Positions 1 through 45,320 of a stretch of DNA of 45,320 bases are shown piece after piece. Source of the stretch: Chloroflexaceae bacterium (GTDB taxonomy: Bacteria; Chloroflexota; Chloroflexia; Chloroflexales; Chloroflexaceae); assembly GCA_012031225.1 (NCBI GenBank), contig JAAUTZ010000018.1, positions 1,369-46,688 on the forward strand. Reading direction: 5' to 3'. Below the pieces are notes generated by a model. It ran no database searches. It had not been told where the DNA came from and saw nothing but the letters and a program-made list of their open reading frames with translations. Every line of letters starts with the position of its first letter. The first letter of the stretch is position 1. The position numbers and the translations under genes are program-made.

Positions 1-237
1 GAAGCCGCCCACCACGTTAATCGTGGCAAAGATGATCGAAAGCACCCCCAGTACAATCGTAACCAGATCGGAGCCGGTGCCAGCCGCCACCAGTGCGCCC
101 ACCAATGTAATGCCTGAAATCGCATTCGAGCCAGACATCAGTGGGGTGTGCAAAGTGGGCGGGACTTTCGTGATGATCTCTACCCCGACGAAAATCGCTA
201 GCGCGAAGATCGTGAGGAAAATAAACAAGTTTTCCAT
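1..237 (-). CDS. pntAB: NAD(P) transhydrogenase subunit alpha part 2 (partial)
   Basis: This is the small membrane part of the alpha subunit of proton-translocating transhydrogenase, which couples hydride transfer from NADH to NADP+ to proton entry. The reading frame starts with MENLFIFLTIFALAIFVGVE and stays open for 79 codons to the window edge, so the 3' end is missing. Two hydrophobic helices are visible, the second containing SGITLVGALVAAG, as in the PntAB/PntA-II family (about 100 residues when complete). The ATG is preceded by AAGGA at 7 bases. It follows the NAD-binding subunit gene on the same strand, and pntB would be expected beyond the left edge. The family call is firm. Confidence 0.85.
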   Translation of the reverse strand, partial: MENLFIFLTIFALAIFVGVEIITKVPPTLHTPLMSGSNAISGITLVGALVAAGTGSDLVTIVLGVLSIIFATINVVGGF

Positions 238-337
238 GCATTCATCCTTCTCACACAATGGTACTTCACGATAAGCGAGACGCTATGCCGAACCCCTCTG
301 TGCTGTAAGGGTTGGTAACGTTCCGTTTCGTCCGGTT

Positions 338-377
338 GCCTGTGCCGCTCCCGCACACGTCAGGAGGGGCCACAGGC
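338..377 (-). other. Intercistronic stem-loop between pntAA and pntAB
   Basis: The arms GCCTGTG and CACAGGC, plus inner CTCC/GGAG pairing, form a strong hairpin eight bases past the pntAA stop. No T-run follows on the minus strand, so it looks more like an mRNA-processing or stabilising element, or a leaky terminator, than a full intrinsic terminator. Confidence 0.4.
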
Positions 378-384
378 TAGGTAA

Positions 385-1551
385 TTACGTTTTCGGGGAC
401 GTTGTTTCGAGTAGACTCTGCACCCGCGAATGGACGACCTCGCCGTCACGAGTCAGCAACGTATCGCGCACAATCTCATCATCCGGCGGCAGATGGAGGG
501 CTTTGTCCTTGATGATGTACTTTAGGAAGGTAGCGACATTGCGGCTATACATTTGGCTGGCGTGGTAGGGCACCGTAGCGGGCAGGTTGGTGGGGCCAAG
601 GATCGTCACGTTATATTCCTGCACCACCTCATCAGCACGGGTCAGTTCGCAGTTGCCCCCCCGCTCGGCGGCAAGGTCAACAATCACGGAACCGGGGCGC
701 ATGCCCTGCACCGCCGCCCGCGTCACGAGCAGTGGCGAGGGGCGGCCCGGAATGGCAGCGGTGGAGATGACGACATCGTTATGGGCAATCACTTCCGCAA
801 GCAGCTCACGCTGGCGGCGGTAGAAATCTTCGCCCATCGCTTTGGCATAGCCGCCACTGCCTTCGGCCTGCTGCGTGTCCAGCTCCAGCTCAACGAAGCG
901 TGCGCCGACACTCTCGACCTGATCGCGCACGACGGGGCGCACATCGTAGGCTTCAACCTTCGCCCCAAGCCGCTTGGCGGTGGCGATAGCCTGCAAACCC
1001 GCCACCCCTGCCCCAATCACGAAGACGCGAGCGGGCGAGATCGTGCCAGCCGCAGTCATCAGCATGGGAAACATACGCGGTTGGGTGTTGGCAGCCAGCA
1101 GCACCGCCTTGTAGCCCGCGATGTTGGCCATGGCCGAGAGTGCGTCCATGCTCTGGGCGCGGCTGATGCGCGGCATCAGTTCCATCGAAAGCAGCAGCAC
1201 CCCGTGTCCAGCTTGCTCGGCAATCACGCCCGGCTCCCACAGCGGCTCTTGAAAGCCAATCAGCACCTGCCCCTTACGGAAATGCGCTAGATCGTTCATC
1301 CCCTCATGCAGATTGGACCCTAGCCCACGCACCTGCACAATAATGTCGGCGTGGGCAAACAGCTCTGCCCGCGATGCTGCTAGCGTTGCACCTTTGTCGA
1401 GATACTCCTGATCGGGATAGCCTGCCGCCTGCCCGCAGCCGCTCTCAATCTGAACCTGAAGCCCGACTTTCTGCAAGGCAGGCAGATCAGCGGGAATCAG
1501 TGCCACACGTTGCTCATGTGGCTGAGTTTCTTTTGGCACACCTACAATCAT
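385..1551 (-). CDS. pntAA: NAD(P) transhydrogenase subunit alpha part 1
   Basis: This is the soluble NAD(H)-binding domain I of the three-subunit transhydrogenase (388 residues, the usual length). The N-terminus MIVGVPKETQPHEQRVALIP is the alanine-dehydrogenase/PntA signature, and a Rossmann motif VIGAGVAGLQ followed by AYDVR lies near residues 175-205. The region GPTNLPATVPYHASQMYSRN, near the end, is conserved in the family. The ATG start has GGAAA upstream and a promoter-like element about 50 bases upstream. It is followed on the same strand by pntAB after 147 bases. The split into two alpha parts is typical of many bacteria, including Rhodospirillum. Function is established at family level. 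Confidence 0.95.
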   Translation of the reverse strand: MIVGVPKETQPHEQRVALIPADLPALQKVGLQVQIESGCGQAAGYPDQEYLDKGATLAASRAELFAHADIIVQVRGLGSNLHEGMNDLAHFRKGQVLIGFQEPLWEPGVIAEQAGHGVLLLSMELMPRISRAQSMDALSAMANIAGYKAVLLAANTQPRMFPMLMTAAGTISPARVFVIGAGVAGLQAIATAKRLGAKVEAYDVRPVVRDQVESVGARFVELELDTQQAEGSGGYAKAMGEDFYRRQRELLAEVIAHNDVVISTAAIPGRPSPLLVTRAAVQGMRPGSVIVDLAAERGGNCELTRADEVVQEYNVTILGPTNLPATVPYHASQMYSRNVATFLKYIIKDKALHLPPDDEIVRDTLLTRDGEVVHSRVQSLLETTSPKT

Positions 1552-1599
1552 TGTTGTTCATTTCCTATATCATGTGAAATCGTCTACACCCTTCAAGAT

Positions 1600-1630
1600 A
1601 TTATACAACGCTTTAGGATGTATGGAGCAA
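1600..1630 (-). promoter_or_regulatory. Putative promoter of the pnt operon
   Basis: On the minus strand a perfect TATAAT (1600-1605) is preceded by TTGCTC (1625-1630) with a 19-base spacer. The -10 box lies about 49 bases before the pntAA start. The long spacer lowers confidence. Confidence 0.45.
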
Positions 1631-1711
1631 CCCATCAGCACCGTGCGTAACCCCCCCAATCAGGCGCACCCACGCCCATGCATCGCAAGTGGGCGAGCCA
1701 ACGGGGTACAG

Positions 1712-1757
1712 CACAGCCACACCTAGCCCATGTGGTACGCGGCACGGGGTGGCTGTG
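1712..1757 (-). terminator. Hairpin downstream of the receiver-like gene
   Basis: A perfect 9-bp stem, CACAGCCAC with GTGGCTGTG, lies 10 bases past the stop of the receiver-like gene on the minus strand. It has no T-run. It separates that gene from the pnt promoter and probably ends or attenuates the upstream transcript. Confidence 0.4.
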
Positions 1758-1766
1758 TCAGGTACG

Positions 1767-2126
1767 TTACTCTGGATTGAGCAGGAAACTCATCGTGTCG
1801 AGCAATACCGCTTGGGCAATTGGCTCCTCAACAATCCCGATGGTCCAATCGCTGGCATAGGGCACCGATTGCAAGGCAACCATCGGCAACGTGCTGACAA
1901 TCACGATGGGCGTGCTAGCAGTGGCATCATCGGCGCGGAGTTGCTCAATAACCTGTTCTTCGGCGGATTCAAGCTCTGGCAGCGCAATGACAAACAAGCT
2001 AGGCAGATCAGCGGGCAGACTACTAGGCGTACATCGCACCACCGTGTAGGTATCCGGTGGGATGAGGCCCGCAATCCGCTCCGCAACCCCCGTATCTGTT
2101 GAAACTACCGCAATTGAGATCGGCAT
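1767..2126 (-). CDS. Degenerate receiver-like protein
   Basis: This 119-residue protein has the length and alternating strand/helix pattern of a CheY-type receiver: a strand PISIAVVST, a strand LFVIALPELE and a strand TPIVIVSTL. The phosphoacceptor aspartate expected at the end of the third strand is absent (it reads ALPELE), the acidic pair after strand 1 is replaced by ST-D, and the conserved lysine-proline reads EEP. It would therefore be a pseudo-receiver that cannot be phosphorylated in the normal way. The start MPIS is chosen because GGAGGT sits 7 bases before it; an in-frame start three codons upstream is possible. It lies 110 bases downstream of the ammonium transporter on the same strand and could be co-transcribed. 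It is not a PII protein. Its function is unknown. Confidence 0.6.
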   Translation of the reverse strand: MPISIAVVSTDTGVAERIAGLIPPDTYTVVRCTPSSLPADLPSLFVIALPELESAEEQVIEQLRADDATASTPIVIVSTLPMVALQSVPYASDWTIGIVEEPIAQAVLLDTMSFLLNPE

Positions 2127-2236
2127 ACGTGTCAACCTCCATCAGAAGTCGCATCTCCTTAGTAGCATTGTAACACGTCATTTCGTGCCATGCTACATGG
2201 ACATTGACCGTGATGGGCAGCGATTTGGCCGCAACC

Positions 2237-3646
2237 TCAGCTGCGCATGGGGCGGGCGGTGGGGCGCGTGGGGCGGAGCTTGGGCGAGGCGACTTCTTCT
2301 TCAGTGGTGACAATCCGCGGGTAGCTTGCCTCGCCGTGTTCTTCGGCATCCAGCCCGCGTAGCTCACGTTCGGGATCAACTCGCATCCCAAGCGTGCGCT
2401 GTAGAATAAGGAATAACAGCAGTGATGTGCCTGTAGCCCAGATTGCACACACGCTCACACCGATCAGCTGCGCGGTAAGCTGGGCAAAGCCGCCGCCGTT
2501 AAATAGCCCCACGTCTGCGGCAAACAAGCCAACCGCGAGGGTGCCCCATACGCCGGAAACAAGATGCACGGGCACCGCCCCGACGGGATCATCAATGCGT
2601 AGGCGTTCCAGCCAATCGGTACTCAGGGTGACGAGGAGGCCCCCGACTGCGCCGATAATCATGGCACTGACTGGCTCGACGCTGTTGCACGAAGCTGTGA
2701 TCGCTACAAGGCCCCCAAGCACGCCATTCAGGGTGTAGGTGAGCCGCCACGCATTGGAAAGCAGGCGCACGGTGAACAGGGCGGTGATGCCGCCCGCTGC
2801 CGCCGCGATGTTGGTATTCACGGCAACAATCGCAATTATATCGGCGTTCTCGCCGACTGCCGCAAGCTGGCTACCCGGATTGAAGCCAAACCAGCCCAGC
2901 CACAGGATGAATGTGCCCAGCGTAGCCAGTGGGACCGAGTGCCCGCGAAACTCCTCGCGGCGGCTTTCGTCGAAGCGGCCAATGCGCGGGCCAAGCAGCA
3001 GCGTGCCCATGAGAGCCGCCCAGCCGCCGACGCTATGCACAACGGTGGAGCCAGCGAAATCGGTGAAGCCATTGCCGAGTGGCAAGTTTGCCAGCCAGCC
3101 TTGTTCAGCCCAAACCCAGTGCCCAAAGATCGGATAGATCAGCGCAGCAATCACGACGCTGAAGATCAGGTAGACGACGAAGCGCGTGCGTTCCGCCATT
3201 GCCCCCGACACGATAGTAGCGGCTGTGCCCGCAAACACCAGCTGAAACAGCCAGAATGCTTGGACTGGCAGATCGTCGCTACGTTCAGGCACATTGATCA
3301 GGAAGAAGCCCGATGTACCGATCCAGCCACTGCCGCTACCAAACATAAACGCAAAGCCAATAGCCCAGAAAGCCAGTGTCGCAATCGCAAAATCTATGAC
3401 ATTCTTGATCAGGATGTTGACGGTATTCTTCTCGCGGGTCGAGCCAGCTTCGAGAAAGGCAAAGCCGGCTTGCATAAAGAACACTAGAAACGCGGTAATC
3501 AGAACCCAGATGGTATTGATCCCGCGCACCAATGCCGCCATATCCGGCTCTGAGGCTTGGGCAAAGGCCACACCCCCGCCCCAGTGGAGGAGGGCCGCAA
3601 GGGGAATGGCAATCGCCCCTATTTTGATCCAGCGCAATGATTTCAA
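2237..3646 (-). CDS. amt: Ammonium transporter (Amt/MEP/Rh family)
   Basis: This inner-membrane channel for ammonium/ammonia has 469 residues. It has an N-terminal signal-like helix, the early Amt signature GFAFLEAGSTREKN, and about eleven membrane helices. Both pore histidines are in their usual contexts (VVHSVGGWAAL, and VHLVSGVWGTLA later). The C-terminal tail, after RVDPERELRGLDAEEHGE, is rich in Pro, Arg and Thr; the ELRGLD-EEHG segment is the conserved cytoplasmic part contacted by PII proteins in studied Amts. No glnB/glnK is in the window. The start is TTG with GGAG 7 bases upstream. A receiver-like gene follows on the same strand. Confidence 0.93.
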   Translation of the reverse strand: MKSLRWIKIGAIAIPLAALLHWGGGVAFAQASEPDMAALVRGINTIWVLITAFLVFFMQAGFAFLEAGSTREKNTVNILIKNVIDFAIATLAFWAIGFAFMFGSGSGWIGTSGFFLINVPERSDDLPVQAFWLFQLVFAGTAATIVSGAMAERTRFVVYLIFSVVIAALIYPIFGHWVWAEQGWLANLPLGNGFTDFAGSTVVHSVGGWAALMGTLLLGPRIGRFDESRREEFRGHSVPLATLGTFILWLGWFGFNPGSQLAAVGENADIIAIVAVNTNIAAAAGGITALFTVRLLSNAWRLTYTLNGVLGGLVAITASCNSVEPVSAMIIGAVGGLLVTLSTDWLERLRIDDPVGAVPVHLVSGVWGTLAVGLFAADVGLFNGGGFAQLTAQLIGVSVCAIWATGTSLLLFLILQRTLGMRVDPERELRGLDAEEHGEASYPRIVTTEEEVASPKLRPTRPTARPMRS

Positions 3647-3921
3647 GGCTACGCTCCGTCAGGCTTCTTATCGTTATAGTATAGGTGATCTGCGTCGCGC
3701 CGATGCTGACAGAATCGTTACAATCTTGGCAGTCTATCGTTGTTTCCTTAGTGTATCATAGCCGCGCCGGTTCCGGCTACAGGCGTGACGCACAGAACCT
3801 ATCGCCGCCATTTGGAGAAAACGTCTAGCCGAATTTTTTGGCGTGCGTATTTGCGCCGCACCAATCTGCTATGCTAAGGCTAGCAGTGGTGATTGGCACG
3901 CATCAAACGAGGAGGACTCCC

Positions 3922-5439
3922 ATGTTGGCGAAAGTTTTCAGTTGCGCCCTTAGCGGCTTGGATGGCATGCTGGTGGAAGTTGAGGTAGACTTAGCGCAGG
4001 GCTTGCCTGCCTTCACTGTGGTGGGCTTGGCCGATACCGCCGTGCAGGAGAGCCGCGAGCGGGTGCGGGCGGCGATCAAGAATAGCGGGCTGAGCTTCCC
4101 GCTCAAGCGGCTTACCGTCAATCTGGCCCCCGCCGATCTGCGTAAAGCGGGTCCAGTCTACGATCTCCCGATAGCGGTGGGCGTGCTGCTCGCCGCCGAA
4201 CACGTCGCCGCCGATCTGTGCAAAGCAGTGTTTCTGGGTGAGCTTTCGCTAGACGGCACGCTGCGCCATACTGATGGCATTCTGCCGATGGTGGCGATTG
4301 CCCGTCAGCATGATATAGATACGGTGTATGTGCCCTACGAGGATGCACCCGAAGCTGCGCTGGTGGAGGGCATGCAGATCATCCCCGTCCGCACGCTGGT
4401 TGAGTTGGTGGCCCACCTGCACGGCGAGCATCCTATCGCGCCGTATCTGCCACAGGGCAATGCCGCCACCGATGCGCCCCCCTTCCCGATAGATTTTCAG
4501 GATGTGCGCGGGCAAGAACATATCAAACGCGCCCTTGAAGTGGCAGCGGCAGGCGCACACAATGTCCTGCTCTCCGGTAGCCCCGGCGCAGGCAAGACGA
4601 TGCTGGCGCGGGCCCTCGTCTCGATCTTGCCCCCGATGGATATTGACGAATCGCTCGAAGTCACCCGCATCTACAGCGTGAGCGGCATGTTGCCCAAAGA
4701 TGTGCCGCTGGTGCAGCACCGCCCATTCTGTAGCCCGCACCACACCACCTCGCTGGCCGGGTTGGTGGGTGGCGGCGGTGGGCGCATCAAGCCCGGCGCA
4801 GTGACCCTCGCGCATCGGGGGGTGCTGTTCCTCGATGAGCTACCCGAATTCGGCAACAAACTAGAGGTGCTGCGCCAGCCGCTCGAAGACCGCGTAGTGA
4901 CGGTGAGCCGCGCTTCGGGCAGCGTGACGTTTCCGGCGGCGTTTATGCTGATTGCCGCGCAGAACCCGTGCATGTGTGGCTACTATGGCGATCCCGAACG
5001 GGCTTGCACCTGCTCACCATCTGCCGCGTTGCGCTACCAACGGCGCGTGAGTGGGCCTCTGCTGGATCGCTTTGATGTACATCTGGATGTGCCGCGTGTG
5101 AAGTACGAGAAGCTCAGCAGTGATCGGCTCGGCGAGTCGTCCGCAGTGGTGCGCCGCCGCGTGTGTACCGCCCGCGAACGCCAGCACCGCCGCCTGCGCC
5201 AAACCAATCTGCACGCGAATAGCGAGCTAGGGCCCGGTGAGTTGCGCCAGTTCTGTGCCCTTGATACCGCCGGGCAAAGCCTGATGAAAGCCGCCGTGCG
5301 CCAGCTCAACCTATCCGCACGCGGCTACTACCGTGTCCTGAAACTGGCCCGCACCATCGCCGATCTTGCGGATGCCGAGCAGATCGCTCCCGCGCACATC
5401 GCCGAGGCGATCCAGTACCGCACCCGCCGCGCCGAGTGA
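3922..5439 (+). CDS. comM: ComM/YifB-family Mg-chelatase-like AAA+ ATPase
   Basis: Members of this family (ComM in Haemophilus and Vibrio) are hexameric helicases that promote branch migration during integration of transforming DNA. The 505-residue protein has the N-terminal Lon-like domain (LAKVFSCALSGLDGMLVEVE), a Walker A motif GSPGAGKT at 219-226, a Walker B motif VLFLDE near 301, the cysteine motif NPCMCGYYGD, and the C-terminal Mg-chelatase helical domain with YYRVLKLARTIADL. The ATG is set by a strong GGAGG 6 bases upstream; an in-frame extension of 28 codons upstream has no ribosome site. The gene stands alone and converges on the ABC permease gene. The family is certain; a role in natural transformation here is inferred. 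Confidence 0.93.
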   Translation: MLAKVFSCALSGLDGMLVEVEVDLAQGLPAFTVVGLADTAVQESRERVRAAIKNSGLSFPLKRLTVNLAPADLRKAGPVYDLPIAVGVLLAAEHVAADLCKAVFLGELSLDGTLRHTDGILPMVAIARQHDIDTVYVPYEDAPEAALVEGMQIIPVRTLVELVAHLHGEHPIAPYLPQGNAATDAPPFPIDFQDVRGQEHIKRALEVAAAGAHNVLLSGSPGAGKTMLARALVSILPPMDIDESLEVTRIYSVSGMLPKDVPLVQHRPFCSPHHTTSLAGLVGGGGGRIKPGAVTLAHRGVLFLDELPEFGNKLEVLRQPLEDRVVTVSRASGSVTFPAAFMLIAAQNPCMCGYYGDPERACTCSPSAALRYQRRVSGPLLDRFDVHLDVPRVKYEKLSSDRLGESSAVVRRRVCTARERQHRRLRQTNLHANSELGPGELRQFCALDTAGQSLMKAAVRQLNLSARGYYRVLKLARTIADLADAEQIAPAHIAEAIQYRTRRAE

Positions 5440-5452
5440 GTGGGCAAGCGTG

Positions 5453-5566
5453 GTGACAGGGGCGGGTAGGTGGCAGAGGCGGGTAGGTGGCAGGGGCGAA
5501 GTTGGAGCGGTGGTTGGGCATCCGGGTCAGGCAGGGCTTGCCATCCTGCCACCTGTCACTGCGCCC
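5453..5566. repeat. Palindromic intergenic repeat, copy A
   Basis: Between two convergent genes there is a 17-bp tandem unit (GGCGGGTAGGTGGCAG, twice from 5461) and an inverted partner. AGGTGGCAGG (5485-5494) pairs perfectly with CCTGCCACCT (5545-5554), and GTGACAGG (5453-5460) pairs with CTGTCAC downstream. A related element with the same right-hand block lies at 24449-24522. It may act as a bidirectional terminator or be a small mobile or REP-like repeat. Confidence 0.55.
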
Positions 5567-5577
5567 CTAGCTAGCCG

Positions 5578-6453
5578 TTAACCGTTGCGCTTGAGGATGC
5601 CCGTGTGTTTGGCGTAGCGTTCCATGCGCCCAAACACATACAAGCCAAGCGGGATGGCAACCACTGCCGTGAGAGCCAACGGCAAGATATGACTCACCAT
5701 CAGATCGGCGGGGGTGGCTCCATCGAGCAAGCCGCGCCGCATCCCATCAAGCATGTACGTTGCCGGCGAGAGGTAGGCAATCGGCTGCAACCATTCGGGC
5801 AGCACCGTGATCGGGTAGTATACGCCGCTTACCAGCAAGATCAACGCCTTGATGATGTTGGTCATCTGAATGCCCTTCTCAGGCCAGAGCAGGGGCAACA
5901 CCGCTGCAACCAAGCCCAAGCCGATGAAGCCCAAGCTGCCCGCCAATGTCGCCAACGCCAATGTCGCAAAATTGGCGTTGCTCAGATCCACTTGAAACAT
6001 CAAGGCAAGCACCGTGAGGATAATCACGGTATGCACTGCGCCAAACAGCACGGCGAAGAGCGATTGCCCCAGCAGGTGCGCGGTGCGACTGACCGGAGCC
6101 ATGAAGGTGTACTCAATCGTGCCTTCCCAGCGTTCCCACTGAATCGCCTCGCTGGTCATATCAAAGACTATCGAGAGATAGTGCCAGACCACCGTGCCTA
6201 CAATCAGGTAGAGGATGAAGTAGCTCGTGGCAGCATCCGATAAGGCTTCGCCCGTGATTGAGCTAGCGGCTTTGGCAATGAAGGTGATCGAGATCGCATT
6301 GACAATCGAGTAGACAATCCACACCACTTCCCAACCCCAGTAGCGGCGCGTCAGAAAGAGATTGCGTTCGATGAAGGCATATGAGCTACGCATTTCGCGC
6401 AGCACGGTGGCTATCAGGCTCGGTTGGCTTGGTTGGTTCGGTACAGTGGCCAT
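5578..6453 (-). CDS. ABC-2 type transporter permease
   Basis: This integral membrane protein of 291 residues has six predicted helices, an amphipathic N-terminal segment (RNLFLTRRYWGWEVVW), the characteristic ABC-2 segment with SGVYYPITVLPEWLQPIAYLSP before the last helices, and a cytoplasmic positively charged end (RMERYAKHTGILKRNG). Such permeases export drugs, polysaccharides or lipids with a separate ATPase. No ATPase gene is adjacent in the window, so the partner must be encoded elsewhere. The start MATVPN is preferred because AAGGA lies 10 bases before it; ATGs further upstream have no ribosome site. It follows the glycosyltransferase-STAS gene on the same strand. Confidence 0.82.
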   Translation of the reverse strand: MATVPNQPSQPSLIATVLREMRSSYAFIERNLFLTRRYWGWEVVWIVYSIVNAISITFIAKAASSITGEALSDAATSYFILYLIVGTVVWHYLSIVFDMTSEAIQWERWEGTIEYTFMAPVSRTAHLLGQSLFAVLFGAVHTVIILTVLALMFQVDLSNANFATLALATLAGSLGFIGLGLVAAVLPLLWPEKGIQMTNIIKALILLVSGVYYPITVLPEWLQPIAYLSPATYMLDGMRRGLLDGATPADLMVSHILPLALTAVVAIPLGLYVFGRMERYAKHTGILKRNG

Positions 6454-6574
6454 TGTGTGTGTCATCCTTGTTTGGCGGGTCGGTTCAGGAGCATCGGGAA
6501 TACGTTCTGCATTCCTAGCATACCATTGCCCGCATGGGATTGAGATCAGCCTTGCGACGGACATGGGCTAAACC

Positions 6575-8809
6575 CTACCGCGCGGCTGTTACCGCCTGTG
6601 GCCCCACCGCATCGAGCGCACGTTGCAGCGTAGCGTAGGTCCGCAGGCTTCGCAGATCCACACCGAGCTGCACCAATGCCTGTGCCAATTCGGGGCGCAG
6701 CCCCGCTAGCACACACTGACTGCCCATCATCTGGGTCGCTTGGGCAATCATAAGCAACCCCTGTGCGCCCTTTTGATCAAGCTCTGGCACGCCCGTTACA
6801 TCCAGCACGAGGGTACGGGCATGGGCTTGCTCAATCGCTTCCAGCGCACGCTGCCGGATTAGCTCAAGGCGGGTGTAGTCAAGCGTACCTATCAAGGGTA
6901 GCACCAGCACCATTGGGGTGATCGGCAAAACGGGTACACTCAGGTCTTGGATCAGGCTCTGCTGTTTGCGGATTTCACTCAGGAGCTGCTCCTGCATCTC
7001 GTTCTGGGTTTGCAGATTGAGCAGCGTAGATTGGAGCGCGGTGGTGCGCTGAAGCACCTGCTGCTCTAGCCCTGCTTGCAGTTGCTCTAGCTCGGTGGTG
7101 CGTTCGCGCAGGCGGGTGACAAGGCTGCGCTGCTGGCGGCTGAACTGCCACAGCAGGAACAGCATCACCGTGACGGCAATTGCCGCGCCAACCATATCGC
7201 CGATCACCACATCGGTGGGCACGCCTTCCCCGATCAAGAGCAACGCGAGGTAGGCAATCATGGCAAGCCCCACCGCCGCAACGATGCTCCCCAACACACG
7301 AAACGTGCGCGTACTCACGTAGGGTAGCGCGACGGTTGGTGCAAGTGCAATCAGCATCACGATGAATGCACCATTCGAGGCGGCAGAGGTGTATTGGGTG
7401 AGCACAAACAAGGCCGCAGCGATAGCGGTTGCACTGAGGCATAGGCTAGCCATGCCCACTTGTTTACGCCGATAGAACCACCCCGTTATCCCGATTACGC
7501 CGAGAAAAAAGGTGTCGAGAATGAGGGATGGGTACAGATCGGGCGATCCGGAAATAACAAACAGAATCACGTCTACCAGTGTGGCAATCCCAACGAAGAG
7601 CGTCAAAGCCATCAAGAGGCGGCGAAAATGCCGCCGTGTCGTGTCGTGTTCAGCTTGAAGGCTGATGTCATCCACGCGCTTCGCACGAGCGGTCTGCGGT
7701 AAACTCCAATCCATTGCAAGGCCCGGTTCAGGATGGATTGTGGTGTTGCTCATTGGTGTCCTCCATCGTTCTCCATCGTTTCTCGTGATGGTTGGTATGC
7801 GAAGGCCAGTAAGGACAGTTGCGTACACCCACATGCGCTGGCGGCGCAGGCTGCGCCGATGCCCCAGCAGATGCTTGCCCGTTTCGATCAACAGCTCCCA
7901 GAGGTAGGTGGCTTGCACAAAGCGGCAGTATTGGCGGGCAAACGGCATGCCATACCACAAGGACGCGAGCAAGATGCGGCTGCGCTGGAAGTGCAAGTGG
8001 CGCGTGAGCGGAGCTTGCTCACTGCTCTTCCCCTCATAATGTACCACAACGGCGGCGGGAATGTAAGCAATCCGTGCGCCGGAATCGGGCTGTGGCGGCG
8101 GTGCGAGCTGCTGCAAGCGGGCTTGCCACTCTAGCTCTTCGCTGTACATGAAGAAGCGTTCGTCGAGCAATCCGGCGGCGGCAATGGCCGTGCCGCGCAC
8201 AAGTAACGCCGCACCCACTACCCAATCTACGCTGTGGTGGGTGGTGGCGGGCGGGTCGGTAGGGCTAGTGTAGTGATACGCCTGTGCCCAACGGTTGCGC
8301 GGGAACCAGCGTTCGAGCGGGGTGCTTTCCCAGAAAAATGTTGCCTGCGGCGGGAAGCGTCGCCGCGAAGATTGGAGACTGCCGTCGCCGTAGAGCAGGC
8401 GGGGTCCCGCGCCGATCAGGTGGGGGTGCTGTGCGAGGTGCTGCACCAGCTGCGCCAGCGCATCGCCCTGCGGCTCAGTGTCGGGGTTGAGCAGCAGCAC
8501 ATAGTCGGGCCGGGTTCCAGCGGCAGACGCGGTGGCGGCTGGGGGCGACAGCGGACGATCAAAGCCGAGCCAGCGCAGGGCCAGATTGTTGCCGCCGACA
8601 AAGCCGAGATTGCGCTGGGGCTCCAGCAGCGTAACGTGCGGGTAGTGCTGGCGCACGGCGGCGGCAGTAGCATCGTGGCTGGCATTGTCTACCACGATGA
8701 TCTGCGTGGCAATATCCGCCCCTGCAAGCGAGGCTTCGGTTGCGGCGAGGCAGCGCAGCAGCAGCTCACGCACATTCCACGCAACAATGATGACAGCGAG
8801 AGTTGGCAT
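6575..8809 (-). CDS. GT2 glycosyltransferase fused to membrane-STAS regulator
   Basis: Two unrelated modules share one frame. Residues 1-340 are a GT2 rhamnosyltransferase-like enzyme: LAVIIVAWNVREL, VVDNASHDAT, NLGFVGGNN, the acidic LLLNPDTEP, and a C-terminal FFMYSEELEW. From about residue 353 an internal MSNTT starts a protein with five or six membrane helices, a long coiled coil (near 570-635) and a C-terminal RsbR-type STAS domain (LPITPMVLVLPLIG, then VLDVTGVPELDQKG). The internal ATG has its own GGAGG. At the joint a 10-bp tandem duplication shifts the frame; with one copy the glycosyltransferase would end at a TGA overlapping that ATG (ATGA). So this is either a recent fusion or an assembly error over two coupled genes. 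ATG at 8809 is preferred; TTG at 8824 is possible. Both domain calls are firm. Confidence 0.8.
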   Translation of the reverse strand: MPTLAVIIVAWNVRELLLRCLAATEASLAGADIATQIIVVDNASHDATAAAVRQHYPHVTLLEPQRNLGFVGGNNLALRWLGFDRPLSPPAATASAAGTRPDYVLLLNPDTEPQGDALAQLVQHLAQHPHLIGAGPRLLYGDGSLQSSRRRFPPQATFFWESTPLERWFPRNRWAQAYHYTSPTDPPATTHHSVDWVVGAALLVRGTAIAAAGLLDERFFMYSEELEWQARLQQLAPPPQPDSGARIAYIPAAVVVHYEGKSSEQAPLTRHLHFQRSRILLASLWYGMPFARQYCRFVQATYLWELLIETGKHLLGHRRSLRRQRMWVYATVLTGLRIPTITRNDGERWRTPMSNTTIHPEPGLAMDWSLPQTARAKRVDDISLQAEHDTTRRHFRRLLMALTLFVGIATLVDVILFVISGSPDLYPSLILDTFFLGVIGITGWFYRRKQVGMASLCLSATAIAAALFVLTQYTSAASNGAFIVMLIALAPTVALPYVSTRTFRVLGSIVAAVGLAMIAYLALLLIGEGVPTDVVIGDMVGAAIAVTVMLFLLWQFSRQQRSLVTRLRERTTELEQLQAGLEQQVLQRTTALQSTLLNLQTQNEMQEQLLSEIRKQQSLIQDLSVPVLPITPMVLVLPLIGTLDYTRLELIRQRALEAIEQAHARTLVLDVTGVPELDQKGAQGLLMIAQATQMMGSQCVLAGLRPELAQALVQLGVDLRSLRTYATLQRALDAVGPQAVTAAR
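7761..7780 (-). repeat. 10-bp tandem duplication at the GT2/STAS joint
   Basis: Two adjacent perfect copies of CTCCATCGTT (plus strand). Ten is not a multiple of three, so losing one copy restores a stop codon (TGA) that overlaps the downstream ATG at 7753-7751. The copy nearer the ATG also supplies part of that gene's Shine-Dalgarno sequence. Confidence 0.85.
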
Positions 8810-8932
8810 AGGTGACAATCGCAATGACCTTGAGTACGAGAATGGTCCCCTTGTTCCGCAAGATCAGGCTAGGGGCTGGGTAATCCCCCGCCCGCCCCAG
8901 AGGGCAGTGCCCCTGCCACCGGATGTGTAAGG

Positions 8933-10294
8933 CTACGCAATCACCGGCAAGCCGGCCAGTGCCATCGCTACTTCTTCTTGGCTGTAGGCCGTGTTTTGCA
9001 GCTTGCCCGCGTGGTAATCCATGTAGGCTTGCAGATCGAAGTTGCCGTGCCCGCACAGGTTAAAAAGGATGACCTTGCTCTCGCCCGTCTCTTTGCAGCG
9101 CAGGGCTTCGTCTATCGTGGTTTTGACGGCGTGGTTCGCTTCCGGCGCAGGCAAAATCCCTTCGCAACGGGCAAACTGCACGCCCGCCGCGAAGCACTCC
9201 AGCTGATGCTCGGCGCGGGCTTCGAGGTGGCCTAGATCGGCAATGTGGCTGACGAGCGGGGCCATGCCGTGATAGCGCAAGCCGCCTGCATGGATCCCTT
9301 CTGGCACGAAGGTGCTGCCCAGTGTGTACATCTTGACGAGTGGCGTGAAGTGCGCCGTGTCGCCGAAATCGTAGGTGAATTGCCCACGAGTGAGCGATGG
9401 GCACGCCTGCGGCTCGACGGCGATGATGCGGGTATTCGTCTCGCCGCGCATATTCGCACCAATGAAGGGGAAGGCGATGCCGGCAAAGTTGCTGCCGCCG
9501 CCGGTGCAGCCAATCACAATGTCGGGGTAATCGCCCGCCATTTCAAGCTGCTTCAGGGCTTCCAAGCCGATCACGGTCTGGTGCAGCAAAACGTGGTTCA
9601 GCACACTGCCGAGCGCATAGCGCGTATCCCCCGCCTGTGCCGCCACTTCCACCGCTTCGCTGATCGCAATCCCCAAGCTACCTGTTGTATTGGGATGCTC
9701 GGCCAGCACCGCCCGCCCAGATGCTGTTTCGGTACTCGGACTCGCTACCACCCGTGCGCCGTAGGCTTCCATCAAGGCCCGGCGGTAGGGCTTCTGTGCA
9801 TAGCTCACGCGCACCATGTAGACCAGCACTTCTAGCCCAAACATCGCCCCCGCCGCCGCCAGAGCCGATCCCCACTGCCCTGCGCCGGTCTCCGTCGAGA
9901 GCCGCTTCACCCCCTCCTGCTTGTTGTAATAGGCTTGGGCTACCGCCGTGTTAGGCTTGTGGCTGCCCGTTGAGCTAACCCCTTCGTACTTGTAGTAGAT
10001 CTTGGCGGGGGTATCGAGGGCCTGCTCTAGCCGCCGCGCCCGATACAGCGGCGAGGGTCGCCACTGCCGATAGATCTGCTGCACCTCCTCTGGAATCTCG
10101 ATGCTGCGCTCTTGGCTCACTTCCTGCTTGATCAACTCCATCGGGAACAGCACCGCCAGATCCGCCGGGCCGATCAACTGGTGCGTGGCCGGATGCAACA
10201 CAGGGGCCAGCGGCGCGGGCAGATCGGCTTGAATGTTGTACCACGCGGTTGGCATTTGGTCTTCAGTCAAAAGATATTTCACGGTACTCGTCAT
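8933..10294 (-). CDS. trpB: TrpB2-type tryptophan synthase beta-like enzyme
   Basis: This PLP enzyme of 453 residues belongs to the TrpB2 branch, which condenses indole with serine and often works without TrpA. It has the PLP lysine in [10 protein letters not shown] (Lys113), [13 protein letters not shown] for the catalytic-glutamate region, [11 protein letters not shown] for the phosphate-binding glycines, and the TrpB2-specific N-terminal extension ([19 protein letters not shown]). The C-terminus has the NLCGHGNFD segment. The start MTSTVKYLL has AAAGG upstream; a longer frame to 10549 would run through the promoter and is rejected. No other trp gene is nearby. It has a good promoter of its own. 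Confidence 0.92.
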
Positions 10295-10357
10295 GGTAGC
10301 CTTTCCTTTCCGGTTCAGGTTTAAGTTGGGAAAATATGTGGTTGCTGAATGAGCCAG

Positions 10358-10387
10358 AGTATAGCACGGGCAGTCATGGCATGTCAA
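10358..10387 (-). promoter_or_regulatory. Sigma-70-type promoter of trpB2
   Basis: On the minus strand TTGACA (10382-10387) and TATACT (10358-10363) are separated by 18 bases. The -10 box is extended (TGCTATACT) and lies 64 bases before the gene start. Confidence 0.7.
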
Positions 10388-10475
10388 CCACATGGCGCGC
10401 AGGGGATGGGGGTGAGCCACCCCACGCCCGCAGGAGCTACGCCCGCCGGGTCTGCGCCCCGCGCCCCAATCGTGG

Positions 10476-10501
10476 TACAATACTGTGGAGTAGCGTATAA
10501 T
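10476..10501 (+). promoter_or_regulatory. Candidate -10 boxes upstream of the CpXC gene
   Basis: Two -10-like boxes, an extended TGGTACAAT (box at 10476-10481) and TATAAT (10496-10501), precede the CpXC gene by about 75-95 bases. No convincing -35 box pairs with either. Confidence 0.35.
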
Positions 10502-10573
10502 CCAGTTTACGCATGGATAGGCGTAACAGGTGTTGGAATCCGCCCACAAGATCCGGTGCTGGTATCGCTAGCT

Positions 10574-11809
10574 ATGACGATTTCGCTGCAAGAACGGCTA
10601 ACCATCGTGTGCCCCGCGTGTGGCGCACCCGCCGACCATGATGTCTGGCTGATTGTGGATGCCGCCGAACAACCAGAAGCGGCAGCTGCTCTCGCGGCTG
10701 CCCGCCTGAACGTGCTCGGCTGCGAGCAGGGCGGGCATCGGTTTCTTGCGCCTGCGCCGCTGCTCTACCACGATCAAGCCCACCGCCGCGTGGTGTTTGT
10801 GCCGCCACCGGATACCGACGAACTGACGTGGCGCGATATGGCTTATGAGCTACACGCGGTATTAGTCGGGAGCATCGAGCTAGAGCAACGCCAACTGTAC
10901 TTGAGCGATATGCAGATCGCCCAAGATCAGGCTGGCTTGGCCCATATGCTCCAGAAAAGCACGCGCCGGACCAGTTCTGGGGGCGCACCGCCGAGCTTCG
11001 GCAAACCTGTGTCCAGCATCATTGGCAGTGTGCCCGCTGTGCCCGCCGCCGCCGCCCCCATCGCCGCCGCTCACAGCGATGATCCTGAGCAGCTCCTGCA
11101 TGCGATCCAGCAATTGCTCGATGCCGATAGCCCAGCCGCCATGCAACACGTCGTGCAGCAGGCTCCCACCTTGCTGACCCAAGCCGCCCAGAATACGCTT
11201 GAACAACTTGCCGACGTAGCCGTTGAGCAGCGCGAGTATACCGCCGCCGATGCCCTGCACCGCGCCCGCATCTGGCTGTTTGCCTACCAGAGCGGCATGA
11301 CCCCGCTTGAGCCGCACGCACTGGCGGGCCATACTCCGGCGGACCCGGCCCTTGTAGAAGTGACTGCCGAGCATCAACACCATCTGCTTGCCGCACATAC
11401 GCCTACCGAGCTATGGCAGGTGCTGCACCAGTTCCCCGAATTGCAGGGCGATTGGGTGGATGCCGCCCTGAATGACTTGATAGACCAGTATGCCCACGAG
11501 GGCAACGAACGGCTTGCGAGCCAATTGGAAGAACGGCGCAGCGCACTGGTTCAGCTTCGCCGCGACCCGCCGCCACCACCGCCCGCCGATCCGTTGCAGG
11601 ATGCCCTTGAAGCCCTGCTCACCGCGCCGGACGAGGAGAGCCTCGCGCAGGTGTTGATCACGTACCCCGATCTGCTCAGTGATGCGGCACAGGTTGCGCT
11701 GGACAATCTTGCCGACGAAGCCCAGCAGAGTGATGATGAGGATTTAGCCAGCTATGCCCGCGAATGCCGCGCTATGTTGCAGCAGGTGCGTGCCGGATTG
11801 CAGGCGTGA
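10574..11809 (+). CDS. CpXC domain protein with helical repeats
   Basis: The 411-residue protein starts with a CpXC domain (RLTIVCPACGAP, cysteines 13 and 16), a probable zinc-ribbon-like domain of unknown function. The second cysteine pair is incomplete: one cysteine at 50 in GCEQGGHRF. After a low-complexity Ala/Pro linker (about 145-170) there are three related helical blocks of about 80 residues with the pattern LL.A.....L..VL...P.LL...AQ..L..LAD (clearest near 175, 275 and 345), separated by a proline run. ATG at 10574 follows the promoter-like boxes; an upstream in-frame extension would include them and is rejected. The stop is 42 bases before gcvT, so the gene probably heads the gcvT-gcvH transcript. 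Its role is unknown. Confidence 0.7.
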   Translation: MTISLQERLTIVCPACGAPADHDVWLIVDAAEQPEAAAALAAARLNVLGCEQGGHRFLAPAPLLYHDQAHRRVVFVPPPDTDELTWRDMAYELHAVLVGSIELEQRQLYLSDMQIAQDQAGLAHMLQKSTRRTSSGGAPPSFGKPVSSIIGSVPAVPAAAAPIAAAHSDDPEQLLHAIQQLLDADSPAAMQHVVQQAPTLLTQAAQNTLEQLADVAVEQREYTAADALHRARIWLFAYQSGMTPLEPHALAGHTPADPALVEVTAEHQHHLLAAHTPTELWQVLHQFPELQGDWVDAALNDLIDQYAHEGNERLASQLEERRSALVQLRRDPPPPPPADPLQDALEALLTAPDEESLAQVLITYPDLLSDAAQVALDNLADEAQQSDDEDLASYARECRAMLQQVRAGLQA

Positions 11810-11851
11810 GGTGCGCCCCCGGCAGTAGCCAGAGAGAAGGAGACAATCGTT

Positions 11852-12958
11852 ATGTTGAAACGCACGCCCCTCTACCAACGTCATACCGCACTCGGAGCGC
11901 GAATGATTGACTTTGGCGGGTGGGAAATGCCCGTTCAGTACAGTGGCTTGATGGCTGAGCATCAAGCTGTTCGCAATTCCGCCGGCTTGTTCGATATTAG
12001 CCATATGGGTCGCTTTAGTATCAGTGGGCACGACGCGCAACGCTTCCTGCAATACGTCGTAACGTGCGACATAAGCGGGCTGAGTGTGGGCCAATCGAGC
12101 TATGGGCTACTCTGCAACGATCAGGGCGGCATCATTGATGATGTATTCGTCTACTGCCTGCCAAGTGAGTACCTTGTTGTGGTCAATGCCTCCAACCGCG
12201 AGAAAGACTGGAACTGGCTGCAACGCCGCTCGACTGGCTTTGATGTAGATATGCAAGACCTCTCGGATCGCTGGGCAATGCTCGCCTTGCAGGGGCCGCA
12301 GGCTGAAGCCTTGTTCTGCAATTCGCCCACGATGCAACATACGGGGCTGGAGACGTTGCCCTTCCACGAGATCGCCCTGTTCGGCTTTTTCGGCGTGAAT
12401 GGGCTGATCGCCCGCACCGGCTACACCGGCGAAGATGGCTTCGAGATTTTCTGCGATGCCCACAGAGCCGAGCTAGTCTGGGATGCCCTGCTCGCACTTG
12501 GCCCGCCCGACAGCGTGCTGCCGTGTGGTCTGGGCGCACGCGACAGCACCCGCTTTGAAGCCTGCCTTGCGCTGTATGGCAACGAGATCAGCGAAGCCAC
12601 CAACCCGTATGAGGCCCGGCTGGGCTGGGTTGTCAAGCTCGATAAGGGCGACTTCATCGGTAGCACCGCCCTGCGCGAGATTAAGGCGGCGGGGGTGGAG
12701 CGCAAGCTGGTTGGCTTTGAACTGGCCGAGCGCGGCGTAGCTCGCGGCGGCTACCTGATCCACGATCTCAGCGGCCAGCCCGTCGGCCATGTCACCACAG
12801 GCATGCCCTCGCCCACCCTCAACAAGCCGCTGGGCATGGGCTATGTGCCGACGGCTCTGAGCACAGAGGGCAGCGAGTTCCATGTTATAATCCGCGAAAA
12901 GCCCGTGCGAGCCCGCGTCGTCAAGATGCCCTTCTACAAGCCGCGTTACAAGCGGTAA
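11852..12958 (+). CDS. gcvT: Glycine cleavage T protein (aminomethyltransferase)
   Basis: T protein moves the methylene group from the aminomethyl-lipoyl arm of H protein to tetrahydrofolate and releases ammonia. The length (368 residues) is standard. The N-terminus LYQRHTALGARMIDFGGWEMP, the SHMGRFSISG segment, the folate-site region RTGYTGEDGFEIF and ARDSTRFEACLALYGNEIS (with the usual LGARD-x-LR site reading STR) are all present, followed by the C-terminal barrel with VGHVTTGMPSPTLNKPLGMGYV. GAGAAGGAGA precedes the ATG. It is followed by gcvH after 133 bases. Confidence 0.95.
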   Translation: MLKRTPLYQRHTALGARMIDFGGWEMPVQYSGLMAEHQAVRNSAGLFDISHMGRFSISGHDAQRFLQYVVTCDISGLSVGQSSYGLLCNDQGGIIDDVFVYCLPSEYLVVVNASNREKDWNWLQRRSTGFDVDMQDLSDRWAMLALQGPQAEALFCNSPTMQHTGLETLPFHEIALFGFFGVNGLIARTGYTGEDGFEIFCDAHRAELVWDALLALGPPDSVLPCGLGARDSTRFEACLALYGNEISEATNPYEARLGWVVKLDKGDFIGSTALREIKAAGVERKLVGFELAERGVARGGYLIHDLSGQPVGHVTTGMPSPTLNKPLGMGYVPTALSTEGSEFHVIIREKPVRARVVKMPFYKPRYKR

Positions 12959-13091
12959 GCACCGGTGGCATTGCGCCGCCGCCAGCGTCTACCCGTCTCG
13001 GCTCCCCATTGGCGGGGATGTGTCCACCGGACAACCGATAGCTAGCCCAAGCAGAGGACAGAGCAAAGCATTAACTAAGGAGGCATACCTG

Positions 13092-13481
13092 ATGCAGTAC
13101 AACTTACCCGCAGATTTACAGTATGTTGAGACAGATGAGTGGCTACGGATCGAAGGCGATGAAGCCATCGTCGGCATCACCGATTACGCCCAGAGTGCGC
13201 TCGGTGATATTGTCTTTCTCGAACTGCCCGAAGTTGGCGATACCTTTACCGCTGGGCAGACCTACGGCGTGATTGAATCGGTCAAGGCTTCGTCCGATCT
13301 GTATGCCCCCGTAGATTGCGAAGTGCTCGCCGTCAATAGCCCTTTGATTGACAATCAAGAGCCAATCAACAGCGATCCCTACGGCGATGGTTGGATGCTG
13401 CGGATCAAGATCACCGGCGGCACCGATCAGCTGCTCGATGTTGCGGCCTACACCAAATCAGTGGAAGAGCGCGACCACTAA
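13092..13481 (+). CDS. gcvH: Glycine cleavage H protein
   Basis: H protein is the lipoylated shuttle that carries the aminomethyl group between P, T and L proteins. The 129-residue sequence has the lipoyl-lysine context GVIESVKASSDLYAPV (Lys65), the GITDYAQSALGDIVFLELP strand region, and the C-terminal NSDPYGDGWMLRIKI. The start MQYNLP is set by AAGGAGG 8 bases upstream; an in-frame extension of 24 codons has no support. It is followed by a separate promoter and hairpin before gcvPA, so T-H and P may be transcribed separately. Confidence 0.95.
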   Translation: MQYNLPADLQYVETDEWLRIEGDEAIVGITDYAQSALGDIVFLELPEVGDTFTAGQTYGVIESVKASSDLYAPVDCEVLAVNSPLIDNQEPINSDPYGDGWMLRIKITGGTDQLLDVAAYTKSVEERDH

Positions 13482-13495
13482 GCGCCTGCCCACGC

Positions 13496-13524
13496 TTGAC
13501 AGCGACCCATAATCTCGGTACGCT
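13496..13524 (+). promoter_or_regulatory. Putative promoter of the gcvPA-xisHI-gcvPB operon
   Basis: A consensus TTGACA (13496-13501) is followed after 17 bases by TACGCT (13519-13524). It starts 14 bases after the gcvH stop and leaves a leader of about 105 bases before gcvPA. Confidence 0.5.
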
Positions 13525-13544
13525 GCATATGCTATTGTGTCGTT

Positions 13545-13580
13545 GCAGGCTGGTGGCGCACTAGCCTGCATTCTGTTTCT
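13545..13580 (+). terminator. Leader hairpin upstream of gcvPA
   Basis: An 11-bp stem with one G-U pair (13545-13555 with 13559-13569) and a 3-base loop is followed by a T-rich ATTCTGTTTCT. It resembles an intrinsic terminator. Because it lies downstream of the promoter above, it could either end gcvTH transcription or attenuate gcvPA. Confidence 0.5.
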
Positions 13581-13636
13581 GAGCAAGCGGGGCACTCCCC
13601 CGTGTTAACCCTTTACCAATCTCTAGAAAGAAGCGT

Positions 13637-14971
13637 ATGTCTCACTACATTTCGATTACTGAGGCAGAACGACAGGCAATGCTTGCCGCAATCGGGGTCG
13701 CGTCCGTTGCTGATCTGTTTGTAGATGTGCCTGCCGATCTGCGCTTTCCCCCACTCGCGCTGCCGCCCGCCATGTCGGAGCCGGAACTCCAGCGCGAACT
13801 GCGCCGCCTGAGCGGGCAGAATGCTAACGCCACGACCCACAGCATCTTTCTCGGCGCGGGGGTCTACAACCACTTTGTCCCCGCTGCCGTAGACCAAATC
13901 TTGCGGCGCGGCGAATACTACACGGCTTACACCCCCTACCAACCCGAAGTTAGTCAAGGCACGCTGCAAGCCGTGTTTGAGTATCAGAGCATGATGGCCG
14001 ACTTGACCGGCATGGATGTCGTCAATGCCTCGCACTACGACGGGGGCACAGCCATTGCCGAAGCCGCAATTATGGCGCTCAATGTCACCCGCAAGCGCAA
14101 CCGCCTTGTGGTCGCACGCGGGCTGCACCCGCAATATCGGGCCGTGCTGCGTACCTATATGCAAAGCCTCAATCTTGAGATCGTCGGCGATGACGACCCC
14201 ACTATCAGCCTTGACGATCTGGTCAAGATGGTGGACGAGAACACCGCGGCCCTGTTCCTGCAATCGCCCGATTTCTTGGGCAAGCTGCACGATCTGCGCG
14301 GGATTGCCGACAAGGTGCATGCCAAAGGTGCGCTGCTGGTCGTGCATTTCGATCCGATTGGGCTAGCCATGTTCCAAACGCCCGGTGCAGTCGGTGCAGA
14401 TATTGCCACCGGCGAAGGCCAGCCGCTTGGCATCGGCATGAACTACGGCGGTCCGTATCTGGGCATCTTTGCCGCCCGCCAGAAAGATGTGCATAAGATT
14501 GCTGGGCGCATCGTTGGTGCAACCCGCGACGTAGATGGCGAGCTAGCCTATGCGCTCACCCTGCGGGCCCGCGAACAGGACATTCGCCGCGAACGGGCAA
14601 CGAGCAACATCTGCACCAATCAAGGCTTGATGGCTCTCGCCGCAACGGTCTACATGAGCCTGATGGGCCGGCAAGGCTTGCGCCGGGTGGCCGAGCTGTG
14701 CTACCACCGCGCCCACTACGCCGCCACCCAGATCGCCCAGTTGCCCGGCTATCAGGTAGACCTGAACCAGCCCTTCTTCAAGGAATTTGTGGTGCAGTGC
14801 CCGCGTCCGGTTGCCGCAATCAACGCCACGCTCCGCACGCACGGCATCATTGGCGGCTACGATCTAGCACAGGATGAGCCGCAGCTGGGCCACGCCATGC
14901 TGCTCGCCGTAACCGAGCTGAACAGCAAAGCCGATATTGATCAGCTAGTGGACGTGCTGCGCGAGGGATAG
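13637..14971 (+). CDS. gcvPA: Glycine dehydrogenase (decarboxylating) subunit 1
   Basis: This is the N-terminal half of the split P protein, which together with GcvPB decarboxylates glycine with PLP. Its 444 residues match the family. Landmarks are SHYISITEAERQAMLAAIGV, FLGAGVYNHFVPAAVDQIL, YYTAYTPYQPEVSQGTLQ, GMNYGGPYLGIFA and RRERATSNICTNQGL. AGAAAG precedes the ATG. In this organism the second subunit does not follow directly: two xis genes (xisH after only 8 bases) intervene. Confidence 0.96.
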   Translation: MSHYISITEAERQAMLAAIGVASVADLFVDVPADLRFPPLALPPAMSEPELQRELRRLSGQNANATTHSIFLGAGVYNHFVPAAVDQILRRGEYYTAYTPYQPEVSQGTLQAVFEYQSMMADLTGMDVVNASHYDGGTAIAEAAIMALNVTRKRNRLVVARGLHPQYRAVLRTYMQSLNLEIVGDDDPTISLDDLVKMVDENTAALFLQSPDFLGKLHDLRGIADKVHAKGALLVVHFDPIGLAMFQTPGAVGADIATGEGQPLGIGMNYGGPYLGIFAARQKDVHKIAGRIVGATRDVDGELAYALTLRAREQDIRRERATSNICTNQGLMALAATVYMSLMGRQGLRRVAELCYHRAHYAATQIAQLPGYQVDLNQPFFKEFVVQCPRPVAAINATLRTHGIIGGYDLAQDEPQLGHAMLLAVTELNSKADIDQLVDVLREG

Positions 14972-14979
14972 CCCAGAAT

Positions 14980-15438
14980 ATGCCCCAACGCGATGCCCAT
15001 CACGATATTGTCAAACGGGCATTGATCAAGGCTGGCTGGCACATCACTGCCGAACAATACGTGTTGTCATATGACAACGTATATGCGTTTGTTGATCTGG
15101 CTGGCGTACATCGTACTGCTCCTACTTCATCAGCATTGATGGGGTTCCATCGGGAAAATGACAAAATTGCTGTGGAAGTAAAGGAGTTTCGAGGTTCTAT
15201 CGTTCGGAACTTCCAACAAGCTATCGGACAATACATACTCTATCGGTTACTTTTGAGTGATTTTGAGCCAGACAGAGAATTGTATATGGCGGTCACGACT
15301 ACCGTCTACGACAACATTTTTGATCGCCCTATCGGACAACTTGTGTTGCGTGGTGTTCCCATCAATCTTATCGTGGTGGATGCAATGACAGAGGAAATAC
15401 AGCAATGGATCAAACCCACACCTACCGCATCGCCTTGA
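14980..15438 (+). CDS. xisH: XisH family protein (PD-(D/E)XK-like)
   Basis: XisH was named in Anabaena as a factor controlling excision of the fdxN element; family structures have a restriction-endonuclease-like fold. The 152-residue protein has the family N-terminus (MPQRDAHHDIVKRALIKAGW) and a PD-(D/E)XK-style triad: Asp39 in YAFVDLAG, and Glu66 and Lys68 in KIAVEVKEF, followed by FQQAIGQYILYR. The proposed nuclease residues are therefore intact. It sits 8 bases after gcvPA with GAGGGA upstream and overlaps xisI by 34 bases. The sequence is more AT-rich than the gcv genes around it, which suggests transfer. Its real target and role are unknown; no fdxN-type element is visible here. Confidence 0.88.
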   Translation: MPQRDAHHDIVKRALIKAGWHITAEQYVLSYDNVYAFVDLAGVHRTAPTSSALMGFHRENDKIAVEVKEFRGSIVRNFQQAIGQYILYRLLLSDFEPDRELYMAVTTTVYDNIFDRPIGQLVLRGVPINLIVVDAMTEEIQQWIKPTPTASP

Positions 15439-15764
15439 AGCAGGTGCTGGAGCAGTATGCCCAACACCATCCGACCCCGAATAATGGTGCAATCCGAACT
15501 GATCTCATCTGTGATCCAGAACGTGACTGCTACGCACTTATGAGTGTGGGTTGGAATGAACACCGGCGCATCTTTGCACCGATCTTCTATGCCATGTTGC
15601 GGCATGGTCAAATCATCCTTGAACACGATGGATTAGGCTATGGCATATCCGCCGATCTGGTGGCTGCGGGAGTAGCACCTACCGACATTATCTGGGCATG
15701 GGAGCAATCCGATCCACCTGTCAGCTATGCCACCTACCTGAGCGAGCAAGCCGTCATCGTATAA
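15405..15764 (+). CDS. xisI: XisI family protein
   Basis: XisI is the obligate neighbour of XisH. The 119-residue protein has the family pattern: a YRIALKQVLEQYAQ helix at the start, then LICDPERDCYALMSVGWNEHRRI, IILEHDGLGYGISADLVAAGV and a C-terminal YATYLSEQAVIV. It begins inside xisH in another frame with GAGGAAA upstream, so the two are translationally linked. It is followed after 56 bases by gcvPB. The pairing and overlap suggest a two-component unit such as an effector with its partner; a toxin-antitoxin or defence role is only a guess. Confidence 0.88.
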   Translation: MDQTHTYRIALKQVLEQYAQHHPTPNNGAIRTDLICDPERDCYALMSVGWNEHRRIFAPIFYAMLRHGQIILEHDGLGYGISADLVAAGVAPTDIIWAWEQSDPPVSYATYLSEQAVIV

Positions 15765-15820
15765 GCAATGGTATTCGCCCCCGCTGCCGCCGTGCAGCGT
15801 CTATCTAGAAGGTAAACTCA

Positions 15821-17305
15821 ATGTCAGTGTACAACAGTGAACCACCAATTTACGAACTGTCCCGCACCGGCAAGATCGGCGCGAACCTGCCCGCGCTCGA
15901 TGTGCCCGCCGCCGCCCTGCCGCCGCACCTGCTGCGCGAGGATGAGCTGGCCGGCTTCCCCGAACTGAGCGAAACCGAAGTGATCCGCCACTTCACACGG
16001 ATCAGCCAGCGCAACGTCTGCATTGATACGGTGATGTATCCGCTTGGCTCCTGCACGATGAAGTACAACCCCAAGCTGCACGAAGAAGCCGCCCGCTTGC
16101 CCGGCTTTGCCGCCGCCCACCCCATGCAGGATCAGAGCCTGTCGCAGGGCGCACTCGCGCTGATGTATCAGTTGCAGCACTATCTGGGCGAGATCAGCGG
16201 CTTCGATGCCGTCTCGCTTCAGCCAGCGGCAGGGGCACAAGGCGAATTCGCAGGCATTCTGGTATTTCGCGCCTACCACCTCAGTCGCGGCGATGTAGAC
16301 CGCACCGAAGTGCTCGTGCCAGATGCAGCCCACGGCACAAACCCAGCCACCGCCGCCATGTCTGGCTTCAAGGTGATTGAGGTCAAGAGCGATGCGCGGG
16401 GCAACGTAGATATGGACGACCTGAAGAGCAAGCTCTCGCCGCGCACCGTCGGCATGATGCTGACCAACCCGAACACGGTGGGGCTATTCGAGGAGCAGAT
16501 CGTCGAAGTCTCGCGGCTCGTGCATGCAGCGGGCGGCTTGATGTACGGCGATGGAGCCAACTTCAACGCCATTCTCGGCATTGCCAAGCCGGGCCAAGTC
16601 GGCTTCGACTTTATGCACTACAACCTGCACAAAACCTTCACCACCCCGCACGGCGGCGGTGGCCCCGGTAGCGGCGCAGTCGGCTGCACGGCCGCCCTTG
16701 CGCCGTTCCTGCCCGGACCCATCGTGCGCGAGGCTGAGCAAGCCGGTACGTATGAGCTGTTTATGCCCGAACAGAGCATCGGGCGGCTGAAGACGTTTCA
16801 GGGCAACTTCGGCATGCTCGTGCGGGCGTGGACGTACATTCGCACGCTCGGCGAGTATGGCTTGCGCGAAGTCTCCGAGACGGCGGTGCTCAATGCCAAC
16901 TACGTCCGGACCCAACTGCAAGACCTCTACCCAGTGGCAATTGACCGGATCTGCATGCACGAGGCGGTACTGCGCGGGCAGATTGCCGGAGCGCAGGGTA
17001 TCCGCACACTCGATATTGCCAAGCGGCTGATTGACTTCGGCATCCACCCCCCAACGGTCTACTTCCCCTTGATCGTGCCTGAAGCCCTGATGATCGAGCC
17101 AACCGAAACGGAGAGCAAAGTCAACATGGATCGTTTCATTGCGGTGATGCGCCAGATCGCTAGTGAAGCCGTCGAAACGCCCGCCGTGCTACACAATGCG
17201 CCCACCAACGCCCCAGTCCGGCGGCTCGATGAGGTGCGTGCCGCTCGCAAGCCGATCCTGCGCTACAACGCCGAGAAGTTCGCCGAGCTACGGCGCGGCG
17301 AGTAG
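15821..17305 (+). CDS. gcvPB: Glycine dehydrogenase (decarboxylating) subunit 2
   Basis: This is the C-terminal, PLP-binding half of the split P protein (494 residues). The PLP lysine is Lys271 in MHYNLHKTFTTPHGGGG, followed by the glycine-rich GGGPGSGAVG. YPLGSCTMKYNPK near residue 70 and LMIEPTETESK near 425 are family signatures. AGAAGGTAAA precedes the ATG. The gene closes the gcv cluster; the L protein (dihydrolipoyl dehydrogenase) is not in the window. Confidence 0.96.
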   Translation: MSVYNSEPPIYELSRTGKIGANLPALDVPAAALPPHLLREDELAGFPELSETEVIRHFTRISQRNVCIDTVMYPLGSCTMKYNPKLHEEAARLPGFAAAHPMQDQSLSQGALALMYQLQHYLGEISGFDAVSLQPAAGAQGEFAGILVFRAYHLSRGDVDRTEVLVPDAAHGTNPATAAMSGFKVIEVKSDARGNVDMDDLKSKLSPRTVGMMLTNPNTVGLFEEQIVEVSRLVHAAGGLMYGDGANFNAILGIAKPGQVGFDFMHYNLHKTFTTPHGGGGPGSGAVGCTAALAPFLPGPIVREAEQAGTYELFMPEQSIGRLKTFQGNFGMLVRAWTYIRTLGEYGLREVSETAVLNANYVRTQLQDLYPVAIDRICMHEAVLRGQIAGAQGIRTLDIAKRLIDFGIHPPTVYFPLIVPEALMIEPTETESKVNMDRFIAVMRQIASEAVETPAVLHNAPTNAPVRRLDEVRAARKPILRYNAEKFAELRRGE

Positions 17306-17347
17306 CCCAACCCATCTCGCGCCGAGCATAGCCCTGAATGTTCCCTG

Positions 17348-17382
17348 AAGCAAGAGGCGTGCCAGTGGCACGTCTCTCGCTT
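17348..17382 (+). terminator. Hairpin after gcvPB
   Basis: Two 16-base arms with one mismatch and one G-U pair surround a 3-base loop (AGT), 42 bases after the gcvPB stop. It has no T-run. It probably ends the gcv transcript. Confidence 0.5.
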
Positions 17383-17449
17383 GGCCCGGCAGAGCGCGAG
17401 CAACCCCCTAGCTCCAGTGCGCCAGCCAGCCCAACGATACATAAGATAA

Positions 17450-17478
17450 TTGACAGCCTCTCCGCAAATCATTACAAT
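17450..17478 (+). promoter_or_regulatory. Near-consensus sigma-70-type promoter
   Basis: TTGACA (17450-17455), a 17-base spacer and TACAAT (17473-17478). It would drive the MBL hydrolase gene with a leader of roughly 290 bases, or an unrecognised small RNA. Confidence 0.65.
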
Positions 17479-17774
17479 AAGAATGTCTTAGTTTTGTTGT
17501 CGTGCAAACTTTTGTTCATTGAGCTACACACCCTCATACATATACCCAGACTAGCCCATTCAATGTCCTTCTACGCTACACAAAATCACGCCCCGCCTTG
17601 CGTTCTGGAAAATGATCCGCACGCCACTTGCATCACGCTGGCGGCGAAATTGGCTAACTTATTCAGTTCGGTGTACAATGCACTGTACGCTAAATGGTAG
17701 GCCATATGGATGCAACCGGGTAGCGACCCTGCGACCTGACCCTATGAACCGATTGTGCAAGGAGAACGTGTACG

Positions 17775-18686
17775 ATGGAGGCTGATCAGTTCACTGTCCG
17801 TTTTTGGGGCACACGCGGAAGCTACCCCGTCCCCGGCGCACATACGCTACGCTATGGCGGGAATACGACATGCGTTGAGGTGCAGATTGGGCGGCATACC
17901 TTAATCATTGATGCGGGCACAGGCATCATCAATCTCGGCTACGATCTGTTGCGGCGTTCGCGTGAGAATGGCGGCACGCCCATCAGTGCCACCATCCTGC
18001 TCACGCATATGCACCACGACCACACGCAGGGCTTCCCGTTCTTCCCGCCTGCGTTTCAAGGCACAAGCACCCTGCATATTCTGGGCCCCCGCACCTTCGA
18101 TGAAGAACTCGAAGACTCACTCAACCACGCCGTCTTGCCGCCGAGCCATCCGGTGAGCTTGACCGAGATGCCGTCCTTCAAAGTCGTGCGGAGCCTCCAC
18201 GAAACCGAGATGGTTACGATTGACCACGAGCGCGGCAGCCTGCAAATCCACAATATTTACCATAGCCACATCCCGTATTCGCCAGAAACAGTGCGCGTGA
18301 TGATCCACCGCAGCCACGCCCACCCGCGCAATGGCGTGTACGTCTATCGGATCGAGTGGCATGGCAAGTCAATCGTCTTTGCGAGTGATACCGAAGGCTA
18401 CGCCGAAACAGATCGGCGGCTGGTCAAGTTTGCCAAAGATACCAATCTGCTGATCCATGACTGCCAATACACCCAAGAGGACTACATCGCTGGGCGGCAG
18501 GGCTGGGGCCATAGCACGCCCGAAATGGCCTGCTCTGTAGCCCGCCTTGCGAATGCCCGCCAGCTCGTGCTGGTGCATCACGAGCCGCGCTACAGCGATG
18601 ATGAGATTGCCCAGCTTGAATGCCACGCCCAGAGCCTGTTTAGCAATACGGTTGCCGCCTACGAAGGGTTGGAAATTGTCCTCTGA
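17775..18686 (+). CDS. MBL-fold metal-dependent hydrolase
   Basis: This is a metallo-beta-lactamase-fold protein of 303 residues, probably cytoplasmic, closest in style to the RNase Z/PhnP-like branch. It has TVRFWGTRGSYPVPG at the start, the metal motif THMHHDH (His78, His80, Asp82, His83), a later FASDTEG aspartate and a C-terminal LVLVHHEPRYSDDE. The substrate is not indicated; phosphodiesterase activity is typical of the group. AAGGAGA precedes the ATG. The acyltransferase gene overlaps its 3' end. Confidence 0.85.
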   Translation: MEADQFTVRFWGTRGSYPVPGAHTLRYGGNTTCVEVQIGRHTLIIDAGTGIINLGYDLLRRSRENGGTPISATILLTHMHHDHTQGFPFFPPAFQGTSTLHILGPRTFDEELEDSLNHAVLPPSHPVSLTEMPSFKVVRSLHETEMVTIDHERGSLQIHNIYHSHIPYSPETVRVMIHRSHAHPRNGVYVYRIEWHGKSIVFASDTEGYAETDRRLVKFAKDTNLLIHDCQYTQEDYIAGRQGWGHSTPEMACSVARLANARQLVLVHHEPRYSDDEIAQLECHAQSLFSNTVAAYEGLEIVL

Positions 18687-19284
18687 CGCACACCTTGCCC
18701 AGCCCGCTGCCCCGCCTCCTGTCGCCTCGCCTGCACTCGGCAGCACCGCCACCCGCAAAGCCCGCCTGCGCTCATATCCCCCCGCAGGCATCCACAACTC
18801 GCTCTACCACTTCCCCAAAGTTACCGGCGGCTACCTGCGTGTGATCCGCAATTCGCTGCTGATTATCATTGCCCGCTACGCCCCCTTCTTCTGGCTCAAG
18901 ACGCTGATCTACCGGGCGTTGGGCATGCGCGTCGGCAAGCACACCGCCATCGGCTTTATGGTGATGATGGATATTTTCTTCCCGCAAGATATTACGATTG
19001 GCGCTGATACCTTGATTGGCTACAACTCGGTGATCTTATGCCACGAATTTATGCGCCACGAGTGGCGGCGGGGGCCGGTCGTGATTGGGCGCGACGTGAC
19101 GATTGGCGCAAATACGACGATCCTCGCTGGCGTGGTGATTGGTGATGGCGCAACGATCTCGGCCATGAGCCTTGTCAACCGCGATGTGCCGCCCGGCGCG
19201 TTTGTCGGCGGCGTGCCGATCCGGTTGCTTGCCCCACCATCAGCCCCCGCGAGCCGCACGAATGATGCGCACGAAGCCGAGTGA
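18676..19284 (+). CDS. Left-handed beta-helix acyltransferase
   Basis: The 202-residue protein has hexapeptide repeats typical of trimeric acetyl- and acyltransferases (ITIGADTLIGYNSVI, VVIGRDVTIGANTTILAGVV, IGDGATISAMSLV), with an ending GAFVGGVPIRLL seen in WcaF/maltose-acetyltransferase-like enzymes. An N-terminal hydrophobic stretch (LLIIIARYAPFFWLKTLIY) could tether it to the membrane. A TTG start at 18676, overlapping the MBL gene by 11 bases, is chosen because AAGGG lies 7 bases before it; upstream ATGs in frame lie deep inside the MBL gene. The usual catalytic His may be in CHEFMRHEW. The acceptor, perhaps a sugar or lipid, is unknown. Confidence 0.75.
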   Translation: MSSDAHLAQPAAPPPVASPALGSTATRKARLRSYPPAGIHNSLYHFPKVTGGYLRVIRNSLLIIIARYAPFFWLKTLIYRALGMRVGKHTAIGFMVMMDIFFPQDITIGADTLIGYNSVILCHEFMRHEWRRGPVVIGRDVTIGANTTILAGVVIGDGATISAMSLVNRDVPPGAFVGGVPIRLLAPPSAPASRTNDAHEAE

Positions 19285-19295
19285 GGAGCTACCTG

Positions 19296-19958
19296 ATGCT
19301 GTCCTACCGTACTTTTGAAACCACCTTCTACCTGACGCTGAAAGCCGTGATCGAACGTCCGCTGCTCTTCTGGGCGGTGATTATCGCCAACCTGATTGGC
19401 GCAGTCGGCGGCGGCATCTATTGGTATGGGCCGATGCTGGTGGAAACGCCGTTCCTGTTTCTCCCCTTCGTGCCCGATTGCCCGCTCGCGGCGTTGCTGT
19501 TTGCGCTGGCCCTTGTTGCCATCCGCTTCAACCGCCCGTGGTATCTGTTCTACACCTTCACGGCGTTCGCGTGCATGAAATATGGGCTATGGACGGTTGG
19601 CTACTGGATGCGTGATTGGAGCGCAGGCGGGCCCGTTGATCCGATTAGCCTGATGCTGTTTGTCAGCCACATCGGGCTATTTGTGCAGGGCATGCTGCTG
19701 ATCCCATATGCCACCCGCACAGGCTTGATTGGACGAGCGGGCGTGTTCCTGTGGTATGCGCTCTCGGTCTATGTAGATTACGGCTGGCGGTATCACCCAC
19801 CCCTCGGACCGCACGTCACGCAGAGCTACGCCATGTGGATGGCGATAGGCTGGACAGCCCTACTCGGCACAGGCTTGCTGCTGCTCCCGCGCCGCACAGC
19901 CAGCCCCGCCCGCGCCGCGAGTGGCGGGCCCAGCGAACGCTCGAACGCTACCAGCTAG
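19296..19958 (+). CDS. DUF1405 family membrane protein
   Basis: This is a 220-residue integral membrane protein with six hydrophobic helices and the DUF1405 (YpjA-like) signatures YWYGPMLVETP, FVPDCPLAALLFALAL and YVDYGWRYHPPLGPHV. No biochemical role is known for the family. The start MLSYRT is chosen because GAGGAG lies 7 bases upstream; a GTG 5 codons earlier is weaker. It overlaps no upstream gene but follows the acyltransferase within 11 bases, as the last gene of a three-gene unit. Its TAG stop shares the CTAG with the stop of the convergent FAH gene. Confidence 0.85.
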   Translation: MLSYRTFETTFYLTLKAVIERPLLFWAVIIANLIGAVGGGIYWYGPMLVETPFLFLPFVPDCPLAALLFALALVAIRFNRPWYLFYTFTAFACMKYGLWTVGYWMRDWSAGGPVDPISLMLFVSHIGLFVQGMLLIPYATRTGLIGRAGVFLWYALSVYVDYGWRYHPPLGPHVTQSYAMWMAIGWTALLGTGLLLLPRRTASPARAASGGPSERSNATS

Positions 19959-20824
19959 CCGACGGTATTCCGTAGCACCCCAATCTGCCCAATCTCGGCT
20001 TCCAGCACATCGCCCGCCTGCAACCAGCGCGGCGGCTGCATGCCCATGCCCACCCCGCTCGGCGTGCCCGTCGAGATGATGTCGCCCGGCTCAACCACCC
20101 CGCCCTGCGCCAGCGTCGCAATGATCTGGGAGATCGTGAAGATCATATCAGCGGTAGTTGAGTCTTGCATTGTGGCTCCATTCAGGCGCAGCTGCAAGCG
20201 CAGCGCGTGCGGATCGGGAATCTCATCCGCCGTCACAATCCACGGCCCCATCGGGGCAGAACCGTTCAGGCTCTTGCTGCGGTAGAACTGCTGATGGCGC
20301 GTCTGGAGATCGCGGGCTGAGATGTCATTCAGCACCGTATAGCCAAACACATAGTCCATCGCCTGCGCCGGATCCACCGCGCTGCCGGGCGTGCCAATGA
20401 TAAACGCCAGCTCCACCTCCCAATCCAGCTGCTCGGTCACCCCGCTATGCACCGGAATGATGGCATTGGGATGATTGACGCTGCTCACCGACTTGGTGAA
20501 AAAGACGGGATGTTCGGGCAATACTTCGGGGCGACCCCGGGCCCGCGCCGACTCGTAGGCGTGGGCCGCATAGTTCAGCCCCAAGCAGATGATATTCTTG
20601 CGCGGGCGCGGGATCGGTGCAAGCAACGTCACATCGCGCAAGGCATACTGCGGAGCCGTCGGCAGAGCGGCCCGCACCTGATCCAGTGCGGCGGCTCCAC
20701 CATCAATCAGCGTCAACATATCCGGCACCACCGCCGCGAGATCGTGCAGGCGCGTGCCCGTCGCATCTACCACCCCCACCCGGGCCAGCGGATCGCCGGG
20801 GGCACTAAAGGTTGCCAACTTCAT
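19955..20824 (-). CDS. Fumarylacetoacetate hydrolase family protein
   Basis: This 289-residue enzyme of the FAH superfamily acts on acylpyruvate-like or 2-hydroxyhepta-2,4-diene-dioate-like substrates with a divalent metal. It shows the N-terminal cap, then IICLGLNYAAHAYES, the metal site DWEVELAFIIG (the conserved E-x-E), YTVLNDISARDLQ, the SKSLNGSAPMGPWIV segment and ISTGTPSGVGMGM. The start MKLATF has GGAAAG upstream; the in-frame extension of 13 codons is rejected. The gene ends tail-to-tail with the DUF1405 gene by a 4-base overlap. The exact substrate cannot be told. Confidence 0.88.
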   Translation of the reverse strand: MKLATFSAPGDPLARVGVVDATGTRLHDLAAVVPDMLTLIDGGAAALDQVRAALPTAPQYALRDVTLLAPIPRPRKNIICLGLNYAAHAYESARARGRPEVLPEHPVFFTKSVSSVNHPNAIIPVHSGVTEQLDWEVELAFIIGTPGSAVDPAQAMDYVFGYTVLNDISARDLQTRHQQFYRSKSLNGSAPMGPWIVTADEIPDPHALRLQLRLNGATMQDSTTADMIFTISQIIATLAQGGVVEPGDIISTGTPSGVGMGMQPPRWLQAGDVLEAEIGQIGVLRNTVG

Positions 20825-20857
20825 TGCTTTCCATCCTTTCATGTATGGGCGTTCAAG

Positions 20858-20892
20858 CTGCACCGCAGGGTGCAGGCTACGCGCCTATTATA
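20858..20892 (-). promoter_or_regulatory. FAH gene promoter box and leader hairpin
   Basis: On the minus strand TATAAT (20887-20892) lies 63 bases before the FAH start. Downstream of it the leader can form a 7-bp hairpin (CTGCACC with GGTGCAG, 20858-20875). No clear -35 box is seen. Confidence 0.4.
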
Positions 20893-20931
20893 CCGCGTGC
20901 GTGGGGCCGGCGGCGGCGACAGCAAGCCCCC

Positions 20932-22602
20932 CTACCGCCCGCCAAGCTGCTCGATCAACAGCGCATCTATCAGCTGCTCAAGCGGGGCCCGATCATCGCG
21001 GAAGGGCGGCGGATCCGCCGCCTGCGGCACAAATTCACGCACTGGCTGCGCCCCCGCGAAGAGGGCCCACTGCAACACCTGCACCAGCGTCGGGTCGCTA
21101 AGCTGGGCGGCATGCGTGGCAAGGTGTGCCGCCCCATCGCCGACTGGGACGGGCACACCCACCACCAATACATTCACTGCGCCGCGGGCGCGGTGCGTGT
21201 CAATCAAGAAGACCTGCGGAAACACCGCCCGCATACTGGTTGCCACCGCTCGCACCAGCCGTTCATCGCCGTTGGGCGCACGCGCTGCATTCACCACCAC
21301 CACCCCATCTGGGGCGAGATGGGTACGTAGCTCCGCGAAAAACTCAACCGTTGTCAGGTGGAAGGGGATATACGGCTGCTGGTAAGCATCCACGCCGATC
21401 AAGTCATAGCCGCGTGGATCGTGTGGCTGAGTGGCAAGCCACGCCCGTGCATCGGCGGCGTGGACGTGATAGTTGGGGGCGGTGCGCTGGTCGGCATCCA
21501 GATCAAAGTAGGCCCGGCTGATCGCAATGATCGCCGGATCCAGCTCGACGGCATCAAGGTGCAGCCCCGTGCCATAGACGGCGAGCAGTTGCTTGGGCAC
21601 CGTGCCTGCCGCCGATCCTAGAATCGCCACGCGCTGGATGCTCTGCGGCGTGCGGTGGGCCTGCACAAATGGCGCAATCATGAAGTAGTCCCACGGCCCC
21701 CCACCGGTCAGCAAATCCGCCGGATCGCCGCGCTCGCGGTAGCGCAAGCGGTAGGTCGAGTGCAGCGCAAAGCCCTCATTGAGAAGTAGGTGGAGGCGGG
21801 GATCAATGCCATCGGCATCGAAGCCGCGCTGCTCCACGACTTGGATGTAGTTGTAGGCCGACTCAGCCTCTGCCACCAGCACACACTCAAGGCAGGCAGC
21901 GGGCGCAATTGGGGCAGGTGTATTCAGGGCATAGCCACCTAGCCCACCCACCAACACGATCAGGGGGAGCGTAAACCATTCGCGCCCGCCGAGCGTGGCA
22001 AGCACGAGCAACCCAAGCGCAAACAAGTAGAAGCTGGCCGTTGTGCCGATGTTCGGGATCAGCCAGAAGGCGGTCAGCAGAGTTCCTAGCAATGCGCCAA
22101 TGGTAGATACGGCGGAGAGCGCGCCGACCACCCGTCCCGCCGCCTGCACCCCCGCCGCGTTGTGGTGCAAGTGCAAGCGCACCGCCAGTGGGCTGACTGC
22201 GGCAAGGAGCGTGACCGGCACCGCAAAGAGCAAAACGGCTCCGCCCAGCGCGGCAAGGAAGGTCCCCGCCGCCACATCGAGCAGGGCAAGGCGGGCTGTG
22301 CGGAGGATAGGCCGCGCCACAAGCGGGATCAGCGCACACGCTAGCCCCGCCCACGCCAGCAGCCGATAGAGCTGCACAAGGCGGGGATCGTGATCGGCAA
22401 GGCGACCACCGAGCCAATAGCCTGCCGCCAGAAACAGCAGCGTGCTACTGATGATGATCGCCCAGATCGGTTGGGCTGTGCCGAAATACGGAGCCAGCAA
22501 GCGCGGCATCAGCATTTCGATGCCGAGCATGGCCACGCCCGCCGCAAACACCACTGCGGGCAATTCGGTGCGTTGCGGCAGGCGCGGCGGCACGGCGGGC
22601 AT
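20932..22602 (-). CDS. Membrane-fused spermidine-synthase-like protein
   Basis: The 556-residue protein has about seven to nine N-terminal membrane helices resembling an MFS half (FAAGVAMLGIEMLMPRLLAPY at the start), then a periplasmic or linker segment, then a C-terminal SpeE-like methyltransferase-fold domain from about residue 330. There motif I reads ILGSAAGTVPK instead of GGGDG, the ribose-binding acid is in VELDPAII, and DLIGVDAYQQPYIPFHL holds the catalytic-type aspartate. Such membrane-fused aminopropyltransferase-like proteins are common in Chloroflexota; their product is not established. The ATG at 22602 is 13 bases after the YggT stop with no clear ribosome site, so translation is probably coupled to YggT. 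Confidence 0.78.
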   Translation of the reverse strand: MPAVPPRLPQRTELPAVVFAAGVAMLGIEMLMPRLLAPYFGTAQPIWAIIISSTLLFLAAGYWLGGRLADHDPRLVQLYRLLAWAGLACALIPLVARPILRTARLALLDVAAGTFLAALGGAVLLFAVPVTLLAAVSPLAVRLHLHHNAAGVQAAGRVVGALSAVSTIGALLGTLLTAFWLIPNIGTTASFYLFALGLLVLATLGGREWFTLPLIVLVGGLGGYALNTPAPIAPAACLECVLVAEAESAYNYIQVVEQRGFDADGIDPRLHLLLNEGFALHSTYRLRYRERGDPADLLTGGGPWDYFMIAPFVQAHRTPQSIQRVAILGSAAGTVPKQLLAVYGTGLHLDAVELDPAIIAISRAYFDLDADQRTAPNYHVHAADARAWLATQPHDPRGYDLIGVDAYQQPYIPFHLTTVEFFAELRTHLAPDGVVVVNAARAPNGDERLVRAVATSMRAVFPQVFLIDTHRARGAVNVLVVGVPVPVGDGAAHLATHAAQLSDPTLVQVLQWALFAGAQPVREFVPQAADPPPFRDDRAPLEQLIDALLIEQLGGR

Positions 22603-22615
22603 GCGCGGGCGTGGG

Positions 22616-22873
22616 CTAGCGCAGGGCGGAGAGGAGCGCGTTGCCCACCACTTGCAGCAAGACCATGGCCACGATGGGCGAGAAATCAAACATACCGACG
22701 GTTGGCAGGACGCTACGGATCGGGCGCAAAATCGGCTCGGTCATCTCGCCCAGAATTTGGGTCACACGCATGCCGCCCTGTGGGTCAATCCACGAGAGCA
22801 GCACGCGCCCCAAGATGGCAAACGACAGGGCCTGAAACAGCAGGCTGATAAAGGTGTAAATAAAGCCATTCAT
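22616..22873 (-). CDS. YggT family membrane protein
   Basis: This 85-residue protein has two membrane helices separated by the family motif LLSWIDPQGGMRVTQILGEMTEPILRP... (the conserved W-P and P-x-L-x-P-x-R pattern). YggT proteins are linked to osmotic stress, cell division or chloroplast nucleoid organisation, but their biochemistry is unknown. GAAAGAAGG lies upstream of the ATG. It is followed closely by the spermidine-synthase-like gene. Confidence 0.88.
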   Translation of the reverse strand: MNGFIYTFISLLFQALSFAILGRVLLSWIDPQGGMRVTQILGEMTEPILRPIRSVLPTVGMFDFSPIVAMVLLQVVGNALLSALR

Positions 22874-22909
22874 ACAAGTACCTGTACCTTCTTTCGTGGT
22901 AAATAACCG

Positions 22910-22935
22910 TAAGGGTCTTAAAAGTCTTAAGGGTC
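22910..22935. repeat. 8-bp direct repeat upstream of yggT
   Basis: TAAGGGTC occurs twice, 18 bases apart start to start, in the 130-base gap between hisD and yggT. The spacing puts the two copies roughly on one face of the helix pair of turns, as for a direct-repeat binding site. A role is not shown. Confidence 0.35.
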
Positions 22936-23003
22936 ACGGGCATGGGCTGATGTGCCGCATGATGCCTGCACATGCTCCAAACGGCATCTCTCTGTAGTAT
23001 ACC

Positions 23004-24371
23004 TTATGCCTCACGCTCGTGCTGAGGCAGATCATCAAGGCGCAACTGCACAGCGGCGGCGTGGGCGTGCAAGCCTTCGGCAGTGGCAAGGCACACCGCC
23101 GCCTGCCCAATCCGCTGCAAGGCTTGCCCATTCAGGCCGACTAGCGAAATCACCTTGCGGAAATCATCCACATTCACGGGCGACGCATACCGCGCCGTGC
23201 CGCCCGTCGGCATAATGTGCGAGGGGCCTGCAACGTAATCACCGAGCACCTCGAACGAACGCTCGCCAACAAAGATCCCGCCTGCATTACGGACGCGCCC
23301 GACATACTGGAGCGGCTCTTGCACCAGCAAGCACAGATGCTCGGCGGCATACTCATTCGCCAACTCCAGTGCCGTATCCAGATCCGGCACAAGGATGATC
23401 CCGCCGCGCTGCTCCACCGCCTCAGCCGCAGCCTGTGCATTCTCCGGCGGGAGCAGCCCCAGCTGGCGCGTGATCTCGGCTTGCACGGCCTGCGCGAGCG
23501 TGGCCGCAGGCGTAATCAAGATTGCGCTGGCAAGGACGTGCTCGGCTTGGGCGAGCATATCGGCGGCAACGTAGCGCGGATCGGCGGATTCATCCGCAAG
23601 CACCAGCGTCTCGGTCGGACCCGGCAAGCTCTCAATGCCAACCACGCCATACACGGCCCGTTTGGCAAGCACGACAAACAGATTACCGGGCCCGACAATC
23701 TTGTCCACTTGGGGCACGCTTTGCGTCCCATATGCCAGTGCCCCGATTGCTTGTGCGCCACCCAGCGTAAATAGGCGTTGCACCCCCGCAATGTGGGCTG
23801 CCGCGAGCGTAATATCCGGCGGCGCGGGGTGCCTCCCGGCGCGGGTCGGAGGGGTGCAGACAATCAGCTCAGCCACGCCTGCGATCCGGGCCGGAATAGC
23901 GGCGTGCAGCAGCGACGATGGGAGCGGCGCAGCCCCGCCCGGCACATAGATCCCGACCCGCTGCAATGGCACGACTAGCTGCCCTACTACCCCTTCGACG
24001 CTGAAATCCGTCCAAGAGTTGCGCTGCTGGCGGCGGTGAAAGCGTTCGAGCTGATCGGCGGCAAGCTGAAGCGCGGCAAGCTGGCTGGGATCAAGGCGGG
24101 CGGCGGCGGCGGCGAAGTCGGGTGGCCCTAGCTCAAAGCGGTCAAGCTGCACCCCATCAAGGCGATCCGTCCACTCGTGCAGGGCTGCATCGCCCCGTGC
24201 GCGCACATCTGCTAGCACGCGCTCGACGGCTTGGGCGGGCGTGAGGCGTTCGCCAAACCGCGCTGCAATCCCATCCTGTAGGCTCTGCGGAACAGGCATC
24301 GCATCGAAGGGTACGCGCCGCAAGATGGTTTGGCGGGCGTGGGTCAGGTCAGTCAGAATCGGCACAGGCAT
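23004..24371 (-). CDS. hisD: Histidinol dehydrogenase
   Basis: HisD makes the last two steps of histidine synthesis, oxidising L-histidinol to L-histidine with two NAD+ and zinc. The 455-residue length is slightly over the usual 430. Family segments are IYVPGGAAPLPSSLLHAAIP, VDKIVGPGNLFV, GPTETLVLADESADP, MLAQAEHV, the catalytic pair Glu344-His345 in YAAEHLCLLV, and GPSHIMPTGGTARYASPV. The start MPVPIL has GAGGAG 9 bases upstream; a GTG two codons earlier is equally possible. No other his gene is adjacent. Confidence 0.95.
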   Translation of the reverse strand: MPVPILTDLTHARQTILRRVPFDAMPVPQSLQDGIAARFGERLTPAQAVERVLADVRARGDAALHEWTDRLDGVQLDRFELGPPDFAAAAARLDPSQLAALQLAADQLERFHRRQQRNSWTDFSVEGVVGQLVVPLQRVGIYVPGGAAPLPSSLLHAAIPARIAGVAELIVCTPPTRAGRHPAPPDITLAAAHIAGVQRLFTLGGAQAIGALAYGTQSVPQVDKIVGPGNLFVVLAKRAVYGVVGIESLPGPTETLVLADESADPRYVAADMLAQAEHVLASAILITPAATLAQAVQAEITRQLGLLPPENAQAAAEAVEQRGGIILVPDLDTALELANEYAAEHLCLLVQEPLQYVGRVRNAGGIFVGERSFEVLGDYVAGPSHIMPTGGTARYASPVNVDDFRKVISLVGLNGQALQRIGQAAVCLATAEGLHAHAAAVQLRLDDLPQHEREA

Positions 24372-24406
24372 GCACACAAGCTCCTCTCTGCAACGGGCAT
24401 CTCCTA

Positions 24407-24424
24407 CTGCGTATTATAACGCAG
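24407..24424 (-). promoter_or_regulatory. hisD -10 box inside an inverted repeat
   Basis: CTGCGT and ACGCAG flank a perfect TATAAT (24413-24418, minus strand), 42 bases before hisD. A repressor bound to this palindrome would cover the -10 box. The -35 match is poor. Confidence 0.45.
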
Positions 24425-24448
24425 ATAGGTGCGGCGCAAGCGGGGCTA

Positions 24449-24522
24449 GGTGGCACGGGCAAGGAGGCACGGGCGCGGAGGCAGGCTGACGGCCTTGCAT
24501 CCTGCCTCCTGTCATCCGCCCC
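24449..24522. repeat. Palindromic intergenic repeat, copy B
   Basis: GGAGGCAGG (24477-24485) pairs with CCTGCCTCC (24501-24509). The right block, CTTGCATCCTGCCTCCTGTC followed by CGCCCC, matches the copy at 5453-5566 at most positions, including the order of the left-hand GG(A/T)GGCA units. It sits between hisD and the MFS gene. Confidence 0.5.
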
Positions 24523-24526
24523 CAAC

Positions 24527-25789
24527 CTACACCCGCGAGGTCTGGGCGGGTGCGGTGGGCGTGGGCGCGGGGCTATCGGGGGTGCTGCTGGGCAGTACGC
24601 TCCGGCCCGGCAGCGTGAGGGCGAGGGCCGCGGTTGGGAGGGCAAACAGCACAATCACATTCATCGCCACTTGGAAGCTGTAGGCTTCGGCAATCATGCC
24701 CGCCAGCCATGTGCCCAGCGCGCCAGAGGCAAAGATAAAGCCCAGAATGATGCCTGACGCAAAGCCCGCCTTAACGGGCAGCAGCCGTTGCGCTTGTACC
24801 ACCAGCACGCTATGCGCCCCACCAACCAGCGTTCCCGATACTGCGGCCGCCATGAAGATGATCGGGAGCGCAGTGCTGTGCAGGAAGAGCAGGCTCGCGG
24901 GCACACTGCCGAGCATCGCTAGCACGACCACCAAGCGCAGGCCATACCGATCTACCAGCCGCGCAATGACGACATTACCGAATGCGGCGGTACCGATTAC
25001 GACACCGGTAATCAAGCCATACATAGCTGGCTCCCAGCCCCGCTCGGCAAAAAACGACGGCAGCAACATCTGATAGACGGCGTGGATGGACGAACGCAAT
25101 GCCACCAACACCAGAAACGCCAAGACCGAGAAGCTCATCAGGCTGCGCCGGATTGCAGCCCAATCGGTTGTACCCGCATTGGCGAGACGGTTGCGGGCTG
25201 CGCCCGGCTGCGGATCGTTGCGCGAGATCAGCAGCAGCGTCACCGGCAACAGGGCGATCAAGCCCATCAGGGCAATGCCGCCCTGCCCGAACACGGTGAA
25301 CAGCACGCCCCCCAGAAAGGGGCCTACGGCAAAGCCCATCTGCCCGATGAAGAAGAACATCGCCGTACCGGTATTGATACTACCGTGATAGGAGTTCGCC
25401 GCCTGCGAGGTGCCAATCGGGTGGAACAAGCCACTGCCGAGCGCACCCAGCACGAGGAACAGCAGCAGCATCGCCCACGAGCCAGCCAGCAACGCCACCC
25501 CAATGGACATCCCCGCCATCCAGATCACCGCGACGGACGTGAGCAGGAGCGGCGTGGGGCGCAAGCCTTTGGCGTGATCGGGCAGGCGGTCAGCGAGCCA
25601 GCCAAAGAACGGCTGCGTAAGTGCGCCCGCGAGGGCGTAGAGGGTAAGCGTTAGCCCAACTTGGGCATTGCTGATGGCAAGTGGTAGTGCAAGCGCGGCG
25701 AGGATCACGCCCGCCACCCCGTTGAACATATCTACCACAAAATGTTGGCTGACAATCGCCGTGTAGAGCCGGTGCTTCTGGTTGAACAT
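24527..25789 (-). CDS. MFS exporter, fosmidomycin-resistance (Fsr) type
   Basis: This is a 420-residue, twelve-helix major facilitator. The start of the protein (MFNQKHRLYTAIVSQHFVVD), the helix 2-3 loop FFGWLADRLPDHAKG and the helix 5 segment GLFHPIGTSQAANS match the Fsr/YfnC branch, which exports fosmidomycin and perhaps other small compounds. GGAGGAG lies directly before the ATG; an upstream in-frame extension of 37 codons is rejected. A structured leader of about 170 bases precedes it. The natural substrate is unknown. Confidence 0.85.
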   Translation of the reverse strand: MFNQKHRLYTAIVSQHFVVDMFNGVAGVILAALALPLAISNAQVGLTLTLYALAGALTQPFFGWLADRLPDHAKGLRPTPLLLTSVAVIWMAGMSIGVALLAGSWAMLLLFLVLGALGSGLFHPIGTSQAANSYHGSINTGTAMFFFIGQMGFAVGPFLGGVLFTVFGQGGIALMGLIALLPVTLLLISRNDPQPGAARNRLANAGTTDWAAIRRSLMSFSVLAFLVLVALRSSIHAVYQMLLPSFFAERGWEPAMYGLITGVVIGTAAFGNVVIARLVDRYGLRLVVVLAMLGSVPASLLFLHSTALPIIFMAAAVSGTLVGGAHSVLVVQAQRLLPVKAGFASGIILGFIFASGALGTWLAGMIAEAYSFQVAMNVIVLFALPTAALALTLPGRSVLPSSTPDSPAPTPTAPAQTSRV

Positions 25790-25868
25790 CTCTCCTCCTT
25801 GCCATGATGTGTGGGGCGGCCCCCGATCAGATGAAGTCGTGCTACGATGCAGCAATACAGGGATGGTT

Positions 25869-25920
25869 GGCCCAAAGATAGGGCGCACGCCGGAGCGCAC
25901 GGCTTCCGCAGACTTGGGCC
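25869..25920 (-). promoter_or_regulatory. Leader hairpin upstream of the MFS gene
   Basis: The arms GGCCCAA (25869-25875) and TTGGGCC (25914-25920) close a 38-base interior that contains a repeated GCGCAC element and is very GC-rich. It lies 80-130 bases before the MFS start, inside the predicted leader, so it could be an attenuator. Confidence 0.4.
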
Positions 25921-25965
25921 TATACCTGCATCATTCGGCATCGAATACGTGCAGCATTGGCATGT

Positions 25966-25994
25966 ATTGTAGAACGCAAAGTGGACTGACACAA
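25966..25994 (-). promoter_or_regulatory. Candidate promoter of the MFS gene
   Basis: On the minus strand TTGTGT (25989-25994), a 17-base spacer and TACAAT (25966-25971). The -35 box is only a half match. It would give a leader of about 170 bases. Confidence 0.4.
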
Positions 25995-26319
25995 GAGCCG
26001 GTTTCAACAATCGTGGGCATACCACTTGAACTAGCCTGCGCCAATCTTGGATTGCCGCCCCGCTGCCCCGCCGCCCTCAATCACCCGCTCGGTGTCGCCA
26101 GCTAGCGGAATCTGTGCGCCTGCACAACAGGCGCAGACCGCGTGGGACTGGGCATCGGCCCATCCCTGCGCTGCGGGCACTGGCAACATCGGGCTACGCT
26201 ACAGGGGCGGGCCGCGTATGTTGTCCCGGCAACAGGGCTGACGAGCCTTGCAAAGCAGCTAGACGGTAGGTGGAAATTCATTGGCGGAGCAGTGGCTGAA
26301 GGAGGGTCTAAAGTGGAGT

Positions 26320-26393
26320 TGGCTGGGGAACAGGGATTCGAACCCCAACTACCTGATCCAGAATCAGGTGTTCTACCTTTAAACTATTCCCCA
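26320..26393 (-). tRNA. tRNA-Gln (anticodon CTG)
   Basis: A full cloverleaf is visible: acceptor arms TGGGGAA and TTCCCCA with the weak T1-A72 pair and G73 typical of tRNA-Gln, anticodon stem CCTGA/TCAGG around loop TTCTGGA (anticodon CTG), a T arm with GTTCGAATC, and encoded CCA. It follows tRNA-Leu after 9 bases on the same strand and is probably co-transcribed with it. Confidence 0.95.
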
Positions 26394-26402
26394 GTATGAG
26401 AA

Positions 26403-26488
26403 TGGTGCCGAAGGTGGGAGTTGAACCCACATGGAGTTACCTCCACTACGCCCTGAACGTAGCGCGTCTGCCATTTCGCCACTTCGGC
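26403..26488 (-). tRNA. tRNA-Leu (anticodon CAG)
   Basis: A class II tRNA with acceptor GCCGAAG/CTTCGGC, anticodon stem CTACG/CGTAG around TTCAGGG (anticodon CAG), a long variable arm (TGGAG, GTAA, CTCCA), T stem GTGGG/CCCAC, A73 and an encoded CCA. A perfect consensus promoter lies just upstream. Confidence 0.96.
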
Positions 26489-26504
26489 ACAAGCAACACA
26501 CAAA

Positions 26505-26533
26505 ATTATACGCGAGGATCGGTCGTTTGTCAA
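26505..26533 (-). promoter_or_regulatory. Consensus promoter of the tRNA-Leu/tRNA-Gln unit
   Basis: TTGACA (26528-26533), exactly 17 bases, and TATAAT (26505-26510) on the minus strand; the -10 box lies 16 bases before tRNA-Leu. Both boxes match the sigma-70 consensus fully. Confidence 0.85.
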
Positions 26534-26612
26534 CCCCTGTCCAACCCGCCCCAAGCCCTACCGCCCACCTATCCCCCGCCTACCGCAGCGCAAAATACAC
26601 TCTTCCGAGCTA

Positions 26613-26641
26613 TTGCCGCAGGTGCATGGCTATGGTATACT
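26613..26641 (+). promoter_or_regulatory. Promoter of tRNA-Gln (TTG)
   Basis: TTGCCG (26613-26618), 17 bases, TATACT (26636-26641) with an extended TGG before it. It ends 25 bases before the tRNA. Confidence 0.7.
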
Positions 26642-26666
26642 ACAGCGTGGGTGGATCACCCTGCGA

Positions 26667-26737
26667 TGCCGGATTGTGTAATGGTAGCACTACGGACTTT
26701 GAATCCGTCTGTCTAGGTTCGAATCCTAGTCCGGCAG
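26667..26737 (+). tRNA. tRNA-Gln (anticodon TTG)
   Basis: Acceptor arms TGCCGGA/TCCGGCA with T1-A72 and G73, D loop with AATGGTAG, anticodon stem ACGGA/TCCGT around CTTTGAA (anticodon TTG), and a T arm with GGTTCGAATCC. The 3' CCA is not encoded (CTT follows), unlike the two tRNAs on the other strand. Confidence 0.95.
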
Positions 26738-26849
26738 CTTATCTATTGTTTGCCGCATAGTATCCGTACAATGGCGACAGAACGTTGCATACTTCTACGG
26801 CACAATCAGGCAACCGTGGCGATAGCTCACCTGAATAGTACGGGGTGTG

Positions 26850-26877
26850 CAGTGAGGCGTGGGCTTCACTGTTTTTT
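26850..26877 (+). terminator. Rho-independent terminator after tRNA-Gln (TTG)
   Basis: An 8-bp stem (CAGTGAGG with CTTCACTG, one G-U pair), a 6-base loop, then six T. It lies 113 bases past the tRNA and 64 bases before prs, so it ends the tRNA transcript or attenuates prs. Confidence 0.75.
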
Positions 26878-26940
26878 GTTGCCCATACCTGCCGAGTGCC
26901 GGATGCAGTGGGCCTGCTTGCCACAGGAGAAACTCTGGTT

Positions 26941-27879
26941 ATGGATGGACGCTTGTTGGTGTTCAGTGGCAATGCCAACGTAGAGCTTGCCAGTGAGATT
27001 GCCGCCGACCTCAACGTGAACCTTGGGCGGGCACTGGTCGGATCATTTAAGAACGGTGAAACCCGCGTCAAGATCGAAGACAATGTACGCGGCTGTGATG
27101 TGTTTGTGGTGCAGCCTACCTGCCCGCCGGTGAATCATCATTTGATGGAACTCCTGCTGATGATTGATGCCCTCCGGCGTGCATCCGCGGCCCGGGTCAC
27201 AGCGGTGATCCCGTATTACGGGTATGCCAAGCAGGAAAAAAAAACGGCGGGGCGCGAACCGATTTCAGCCAAGCTAGTGGCCAACCTGATCTGCACGGCT
27301 GGTGCAGATCGCATCCTCACCATTGATCTGCACGCTCCCGCGATTGAGGGCTTCTTCGATGTACCCGTAGACCACCTGCAAGCTGCGCCGCTCCTCGCGG
27401 GCTATATGAGTTCGCTGCACATCCCTGATCCAGTGATCGTCTCGCCAGATGCAGGCGGCGTAGGCCGCGCCAACCGCTTCCGCGAACGGATCGGGGCGGG
27501 GCTAGCGATCCTTGCCAAACAACGCCCAGAGCCGGATACGGCGGAGATGCTCGAAATGGTGGGCGAAGTTGAAGGGCGCACCGCAATCATTGTAGACGAC
27601 ATGATCTCCACCGGTGGCACCTTGATCGAAGCCGCCGCAATGCTGCGTGAACGTGGCGCAAAAGAGGTCTATGCCGTGGCAACACACGGCGTATTCTCTC
27701 CCGATGCCGTAGCTAGTATCGGGCAATCACGGCTGGTGGAGACGATTGTCACTAATACGATTCCACAGCACGACAATCATCAGCAAGCCCGGATCTCCGT
27801 GATTAGTGTGGCCCCGCTGTTTGCTGAAGCAATCATGCGAATTCACAAAGACTTGTCATTGAGTGTATTATTCTCATAG
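26941..27879 (+). CDS. prs: Ribose-phosphate pyrophosphokinase
   Basis: Prs makes PRPP from ribose 5-phosphate and ATP for nucleotide, histidine and tryptophan synthesis. The 312-residue protein has the N-terminal LLVFSGNANVELASEIA, the ATP-binding region GSFKNGETRVKIEDNVRG, YYGYAKQEKKTAGREPISAKL (the flexible-loop region), IDLHAPAIEGFF and the PRPP-site motif IIVDDMISTGGTLIEAA. The ATG at 26941 begins the conserved fold; AGGAG lies about 12 bases upstream, and an in-frame extension of 32 codons crosses the terminator stem and is rejected. Confidence 0.93.
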   Translation: MDGRLLVFSGNANVELASEIAADLNVNLGRALVGSFKNGETRVKIEDNVRGCDVFVVQPTCPPVNHHLMELLLMIDALRRASAARVTAVIPYYGYAKQEKKTAGREPISAKLVANLICTAGADRILTIDLHAPAIEGFFDVPVDHLQAAPLLAGYMSSLHIPDPVIVSPDAGGVGRANRFRERIGAGLAILAKQRPEPDTAEMLEMVGEVEGRTAIIVDDMISTGGTLIEAAAMLRERGAKEVYAVATHGVFSPDAVASIGQSRLVETIVTNTIPQHDNHQQARISVISVAPLFAEAIMRIHKDLSLSVLFS

Positions 27880-27974
27880 GAACCGTTGCCATCCACCGGC
27901 TCTGGCAGGCGCATGCACGATTGACTTTTCGCGCTTGGCGCCCGGTGGTTCGGGCATAGTGAAAGGAACGACAT

Positions 27975-29489
27975 TTGGATCCAGACCCTAGTACGTATGC
28001 CGTCTTGATCGGCGGCATTATGCTCCTGTTTGGCGTATCGGCAGCCGATGCCGCCTTTACCTCACTCAGTTGGCGGCGCATCACCAATCTGCTGGCTGAT
28101 GTCGCCCAACGTTCGCCCCGCCTTGAACGGATGCTCGACCAACCGGAACAGATCAAGGCAACCTTGAGCTTTGCAAGCCACCTGACGCTACTGGTGCTCA
28201 CCGCGCTGCTGGCAGGTTGGCTCGTGCCATATGGTATGCTCTGGCAGCTGGGGCTGACCCTGATCGTACTGGTCGTGTTCGCGATCCTGCTCCCACGCGC
28301 ACTCGTTGCCCGCCAACCCCAAAGCTGGATTCCAACCTTGCTACCACTGGTTAGCCTGCTGGTGCTGCTGCTCAATCCGGTTGTGCGGAGCATCTTTGCG
28401 CCGTTTCAGCCGCGCCAGCCCCGCAATGAGGGCGATCCGGCAATGGCTCCCGCCACGCCCGATGAGATCAACGAGATCAGCGAAGAACTGCGGGCCCTCG
28501 TCTCGGAAGCGGCTGAGGCCGCCCACGATGGCGATCAAGATGAGATGCCCGAAGAGCTGCGCCTGCTCAGTAGCATTGCGGCAATGAGTGAAACTGAAGT
28601 GCGTGAGATTATGATCCCGCGGGTAGATATAGTCGCGCTGGATGCGGATACACCGTTTGAGCAAGTCCTCGATGTGGTGATCCACGAACAGCATTCACGC
28701 ATTCCTGTGTATGATGAGACCATTGATGATGTGATCGGGATCCTCTACGCCAAGGACCTGCTGCCATTGTTGCACAATGGGCAGCGCGACTGCACCCTGC
28801 GCGAGCTGATCCGGCAGGTCTACTTCGTGCCCGAAAGTGTCACGATCAACTCGCTCCTAAAGGACATGCAGCGTTCGCAGGTGCATTTGGCAATCATCCG
28901 CGATGAGTATGGCGGCACAGCAGGCTTGGTCACGATTGAGGATTTGCTGGAGGAGATCGTCGGCGACATTAACGATGAGTATGACGACGAGCCGGAGTTG
29001 CTCCCCGTTGATCCGAAAACGCTGATTGTGCATGCCAATGTGCCCCTTGATGACCTGAACGAACTCACCACACTGCGCCTTGAGTCAGATGATGCTGACC
29101 GCGTGGGGGGCTTGATCTATGCCGAACTGGGACGTGTCCCCCTGATTAACGAACAGTTCACGCTAGACTGGGCGATGATTACGGTTGTATCTGGGCACGG
29201 GCGCAGACCGGAGAAGTTCCGCATTGAGCTAAGCGGCGGGCACCGCCTGCGGGATGCGCCAACCGTTGAGCCAGTGCTAGAGCCGGGCACCGCCGAGCAA
29301 TCCGCCCCAAGTGCTGCGCCAATTGATGAGCAGGCCGACCCGCCCACGCTGGATCATGCGGTGATGGCTACGCGCGATCTAACGTGGGCCCACGCACCCC
29401 AGCCCGCCTTGACGGCTTATAGCACCGAACCGCACGCCGCGCCGACGCATACGAAGGGCTACCCGCATGGACAATCCTACTCATCCTGA
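27975..29489 (+). CDS. CorC/HlyC-type CBS-domain membrane protein
   Basis: The 504-residue protein has a DUF21/CNNM-like N-terminal membrane part (four hydrophobic helices, to about residue 140), an acidic linker, a CBS pair (EIMIPRVDIVALDADTPFEQV..., then IRDEYGGTAGLVTIEDLLEEIVGDI) and a C-terminal CorC_HlyC domain (DADRVGGLIYAELGRVP, residues 375-420), followed by a Pro/Ala-rich tail of about 70 residues. Homologues act in Mg/Co efflux or resistance. The start is TTG with AAAGGA 7 bases upstream. The last 23 bases overlap the cytidine deaminase gene. Confidence 0.9.
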   Translation: MDPDPSTYAVLIGGIMLLFGVSAADAAFTSLSWRRITNLLADVAQRSPRLERMLDQPEQIKATLSFASHLTLLVLTALLAGWLVPYGMLWQLGLTLIVLVVFAILLPRALVARQPQSWIPTLLPLVSLLVLLLNPVVRSIFAPFQPRQPRNEGDPAMAPATPDEINEISEELRALVSEAAEAAHDGDQDEMPEELRLLSSIAAMSETEVREIMIPRVDIVALDADTPFEQVLDVVIHEQHSRIPVYDETIDDVIGILYAKDLLPLLHNGQRDCTLRELIRQVYFVPESVTINSLLKDMQRSQVHLAIIRDEYGGTAGLVTIEDLLEEIVGDINDEYDDEPELLPVDPKTLIVHANVPLDDLNELTTLRLESDDADRVGGLIYAELGRVPLINEQFTLDWAMITVVSGHGRRPEKFRIELSGGHRLRDAPTVEPVLEPGTAEQSAPSAAPIDEQADPPTLDHAVMATRDLTWAHAPQPALTAYSTEPHAAPTHTKGYPHGQSYSS

Positions 29490-29937
29490 GGACTCGCCCC
29501 ACGCGCCTGTGACGGGTGGGCTGACCCCTGACCAGACCGCCGTGCTAGTGGCGGCGGCACTGGCCGCACAGGAACGGGCCTATGCCCCCTACTCGCGCTT
29601 CGCGGTGGGGGCGGCGGTACGCACGGCAAGTGGGCAGATTTTTCTGGGTGGCAACATCGAGAATGCCGCCTACCCTTTAACGATCTGCGCCGAACGGGTT
29701 GCGCTGTTCAGTGCCTACGCCGCCAATCAGCGCGAGATTGTGGCAATCGCGGTGGTTACACCCACACCCAGCTATGCTAGCCCGTGTGGAGCGTGTCGGC
29801 AGGTGTTGCTCGAATTGGCTCCCCACAGCACGGTGCTGCTGCTGAATCAAGCGGGCGACTACCGCCGCACCACGCCGCAGGAGCTATTGCCTGATGGCTT
29901 TGGGGCAACCGATTTGGATGAGGTACCGGATGCGTAG
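29467..29937 (+). CDS. cdd: Cytidine deaminase
   Basis: Cdd deaminates cytidine and deoxycytidine to the uridine forms in pyrimidine salvage. The 156-residue enzyme has YAPYSRFAVGAAV, the zinc motif CAE (Cys74-Ala-Glu76) and PCGACRQ (Cys107, Cys110). A 20-residue N-terminal extension precedes the usual fold. GAAGGG lies before the ATG, which is inside the 3' end of the CorC-like gene, suggesting coupled translation. Confidence 0.95.
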   Translation: MDNPTHPEDSPHAPVTGGLTPDQTAVLVAAALAAQERAYAPYSRFAVGAAVRTASGQIFLGGNIENAAYPLTICAERVALFSAYAANQREIVAIAVVTPTPSYASPCGACRQVLLELAPHSTVLLLNQAGDYRRTTPQELLPDGFGATDLDEVPDA

Positions 29938-30083
29938 GAGTTGAGGAAAGGCACATTGGAACACCCAGAGGAACTCACCTACCGTTGCTTCCTCTCGAAC
30001 CTGGCGGGGTTCGGCAAGTATCTGCCGTTCCGCTGTGCCTAGCCTATTATACTCACTTCTGCCAAATCACGCCAATCACCCCG

Positions 30084-30111
30084 CACGATTCCATCCACAC
30101 GACTCCATCCA
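30084..30111 (+). repeat. 14-bp tandem repeat
   Basis: CACGATTCCATCCA and CACGACTCCATCCA follow each other directly, with one mismatch. Purpose unknown. Confidence 0.5.
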
Positions 30112-30192
30112 CACGCTTCACGCCACTCTGGTGGTGCCCCCCACGCGCAGGATCGAGCGTGTCACTCAGGGCCCCGTGCAATCCTCGTGCAG

Positions 30193-30208
30193 ACGCTTTG
30201 CAAAGCGT
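30193..30208. promoter_or_regulatory. Perfect 16-bp palindrome, candidate operator
   Basis: ACGCTTTGCAAAGCGT is fully symmetric and lies 270 bases upstream of the symporter operon in an otherwise non-coding stretch. It looks like a dimeric regulator site. Confidence 0.45.
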
Positions 30209-30480
30209 TTCACAAGCGACCCACTGGCTATCTTTACCAAAACTTTACACAAACCTTATTTTCTCATGATGAACGCTTAGTAGAATAGGAGCAGAGCAGT
30301 TGCACTGCCCCACATTCCAGCGTAACCATGATACGCACACTATGGCTCCGTGAAGCGCGGTTGCCCACCACTCTATTCGTGGTGTACGTGTTGTTTGCTT
30401 ATGCGAATGTGCATGGTGTGGCATTGTTACAGCTTATTGCAAAGATGGAAACGCAGCTATTCAAACTAAGGAGGTTAACC

Positions 30481-30786
30481 ATGGCCGGACCAGTGCAAAG
30501 CACAACTGAAGTTAAGCCCATTGCAACTATGACAGCTAAAGAAGTAGCAGATGCTTACTGGAAAGAAAACATTCGCTTGATCTCGATCCTGCTGTCAATT
30601 TGGGCCTTCGTCTCGTATGTCTGTGCGTACTTACTCGCACGGCCGCTCGCCGAGGTTATGATCGGCAATTTGCCGTTTGGCTTCTGGTTTGGGCAGCAAG
30701 GCTCAATCATCGTTTTCATGATCTTGATCCTTGTGTACGCAGTTCTGATGGATGGCATTGACAAAAAGTATGGCGTAAACGAATAA
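30481..30786 (+). CDS. Sodium:solute symporter small subunit (DUF4212)
   Basis: This is a 101-residue protein with two membrane helices (LISILLSIWAFVSYVCAYLL and IIVFMILILVYAVLMDGI) and the conserved FWFGQQGSIIVF turn of the DUF4212 family, which pairs with a large SSS-type symporter. A strong AAGGAGG 8 bases before the ATG fixes the start; a longer in-frame ORF upstream is rejected. The large subunit follows after 14 bases. Confidence 0.88.
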   Translation: MAGPVQSTTEVKPIATMTAKEVADAYWKENIRLISILLSIWAFVSYVCAYLLARPLAEVMIGNLPFGFWFGQQGSIIVFMILILVYAVLMDGIDKKYGVNE

Positions 30787-30800
30787 GGAGTACAGAGCAC

Positions 30801-32483
30801 ATGGGAACGACAGAACTTTTGACGATCATCATGGTGGTCATCACCTTCGGAGCCTACATCACCATTGGCTGGCTCACCCGCGTGAGTGACACCAAAGGCT
30901 TTTACGTTGCCGGCCAAGGCGTGCCCGCCTTTGCCAATGGAGCCGCCACCGCAGCGGACTGGATGTCGGCGGCTTCGTTCATCTCAATGGCTGGCTTGAT
31001 CTCCACGCTTGGCTTCGACGGCTCGATCTACCTCATGGGTTGGACGGGGGGCTACGTGCTATTGACGCTGCTGCTCGCGCCGTACCTGCGTAAATTTGGC
31101 AAGTACACCGTGCCCGACTTTGTGGGCGACCGCTACTACTCTAACACAGCCCGGCTGGTCGCTGCAATCTGTGCGCTGTTTGTCTCGCTGACCTACATCG
31201 CCGGGCAGATGCGCGGCGTAGGGATTGTATTCAGCCGCTTCCTGCAAATAGATATTGCCCTAGGCATCGTGATCGGGATGGCGATTGTGGCTTTCTTCTC
31301 GGTGCTCGGCGGCATGAAAGGGATTACGTGGACCCAAGTGGCCCAGTACTTCGTGCTGATTATCGCCTACCTGATCCCCTCAATCGCAATTGCTGGCTTC
31401 CTCACCGGCAACCCCATTCCGCAATTGGCCCTGACCTTTAGCGACATCGTGCCGCGCCTGAATGCGGTGCAGGTAGATCTGGGCTTCAAGGAGTACACCG
31501 AGCCGTTCCGCACGAAAGGGATGCTCGACGTGATCTTCATCACGATTGCGCTGATGATCGGCACTGCTGGTCTGCCGCACGTCATCGTGCGCTTCTACAC
31601 TACCTCGAGTGTCCGCGCTGCACGCTACTCCGGCTTCTGGGCGTTGCTGTTCATTGGCCTGCTCTACACCTCCGCCCCGGCACTGGCTGTGTTTGCTCGC
31701 TACAACTTGATTGACAACCTGCACGGCAAGAGCCTCGACGAGGTGCGCCAGCTGTCGTGGGTCAATAGCTGGGAGCAGACCGGTCTGCTCAAGTTCGACG
31801 ACAAGGACGGCGACGGCTTCTTGCAACTGCGCCCCGTCGCGGGTGAGTCAGAGATCACGCTCGACAACGACATCATCGTGCTGTCCACGCCAGAAGTCGC
31901 CGGGCTGTCGCCCTTCATCATCGCGCTGGTTGCGGCGGGTGGTCTAGCGGCTGCGCTCTCAACGGCATCGGGGCTGTTGCTGGCGATGTCGAGTGCCGCC
32001 TCGCACGACATCTACTACCGCTTGCTCAACCCCACCGCATCGGAGCAACGTCGCTTGCTAGTCGGGCGCATTTCGATCTTTGTCGGGGTCGTGTTTGCAG
32101 GCTTGCTAGGGATCTACCCACCCGGCTTTGTGGCACAGGTGGTGGCGTTCGCCTTCGGTTTGGCGGCGGCGAGCTTCTTCCCCGTGATCCTGTTGGGCAT
32201 CTTCGATAAGCGCACCAACAACGTCGGCGCAATTTCGGGGATGATCGTGGGCATGGGCTTTACCCTCAGCTACATCATCTTCGATAAGTACATCAGCCCG
32301 GGCGTGTTGCCGCCGATCTTCGGTGGGATCAGCTCCGAAGGCATCGGCACGCTGGGTGCAATCCTGAACTTTATCACCACCTTCACCGTCTCGCGGATGA
32401 CCGCCGCACCGCCGCAAGAGATTCAGGATCTGGTCGAATCGGTCCGGATGCCGAGTGGGGCTGGCGGAGCCATCGCACACTAA
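30801..32483 (+). CDS. Sodium:solute symporter, VC_2705/ActP-like
   Basis: This 560-residue protein is an SSS-family transporter with about thirteen helices, of the type paired with DUF4212 and thought to carry acetate, lactate or similar acids. Landmarks are FYVAGQGVPAFANGAATAAD, the sodium-site region DWMSAASFISMAGLI and PHVIVRFYTTSSVRAAR. A loop at residues 334-345 reads DKDGDGFLQLRP, an EF-hand-like pattern without the final Glu. AAGGAG precedes the ATG. A perfect palindromic terminator follows 40 bases after the stop. Confidence 0.88.
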   Translation: MGTTELLTIIMVVITFGAYITIGWLTRVSDTKGFYVAGQGVPAFANGAATAADWMSAASFISMAGLISTLGFDGSIYLMGWTGGYVLLTLLLAPYLRKFGKYTVPDFVGDRYYSNTARLVAAICALFVSLTYIAGQMRGVGIVFSRFLQIDIALGIVIGMAIVAFFSVLGGMKGITWTQVAQYFVLIIAYLIPSIAIAGFLTGNPIPQLALTFSDIVPRLNAVQVDLGFKEYTEPFRTKGMLDVIFITIALMIGTAGLPHVIVRFYTTSSVRAARYSGFWALLFIGLLYTSAPALAVFARYNLIDNLHGKSLDEVRQLSWVNSWEQTGLLKFDDKDGDGFLQLRPVAGESEITLDNDIIVLSTPEVAGLSPFIIALVAAGGLAAALSTASGLLLAMSSAASHDIYYRLLNPTASEQRRLLVGRISIFVGVVFAGLLGIYPPGFVAQVVAFAFGLAAASFFPVILLGIFDKRTNNVGAISGMIVGMGFTLSYIIFDKYISPGVLPPIFGGISSEGIGTLGAILNFITTFTVSRMTAAPPQEIQDLVESVRMPSGAGGAIAH

Positions 32484-32523
32484 GCCGACTAGCATCTGCG
32501 TGACACGGAGAATCGGAATGGCG

Positions 32524-32553
32524 ACGGGGCGGCGGGTATACCCGCCGCCCCGT
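32524..32553. terminator. Perfect 30-bp palindrome, bidirectional terminator
   Basis: Fifteen-base arms meet at GTATAC without a true loop in DNA; the RNA hairpin would be very GC-rich. It lies between the convergent symporter and lipoprotein genes. Only a short TCGTCT follows on the plus strand, so efficiency is uncertain. Confidence 0.65.
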
Positions 32554-32585
32554 TCGTCTAGCACCTAGCGCCGCTTGCCTGCGCC

Positions 32586-33371
32586 CTACTCGGTTAGGCT
32601 TTGCGGCTGCCCCTTGCGGCACTGGATCAGCGCATTCCCATCCAGCGATACACGCAGATCATACGTCGCTTGGCCATGCTGAAAGGTCAGCTCATAGCCG
32701 GGCGTAATCACCTGTAAGTACATCCCCTCTGGGCTAGGGCAGCCGAGTGCGCTATCACTCCAATCGTGGTACACACTGCTGACGAACACCACCTGATCAA
32801 GCGGTACACCGAGCTGCTGAGCCAATGCCTGTTGGGCCCGCGCTACCAGCGCATCGGTGGCCGCTTCGTGCAGTTCCGGCTCTAGTGTCAAGCCCTCATC
32901 CGCGCCATCCTCAATTGGCAAGCCCGCATCCGGCTCACCTAGCTCACGCGGCTGCCCATCGGTGCAGAGCAAGATCGGCGCAGCATCGCGATTCGTATGG
33001 ATCGGGTAGGTCTGGTCAGCCCCATCAGCAAAGACGAGCCGGTAGCCGGGCGTGATGACTTGGAGATAGGTTGTGGCCGGATCGGGGCAGCCCAAGGCGG
33101 TATCGCTCCACTCCATCGCTTGGCTCTCGCGGAGCGTCAAACTGGCAACATCCACGCCGAGATCAGCGGCTAAGACGCTGAAGATGCGGGCAAGGATTGG
33201 CTCTGGGGGCACGCTCGCCGGATCGAGGGCGGGCAGGATGGGGGTTGTGGTTGGCTCAGTTGCGGTGGGTGTGAGTGGGTAGGTGACAGGCGCAGCCATG
33301 CCACACGCACCAAGCAGAAGCCAGAGCGCAGCTAGTCCCGCCAGCCCGCCGCATAATTGTCTGTTCTGCAT
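32586..33371 (-). CDS. Lipoprotein with two copies of a WSDxxLGCP domain
   Basis: The 261-residue protein begins with a lipoprotein signal (LGAC lipobox, Cys23), then a Thr/Pro-rich linker. Two homologous domains follow: copy 1 (about 55-140) with WSDTALGCP at 88 and LQVITPGY at 103, and copy 2 (about 175-252) with WSDSALGCP at 204 and LQVITPGY at 219. Each ends with an isolated cysteine (136 and 251), so a disulphide between the GCP cysteine and the last one is likely. This domain style occurs in Chloroflexota lipoproteins, but no function is known. AAAGGA precedes the ATG. Confidence 0.7.
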   Translation of the reverse strand: MQNRQLCGGLAGLAALWLLLGACGMAAPVTYPLTPTATEPTTTPILPALDPASVPPEPILARIFSVLAADLGVDVASLTLRESQAMEWSDTALGCPDPATTYLQVITPGYRLVFADGADQTYPIHTNRDAAPILLCTDGQPRELGEPDAGLPIEDGADEGLTLEPELHEAATDALVARAQQALAQQLGVPLDQVVFVSSVYHDWSDSALGCPSPEGMYLQVITPGYELTFQHGQATYDLRVSLDGNALIQCRKGQPQSLTE

Positions 33372-33535
33372 ATCGCGGTTCCTTTCTGGATCTTACAGGA
33401 TCGAAAGTTGCTCAACACTGGCGCGGATTCGACAACCCGCCAGCTTGCGGTATGATGCACACATACCTAACGCCGCCTTTACCGGAGAAGTTCCTAAGCG
33501 ACCCGGCGGCCCGATACACGAGAGAGGATCCCCGT

Positions 33536-34597
33536 ATGGCGTACTACGTGCGCGAACCACTCGAACAACGCCCCGCGCTGAGTTCGCGGCGACCAACAAT
33601 CAACAAGTTTTTTCTCTCTACCTACACGCTCACGATCTATCACGGCTGCGAGTTTGGCTGCCCCTACTGCGATGGGTGGGTCTACGATCCGCACGGCTTC
33701 AATCGCGCGGTGCGGGTTCCCACCGATCTGCCCCAGCAGCTCGAACATGAACTCCAGCAGATCAGTCGCGGCGATCTGATCGCGATTACCGCGCTGAGTG
33801 ATCCCTACCAACCCGCCGAACGCAGCTATCGCCTTACCCGACAAGTATTACAGGTGTTAGCCGATGCGGGCCAGCCGTGCCTGATTATGACCAAAAGCCC
33901 GCTCATTCTGGAGGACATCCCTTTGCTGCGGCGCATGAACCAGACCGGCTTAGCCATTGTGATGACGACCCTGATCACCACCGATCCGACGCTAGCGACG
34001 CGCCTCGAAGGGCGGGCCCCGCTACCCGCCCTGCGCCTCGATCTGCTGGCTCGCCTGCACCACGCCGGCATCCCGACCGGTGTGGCCCTCGTTCCGCTGA
34101 TCCCCTACGTCAATGATAGCAATACCAGTATGCGCCGCCTGTTGCACGATTGCCAGCAGCGCGGGGTAGATTTTGCGATCTGGGATTACCTGTACATCCC
34201 AGATCGGCAGCATCGCCATCGCGTGGCTGAGACACTGGCCCATGTTGGCACATTCCCCAGTAGCTACTACCGCGATCTGTATGGCGACGGTGTGGCTCCC
34301 CACGACCACTACCGCCGCGAACGCGATCTGGACATGCTTCGGATCTGTGATGATCTGGGCTTGCCCGCCTTTGCGCCGCACGCACTCTATGCGGGCAAGC
34401 TCGATCCGCGCAATGAAGCGACGCTCCTGCTGCGGCACAGTGCGCTCCGCAGCCAATATCTGGGGCAGCAGCGCATGGCCGATCAGCATCACCAATTAGC
34501 CGATCAGGTGTATGCCGGTGGGCCAATCAGTCCCGAACTGCGCCAGAGTGTACTCTGGCCACAGCTTGCGCCACTGCTCGACCCACCTGCAAGCTAG
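33536..34597 (+). CDS. SPL-family radical SAM protein
   Basis: This 353-residue protein has the 4Fe-4S motif CEFGCPYC (Cys38, Cys42, Cys45) in the spore-photoproduct-lyase-like context TIYHGCEFGCPYCDGW, followed by a partial TIM barrel with ITALSDPYQPAE and IMTKSPLILED. Related bacterial proteins (Rv2578c type) lack a proven substrate; spore photoproduct repair is unlikely without spores. The start MAYYVR has GAGAGGA upstream; the longer frame (28 codons) lacks a site. The gene stands alone before the signalling cluster. Confidence 0.85.
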   Translation: MAYYVREPLEQRPALSSRRPTINKFFLSTYTLTIYHGCEFGCPYCDGWVYDPHGFNRAVRVPTDLPQQLEHELQQISRGDLIAITALSDPYQPAERSYRLTRQVLQVLADAGQPCLIMTKSPLILEDIPLLRRMNQTGLAIVMTTLITTDPTLATRLEGRAPLPALRLDLLARLHHAGIPTGVALVPLIPYVNDSNTSMRRLLHDCQQRGVDFAIWDYLYIPDRQHRHRVAETLAHVGTFPSSYYRDLYGDGVAPHDHYRRERDLDMLRICDDLGLPAFAPHALYAGKLDPRNEATLLLRHSALRSQYLGQQRMADQHHQLADQVYAGGPISPELRQSVLWPQLAPLLDPPAS

Positions 34598-34608
34598 CCC
34601 AGAACTAT

Positions 34609-34637
34609 TCGACAAGTGCGCTTGGATTGAGTATACT
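34609..34637 (+). promoter_or_regulatory. Promoter of the signalling cluster
   Basis: TCGACA (34609-34614, one mismatch to consensus), a 17-base spacer and TATACT (34632-34637), 45 bases before the first kinase. Confidence 0.6.
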
Positions 34638-34682
34638 GAATACACATCGGCAACGGCATTATGATCAGGATTGGAATGGCTG

Positions 34683-37163
34683 ATGAGAACCTCATCCAAG
34701 CTCGCACTCACACCCGTCATAGGCGACGAGCGTAAACATCAAGTCGCAGTCGGACAGCAGATCCGCTTGATCGTTGCTGCGTTCCTGCTTGCCGTGCTGA
34801 TCGTGATCGGCATACAGGGCCTCCTTTGGCTCCAGAGCGGGGCGTGGCAGTTGGCTGTGGTGCTAGGGGCCCACCTTCTCCTGCTGGGCACCGGCTTGGT
34901 CACGCTGTATCAGGTGCAGCGTGGCGCAACGCAGATAGGCGGACGCTGGCTGCTGGGCGCAACCATTGCGGTGATCTTCACGACGGCCACGCTGATCCGC
35001 GATATGGGCTGGCTACTGGGGAGTGCCTTGATCCTCGCGTTGGTCATCATCACCCCGCTCCTGCTCCCGACGGAAACCCGCGTGCGGCTAGTCATCTTCA
35101 GCATGGGGATTGCGCTAGGAGCCGCTGCGCTGGACCTCATCGTGCCCGCTACGCTAGCTCGCGCAGACCCGACCGGGCTGCTCCACGTCGCCCTAACGCT
35201 GGTGCTAGGGCTGCTGCTCGTGGCGTATCTCGGCATCGTGTTCTACTATCGCGCAATGTATAGCTTTGCCAACAAACTCGCCGTCGTCGTCTTGGGCTTG
35301 GTGCTGCTGCCCCTCGTGTTGCTGCTGTTCTGGATCAGCACCAATGTACCGGAGCTGTTCTTCTTGGCCCACACCACGCCGATTGCACCGGAACAACTAC
35401 TGGTGCAGCGCAGCACGCGCCTGTTTCTGGTAATGATTGTGGCATTTGTCGCCACAGGCGCAATCTTGATTGGACAGTGGCTCACCATCCCCATCGTTGG
35501 ACTCACGGCCAGCATCGCACGCTTTACTGATGGTGATATGCAGGCCCGCGCAACCATTCACTCCCACGATGAGACGGGTCAGCTGGCAACCAGCTTCAAT
35601 ACGCTTGCGGCCCAACTTGCGGCAGTGGTCGTACATCTCGAAGAACGCACCCACGCGCTGGAAGCGGAAGTGGCCGAACGGACCCGCGCTGAAGCCAACC
35701 TGAAGCAACTCAGGGCGAACCTTGAAGCCGAGGTGCAAACCCAAACCGCCGACCTGCGCCGCAAGAATGGCTATCTGGGTGCCCTCCATGCTACATCGCT
35801 GGCTTTGATGAACCGCCACGAGTTGGGCGATGTCCTGAAAACCATCATCAATCGGGCGGTGCAGCTGACCGGCACGGATCACGGCTTCGTCTACATGGTC
35901 AAGCCGGAGGGCGATGCTCTCGAATTGCAGGCTGGGGTGGGCTTATTCACCAATACCATGCTCAAAGCACTGCCGATCAGTAAAGGTGAAGACCTGCCCG
36001 GCACAGTCTGGGCAACCGGGCGGCAGCTGCTGGTTGCCGATTATGATCGTTGGAGTGGGCGGCGCAACACGATTGATCGGCGCAAGCTGAGTACCGTGAT
36101 CGGTGTGCCGCTCTTTTCGGGCGGCGAGATCCTCGGCGTGATGGGCACCGCCCTCGATTACAACAATCGGCGCACATTTGCACCAGATGAACTCAACTTC
36201 CTCAACCGCTTCGCCCAACTCGCTTCGATTGCCCTCGACAACGCCAAGCTCTACACGAGTGCCCAGCAAGAACTGCAAGAACGCAAACGCACCGAACTAG
36301 AGTTGCAACGCGCCAAAGAGCTAGCCGAACACGCTAGCCATGCCAAGAGTCAGTTCCTTGCCAATATGAGCCACGAACTGCGGACTCCCTTGAATGCCAT
36401 TATTGGCTACAGTGATATGTTGCTGGAAGATATGCACGATATGAGTACCACCGAGATGGCGGCTGATCTGGATAAGATCCGCACGGCGGGCAACCATCTG
36501 TTGGCGTTGATCAATAACGTGCTGGATATTTCGCGCATCGAAGCCGGGAAGCTCGAACTAGATTTGGTGCTGTTTGATCTTGATCAGCTTGTCCACGAAC
36601 TCGTGACGACGATCCAACCGATTGTGCAGCGCAATCAGAATACGTTGATCGTGACGAAGCCCGACCATTTGGGGCTGATCTATACCGATCAGACGCGCCT
36701 GCGCCAAATCCTGATCAACCTGCTCAGTAATGCGGCCAAGTTCACCAAAGCGGGTGAGGTTGCGCTCGTCATCAGCCGCCAAGTGGTGCTGAAGCCCGCG
36801 ACGGGAGCCTTGCTGTTAAGCTCGGCTGAGCCGCCAGAACAGCCGCGTGAAGCCCGCATGAAGGAGCAGCACTGGCTGATCTTTGAGGTACGCGATACGG
36901 GCATTGGCATGTCCCGCGAGCAGATGTATCGTCTGTTTGAGCCATTCACCCAAGCTGACACCTCGACCACACGCGAATATGGTGGCTCTGGGCTGGGCTT
37001 GGTGATTAGCCGCAAGTTCTCGCGCATGATGGGCGGTGATATTACGATGGATAGTGTGCAGGGGCAAGGCTCGGTCTTTATGCTATTTCTGCCAGATGAT
37101 CGCGCTAATGAAGAAGCTGCCGCCGAGCAGCCGGCCGAGCCACTCCTTGTCCGCAGTGAATAA
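34683..37163 (+). CDS. Membrane hybrid-free sensor histidine kinase (HAMP-GAF)
   Basis: The 826-residue kinase has about eight N-terminal helices (to residue 270), a HAMP domain (265-320), a coiled coil, a GAF domain (about 375-525) and HisKA with the phospho-site His564 in [16 protein letters not shown], then HATPase with [15 protein letters not shown] and GGSGLGLVI. There is no receiver of its own. The start ATG at 34683 is preferred; TTG at 34671 is possible. The next kinase begins 3 bases after its stop, and the two kinase cores are very similar (NAIIGYS-x-MLLED), which suggests tandem duplication. Probably feeds the receivers downstream. The signal is unknown. Confidence 0.92.
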
Positions 37164-37166
37164 TGT

Positions 37167-39416
37167 ATGCCCAACGAAACTACTGCCCCAACTCGTACAC
37201 CTAGCCCGACCGCATCTGCGCCGAGCGCGTTGCATCCGAATGGTGAACACATTTTTCGGGAGCTGTTTGACCATTCGCCAGATGCAATTTTTGTGGAGGA
37301 TATGCAGGGCTATGTCTTGGATGTCAATCCGGCGGCATGTGTGCTGCATGATATGTCCCGCACCGAGCTGATCGGCAAGCACGTCACCGAGCTTGTGCCC
37401 CACGATCAAGCGGCAATGGTACGCGAGAGCTTTCCGCGCATTGCCCGCGGCGAGCTAGAACGGCTGGAGGGCTATAGCTACACCCGCAGTGGGCAGGCTA
37501 TTCCGGTCGAGATTAAGGTCAATCGGATCACCTATCAAGGGCAACCGGCGGTGCTGCTGCATGTCCGCGATACGACGACGTGGCGGGCCGCGCAGGAAGC
37601 CCTGCTGCGCAGCGAAGCAACCAACCGCGCCCTGCTGAATGCGATCCCTGACCTGATGCTGCAAATCCAGCGCGATGGCAGCTATCGCAATATCAAACAG
37701 GTCAATAGTGCCCACCAGATTTCAACGGTGGAACAGACGTTGGGCGAGGTGTACCCGTTCTTCCTCAATGAAGTCATCCAACGCGCACAGCTGCATGTGC
37801 AGCGGGCATTGCAGAGTGGCCAGCCGCAGATGTTCGAGTATGTGTTCCCATTCCATCTGGGGGAGCAGCTGGTGGCGGCGCGGGTGATCCAGTATGAGCA
37901 GCTCCAGCAGGCATTGCAAGAGCAACGCCGCCGCCAAGCAAAAGGACAGGACCTGCTGCTGGGCGATCTGCTGCTCAATTGGGGCTGGATTACGCCGGTG
38001 CAACTGGATCGTGCGCTGGAGCAGCAACGGCTGGGGGGACAGTCGCGGGATTATGAGATGCGCCTCGCCGTCAGTGGCGTGGATGAAGTTCTGCTGATGG
38101 TGCGCGATGTCACCTCGCAGAAGCTGGCTGAGAAAGCCCGCCTGACCCAAGCCGAGCGCGTGCGGGCATTATACGAGGTCTCGGCTCGCTCTGGGCTAGC
38201 GTTTGATGAACAGGTAGACCAACTGCTGCACACTGGCTGTCGCCTGCTCCACATGGACATCGGCGTGGTTGTCACCTCCGAACTACGCCTCCAGCCGTAT
38301 GCCTTGCACCACATCAGCCATAGCCGCAATACCGATGTGCTCTTGGAGGAACTGCTGGCTCAGCCGGAGCTGTTGGCGAGTGCGGTGGCAACCGATACGC
38401 CGATTGCCCGGAGCTACCCATTGCCACCAAGCGAAGCAGGCGACGAGCAATCCAACCACCTACGTGCATTGATTGGCGCACCGTTGTGGGTTGCTGGGCA
38501 ACGTTGGGGGGCAATCTTCTTCCTGAGCCAAGCCGCGCAGCCGATTCTGTTTCAAGAGACCGATCTGGATCTGGTGCAGCTGATGGGCCGCCTGATCAGT
38601 GTGGCTCTGGAACGCAAGGAGGAAGCGACTGAACTGTATCGCGCTAAAGAGCTGGCTGAGTCGGCGAACCGGGCCAAGAGTGCGTTCTTAGCGAATATGA
38701 CCCATGAACTCCGCACGCCGTTGAATGCGATCATTGGCTACAGTGAGATGCTGCTAGAAGACTTTCAGCACAGCGGCAATCTTGATCCCACCAGTGTCCT
38801 CGCTGATCTTGATCGGATCAAGACGGCCGGTCGCCACTTGTTGGCGTTGATCAATGAGATTCTGGACATCTCGAAGATCGAGGCCGGCCATATGGATCTG
38901 TATCTCGAGCAGTTTACCATCCCTGATCTGATTGCGAATGTGCTGCCCTCAGTGGAGCCATTGATTGCCCGCAACCAGAACCAGTTGACGATCCAGTGCG
39001 AACCAGACTTGCCCGTGATGTATGCCGATGTCACCAAGCTGCGCCAAATCTTGCTCAACCTGCTGAGCAATGCCGCCAAATTCACCACTGGCGGGCAGAT
39101 CCGGGTGCATGTGCGGAGCTTTCGCACGCCGCCGGATCAGACGGTGTGGGTCAGCTTTGCGGTGGCTGATACCGGCATCGGGATTACGCTGGAACAGCAG
39201 GAACATCTGTTCCAGCCATTTATGCAAGGCGATGCCTCAACAACGCGCCGCTTTGGAGGCACTGGGCTAGGCTTAGCGATCAGCTCGCGCTACTGCACGA
39301 TGATGGGCGGCAGCATTGCGGTTGCTAGCACACCGGGGCAGGGAGCCATCTTTACGGTCGTGCTCCCGTTGCAGGTCACGCGTGCTGATGCACAGGCCGA
39401 CCACGCCCTGCTGTGA
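37167..39416 (+). CDS. PAS-PAS(MshEN-like insert)-GAF sensor histidine kinase
   Basis: A cytoplasmic kinase of 749 residues. PAS 1 spans about 28-145 ([19 protein letters not shown]). PAS 2 starts near 155 and is interrupted: after [12 protein letters not shown] an insert of about 60 residues (231-292) carries two tandem motifs, [16 protein letters not shown]...ALQEQ and [16 protein letters not shown]...ALEQQ, before the PAS fold resumes with [21 protein letters not shown]. The two motifs follow the LG..L(V/L)..G.I....L...L..Q pattern of MshEN/GspE-N domains, though the leading Arg is absent. Then a GAF domain (about 335-480) and HisKA with His513 in [15 protein letters not shown], and HATPase with GGTGLGLAI. 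The start is 3 bases after the previous kinase stop. Confidence 0.88.
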
Positions 39417-39438
39417 GTTGATCGTAGGCGCTGCTGCC

Positions 39439-39467
39439 TTGTAAAAAGTGTTGATCTCGCATACAAT
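39439..39467 (+). promoter_or_regulatory. Internal promoter before the receiver genes
   Basis: TTGTAA (39439-39444), 17 bases, TACAAT (39462-39467), in the 120-base gap between the second kinase and the first receiver gene. Confidence 0.5.
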
Positions 39468-39536
39468 GAAACGGCAATGTGAATCCGCTATATGTGCGTG
39501 AAGCCTACTCGTAATGTATAGCCTTATCAAGAAGCA

Positions 39537-39917
39537 ATGACGACCATTCTGTTAGTAGAAGACAACGAAATGAATCGGGATATGCTTTCGCGGCGGTTGA
39601 TGCGGCGCGGCTTTCAGGTGACAATGGCCACCGATGGGATGCAAGGGATCACCCTTGCCCGCAGCGAGCGGCCCGATCTGATCCTGATGGACATCAGCTT
39701 GCCGGTAGTGGATGGCTGGGAAGCCACCCGCACGCTCAAAGCCGATCCCCATACCCAAGCCATTCCGGTCATTGCGCTGACGGCCCACGCCCTCGCCGGG
39801 GATCGTGAGAAGAGTCTCGCGGCGGGCTGTGATGAGTATGAAACCAAGCCGGTTGATTTTGCCCGGTTGTTGGGCAAGATCGAACGGCTTTTGAATGATC
39901 GGACAGCCCATGCTTGA
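39537..39917 (+). CDS. Single-domain response regulator
   Basis: A 126-residue stand-alone CheY/DivK-like receiver with the acidic pair in LLVEDNEMN, phosphoacceptor Asp52 in LILMDISLP, Thr/Ala in ALTAHAL and Lys104 in ETKPVD. It resembles the receiver of the next gene (both have EDNE/DDNE-x-NRD and SRRLMR), which suggests duplication. It has no output domain, so it may act as a phosphate shuttle between the kinases and the phosphatase gene product. The stop overlaps the next start by 8 bases. Confidence 0.93.
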   Translation: MTTILLVEDNEMNRDMLSRRLMRRGFQVTMATDGMQGITLARSERPDLILMDISLPVVDGWEATRTLKADPHTQAIPVIALTAHALAGDREKSLAAGCDEYETKPVDFARLLGKIERLLNDRTAHA

Positions 39918-41076
39918 ACAGAGCCATGTGCTTGTCGTAGATGACAACGAAGCCAATCGGGATGTCCTCTCGCGGCGGCTAATGCGGCAAGGCATTCGCA
40001 CCACCAGTGCCGAGAATGGGCGCCATGCGCTGGAGCAGGTCCGTAGGGCAGCATTTGACTTGATCCTGCTGGATGTGATGATGCCGGAGATGAACGGCTA
40101 CCAAGTGTTGGAAATCCTCAAAGCTGATCCAGCCTTGCGGCATATTCCGGTGATTATGATCTCGGCCGTGGATGATATTGATAGTGTGGTGCGTTGCATC
40201 GAGTTGGGCGCAGAAGATTACTTGTTCAAGCCGTTTAATCCGGTGCTGCTCAAAGCCCGCGTTGAAGCTAGCCTTGAAAAGAAGTTCCTGCGCGACAAAG
40301 AACGGGCGTATCTGAAAGCCGTCAAGCAGGAGCTAGAGCTAGGGCGGCGCACGCAAGCCGATTTCTTCCCAGTCGAGCTGCCGCAGGTAGCGGGCTGGTG
40401 GTTGGGGGCGTTGTTCCAGCCGGCGCGGGAAGTAGGGGGCGATTTCTATGATGTATTTCGGCTGCCCGATCAACGGCTGGCACTGGTGATGGCGGATGTG
40501 TGCGACAAAGGGGTGCGGGCTGCGCTGTTTATGGTGCTGGTACGCAGCCTGTTGCGGGCATTTGCGGAGCAGGCGGCGAATGCGGGGGATGATCCGCTGC
40601 TCGCCGTGCAGCTGACCAATACCTACATTACGCGCCACCATCACAACCGCTCGCATCTGCATATGTTCGCCACCTTGTTCTGCGGGATCCTCGAACCAGC
40701 AACGGGCCAACTGACGTATATCAATGCCGGGCACGAAGCCCCACTGGTCTTAGGCCCGCACGGGATTGAAGCGATCCTTGATACAACCGGCCCCGCCGTG
40801 GGGTTTATGCCTGATTCACGCTATGGGCAAGCCACGATCACGCTGGGGACCGGCACCACGCTGCTGACCTACACCGACGGCGTGACGGAAGCGCGGAATC
40901 TGGCGGGTGATCTGTTCACCGAAGAGCGGCTACACAATCTGATCAATCAGCCGCACAGCACGGCGAGTGCCCTGCTCGAACAGGTTCACACTGGCGTAAC
41001 CGCATTTGTCGGTCAGCAAACCCCTGCGGATGATATTACGATACTGGCCTTAGCGCGGCTTGGGCCAGCAAGCTAA
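39910..41076 (+). CDS. Response regulator with PP2C/RsbU phosphatase output
   Basis: The 388-residue protein has a receiver (Asp55 in LILLDVMMPE, lysine in LFKPFNP), a short coiled linker (about 125-155) and a C-terminal SpoIIE/RsbU-type PP2C domain. There the metal motifs are PAREVGGDFYD, MADVCDKGVRAALFM, LLTYTDGVTEARN and a closing DDITILAL. In RsbU-type systems such enzymes dephosphorylate STAS anti-anti-sigma proteins. The ATG at 39910 overlaps the previous stop; an ATG five codons earlier is possible. No anti-sigma partner is adjacent. Confidence 0.93.
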   Translation: MLEQSHVLVVDDNEANRDVLSRRLMRQGIRTTSAENGRHALEQVRRAAFDLILLDVMMPEMNGYQVLEILKADPALRHIPVIMISAVDDIDSVVRCIELGAEDYLFKPFNPVLLKARVEASLEKKFLRDKERAYLKAVKQELELGRRTQADFFPVELPQVAGWWLGALFQPAREVGGDFYDVFRLPDQRLALVMADVCDKGVRAALFMVLVRSLLRAFAEQAANAGDDPLLAVQLTNTYITRHHHNRSHLHMFATLFCGILEPATGQLTYINAGHEAPLVLGPHGIEAILDTTGPAVGFMPDSRYGQATITLGTGTTLLTYTDGVTEARNLAGDLFTEERLHNLINQPHSTASALLEQVHTGVTAFVGQQTPADDITILALARLGPAS

Positions 41077-41094
41077 ACGAGGGGAGTGCCAGCC

Positions 41095-41607
41095 GTGATG
41101 GAACAGGATCCGCGCCCACCCGTAGACCCGGCTAGCCCTGAGCCGGACAGCCGCGTGCTAGTCGTCTACCTGCCGCACCCCCGCGATTACCAGCAACTCC
41201 AGCAGCACGGCTGGTATCGGATTCCAGTGCGTTCGGCTCCGCCGCGCCTTGCCGTCAGCTACCTTGCCTTCTACCTCCCAGCCGCATTCGGTGCGTTGCG
41301 CTGGAGCATCCGCGAGTATGCGCCCTTGCAGGGCTGGCAGATTGTCCCGCGCCGCGAGCTACTCCCAGCTGAGCCGGATCACCCGCGTGCGCTCCAGCCC
41401 TACTACCGGCTTGAGGTGGGCCCCTTGCAGGCCTTGCCGCAGCCCTTGCTGGCCGCCAAGCTGCGCCGGATTACCTTCATCGAAACGAGCTTCGCGCAGC
41501 TGGGCCGGGCGCGGGATGTGCGCGAGCTGTGGCAGCCGCCCGAAAACCACACCTACAGCAACACCGAGCTGTGGGCGGCGGGGCTAGCGGGGCGTGCGCT
41601 GCGCTGA
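41095..41607 (+). CDS. Uncharacterised conserved-style protein
   Basis: I do not recognise a named family. The 170-residue soluble protein has a Pro-rich start, a strand VLVVYLPHPRDYQQ, the segment GWYRIPVRSAPP, SYLAFYLPAAFG, RWSIREYAPLQGW, LLPAEPDHPRA and AAKLRRITFIETSFAQL. This block pattern (W-Y-RIPV, AFY..AFG, RRITFI) looks like hypothetical proteins common in Chloroflexota and cyanobacteria, from memory only. It lies 18 bases after the phosphatase gene and shares its strand, so it may belong to the signalling operon. The GTG at 41095 has GGGGA 9 bases upstream; ATG at 41098 is an alternative. Confidence 0.6.
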   Translation: MMEQDPRPPVDPASPEPDSRVLVVYLPHPRDYQQLQQHGWYRIPVRSAPPRLAVSYLAFYLPAAFGALRWSIREYAPLQGWQIVPRRELLPAEPDHPRALQPYYRLEVGPLQALPQPLLAAKLRRITFIETSFAQLGRARDVRELWQPPENHTYSNTELWAAGLAGRALR

Positions 41608-41616
41608 GGCTGCCGC

Positions 41617-42528
41617 TCACCAGAGCAGGGCCACAAGCGGGATCGTGAATGCCGCTAAAGCCGTCTGCACCGTGACAATGGCCGCAATCAGGCGGACATC
41701 GCCGCCGAGTTCTTGGGCTAGCAGGTACGCCGCAGGCGCACCCGGCAACGCTGCAAATAGGATCGTGATCGCACGGGCTTCGTCGGTCACGCCGAGCATC
41801 AGGCACGCGCCCGTGGTGAGCATGGGCAGCACCCCCAATTTAAGGGCACTCACCACCAGCACCGCGCTGCCCGTGCCGCGCACGGCACGCACATCGAGGG
41901 CCGCGCCCACCGTGAGTAAGCCGAGGGGCAGGGCCGCCCGAGCCGCGATTTCAAGCAGTTCGGCGAGCACGGGCGGCAAGCCTACGCCAGTCAGATTGAG
42001 CAGAATCCCGAGCACACACGCCGCTACCGGCGGGGTGCGCATGATCGCCAGCAGGGTTGTCCCCAGCCGGAGCTGCTGCACCCCGACGTAGTGGGTCAAG
42101 ACCACAACACTCAACACATTCACAAGCGGGATGAGGATCATCAGGGCGAGGGCCGCAAGGGCGAGGCCCAAATCGCCATACAAGGCGGCGGCCCCAGCCA
42201 AGCCGACATAGGTATTCATGCGGATGCTGCCCTGAAACAGCGAGGTAAACGCGGGATTGTCCACTGCAAACAGGGGGCGCAGCAGTAGCATGCTGCCTGC
42301 AATCAGGCAGATCGGGATCGCTAGGGCGAGCGTGATTGCGCCGAAGGCAATGCCGGACAGATCGGTGGTGGCAAGGCGTGTGATAATTAACGCCGGAAAG
42401 AAGACGTAGTAGGTGAAGCGGGCCGCAGGTTGCCAGAAGGCGTTATCGGGGAAGCCGTAGCGACGGCATCCGGCTCCCGCAAGGATGGTCAGAAAAATTG
42501 GCAGTAAGGCCAGCATAATTGCGTACAT
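41617..42528 (-). CDS. AEC family transporter (auxin efflux carrier type)
   Basis: This is a 303-residue membrane protein with ten hydrophobic helices in two five-helix halves. The family N-terminus MLALLPIFLTILAGAGCRRYG, the mid-protein NTYVGLAGA and the C-terminal half ending ALPGAPAAYLLAQELGGD are typical. Members export or import organic acids such as malate; the substrate here is not known. Its stop is 9 bases from that of the convergent unknown gene. Confidence 0.9.
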   Translation of the reverse strand: MYAIMLALLPIFLTILAGAGCRRYGFPDNAFWQPAARFTYYVFFPALIITRLATTDLSGIAFGAITLALAIPICLIAGSMLLLRPLFAVDNPAFTSLFQGSIRMNTYVGLAGAAALYGDLGLALAALALMILIPLVNVLSVVVLTHYVGVQQLRLGTTLLAIMRTPPVAACVLGILLNLTGVGLPPVLAELLEIAARAALPLGLLTVGAALDVRAVRGTGSAVLVVSALKLGVLPMLTTGACLMLGVTDEARAITILFAALPGAPAAYLLAQELGGDVRLIAAIVTVQTALAAFTIPLVALLW

Positions 42529-42564
42529 GGCGAGTTGCTTTATGTCCAGTGTAGGTCGGGTTGA

Positions 42565-42587
42565 GGCCCAAGCACGATGCTTGGGCC
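42565..42587. promoter_or_regulatory. Perfect 10-bp hairpin in a divergent promoter region
   Basis: GGCCCAAGCA and TGCTTGGGCC surround CGA between the divergent AEC and TPR-like genes. It has no T-run, so an operator or a leader hairpin is more likely than a terminator. Confidence 0.45.
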
Positions 42588-42613
42588 GCGTGTCGCTATT
42601 GTACCGGATTTGG

Positions 42614-42619
42614 TATAAT
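42614..42619 (+). promoter_or_regulatory. Extended -10 promoter box of the small TPR-like gene
   Basis: A perfect TATAAT preceded by TGG (extended -10), 37 bases before the gene start. The -35 region (TGTCGC at 17 bases) is weak. Confidence 0.5.
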
Positions 42620-42655
42620 ACGCATAGGGTCGGTACTGAGGCAAAGGCACACGAG

Positions 42656-42904
42656 ATGGAAGCACAAGTTCAAGAATGGCTCTACGATGGCGTAATGGCA
42701 TTGCTCAAGGGCGACCGTGAACGCGCACAGGGGTTGCTGTTACAGGTGGTGAGCAATGACGAGCAGAATGAGTATGGCTGGCTCTGGTTGAGTGGCGCAG
42801 TTGACTCGGTCGATGATCAGCAGATCGCCCTCGAAAATGTGATCGCGATCAACCCCAACAACCCCTACGCCAAGCAGGGGCTAGCCCTGCTAGCGCGGCA
42901 GTAG
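42656..42904 (+). CDS. Small TPR-like protein
   Basis: An 82-residue helical protein with the pattern of a single TPR-like pair: ALLKGDRERAQGLLLQVV, YGWLWLSGAVDSVDD and ENVIAINPNNPYAKQGLALL. This GDR-x-A...L...NP-NP-x-A motif is frequent as a stand-alone or N-terminal module in Chloroflexota proteins. It is probably cytoplasmic and used for protein contact. The ATG has only a weak GAG upstream (CACGAG), but it directly follows the extended -10 box; an in-frame upstream extension of 57 codons would include the promoter and is rejected. Confidence 0.7.
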   Translation: MEAQVQEWLYDGVMALLKGDRERAQGLLLQVVSNDEQNEYGWLWLSGAVDSVDDQQIALENVIAINPNNPYAKQGLALLARQ

Positions 42905-43010
42905 CCCTACCGCCCTTGCCGAGATTGGCAACGCAGGGTATCATGCCTAGTATCATTGCTGCTGCGTGCGCTTGGGCGCGTAGCCCAACCCAATCTGGAA
43001 AGGATTGTGC

Positions 43011-43319
43011 ATGCAGGGGCGCGGGTGTACCCTGATCGTCAACCTTGTGTTTGCGTTCGGCTTCCTGTTGGCAACCGGCTTCTATCTCTGGCGACAGAGC
43101 TATATTCAGGCGGCGGGGTTCTTGCTCCTGAGTATTGCCAATCTGCCGGAGCTGTACCGCATGCTGCGCGAACCGCCGCCGATTACAGCTGACCCCAGCG
43201 ACGTTGATCCCGATGAAGTCCAAACCAACCGCATCAGCACAATGATTGCAATTGTGGCTCTTGCGCTGTTGGGGATTGGCTGGGTCACAAGCGCACCCGT
43301 CCCACCGACTGCACCCTAA
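43011..43319 (+). CDS. Small membrane protein
   Basis: A 102-residue protein with two N-terminal helices (LIVNLVFAFGFLLATGFYLW and AAGFLLLSIANLPELYRML), an acidic loop (PSDVDPDEVQ) and a third C-terminal helix (IAIVALALLGIGWV). No family recognised. AAAGGA is 6 bases before the ATG. It ends one base before the M50 protease start, so it may be a partner or regulator of that protease; this is inference from spacing alone. Confidence 0.6.
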   Translation: MQGRGCTLIVNLVFAFGFLLATGFYLWRQSYIQAAGFLLLSIANLPELYRMLREPPPITADPSDVDPDEVQTNRISTMIAIVALALLGIGWVTSAPVPPTAP

Positions 43320-43320
43320 C

Positions 43321-44457
43321 ATGAATACCGAACTCAGCCCGGACGATTACCTTGCCGCCCGTCAGCGCGAAGACCTGCGGGCCGTAGCCCTCGATGTAAT
43401 GGCGGTGACGAGGGTGGAGCATGTGCCGCCACTCGAACGCGGCACGATCCGCTTGACGGGGCAGCTGCACACCGATCCCGAAGTAGCCTATGCCCATCTG
43501 GAGCAGGGCTTCCGGAGCTATGGCTACACAGCCATGCTGCAAGATAACCACCCCAACGTGACCGTGATGGCTCTGCCCGGCGAGTTCACCGCCCCCAATT
43601 TGCGGCGGTGGCTGCCTGCGCTGATGTTTGGGCTGACCGTGATCTCAACCGTATTTGTCGGCGGCTTTCAACTGGATGGCTTCAATTGGGGCGAGGGCCT
43701 CGCCTTCAGTGCGGCGATCCTCTCGATCCTGATGGCCCACGAGATGGGCCACTTCCTTGTGGCCCGGCGGCGCGGGGTCCACGTCAGCTACCCCTACTTC
43801 ATCCCCATGCCACTCTCGCCGATTGGCACGATGGGCGCGTTTATCGCCATGCAATCGCCGCCGCGCACGCGCCGCGATCTGCTGGCGGTAGCGATTGCAG
43901 GTCCGGTGGCGGGCCTAGTCGTGGCGATTCCGGTGCTGCTGTTGGGGCTGTGGCTCTCGCCGCTCACCACGCTCGATCCGGTAGCAATGCAGGAGCAGGG
44001 CATGGTGCTGTATATGGAAGGGAACTCGCTGCTGTATATCCTGCTCAAGGTGATCATGTTTGGGCGCGTGCTACCGGATGGCTTGACCGATGTGATGCTC
44101 CATCCGGTTGCCTTCGCGGGCTGGGTTGGCATCCTTGTAACGGGGCTGAACCTGATTCCGGCGGGCCAACTCGATGGGGGGCACATCTTCTACACCCTGT
44201 TTGGGCGGCGCATCGCCCGCATCGTTACGTATGGGCTGGCGGGGGGGCTGTTCCTCCTTGGCTTCCAGTGGATGGGCTGGTTCCTGTGGGCGTTCCTGAT
44301 CTTGATGTTTGGGCAGCACCGGGCGCCGATGCTCAACGAACTTGCGCCGCTCACCAGCCGCGAACGCTGGATCGCTTTGGCCGGCTTGGCGTTGTTTGTG
44401 CTGGTCTTTACGCCGGTGCCATTTGTGATTATCGAGCCAGAGCTGCTGCTACCTTGA
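43321..44457 (+). CDS. Site-2 protease family membrane metalloprotease (M50)
   Basis: This 378-residue protein has an N-terminal soluble domain of about 95 residues and about six to eight helices. The zinc motif HEMGH (His140, Glu141, His144) lies in helix 2 and the third ligand region is NLIPAGQLDGGH with Asp285. The form with PYFIPMPLSPIGTMGAF resembles the EGY1/YUP-like plastid-cyanobacterial branch rather than RseP, as there is no PDZ domain. Such proteases cut membrane-bound regulators or act in development; the substrate is unknown. It starts directly after the small membrane protein gene. Confidence 0.9.
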   Translation: MNTELSPDDYLAARQREDLRAVALDVMAVTRVEHVPPLERGTIRLTGQLHTDPEVAYAHLEQGFRSYGYTAMLQDNHPNVTVMALPGEFTAPNLRRWLPALMFGLTVISTVFVGGFQLDGFNWGEGLAFSAAILSILMAHEMGHFLVARRRGVHVSYPYFIPMPLSPIGTMGAFIAMQSPPRTRRDLLAVAIAGPVAGLVVAIPVLLLGLWLSPLTTLDPVAMQEQGMVLYMEGNSLLYILLKVIMFGRVLPDGLTDVMLHPVAFAGWVGILVTGLNLIPAGQLDGGHIFYTLFGRRIARIVTYGLAGGLFLLGFQWMGWFLWAFLILMFGQHRAPMLNELAPLTSRERWIALAGLALFVLVFTPVPFVIIEPELLLP

Positions 44458-44483
44458 GCAACCGCCACCGCCCATATCCATGC

Positions 44484-44489
44484 TATACT
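44484..44489 (+). promoter_or_regulatory. Extended -10 promoter box of the secreted-protein gene
   Basis: TGCTATACT (extended -10), 57 bases before the start. The sequence downstream, ACGCGCATAGGG, resembles that after the -10 at 42614 (ACGCATAGGG). No good -35 box. Confidence 0.4.
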
Positions 44490-44545
44490 ACGCGCATAGG
44501 GCGTTGGATGAATATCACCGTGTTAGGAGCACGAGGAGGGGCACA

Positions 44546-45313
44546 ATGCAGCGGCACACGGCACAGGTCGGATGGTTTTTGGTGGTGATCGGGTTGATCG
44601 GGTCAATCGGGGTGGGTGCAAGCGCGGTGCAGCTCGCCCACGCGCAAGTCACGCAGCCCTTTACGCTGGAGCCGGGCGGCACCGCAACAATCCAGATTGA
44701 AGCCTTCTGCATCGAGTTTGGGCAATTCTTCCCCGCGGCCATTCGGCCCCCGAATGGGGTTGCGCCGGACAATGTACGCGCCGCGCTCGCTCACATCCAG
44801 CAGAATGCACTTACCGCAAATGAAGCCGATGCGCTCGAAGCCCAATATGCGCTCTGGGAATTGCTCAATTCGCCGAACAGCCCGCCCGCCACGAGCAGCA
44901 TCGCGCAGGGTGTACTGGCGAATGCCACCACCGCACCAGCTACACCCGGCGGCACGAGTGTGATGGAGGCCGCCCAGCAGGGCACCGTCCGCATGCAGAT
45001 CACGGCGTGGGATCCGGTGGGCGACAAGGTGCGGATCCTGAGTGCTACCGATCATTTCTTTGGGCGCGGCACGCTCGAAATCGAGAACACATCGGATCAG
45101 ATGCTCGACCTGTACCTACCGATTGGCGCGGCGTTTCCAGCCCAAGAGATGCGCTTCCAGACCGTGAGCGGCTACCCAACCAGCATTGTGGTCAACAATC
45201 CCAACCTGCCGGGCACGAACACGGACACGCCCCTACCGGTGATTGGACTGCTCGTGGTGACGGCCCTGAGCCTGCTGGGGATGGGCTACCTGCTGCGGCG
45301 GGTAGCAGGGTGA
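44546..45313 (+). CDS. Secreted protein with C-terminal membrane anchor
   Basis: The 255-residue protein has a signal peptide (helix FLVVIGLIGSIGVGASA, likely cut after AHA near residue 34), an extracellular domain with FTLEPGGTATIQIEAFCIEFG, a Thr/Ala/Pro-rich middle, and a C-terminal helix (LPVIGLLVVTALSLLGMGYL) followed by RRVAG. This end resembles sortase-type or PEP-CTERM-like sorting tails but there is no LPXTG motif. No family recognised. GAGGAGGGG lies before the ATG; the start 22 codons earlier is rejected. The stop is near the right edge of the window. Confidence 0.65.
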   Translation: MQRHTAQVGWFLVVIGLIGSIGVGASAVQLAHAQVTQPFTLEPGGTATIQIEAFCIEFGQFFPAAIRPPNGVAPDNVRAALAHIQQNALTANEADALEAQYALWELLNSPNSPPATSSIAQGVLANATTAPATPGGTSVMEAAQQGTVRMQITAWDPVGDKVRILSATDHFFGRGTLEIENTSDQMLDLYLPIGAAFPAQEMRFQTVSGYPTSIVVNNPNLPGTNTDTPLPVIGLLVVTALSLLGMGYLLRRVAG

Positions 45314-45320
45314 GCGGGGG

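Follow-up and report, generated by a model that had tools for sequence, protein, structure and literature searches.

XisH and XisI (PF08814 and PF08869; structures 2okf, 2inb, 3d7q and 2nwv) are abundant in Cyanobacteria and present in many other phyla, and the sole task known for them is one heterocyst excision event, that of the fdxN element by the XisF-XisH-XisI system. A role of the pair beyond heterocyst DNA excision is still to be disclosed, according to the authors of PMC2674450. In Lyngbya majuscula, xisHI is located upstream of hoxW and is co-transcribed with it, and a Uma2 gene lies nearby; the authors left the function of this pair open (PMC2674450).

Two other groups of genes share features with xisHI. 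Uma2 (PF05685, COG4636), a likely solo toxin (PMC2701414), resembles XisH in that both are dispersed accessory PD-(D/E)XK genes of Cyanobacteria and Chloroflexi and both occur in the same slot of glycine-cleavage (gcv) operons. However, Uma2 belongs to a different family, has no XisI-like partner and is often found as tandem paralogs. Type II toxin-antitoxin (TA) systems are also composed of two small overlapping genes, are gained and lost, are present on plasmids, and show the same pattern of orphans, in which a solitary second gene is common and a solitary first gene nearly absent. XisHI differs from them in that XisI belongs to no named antitoxin family and the putative toxin gene comes first.

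Here, we describe an xisHI pair between the two glycine decarboxylase subunit genes of a Chloroflexaceae bacterium. The window, i.e., the whole stretch of DNA that was analyzed, comprises 45,320 nucleotides of contig JAAUTZ010000018.1. The family is a known one in an unusual location, and the insertion is not fresh; the idea that the cassette encodes a poison and its antidote is worth a bench test. What is new is the asymmetric decay of XisH and XisI, which, as far as sequences can tell, suggests a function. One-sided decay provides a specific and cheap hypothesis, namely that a cell containing XisH is harmed when XisI is missing. Were this borne out, a common family could be interpreted and its role in Anabaena read anew. 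In addition, the gcvPA-gcvPB slot shows that cassettes of the XisHI or Uma2 type can be accommodated in an operon of central metabolism that stays intact.

The xisHI pair in the glycine-cleavage operon

The following features were assigned in and around the cassette.

11852 to 12958, + strand: gcvT, aminomethyltransferase, first gene of the glycine-cleavage cluster (Pfam GCV_T, GCV_T_C)
13083 to 13481, + strand: gcvH, lipoyl carrier protein (Pfam GCV_H)
13637 to 14971, + strand: gcvPA, glycine decarboxylase subunit 1 (Pfam GDC-P, 420.9 bits; 95% identical in congener G001)
14963 to 14968, + strand: GAGGGA, Shine-Dalgarno-like hexamer in the final gcvPA codons, 11 nt 5′ of the xisH start (from sequence; role putative)
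14975 to 15779, + strand: cassette with its edges, no counterpart in G001 (alignment with G001; repeat scan)
14980 to 15438, + strand: xisH, predicted PD-(D/E)XK nuclease, 152 aa (Pfam PF08814; structure model; alignments)
15405 to 15764, + strand: xisI, predicted partner or antidote, 119 aa (Pfam PF08869; PDB relative 3d7q; alignment)
15780 to 15820, + strand: native gcvPB leader with ribosome site CTAGAAGG at 15805-15812 (near-identical in G001; CTAGAAAG in other Chloroflexaceae)
15821 to 17305, + strand: gcvPB, glycine decarboxylase subunit 2 (Pfam GcvP2_C, 93.1 bits)

The ORF coordinates agreed exactly with the original prediction, which had placed the pair 8 nt after gcvPA (stop at 14971) and 56 nt before gcvPB (start at 15821) on the same strand. 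Both family assignments were far above the profile cut-off of 25 bits (139.5 bits for XisH and 78.3 bits for XisI, whose gene directly follows xisH). The two genes are in the xisH-xisI order common to the family, and their ORFs overlap by 34 nt; small, adjacent and both on the + strand, they have a layout like that of type II TA genes. Each is present in one copy in this genome, whereas Uma2 had 26 matches. The cassette consists of xisH and xisI only, with no terminal repeats, target-site duplication or recombinase of its own, and neither the repeat scan nor the G001 alignment revealed direct or inverted repeats of note around it. Unlike in the fdxN excision system, no recombinase or excised element is present at the locus; the pair instead lies inside a glycine-cleavage operon.

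The + strand showed no sequence resembling a terminator or a promoter in the interval from gcvPA to gcvPB. Operon read-through across xisHI is therefore plausible, and gcvPA, xisHI and gcvPB may be co-transcribed. The best precedent for such a position is the Lyngbya pair, which also lies beside metabolic genes. However, xisH in Lyngbya is transcribed first, from a promoter of its own that has been mapped (PMC2674450), whereas xisH in the window begins just downstream of gcvPA. The Shine-Dalgarno-like hexamer is present in the empty congener as well, so translation of xisH may rely on a ribosome site provided by gcvPA. No Rfam match to a glycine riboswitch was detected close to the gcv operon.

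The structure model of XisH (pLDDT 85) matched solved XisH structures 2okf and 2inb with a Foldseek TM score of 0.92. Weaker matches included the nucleases Card1, Cas4 and Nt.BspD6I, none of which was significant alone. D39, E66 and K68, which had been pointed out as a retained PD-(D/E)XK pattern, were invariant across 25 aligned XisH sequences from several phyla, and together with the model they suggest nuclease activity. The XisI model had a pLDDT of 84. Compared to the rest of the family, XisH in the window contains an insert of ~8-10 residues beside the active site, between D39 and E66, and XisI lacks the usual C-terminal tail.

The cassette is AT-richer than the gcv genes, as had been noted. 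GC content was 0.46 in xisH (GC3 0.46), 0.53 in xisI (GC3 0.57) and 0.54-0.62 in the gcv genes (GC3 0.63-0.78). Such a composition could be taken as a sign of recent arrival. However, eleven XisH genes of relatives, including the copy in a second Chloroflexaceae genus (G025, GC3 0.47), had GC3 of 0.47-0.58 within flanks whose GC content was 0.51-0.71. Low GC was thus common to XisH of all relatives tested, and composition does not date the insertion.

Occupancy of the gcvPA-gcvPB slot and history of the cassette

In congener G001, the gcvPA-gcvPB spacer was 146 nt long and carried no cassette, which is consistent with the proposal that xisHI is an accessory insertion and indicates that the pair is dispensable in this congener. 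Homology between the window and G001 stopped at 14974/14975 and restarted at 15780, such that the gcvPB leader with its ribosome site was preserved; ~105 unrelated nt in G001 lie opposite the cassette segment. No cassette remnants above shuffles were found in the empty slots of G001, G011, G009, G018, G016 and G002.

In contrast to the idea of a recent insertion, XisHI occupied the same slot in the second genus, G025, and the cassette is therefore not simply recent. The window and G025 copies share the 34-nt overlap (13 nt in most other pairs of the family) and the D39-E66 insert, and they were sisters in both the XisH tree (100/97) and the XisI tree (100/99). They were also sisters in a joint tree with cyanobacterial relatives (99/93) and when more relatives were included (92/90). 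Their nearest relatives outside Chloroflexaceae were found in Cyanobacteria and one Pirellulales bacterium, some of them plasmid-borne; these sequences were recovered by an alignment-based contig scan, whereas a scan with the single window protein gave none.

AU tests rejected neither of the alternatives in which G000 (p 0.17) or G025 (p 0.38) is nearer to cyanobacterial XisHI. A single arrival in Chloroflexaceae followed by several losses is therefore favored but not proven. It comes at a cost, because the two XisHI hosts were not sisters in the GcvPA+GcvPB tree and approximately five losses would be required. This cost and the AU tests leave room for one XisH subfamily having arrived twice, independently, with the slot acting as a targeted docking site, all the more so as the slot also took in Uma2, pentapeptide and kinase genes. 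Nevertheless, given that the best trees place the two copies as sisters and that none of 80 XisH loci from other bacteria had a gcv gene nearby, we consider two arrivals unlikely. This question concerns origin only.

Among 26 Chloroflexaceae with a readable slot, genes assigned by Pfam were XisHI (2 genomes), Uma2 (5), an APH-like kinase with Uma2 (4), the kinase alone (8) and a pentapeptide protein (1), and the remaining 6 slots had no gene. A kinase gene was present in most slots of family f4, and gcvPA and gcvPB almost abutted each other in families f2 and f3. These varied contents suggest that the gcvPA-gcvPB junction tolerates cargo and that XisHI is one tenant among several. Uma2 was seen in the slot of several other Chloroflexaceae genera (L099, L085, L091 and L086), including one tandem pair. 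In the G025 locus (L096), gcvPA and xisH are separated by 393 nt that contain several palindromes and repeats of GTAACTC/GAGTTAC; this stretch is absent from the window. G018 has an XisHI pair ~2.3 kb upstream of gcvPA, but it lies on the other strand, separated by an unrelated ORF, and was treated as a coincidence.

The original prediction had the pair hiding in a house-keeping operon. It is indeed co-directional with the operon here, but this is not a general habit of XisHI, since only 6 of 72 other loci (~8%) were tightly embedded in same-strand gene runs.

Asymmetric decay of xisH and xisI

Four near-complete cyanobacterial genomes, which contain from about ten to several dozen copies of XisH/XisI each, provided 33 intact XisH-XisI pairs. 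We also found 14 loci in which XisH was broken and XisI intact, and 21 at which only XisI was present, in one case interrupted by an internal stop. Thus, XisI occurred 35 times with a broken XisH or none, and the reverse, an intact XisH without an intact XisI, was not observed (0/33). The same trend was evident in Chloroflexales. Both genes were whole at 26 loci (two of which are of divergent types), 13 loci had a broken XisH and a whole XisI, and 11 had a whole XisI alone, compared with a single whole XisH accompanied by a broken XisI (1/27 XisH). Retention of the putative toxin gene without the putative antitoxin gene, which is not expected in TA systems, was therefore limited to this one case in the two sets, an indirect sign of a TA-like pair. 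In TA families already known, antitoxins without a toxin partner occur in large numbers (PMC7192599).

Plasmids showed a similar picture. XisI was present in 46 records and XisH in 37, with nine XisI lacking an XisH match and no case of the reverse. On inspection, eight of the nine had a whole XisI and no whole XisH, and in one both genes were broken; in addition, plasmid pLBX carried a frameshifted XisH next to a whole XisI. Even among 80 loci chosen by XisH, a sample biased towards whole XisH, one-sided breaks affected XisH five times and XisI not once, and one locus (L219) had a whole XisH with no detectable XisI.

When the sets were pooled, one-sided breaks numbered 33 in XisH versus 1 in XisI (p = 7e-8 with gene length allowed for), and an intact XisH was present at 1/19 loci with a broken XisI versus 59/117 loci with an intact one (Fisher p = 1e-4), p values that serve only as guides because independence does not hold for all loci and the calls of intactness were based on profile coverage. 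It seems from these sequences that an intact XisH is not tolerated without XisI.

Solitary XisI genes include a conserved family without XisH (L286, L287 and L294; open frames of 113-146 aa) in several genomes of family f3, which are probably relatives of Herpetosiphon. Two plasmid XisI loci (L298, 857-1824; L299, 851-1818) have a 642-nt gene at the expected xisH position, which overlaps xisI by 4 nt and is annotated as N-6 DNA methylase or hypothetical. Its product is a possible alternative partner of XisI.

Candidate functions of the pair

We propose that XisHI is a nuclease-antidote pair, similar to TA systems, that rides in a metabolic operon, and we assign this reading a probability of approximately 0.55, with toxicity as its prediction. 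It builds on the empty slot with a kept gcvPB leader, the slot shared with G025, the nuclease fold, residues D39, E66 and K68, and one-sided decay. XisH would act as a PD-(D/E)XK nuclease whose activity, if left unchecked, damages the cell that makes it, and XisI would bind it and hold it in check. The cassette may have reached an ancestor of Chloroflexaceae in a single arrival from a lineage today found mostly in Cyanobacteria, and settled in the permissive gcvPA-gcvPB slot, where it left the gcvPB leader intact and would be read with the operon. Most descendants would then have lost it again.

Several observations count against this proposal. The cassette proteins had no match in PADLOC-DB at E values up to 1, and a TA survey does not have XisH among its named families (PMC2701414). 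The Anabaena pair is described as controlling fdxN-element excision, not killing (Ramaswamy et al. 1997, as cited in PMC2674450). Our literature search found no paper describing XisHI as a TA pair; XisH and XisI do appear in one list of the domains found in predicted eCIS-associated toxins from Moorena (PMC11297309). Finally, the same asymmetry would be expected if XisI were useful without XisH.

The last point is the basis of the main alternative, in which XisI has its own function, e.g., as a regulator with other partners, and XisH is dispensable or dependent on XisI; selection would retain XisI, and XisH would be lost neutrally, with no toxicity involved. The many solitary intact XisI, including the conserved orphan family of f3 genomes, and the plasmid XisI genes that are immediately preceded by another gene in place of xisH are consistent with this possibility. 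However, XisI decays almost only where XisH is already gone, as the proportions of 1/19 and 59/117 illustrate. This dependence on prior XisH loss speaks against an own function of XisI without excluding it, and we regard such a function as somewhat unlikely.

Anti-phage defense, with XisH cutting invading DNA and XisI protecting the host, would be in line with the PD-(D/E)XK fold, the gain and loss pattern, and the R-M-like, Uma2 and PIN genes that neighbor XisHI on some plasmids. On the other hand, the cassette has no modification gene and no PADLOC match, and XisH was absent from 50,697 phage records and its loci were limited to two in viral contigs, so that nothing points to an arms race or to capture. 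We regard this role as very unlikely. The suggestion of a selfish or defense pair gained support from the one-sided decay of XisH; no link to phages or known defense systems emerged.

The least probable role is that of a helper of a serine recombinase in element excision. In its favor are the family name, a single large serine recombinase encoded in this genome (PF07508, contig C205) and the genetics of Anabaena (as cited in PMC2674450 and PMC4853749). Against it, a similar recombinase was near just 1/169 XisH/XisI loci, no element or att-like repeats were found in or around the cassette, and gcvPA and gcvPB are both whole. An fdxN-type role had been excluded for this locus at the outset; it is better called unlikely, as the genome does encode that recombinase, on another contig.

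A broader form of the nuclease-antidote proposal is tentative and falls somewhat short of even odds. XisHI could represent a large unrecognized addiction family, with a PD-(D/E)XK toxin and an XisI antidote, across Cyanobacteria, Chloroflexota, Planctomycetota and others, in which fdxN excision is a derived side job. In Chloroflexaceae, one lineage of the family would ride in the gcv operon, where it could be lost cleanly only by a deletion precise enough to leave the gcvPB leader untouched.

Two sequence features set apart the subfamily to which the window pair belongs. Ordinary XisI carries a C-terminal R..T.(F/Y)A tail, which is missing here (15690-15761 region), and ordinary XisH has an E after DLGA, which is missing as well. 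The two change together in this subfamily, suggesting that the tail may meet XisH near the active-site loop. In four lineages, XisH was broken at or next to the codon after DLGA, by in-frame TAA stops in three and a frameshift in one (L186, L209 and L215 near 6126-6136; L306 near 1617-1635); this recurrence may reflect chance, a mutational hotspot or recoding. In Achromatium, XisH (L220, 375-675) was split by a ~300-bp insertion with inverted repeats, and the accompanying XisI was whole.

Follow-up and report, generated by a model that had tools for sequence, protein, structure and literature searches.

In the ATPase MshE of Vibrio cholerae, the bases of c-di-GMP are held by two leucine triangles, by backbone contacts of glycine residues and by glutamines, and arginine stacks on the outer face (PMC5013675). 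In PilF of Thermus thermophilus, the GSPII-B domain binds c-di-GMP by hydrophobic stacking. Lysine or leucine replaces both arginines in this domain, and the affinity is 6 nM, or 2 nM in the K167L variant; the authors widened the first motif position to (R/K/L)LG, giving the extended consensus (R/K/L)LG..(LVI)(LVI)..G....L...L..Q (PMC11731258). Serine at the arginine position abolished binding in a reconstructed GSPII-A domain of PilF (PMC12002112). Histidine kinases directly regulated by c-di-GMP are also known: in CckA of Caulobacter, the main receptor is reported to be a PAS domain, and isolated PAS-B did not bind (PMC4853435), and in RavS of Xanthomonas, Arg656 of the CA region is required (PMC6707612).

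The window, by which we mean the whole analysed stretch of 45,320 nucleotides from a Chloroflexaceae bacterium, encodes a histidine kinase with an insert in its second PAS domain. The reading we hold, with moderate confidence, is that this insert is a minimal MshEN_N unit in the presumed Gβ/Hβ hairpin of PAS2 and most likely an allosteric c-di-GMP input to the kinase. What the analysis shows is the sequence family and predicted fold of the insert, its insertion point, its conservation under purifying selection and the presence in the genome of genes for making and degrading c-di-GMP; binding by this particular copy, the direction of its effect on the kinase and the signalling partners are what we infer.

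The kinase and its divided PAS domain

The kinase and its neighbours are organised as follows, in window coordinates and with kinase residue numbers.

34671–37163 (+): upstream HAMP-GAF-HisKA-HATPase kinase, ending 3 bases ahead of the start of the nested-PAS kinase
37167–39416 (+): sensor histidine kinase, soluble, 749 amino acids, arranged as PAS1, PAS2 with nested MshEN_N unit, GAF, HisKA and HATPase_c
37254–37580 (+): PAS1, residues 30–138, without insert (Pfam PAS_4/PAS/PAS_9)
37614–37850 (+): first part of PAS2, residues 150–228 (PAS_4 profile positions 1–74), closing with the presumed G-beta strand MFEYVFP, assigned by alignment with an insert-free sibling PAS
37851–38045 (+): nested four-helix unit of MshEN_N type, residues 229–293 (NF053729, AlphaFold2 model, Foldseek/VIA, shuffle control)
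37854–37925 (+): motif I, residues 230–253, with His in place of Arg and Arg in place of Gly; Leu/Gly/Gln contacts retained
37926–37955 (+): 10-residue spacer between the motifs
37956–38027 (+): motif II, residues 264–287, with Leu at the Arg position, like PilF L196 and K167L, and GWI like PilF GSPII-B
38046–38123 (+): second part of PAS2, residues 294–319, containing two strands presumed to be H-beta and I-beta as well as the DVT motif that closes the domain (PAS_4 match 1–108 after excision)
38205–38615 (+): GAF domain, residues 347–483 (Pfam)
38673–39374 (+): HisKA (residues 503–574) and HATPase_c (residues 621–736) (Pfam)
39537–39917 (+): single-domain response regulator (Pfam Response_reg)
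39895–41076 (+): REC-SpoIIE (PP2C-type) response regulator (Pfam)

Pfam finds both HisKA and HATPase_c, hence the assignment as a sensor histidine kinase. The REC and REC-PP2C genes are tied to it by adjacency and partly conserved gene order only. Genome G011 encodes an orthologous kinase with the nested unit (59% identity), in a neighbourhood that matches the window: a GAF-HisKA kinase precedes it, and a REC-PP2C gene and a conserved unknown protein follow. The protein encoded at 41086–41607 (+) of the window has no Pfam match, and its place after the REC-PP2C gene is kept in G011 (L034, 2160–2687, minus strand).

With the insert present, the PAS_4 profile matches PAS2 over its positions 1–74 with 18.1 bits, under the cut-off of 23.1. 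Upon excision of the insert, the match extends over positions 1–108 of 110 and rises to 23.6 bits, above the cut-off. In the same operation, the G015 kinase goes from 23.3 bits to 29.6, and the G011 kinase, which has no match with its insert in place, obtains 17.4 bits, below the cut-off; the match thus improves in all three members tested, and two of the three are above the cut-off. The restored, continuous match places the insert in the presumed Gβ/Hβ hairpin. A sibling PAS domain without insert, located directly ahead of the nested PAS on the G430 contig (L071), reads ...EIFEYSLAMPRGLREYEARI... and contains a short hairpin, where the nested PAS domains read FEYVFP, then the insert, then RDYEMRL. 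A second insert-free sibling, from G786 (L107), reads ...IFEYQLPLPRDTRDFEVWL..., also with a short hairpin. In the alignment, the insertion takes the place of the turn between the presumed G and H strands. The G786 kinase, from the class of G366, had itself been considered as a candidate for a PAS insert; its PAS, from the same subfamily, proved to be an ordinary one that lacks an insert. An earlier note on this DNA, made from the sequence alone, had placed the element at 37857–38045 in the second kinase, splitting PAS 2 with flanks that rejoin; the position is right to within two codons, and the excised profile match bears out the rejoining.

Identity and predicted fold of the insert

The insert consists of two copies of a 24-residue motif separated by a 10-residue spacer. 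The isolated segment matches the NCBIfam model NF053729 (c-di-GMP_motif, MshE-related) with 55.8 bits and an E-value of 2.8e-15, over a curated cut-off of 38, and with 48.6 bits when left in context. Models for NfrB-type glycosyltransferases match the isolated segment more weakly, and a resemblance to PATAN/DUF4388 and DEP domains was discarded, with E-values of merely 0.07–0.09, far below the MshEN match. Against a profile of 15 further MshEN units from Chloroflexota, all of them non-nested, the window segment scores 72.9 bits. A second profile, made from only the six distinct nested inserts, picks out PilF, PilB and MshE among the solved structures, the five best matches having E-values from 1.4e-14 to 2.5e-8, the latter for MshE (5htl); no confident match outside these three proteins was obtained in this search. 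The Pfam MshEN model PF05157, of 90 positions, does not match the kinase or the segment above its cut-off, which limits the claim to the N-terminal c-di-GMP-binding unit (MshEN_N) rather than the whole Pfam domain.

AlphaFold2 folds the isolated 66 residues into four helices (residues 2–9, 15–30, 37–43 and 49–62) with a mean pLDDT of 84.5, in a model based on two close sequences, the remaining four models being at 65–70. In a Foldseek search with this model, the first eight matches are all c-di-GMP-bound MshE or GSPII domains of PilF, with query TM-scores of 0.65–0.74, root mean square differences of 1.4–2.4 Å and probabilities of 0.87–1.00; the E-values, 0.07–0.7, are weak, as the query is short and helical. 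VIA-align also ranks PilF GSPII-B and MshE on top, with Z-scores of 9.9–9.4, which are under the caution level for helical bundles and on their own not decisive. The insert is thus predicted to be a compact four-helix unit of the MshEN_N type and not a coiled coil. A composite model of PAS and insert, from two sequences, is of low confidence (pLDDT 52.5) and has no meaningful fold match; strands flank the helices on both sides, but the model does not resolve the PAS domain closing around the insert.

It is extremely improbable that the segment is an extended coiled coil or glutamine-rich helical linker with an accidental likeness to the motif. Gln, Leu and Arg abound in it, and PAS domains often have helical linkers nearby; both points would suit such a linker. 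However, none of 20,000 shuffles that preserve the composition exceeds 15.3 bits with the same Chloroflexota profile, compared to 72.9 for the real segment, four separate helices are predicted, and the confident matches among solved structures are solely to GSPII/MshEN domains. The shuffle control and the four-helix model led us to reject the artefact. The tandem MshEN-like motifs of the earlier note are present in two copies; of the MshEN/GspE-N layout it proposed, the MshEN_N half stands, the full domain does not. Neither outcome that the note named as contrary to its claim was obtained, as an MshE-family model matches significantly and the prediction is a four-helix bundle. Its observation is confirmed and its interpretation partly supported.

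Ligand contacts, distribution and proposed mechanism

All of the MshE ligand contacts made by leucine, glycine and glutamine are retained in the window (six of six, two of two and two of two, respectively). Motif II deviates from the extended consensus at position 11 alone, with a tryptophan that is also found in PilF GSPII-B. As leucine at the arginine position gives nanomolar binding (PMC11731258), motif II fits that consensus. The earlier note had observed that the arginines opening the motifs are missing and concluded that binding may be lost or altered; the absence is real (His and Leu), but in view of PilF it does not in itself foretell a loss of binding, and the concern is justified in part. 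The fit of motif I is doubtful, with two deviations: histidine at position 1, for Arg/Lys/Leu, and arginine at position 10, for glycine. To our knowledge, a histidine at the motif arginine position has never been subjected to a binding test, and we know of no measured c-di-GMP binder with a 10-residue spacer. Lack of the second half of the domain should be no obstacle, since in MshE the four-helix half suffices: MshEN_N alone binds c-di-GMP with a KD of 0.35 µM (PMC5013675).

Of the class, 158 genomes were searched; seven of them, belonging to six genera, have the nested unit at an identical insertion point, in kinases of at least two different builds. Apart from the window's genome and G011, it is present in the sister genome G001 (contig CALCJV010000007.1 of an uncultured Chloroflexales metagenome-assembled genome), in G015, G025 and G009, where the kinase is built differently, and in G430, from another family of the order (f4), where the context is a third one. 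The spacer measures 10 residues in all six distinct nested inserts. In the class of G366 (396 genomes, E 1e-8), there is no nested case among the matches listed, and a plasmid search found nothing. The nested PAS is, as these recurrences at one point indicate, a heritable architecture rather than a one-off. Between window and sister, dN/dS is 0.133 for the insert and 0.134 for the whole protein; the insert thus evolves no differently from the remainder of the protein and is under purifying selection. In G011, arginine is conserved in both motifs of the nested unit, and in G015, G025 and G009 in motif I, suggesting that the loss in motif I is probably recent in the window's genus.

These data also bear on a degenerate MshEN_N unit that would have lost nucleotide binding in the window's genus and would now be a bundle with a structural role on the PAS domain or a docking site there for proteins, comparable to XpsE or PilF GSPII-A. 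We judge this unlikely, albeit well above the coiled coil. It would account for the His-for-Arg and Arg-for-Gly exchanges that window and sister share in motif I and for the more degenerate G430 copy, which reaches 28.4 bits with NF053729, under the cut-off; MshEN domains with lost binding are documented (PMC12002112, PMC5013675). However, none of the XpsE losses (G11V, L29R, G40L, L54H, L58C and Q61V) is present in the window, the ten Leu/Gly/Gln contacts are all retained in a constrained insert, the leucine of motif II corresponds to the high-affinity PilF variant, and motif I of G015 and G025 follows the extended consensus throughout.

In the window's genome (97% complete), there are 18 matches to GGDEF, 17 of them above the cut-off, and seven to EAL. 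Profile searches for the receptor families PilZ, PF05157 and NF053729 gave no PilZ and no PF05157 match, and the sole NF053729 match is the nested-PAS kinase. Searches for c-di-GMP riboswitches were uninformative, as no control genome gave a match. In a genome with these GGDEF and EAL matches and with neither PilZ nor Pfam-MshEN matches, a role of the nested unit as c-di-GMP receptor is plausible. Very improbably, the unit is MshEN-like but serves another ligand, such as cGAMP or a different dinucleotide: the arginine positions are altered and MshEN binds cGAMP weakly (3.3e-4 M; PMC5013675), but the backbone glycine contacts that give guanine specificity are retained and the genome is rich in GGDEF genes.

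Assuming that the nested unit is a c-di-GMP receptor, a mechanism may be proposed. The two motifs would together clamp one c-di-GMP molecule. Motif I of MshE packs with its start on the end of motif II (Leu10 with Leu54 and Leu58; PMC5013675), so the two ends of the unit are close together, which suits insertion into a hairpin. The first helix of the insert begins about two residues past the presumed G strand, and the last helix stops just ahead of the H strand. Ordering of the bundle, including unwinding of the first turn such as occurs locally in the first helix of PilF upon binding (PMC11731258), would change the hairpin and thereby the PAS sheet, because the helices of the insert abut both strands. 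The PAS domain would relay this change through its closing DVT and linker helix to GAF and HisKA, and the balance of kinase and phosphatase activities would shift in one direction or the other. The adjacent REC and REC-PP2C proteins are the probable outputs. Counting against the receptor role are the two deviations in motif I, the loss of binding with serine in PilF GSPII-A (PMC12002112), the spacer of 10 rather than 5 residues, the unmatched PF05157 and the poor composite model. As further kinases of this group have the insertion at an identical site, c-di-GMP may feed directly into two-component signalling there. More tentatively, and with less confidence than in the allosteric input itself, a PAS domain with nested MshEN_N could be an exchanged module of the Chloroflexales that makes the PAS c-di-GMP-responsive, in genomes with many GGDEF genes and with no detectable PilZ or Pfam-MshEN receptor of the pilus-motor type, and with the kinase as a main c-di-GMP effector of its host.

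MshEN units are found in other settings in the phylum. Small TPR-like proteins with two successive units (L070, L072, L038–L062) are present in many of the Chloroflexales genomes searched; no such protein is detectable in the window's genome. At 42485–42904 (+), the window has a small TPR-like open reading frame that is similar to the TPR-MshEN proteins of relatives in their N-terminal part and has no MshEN unit behind it. One protein (L073) combines an FHA domain with a single following MshEN unit, and in L056 and L064 a receiver domain is followed by a C-terminal unit (REC-MshEN). Histidine kinases of about 340–345 amino acids with an N-terminal MshEN and no further sensor domain (L040, L063) recur in family f13, and are a candidate for another direct link from c-di-GMP to a kinase. 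Attachment to a kinase is therefore not unique to the window; nesting in a PAS domain is the unusual part.

Comparison with described systems

No prior description of MshEN nested in a PAS domain was found in the literature searched, and absence there is not proof. What is new is the nested position; the ligand-binding unit itself is known. If the proposed role is correct, there would be a direct tie between c-di-GMP and a two-component/PP2C pathway, in a lineage with few recognised receptors, and the kinase would be a natural case of a second-messenger domain grafted into a PAS hairpin, at a site usable in engineered sensors. The range of MshEN_N would be extended to that of a nested, exchangeable input, beyond its place next to a motor ATPase.

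Several fusions, among them REC-MshEN and HD-GYP-MshEN, have been reported, in which MshEN is a portable signalling input, as is proposed for the window; nesting in a PAS domain is not mentioned in the available part of that source (PMC5013675). For CckA and RavS, no MshEN motif has been described, and c-di-GMP acts on these kinases by other means. The f13 kinases (L040 and similar, about 345 amino acids) share with the window an MshEN unit with a 10-residue spacer on a HisKA/HATPase kinase, but theirs precedes the kinase via a helix, whereas that of the window is nested in a PAS domain.

With MshEN_N of Vibrio cholerae MshE (5htl; PMC5013675), the insert shares the two 24-residue motifs, the four helices and the ten Leu/Gly/Gln contacts, with a TM-score of 0.74. 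In MshE, the unit is N-terminal to the ATPase and has a spacer of 5 residues and arginines, whereas in the window it is located in a PAS hairpin, has a spacer of 10 residues and His/Leu at the arginine positions, and is not accompanied by MshEN_C. PilF GSPII-B (8pdk, 8pe0; PMC11731258) is like the window in that the opening arginine is absent from both motifs; its motif DLKLGELLLQKGWIS resembles the window motif, and that of the K167L variant, DLLLGELLLQKGWIS, is close to it. The PilF domain is part of a pilus ATPase and both its motifs are otherwise near the consensus, whereas motif I of the window deviates at two sites.
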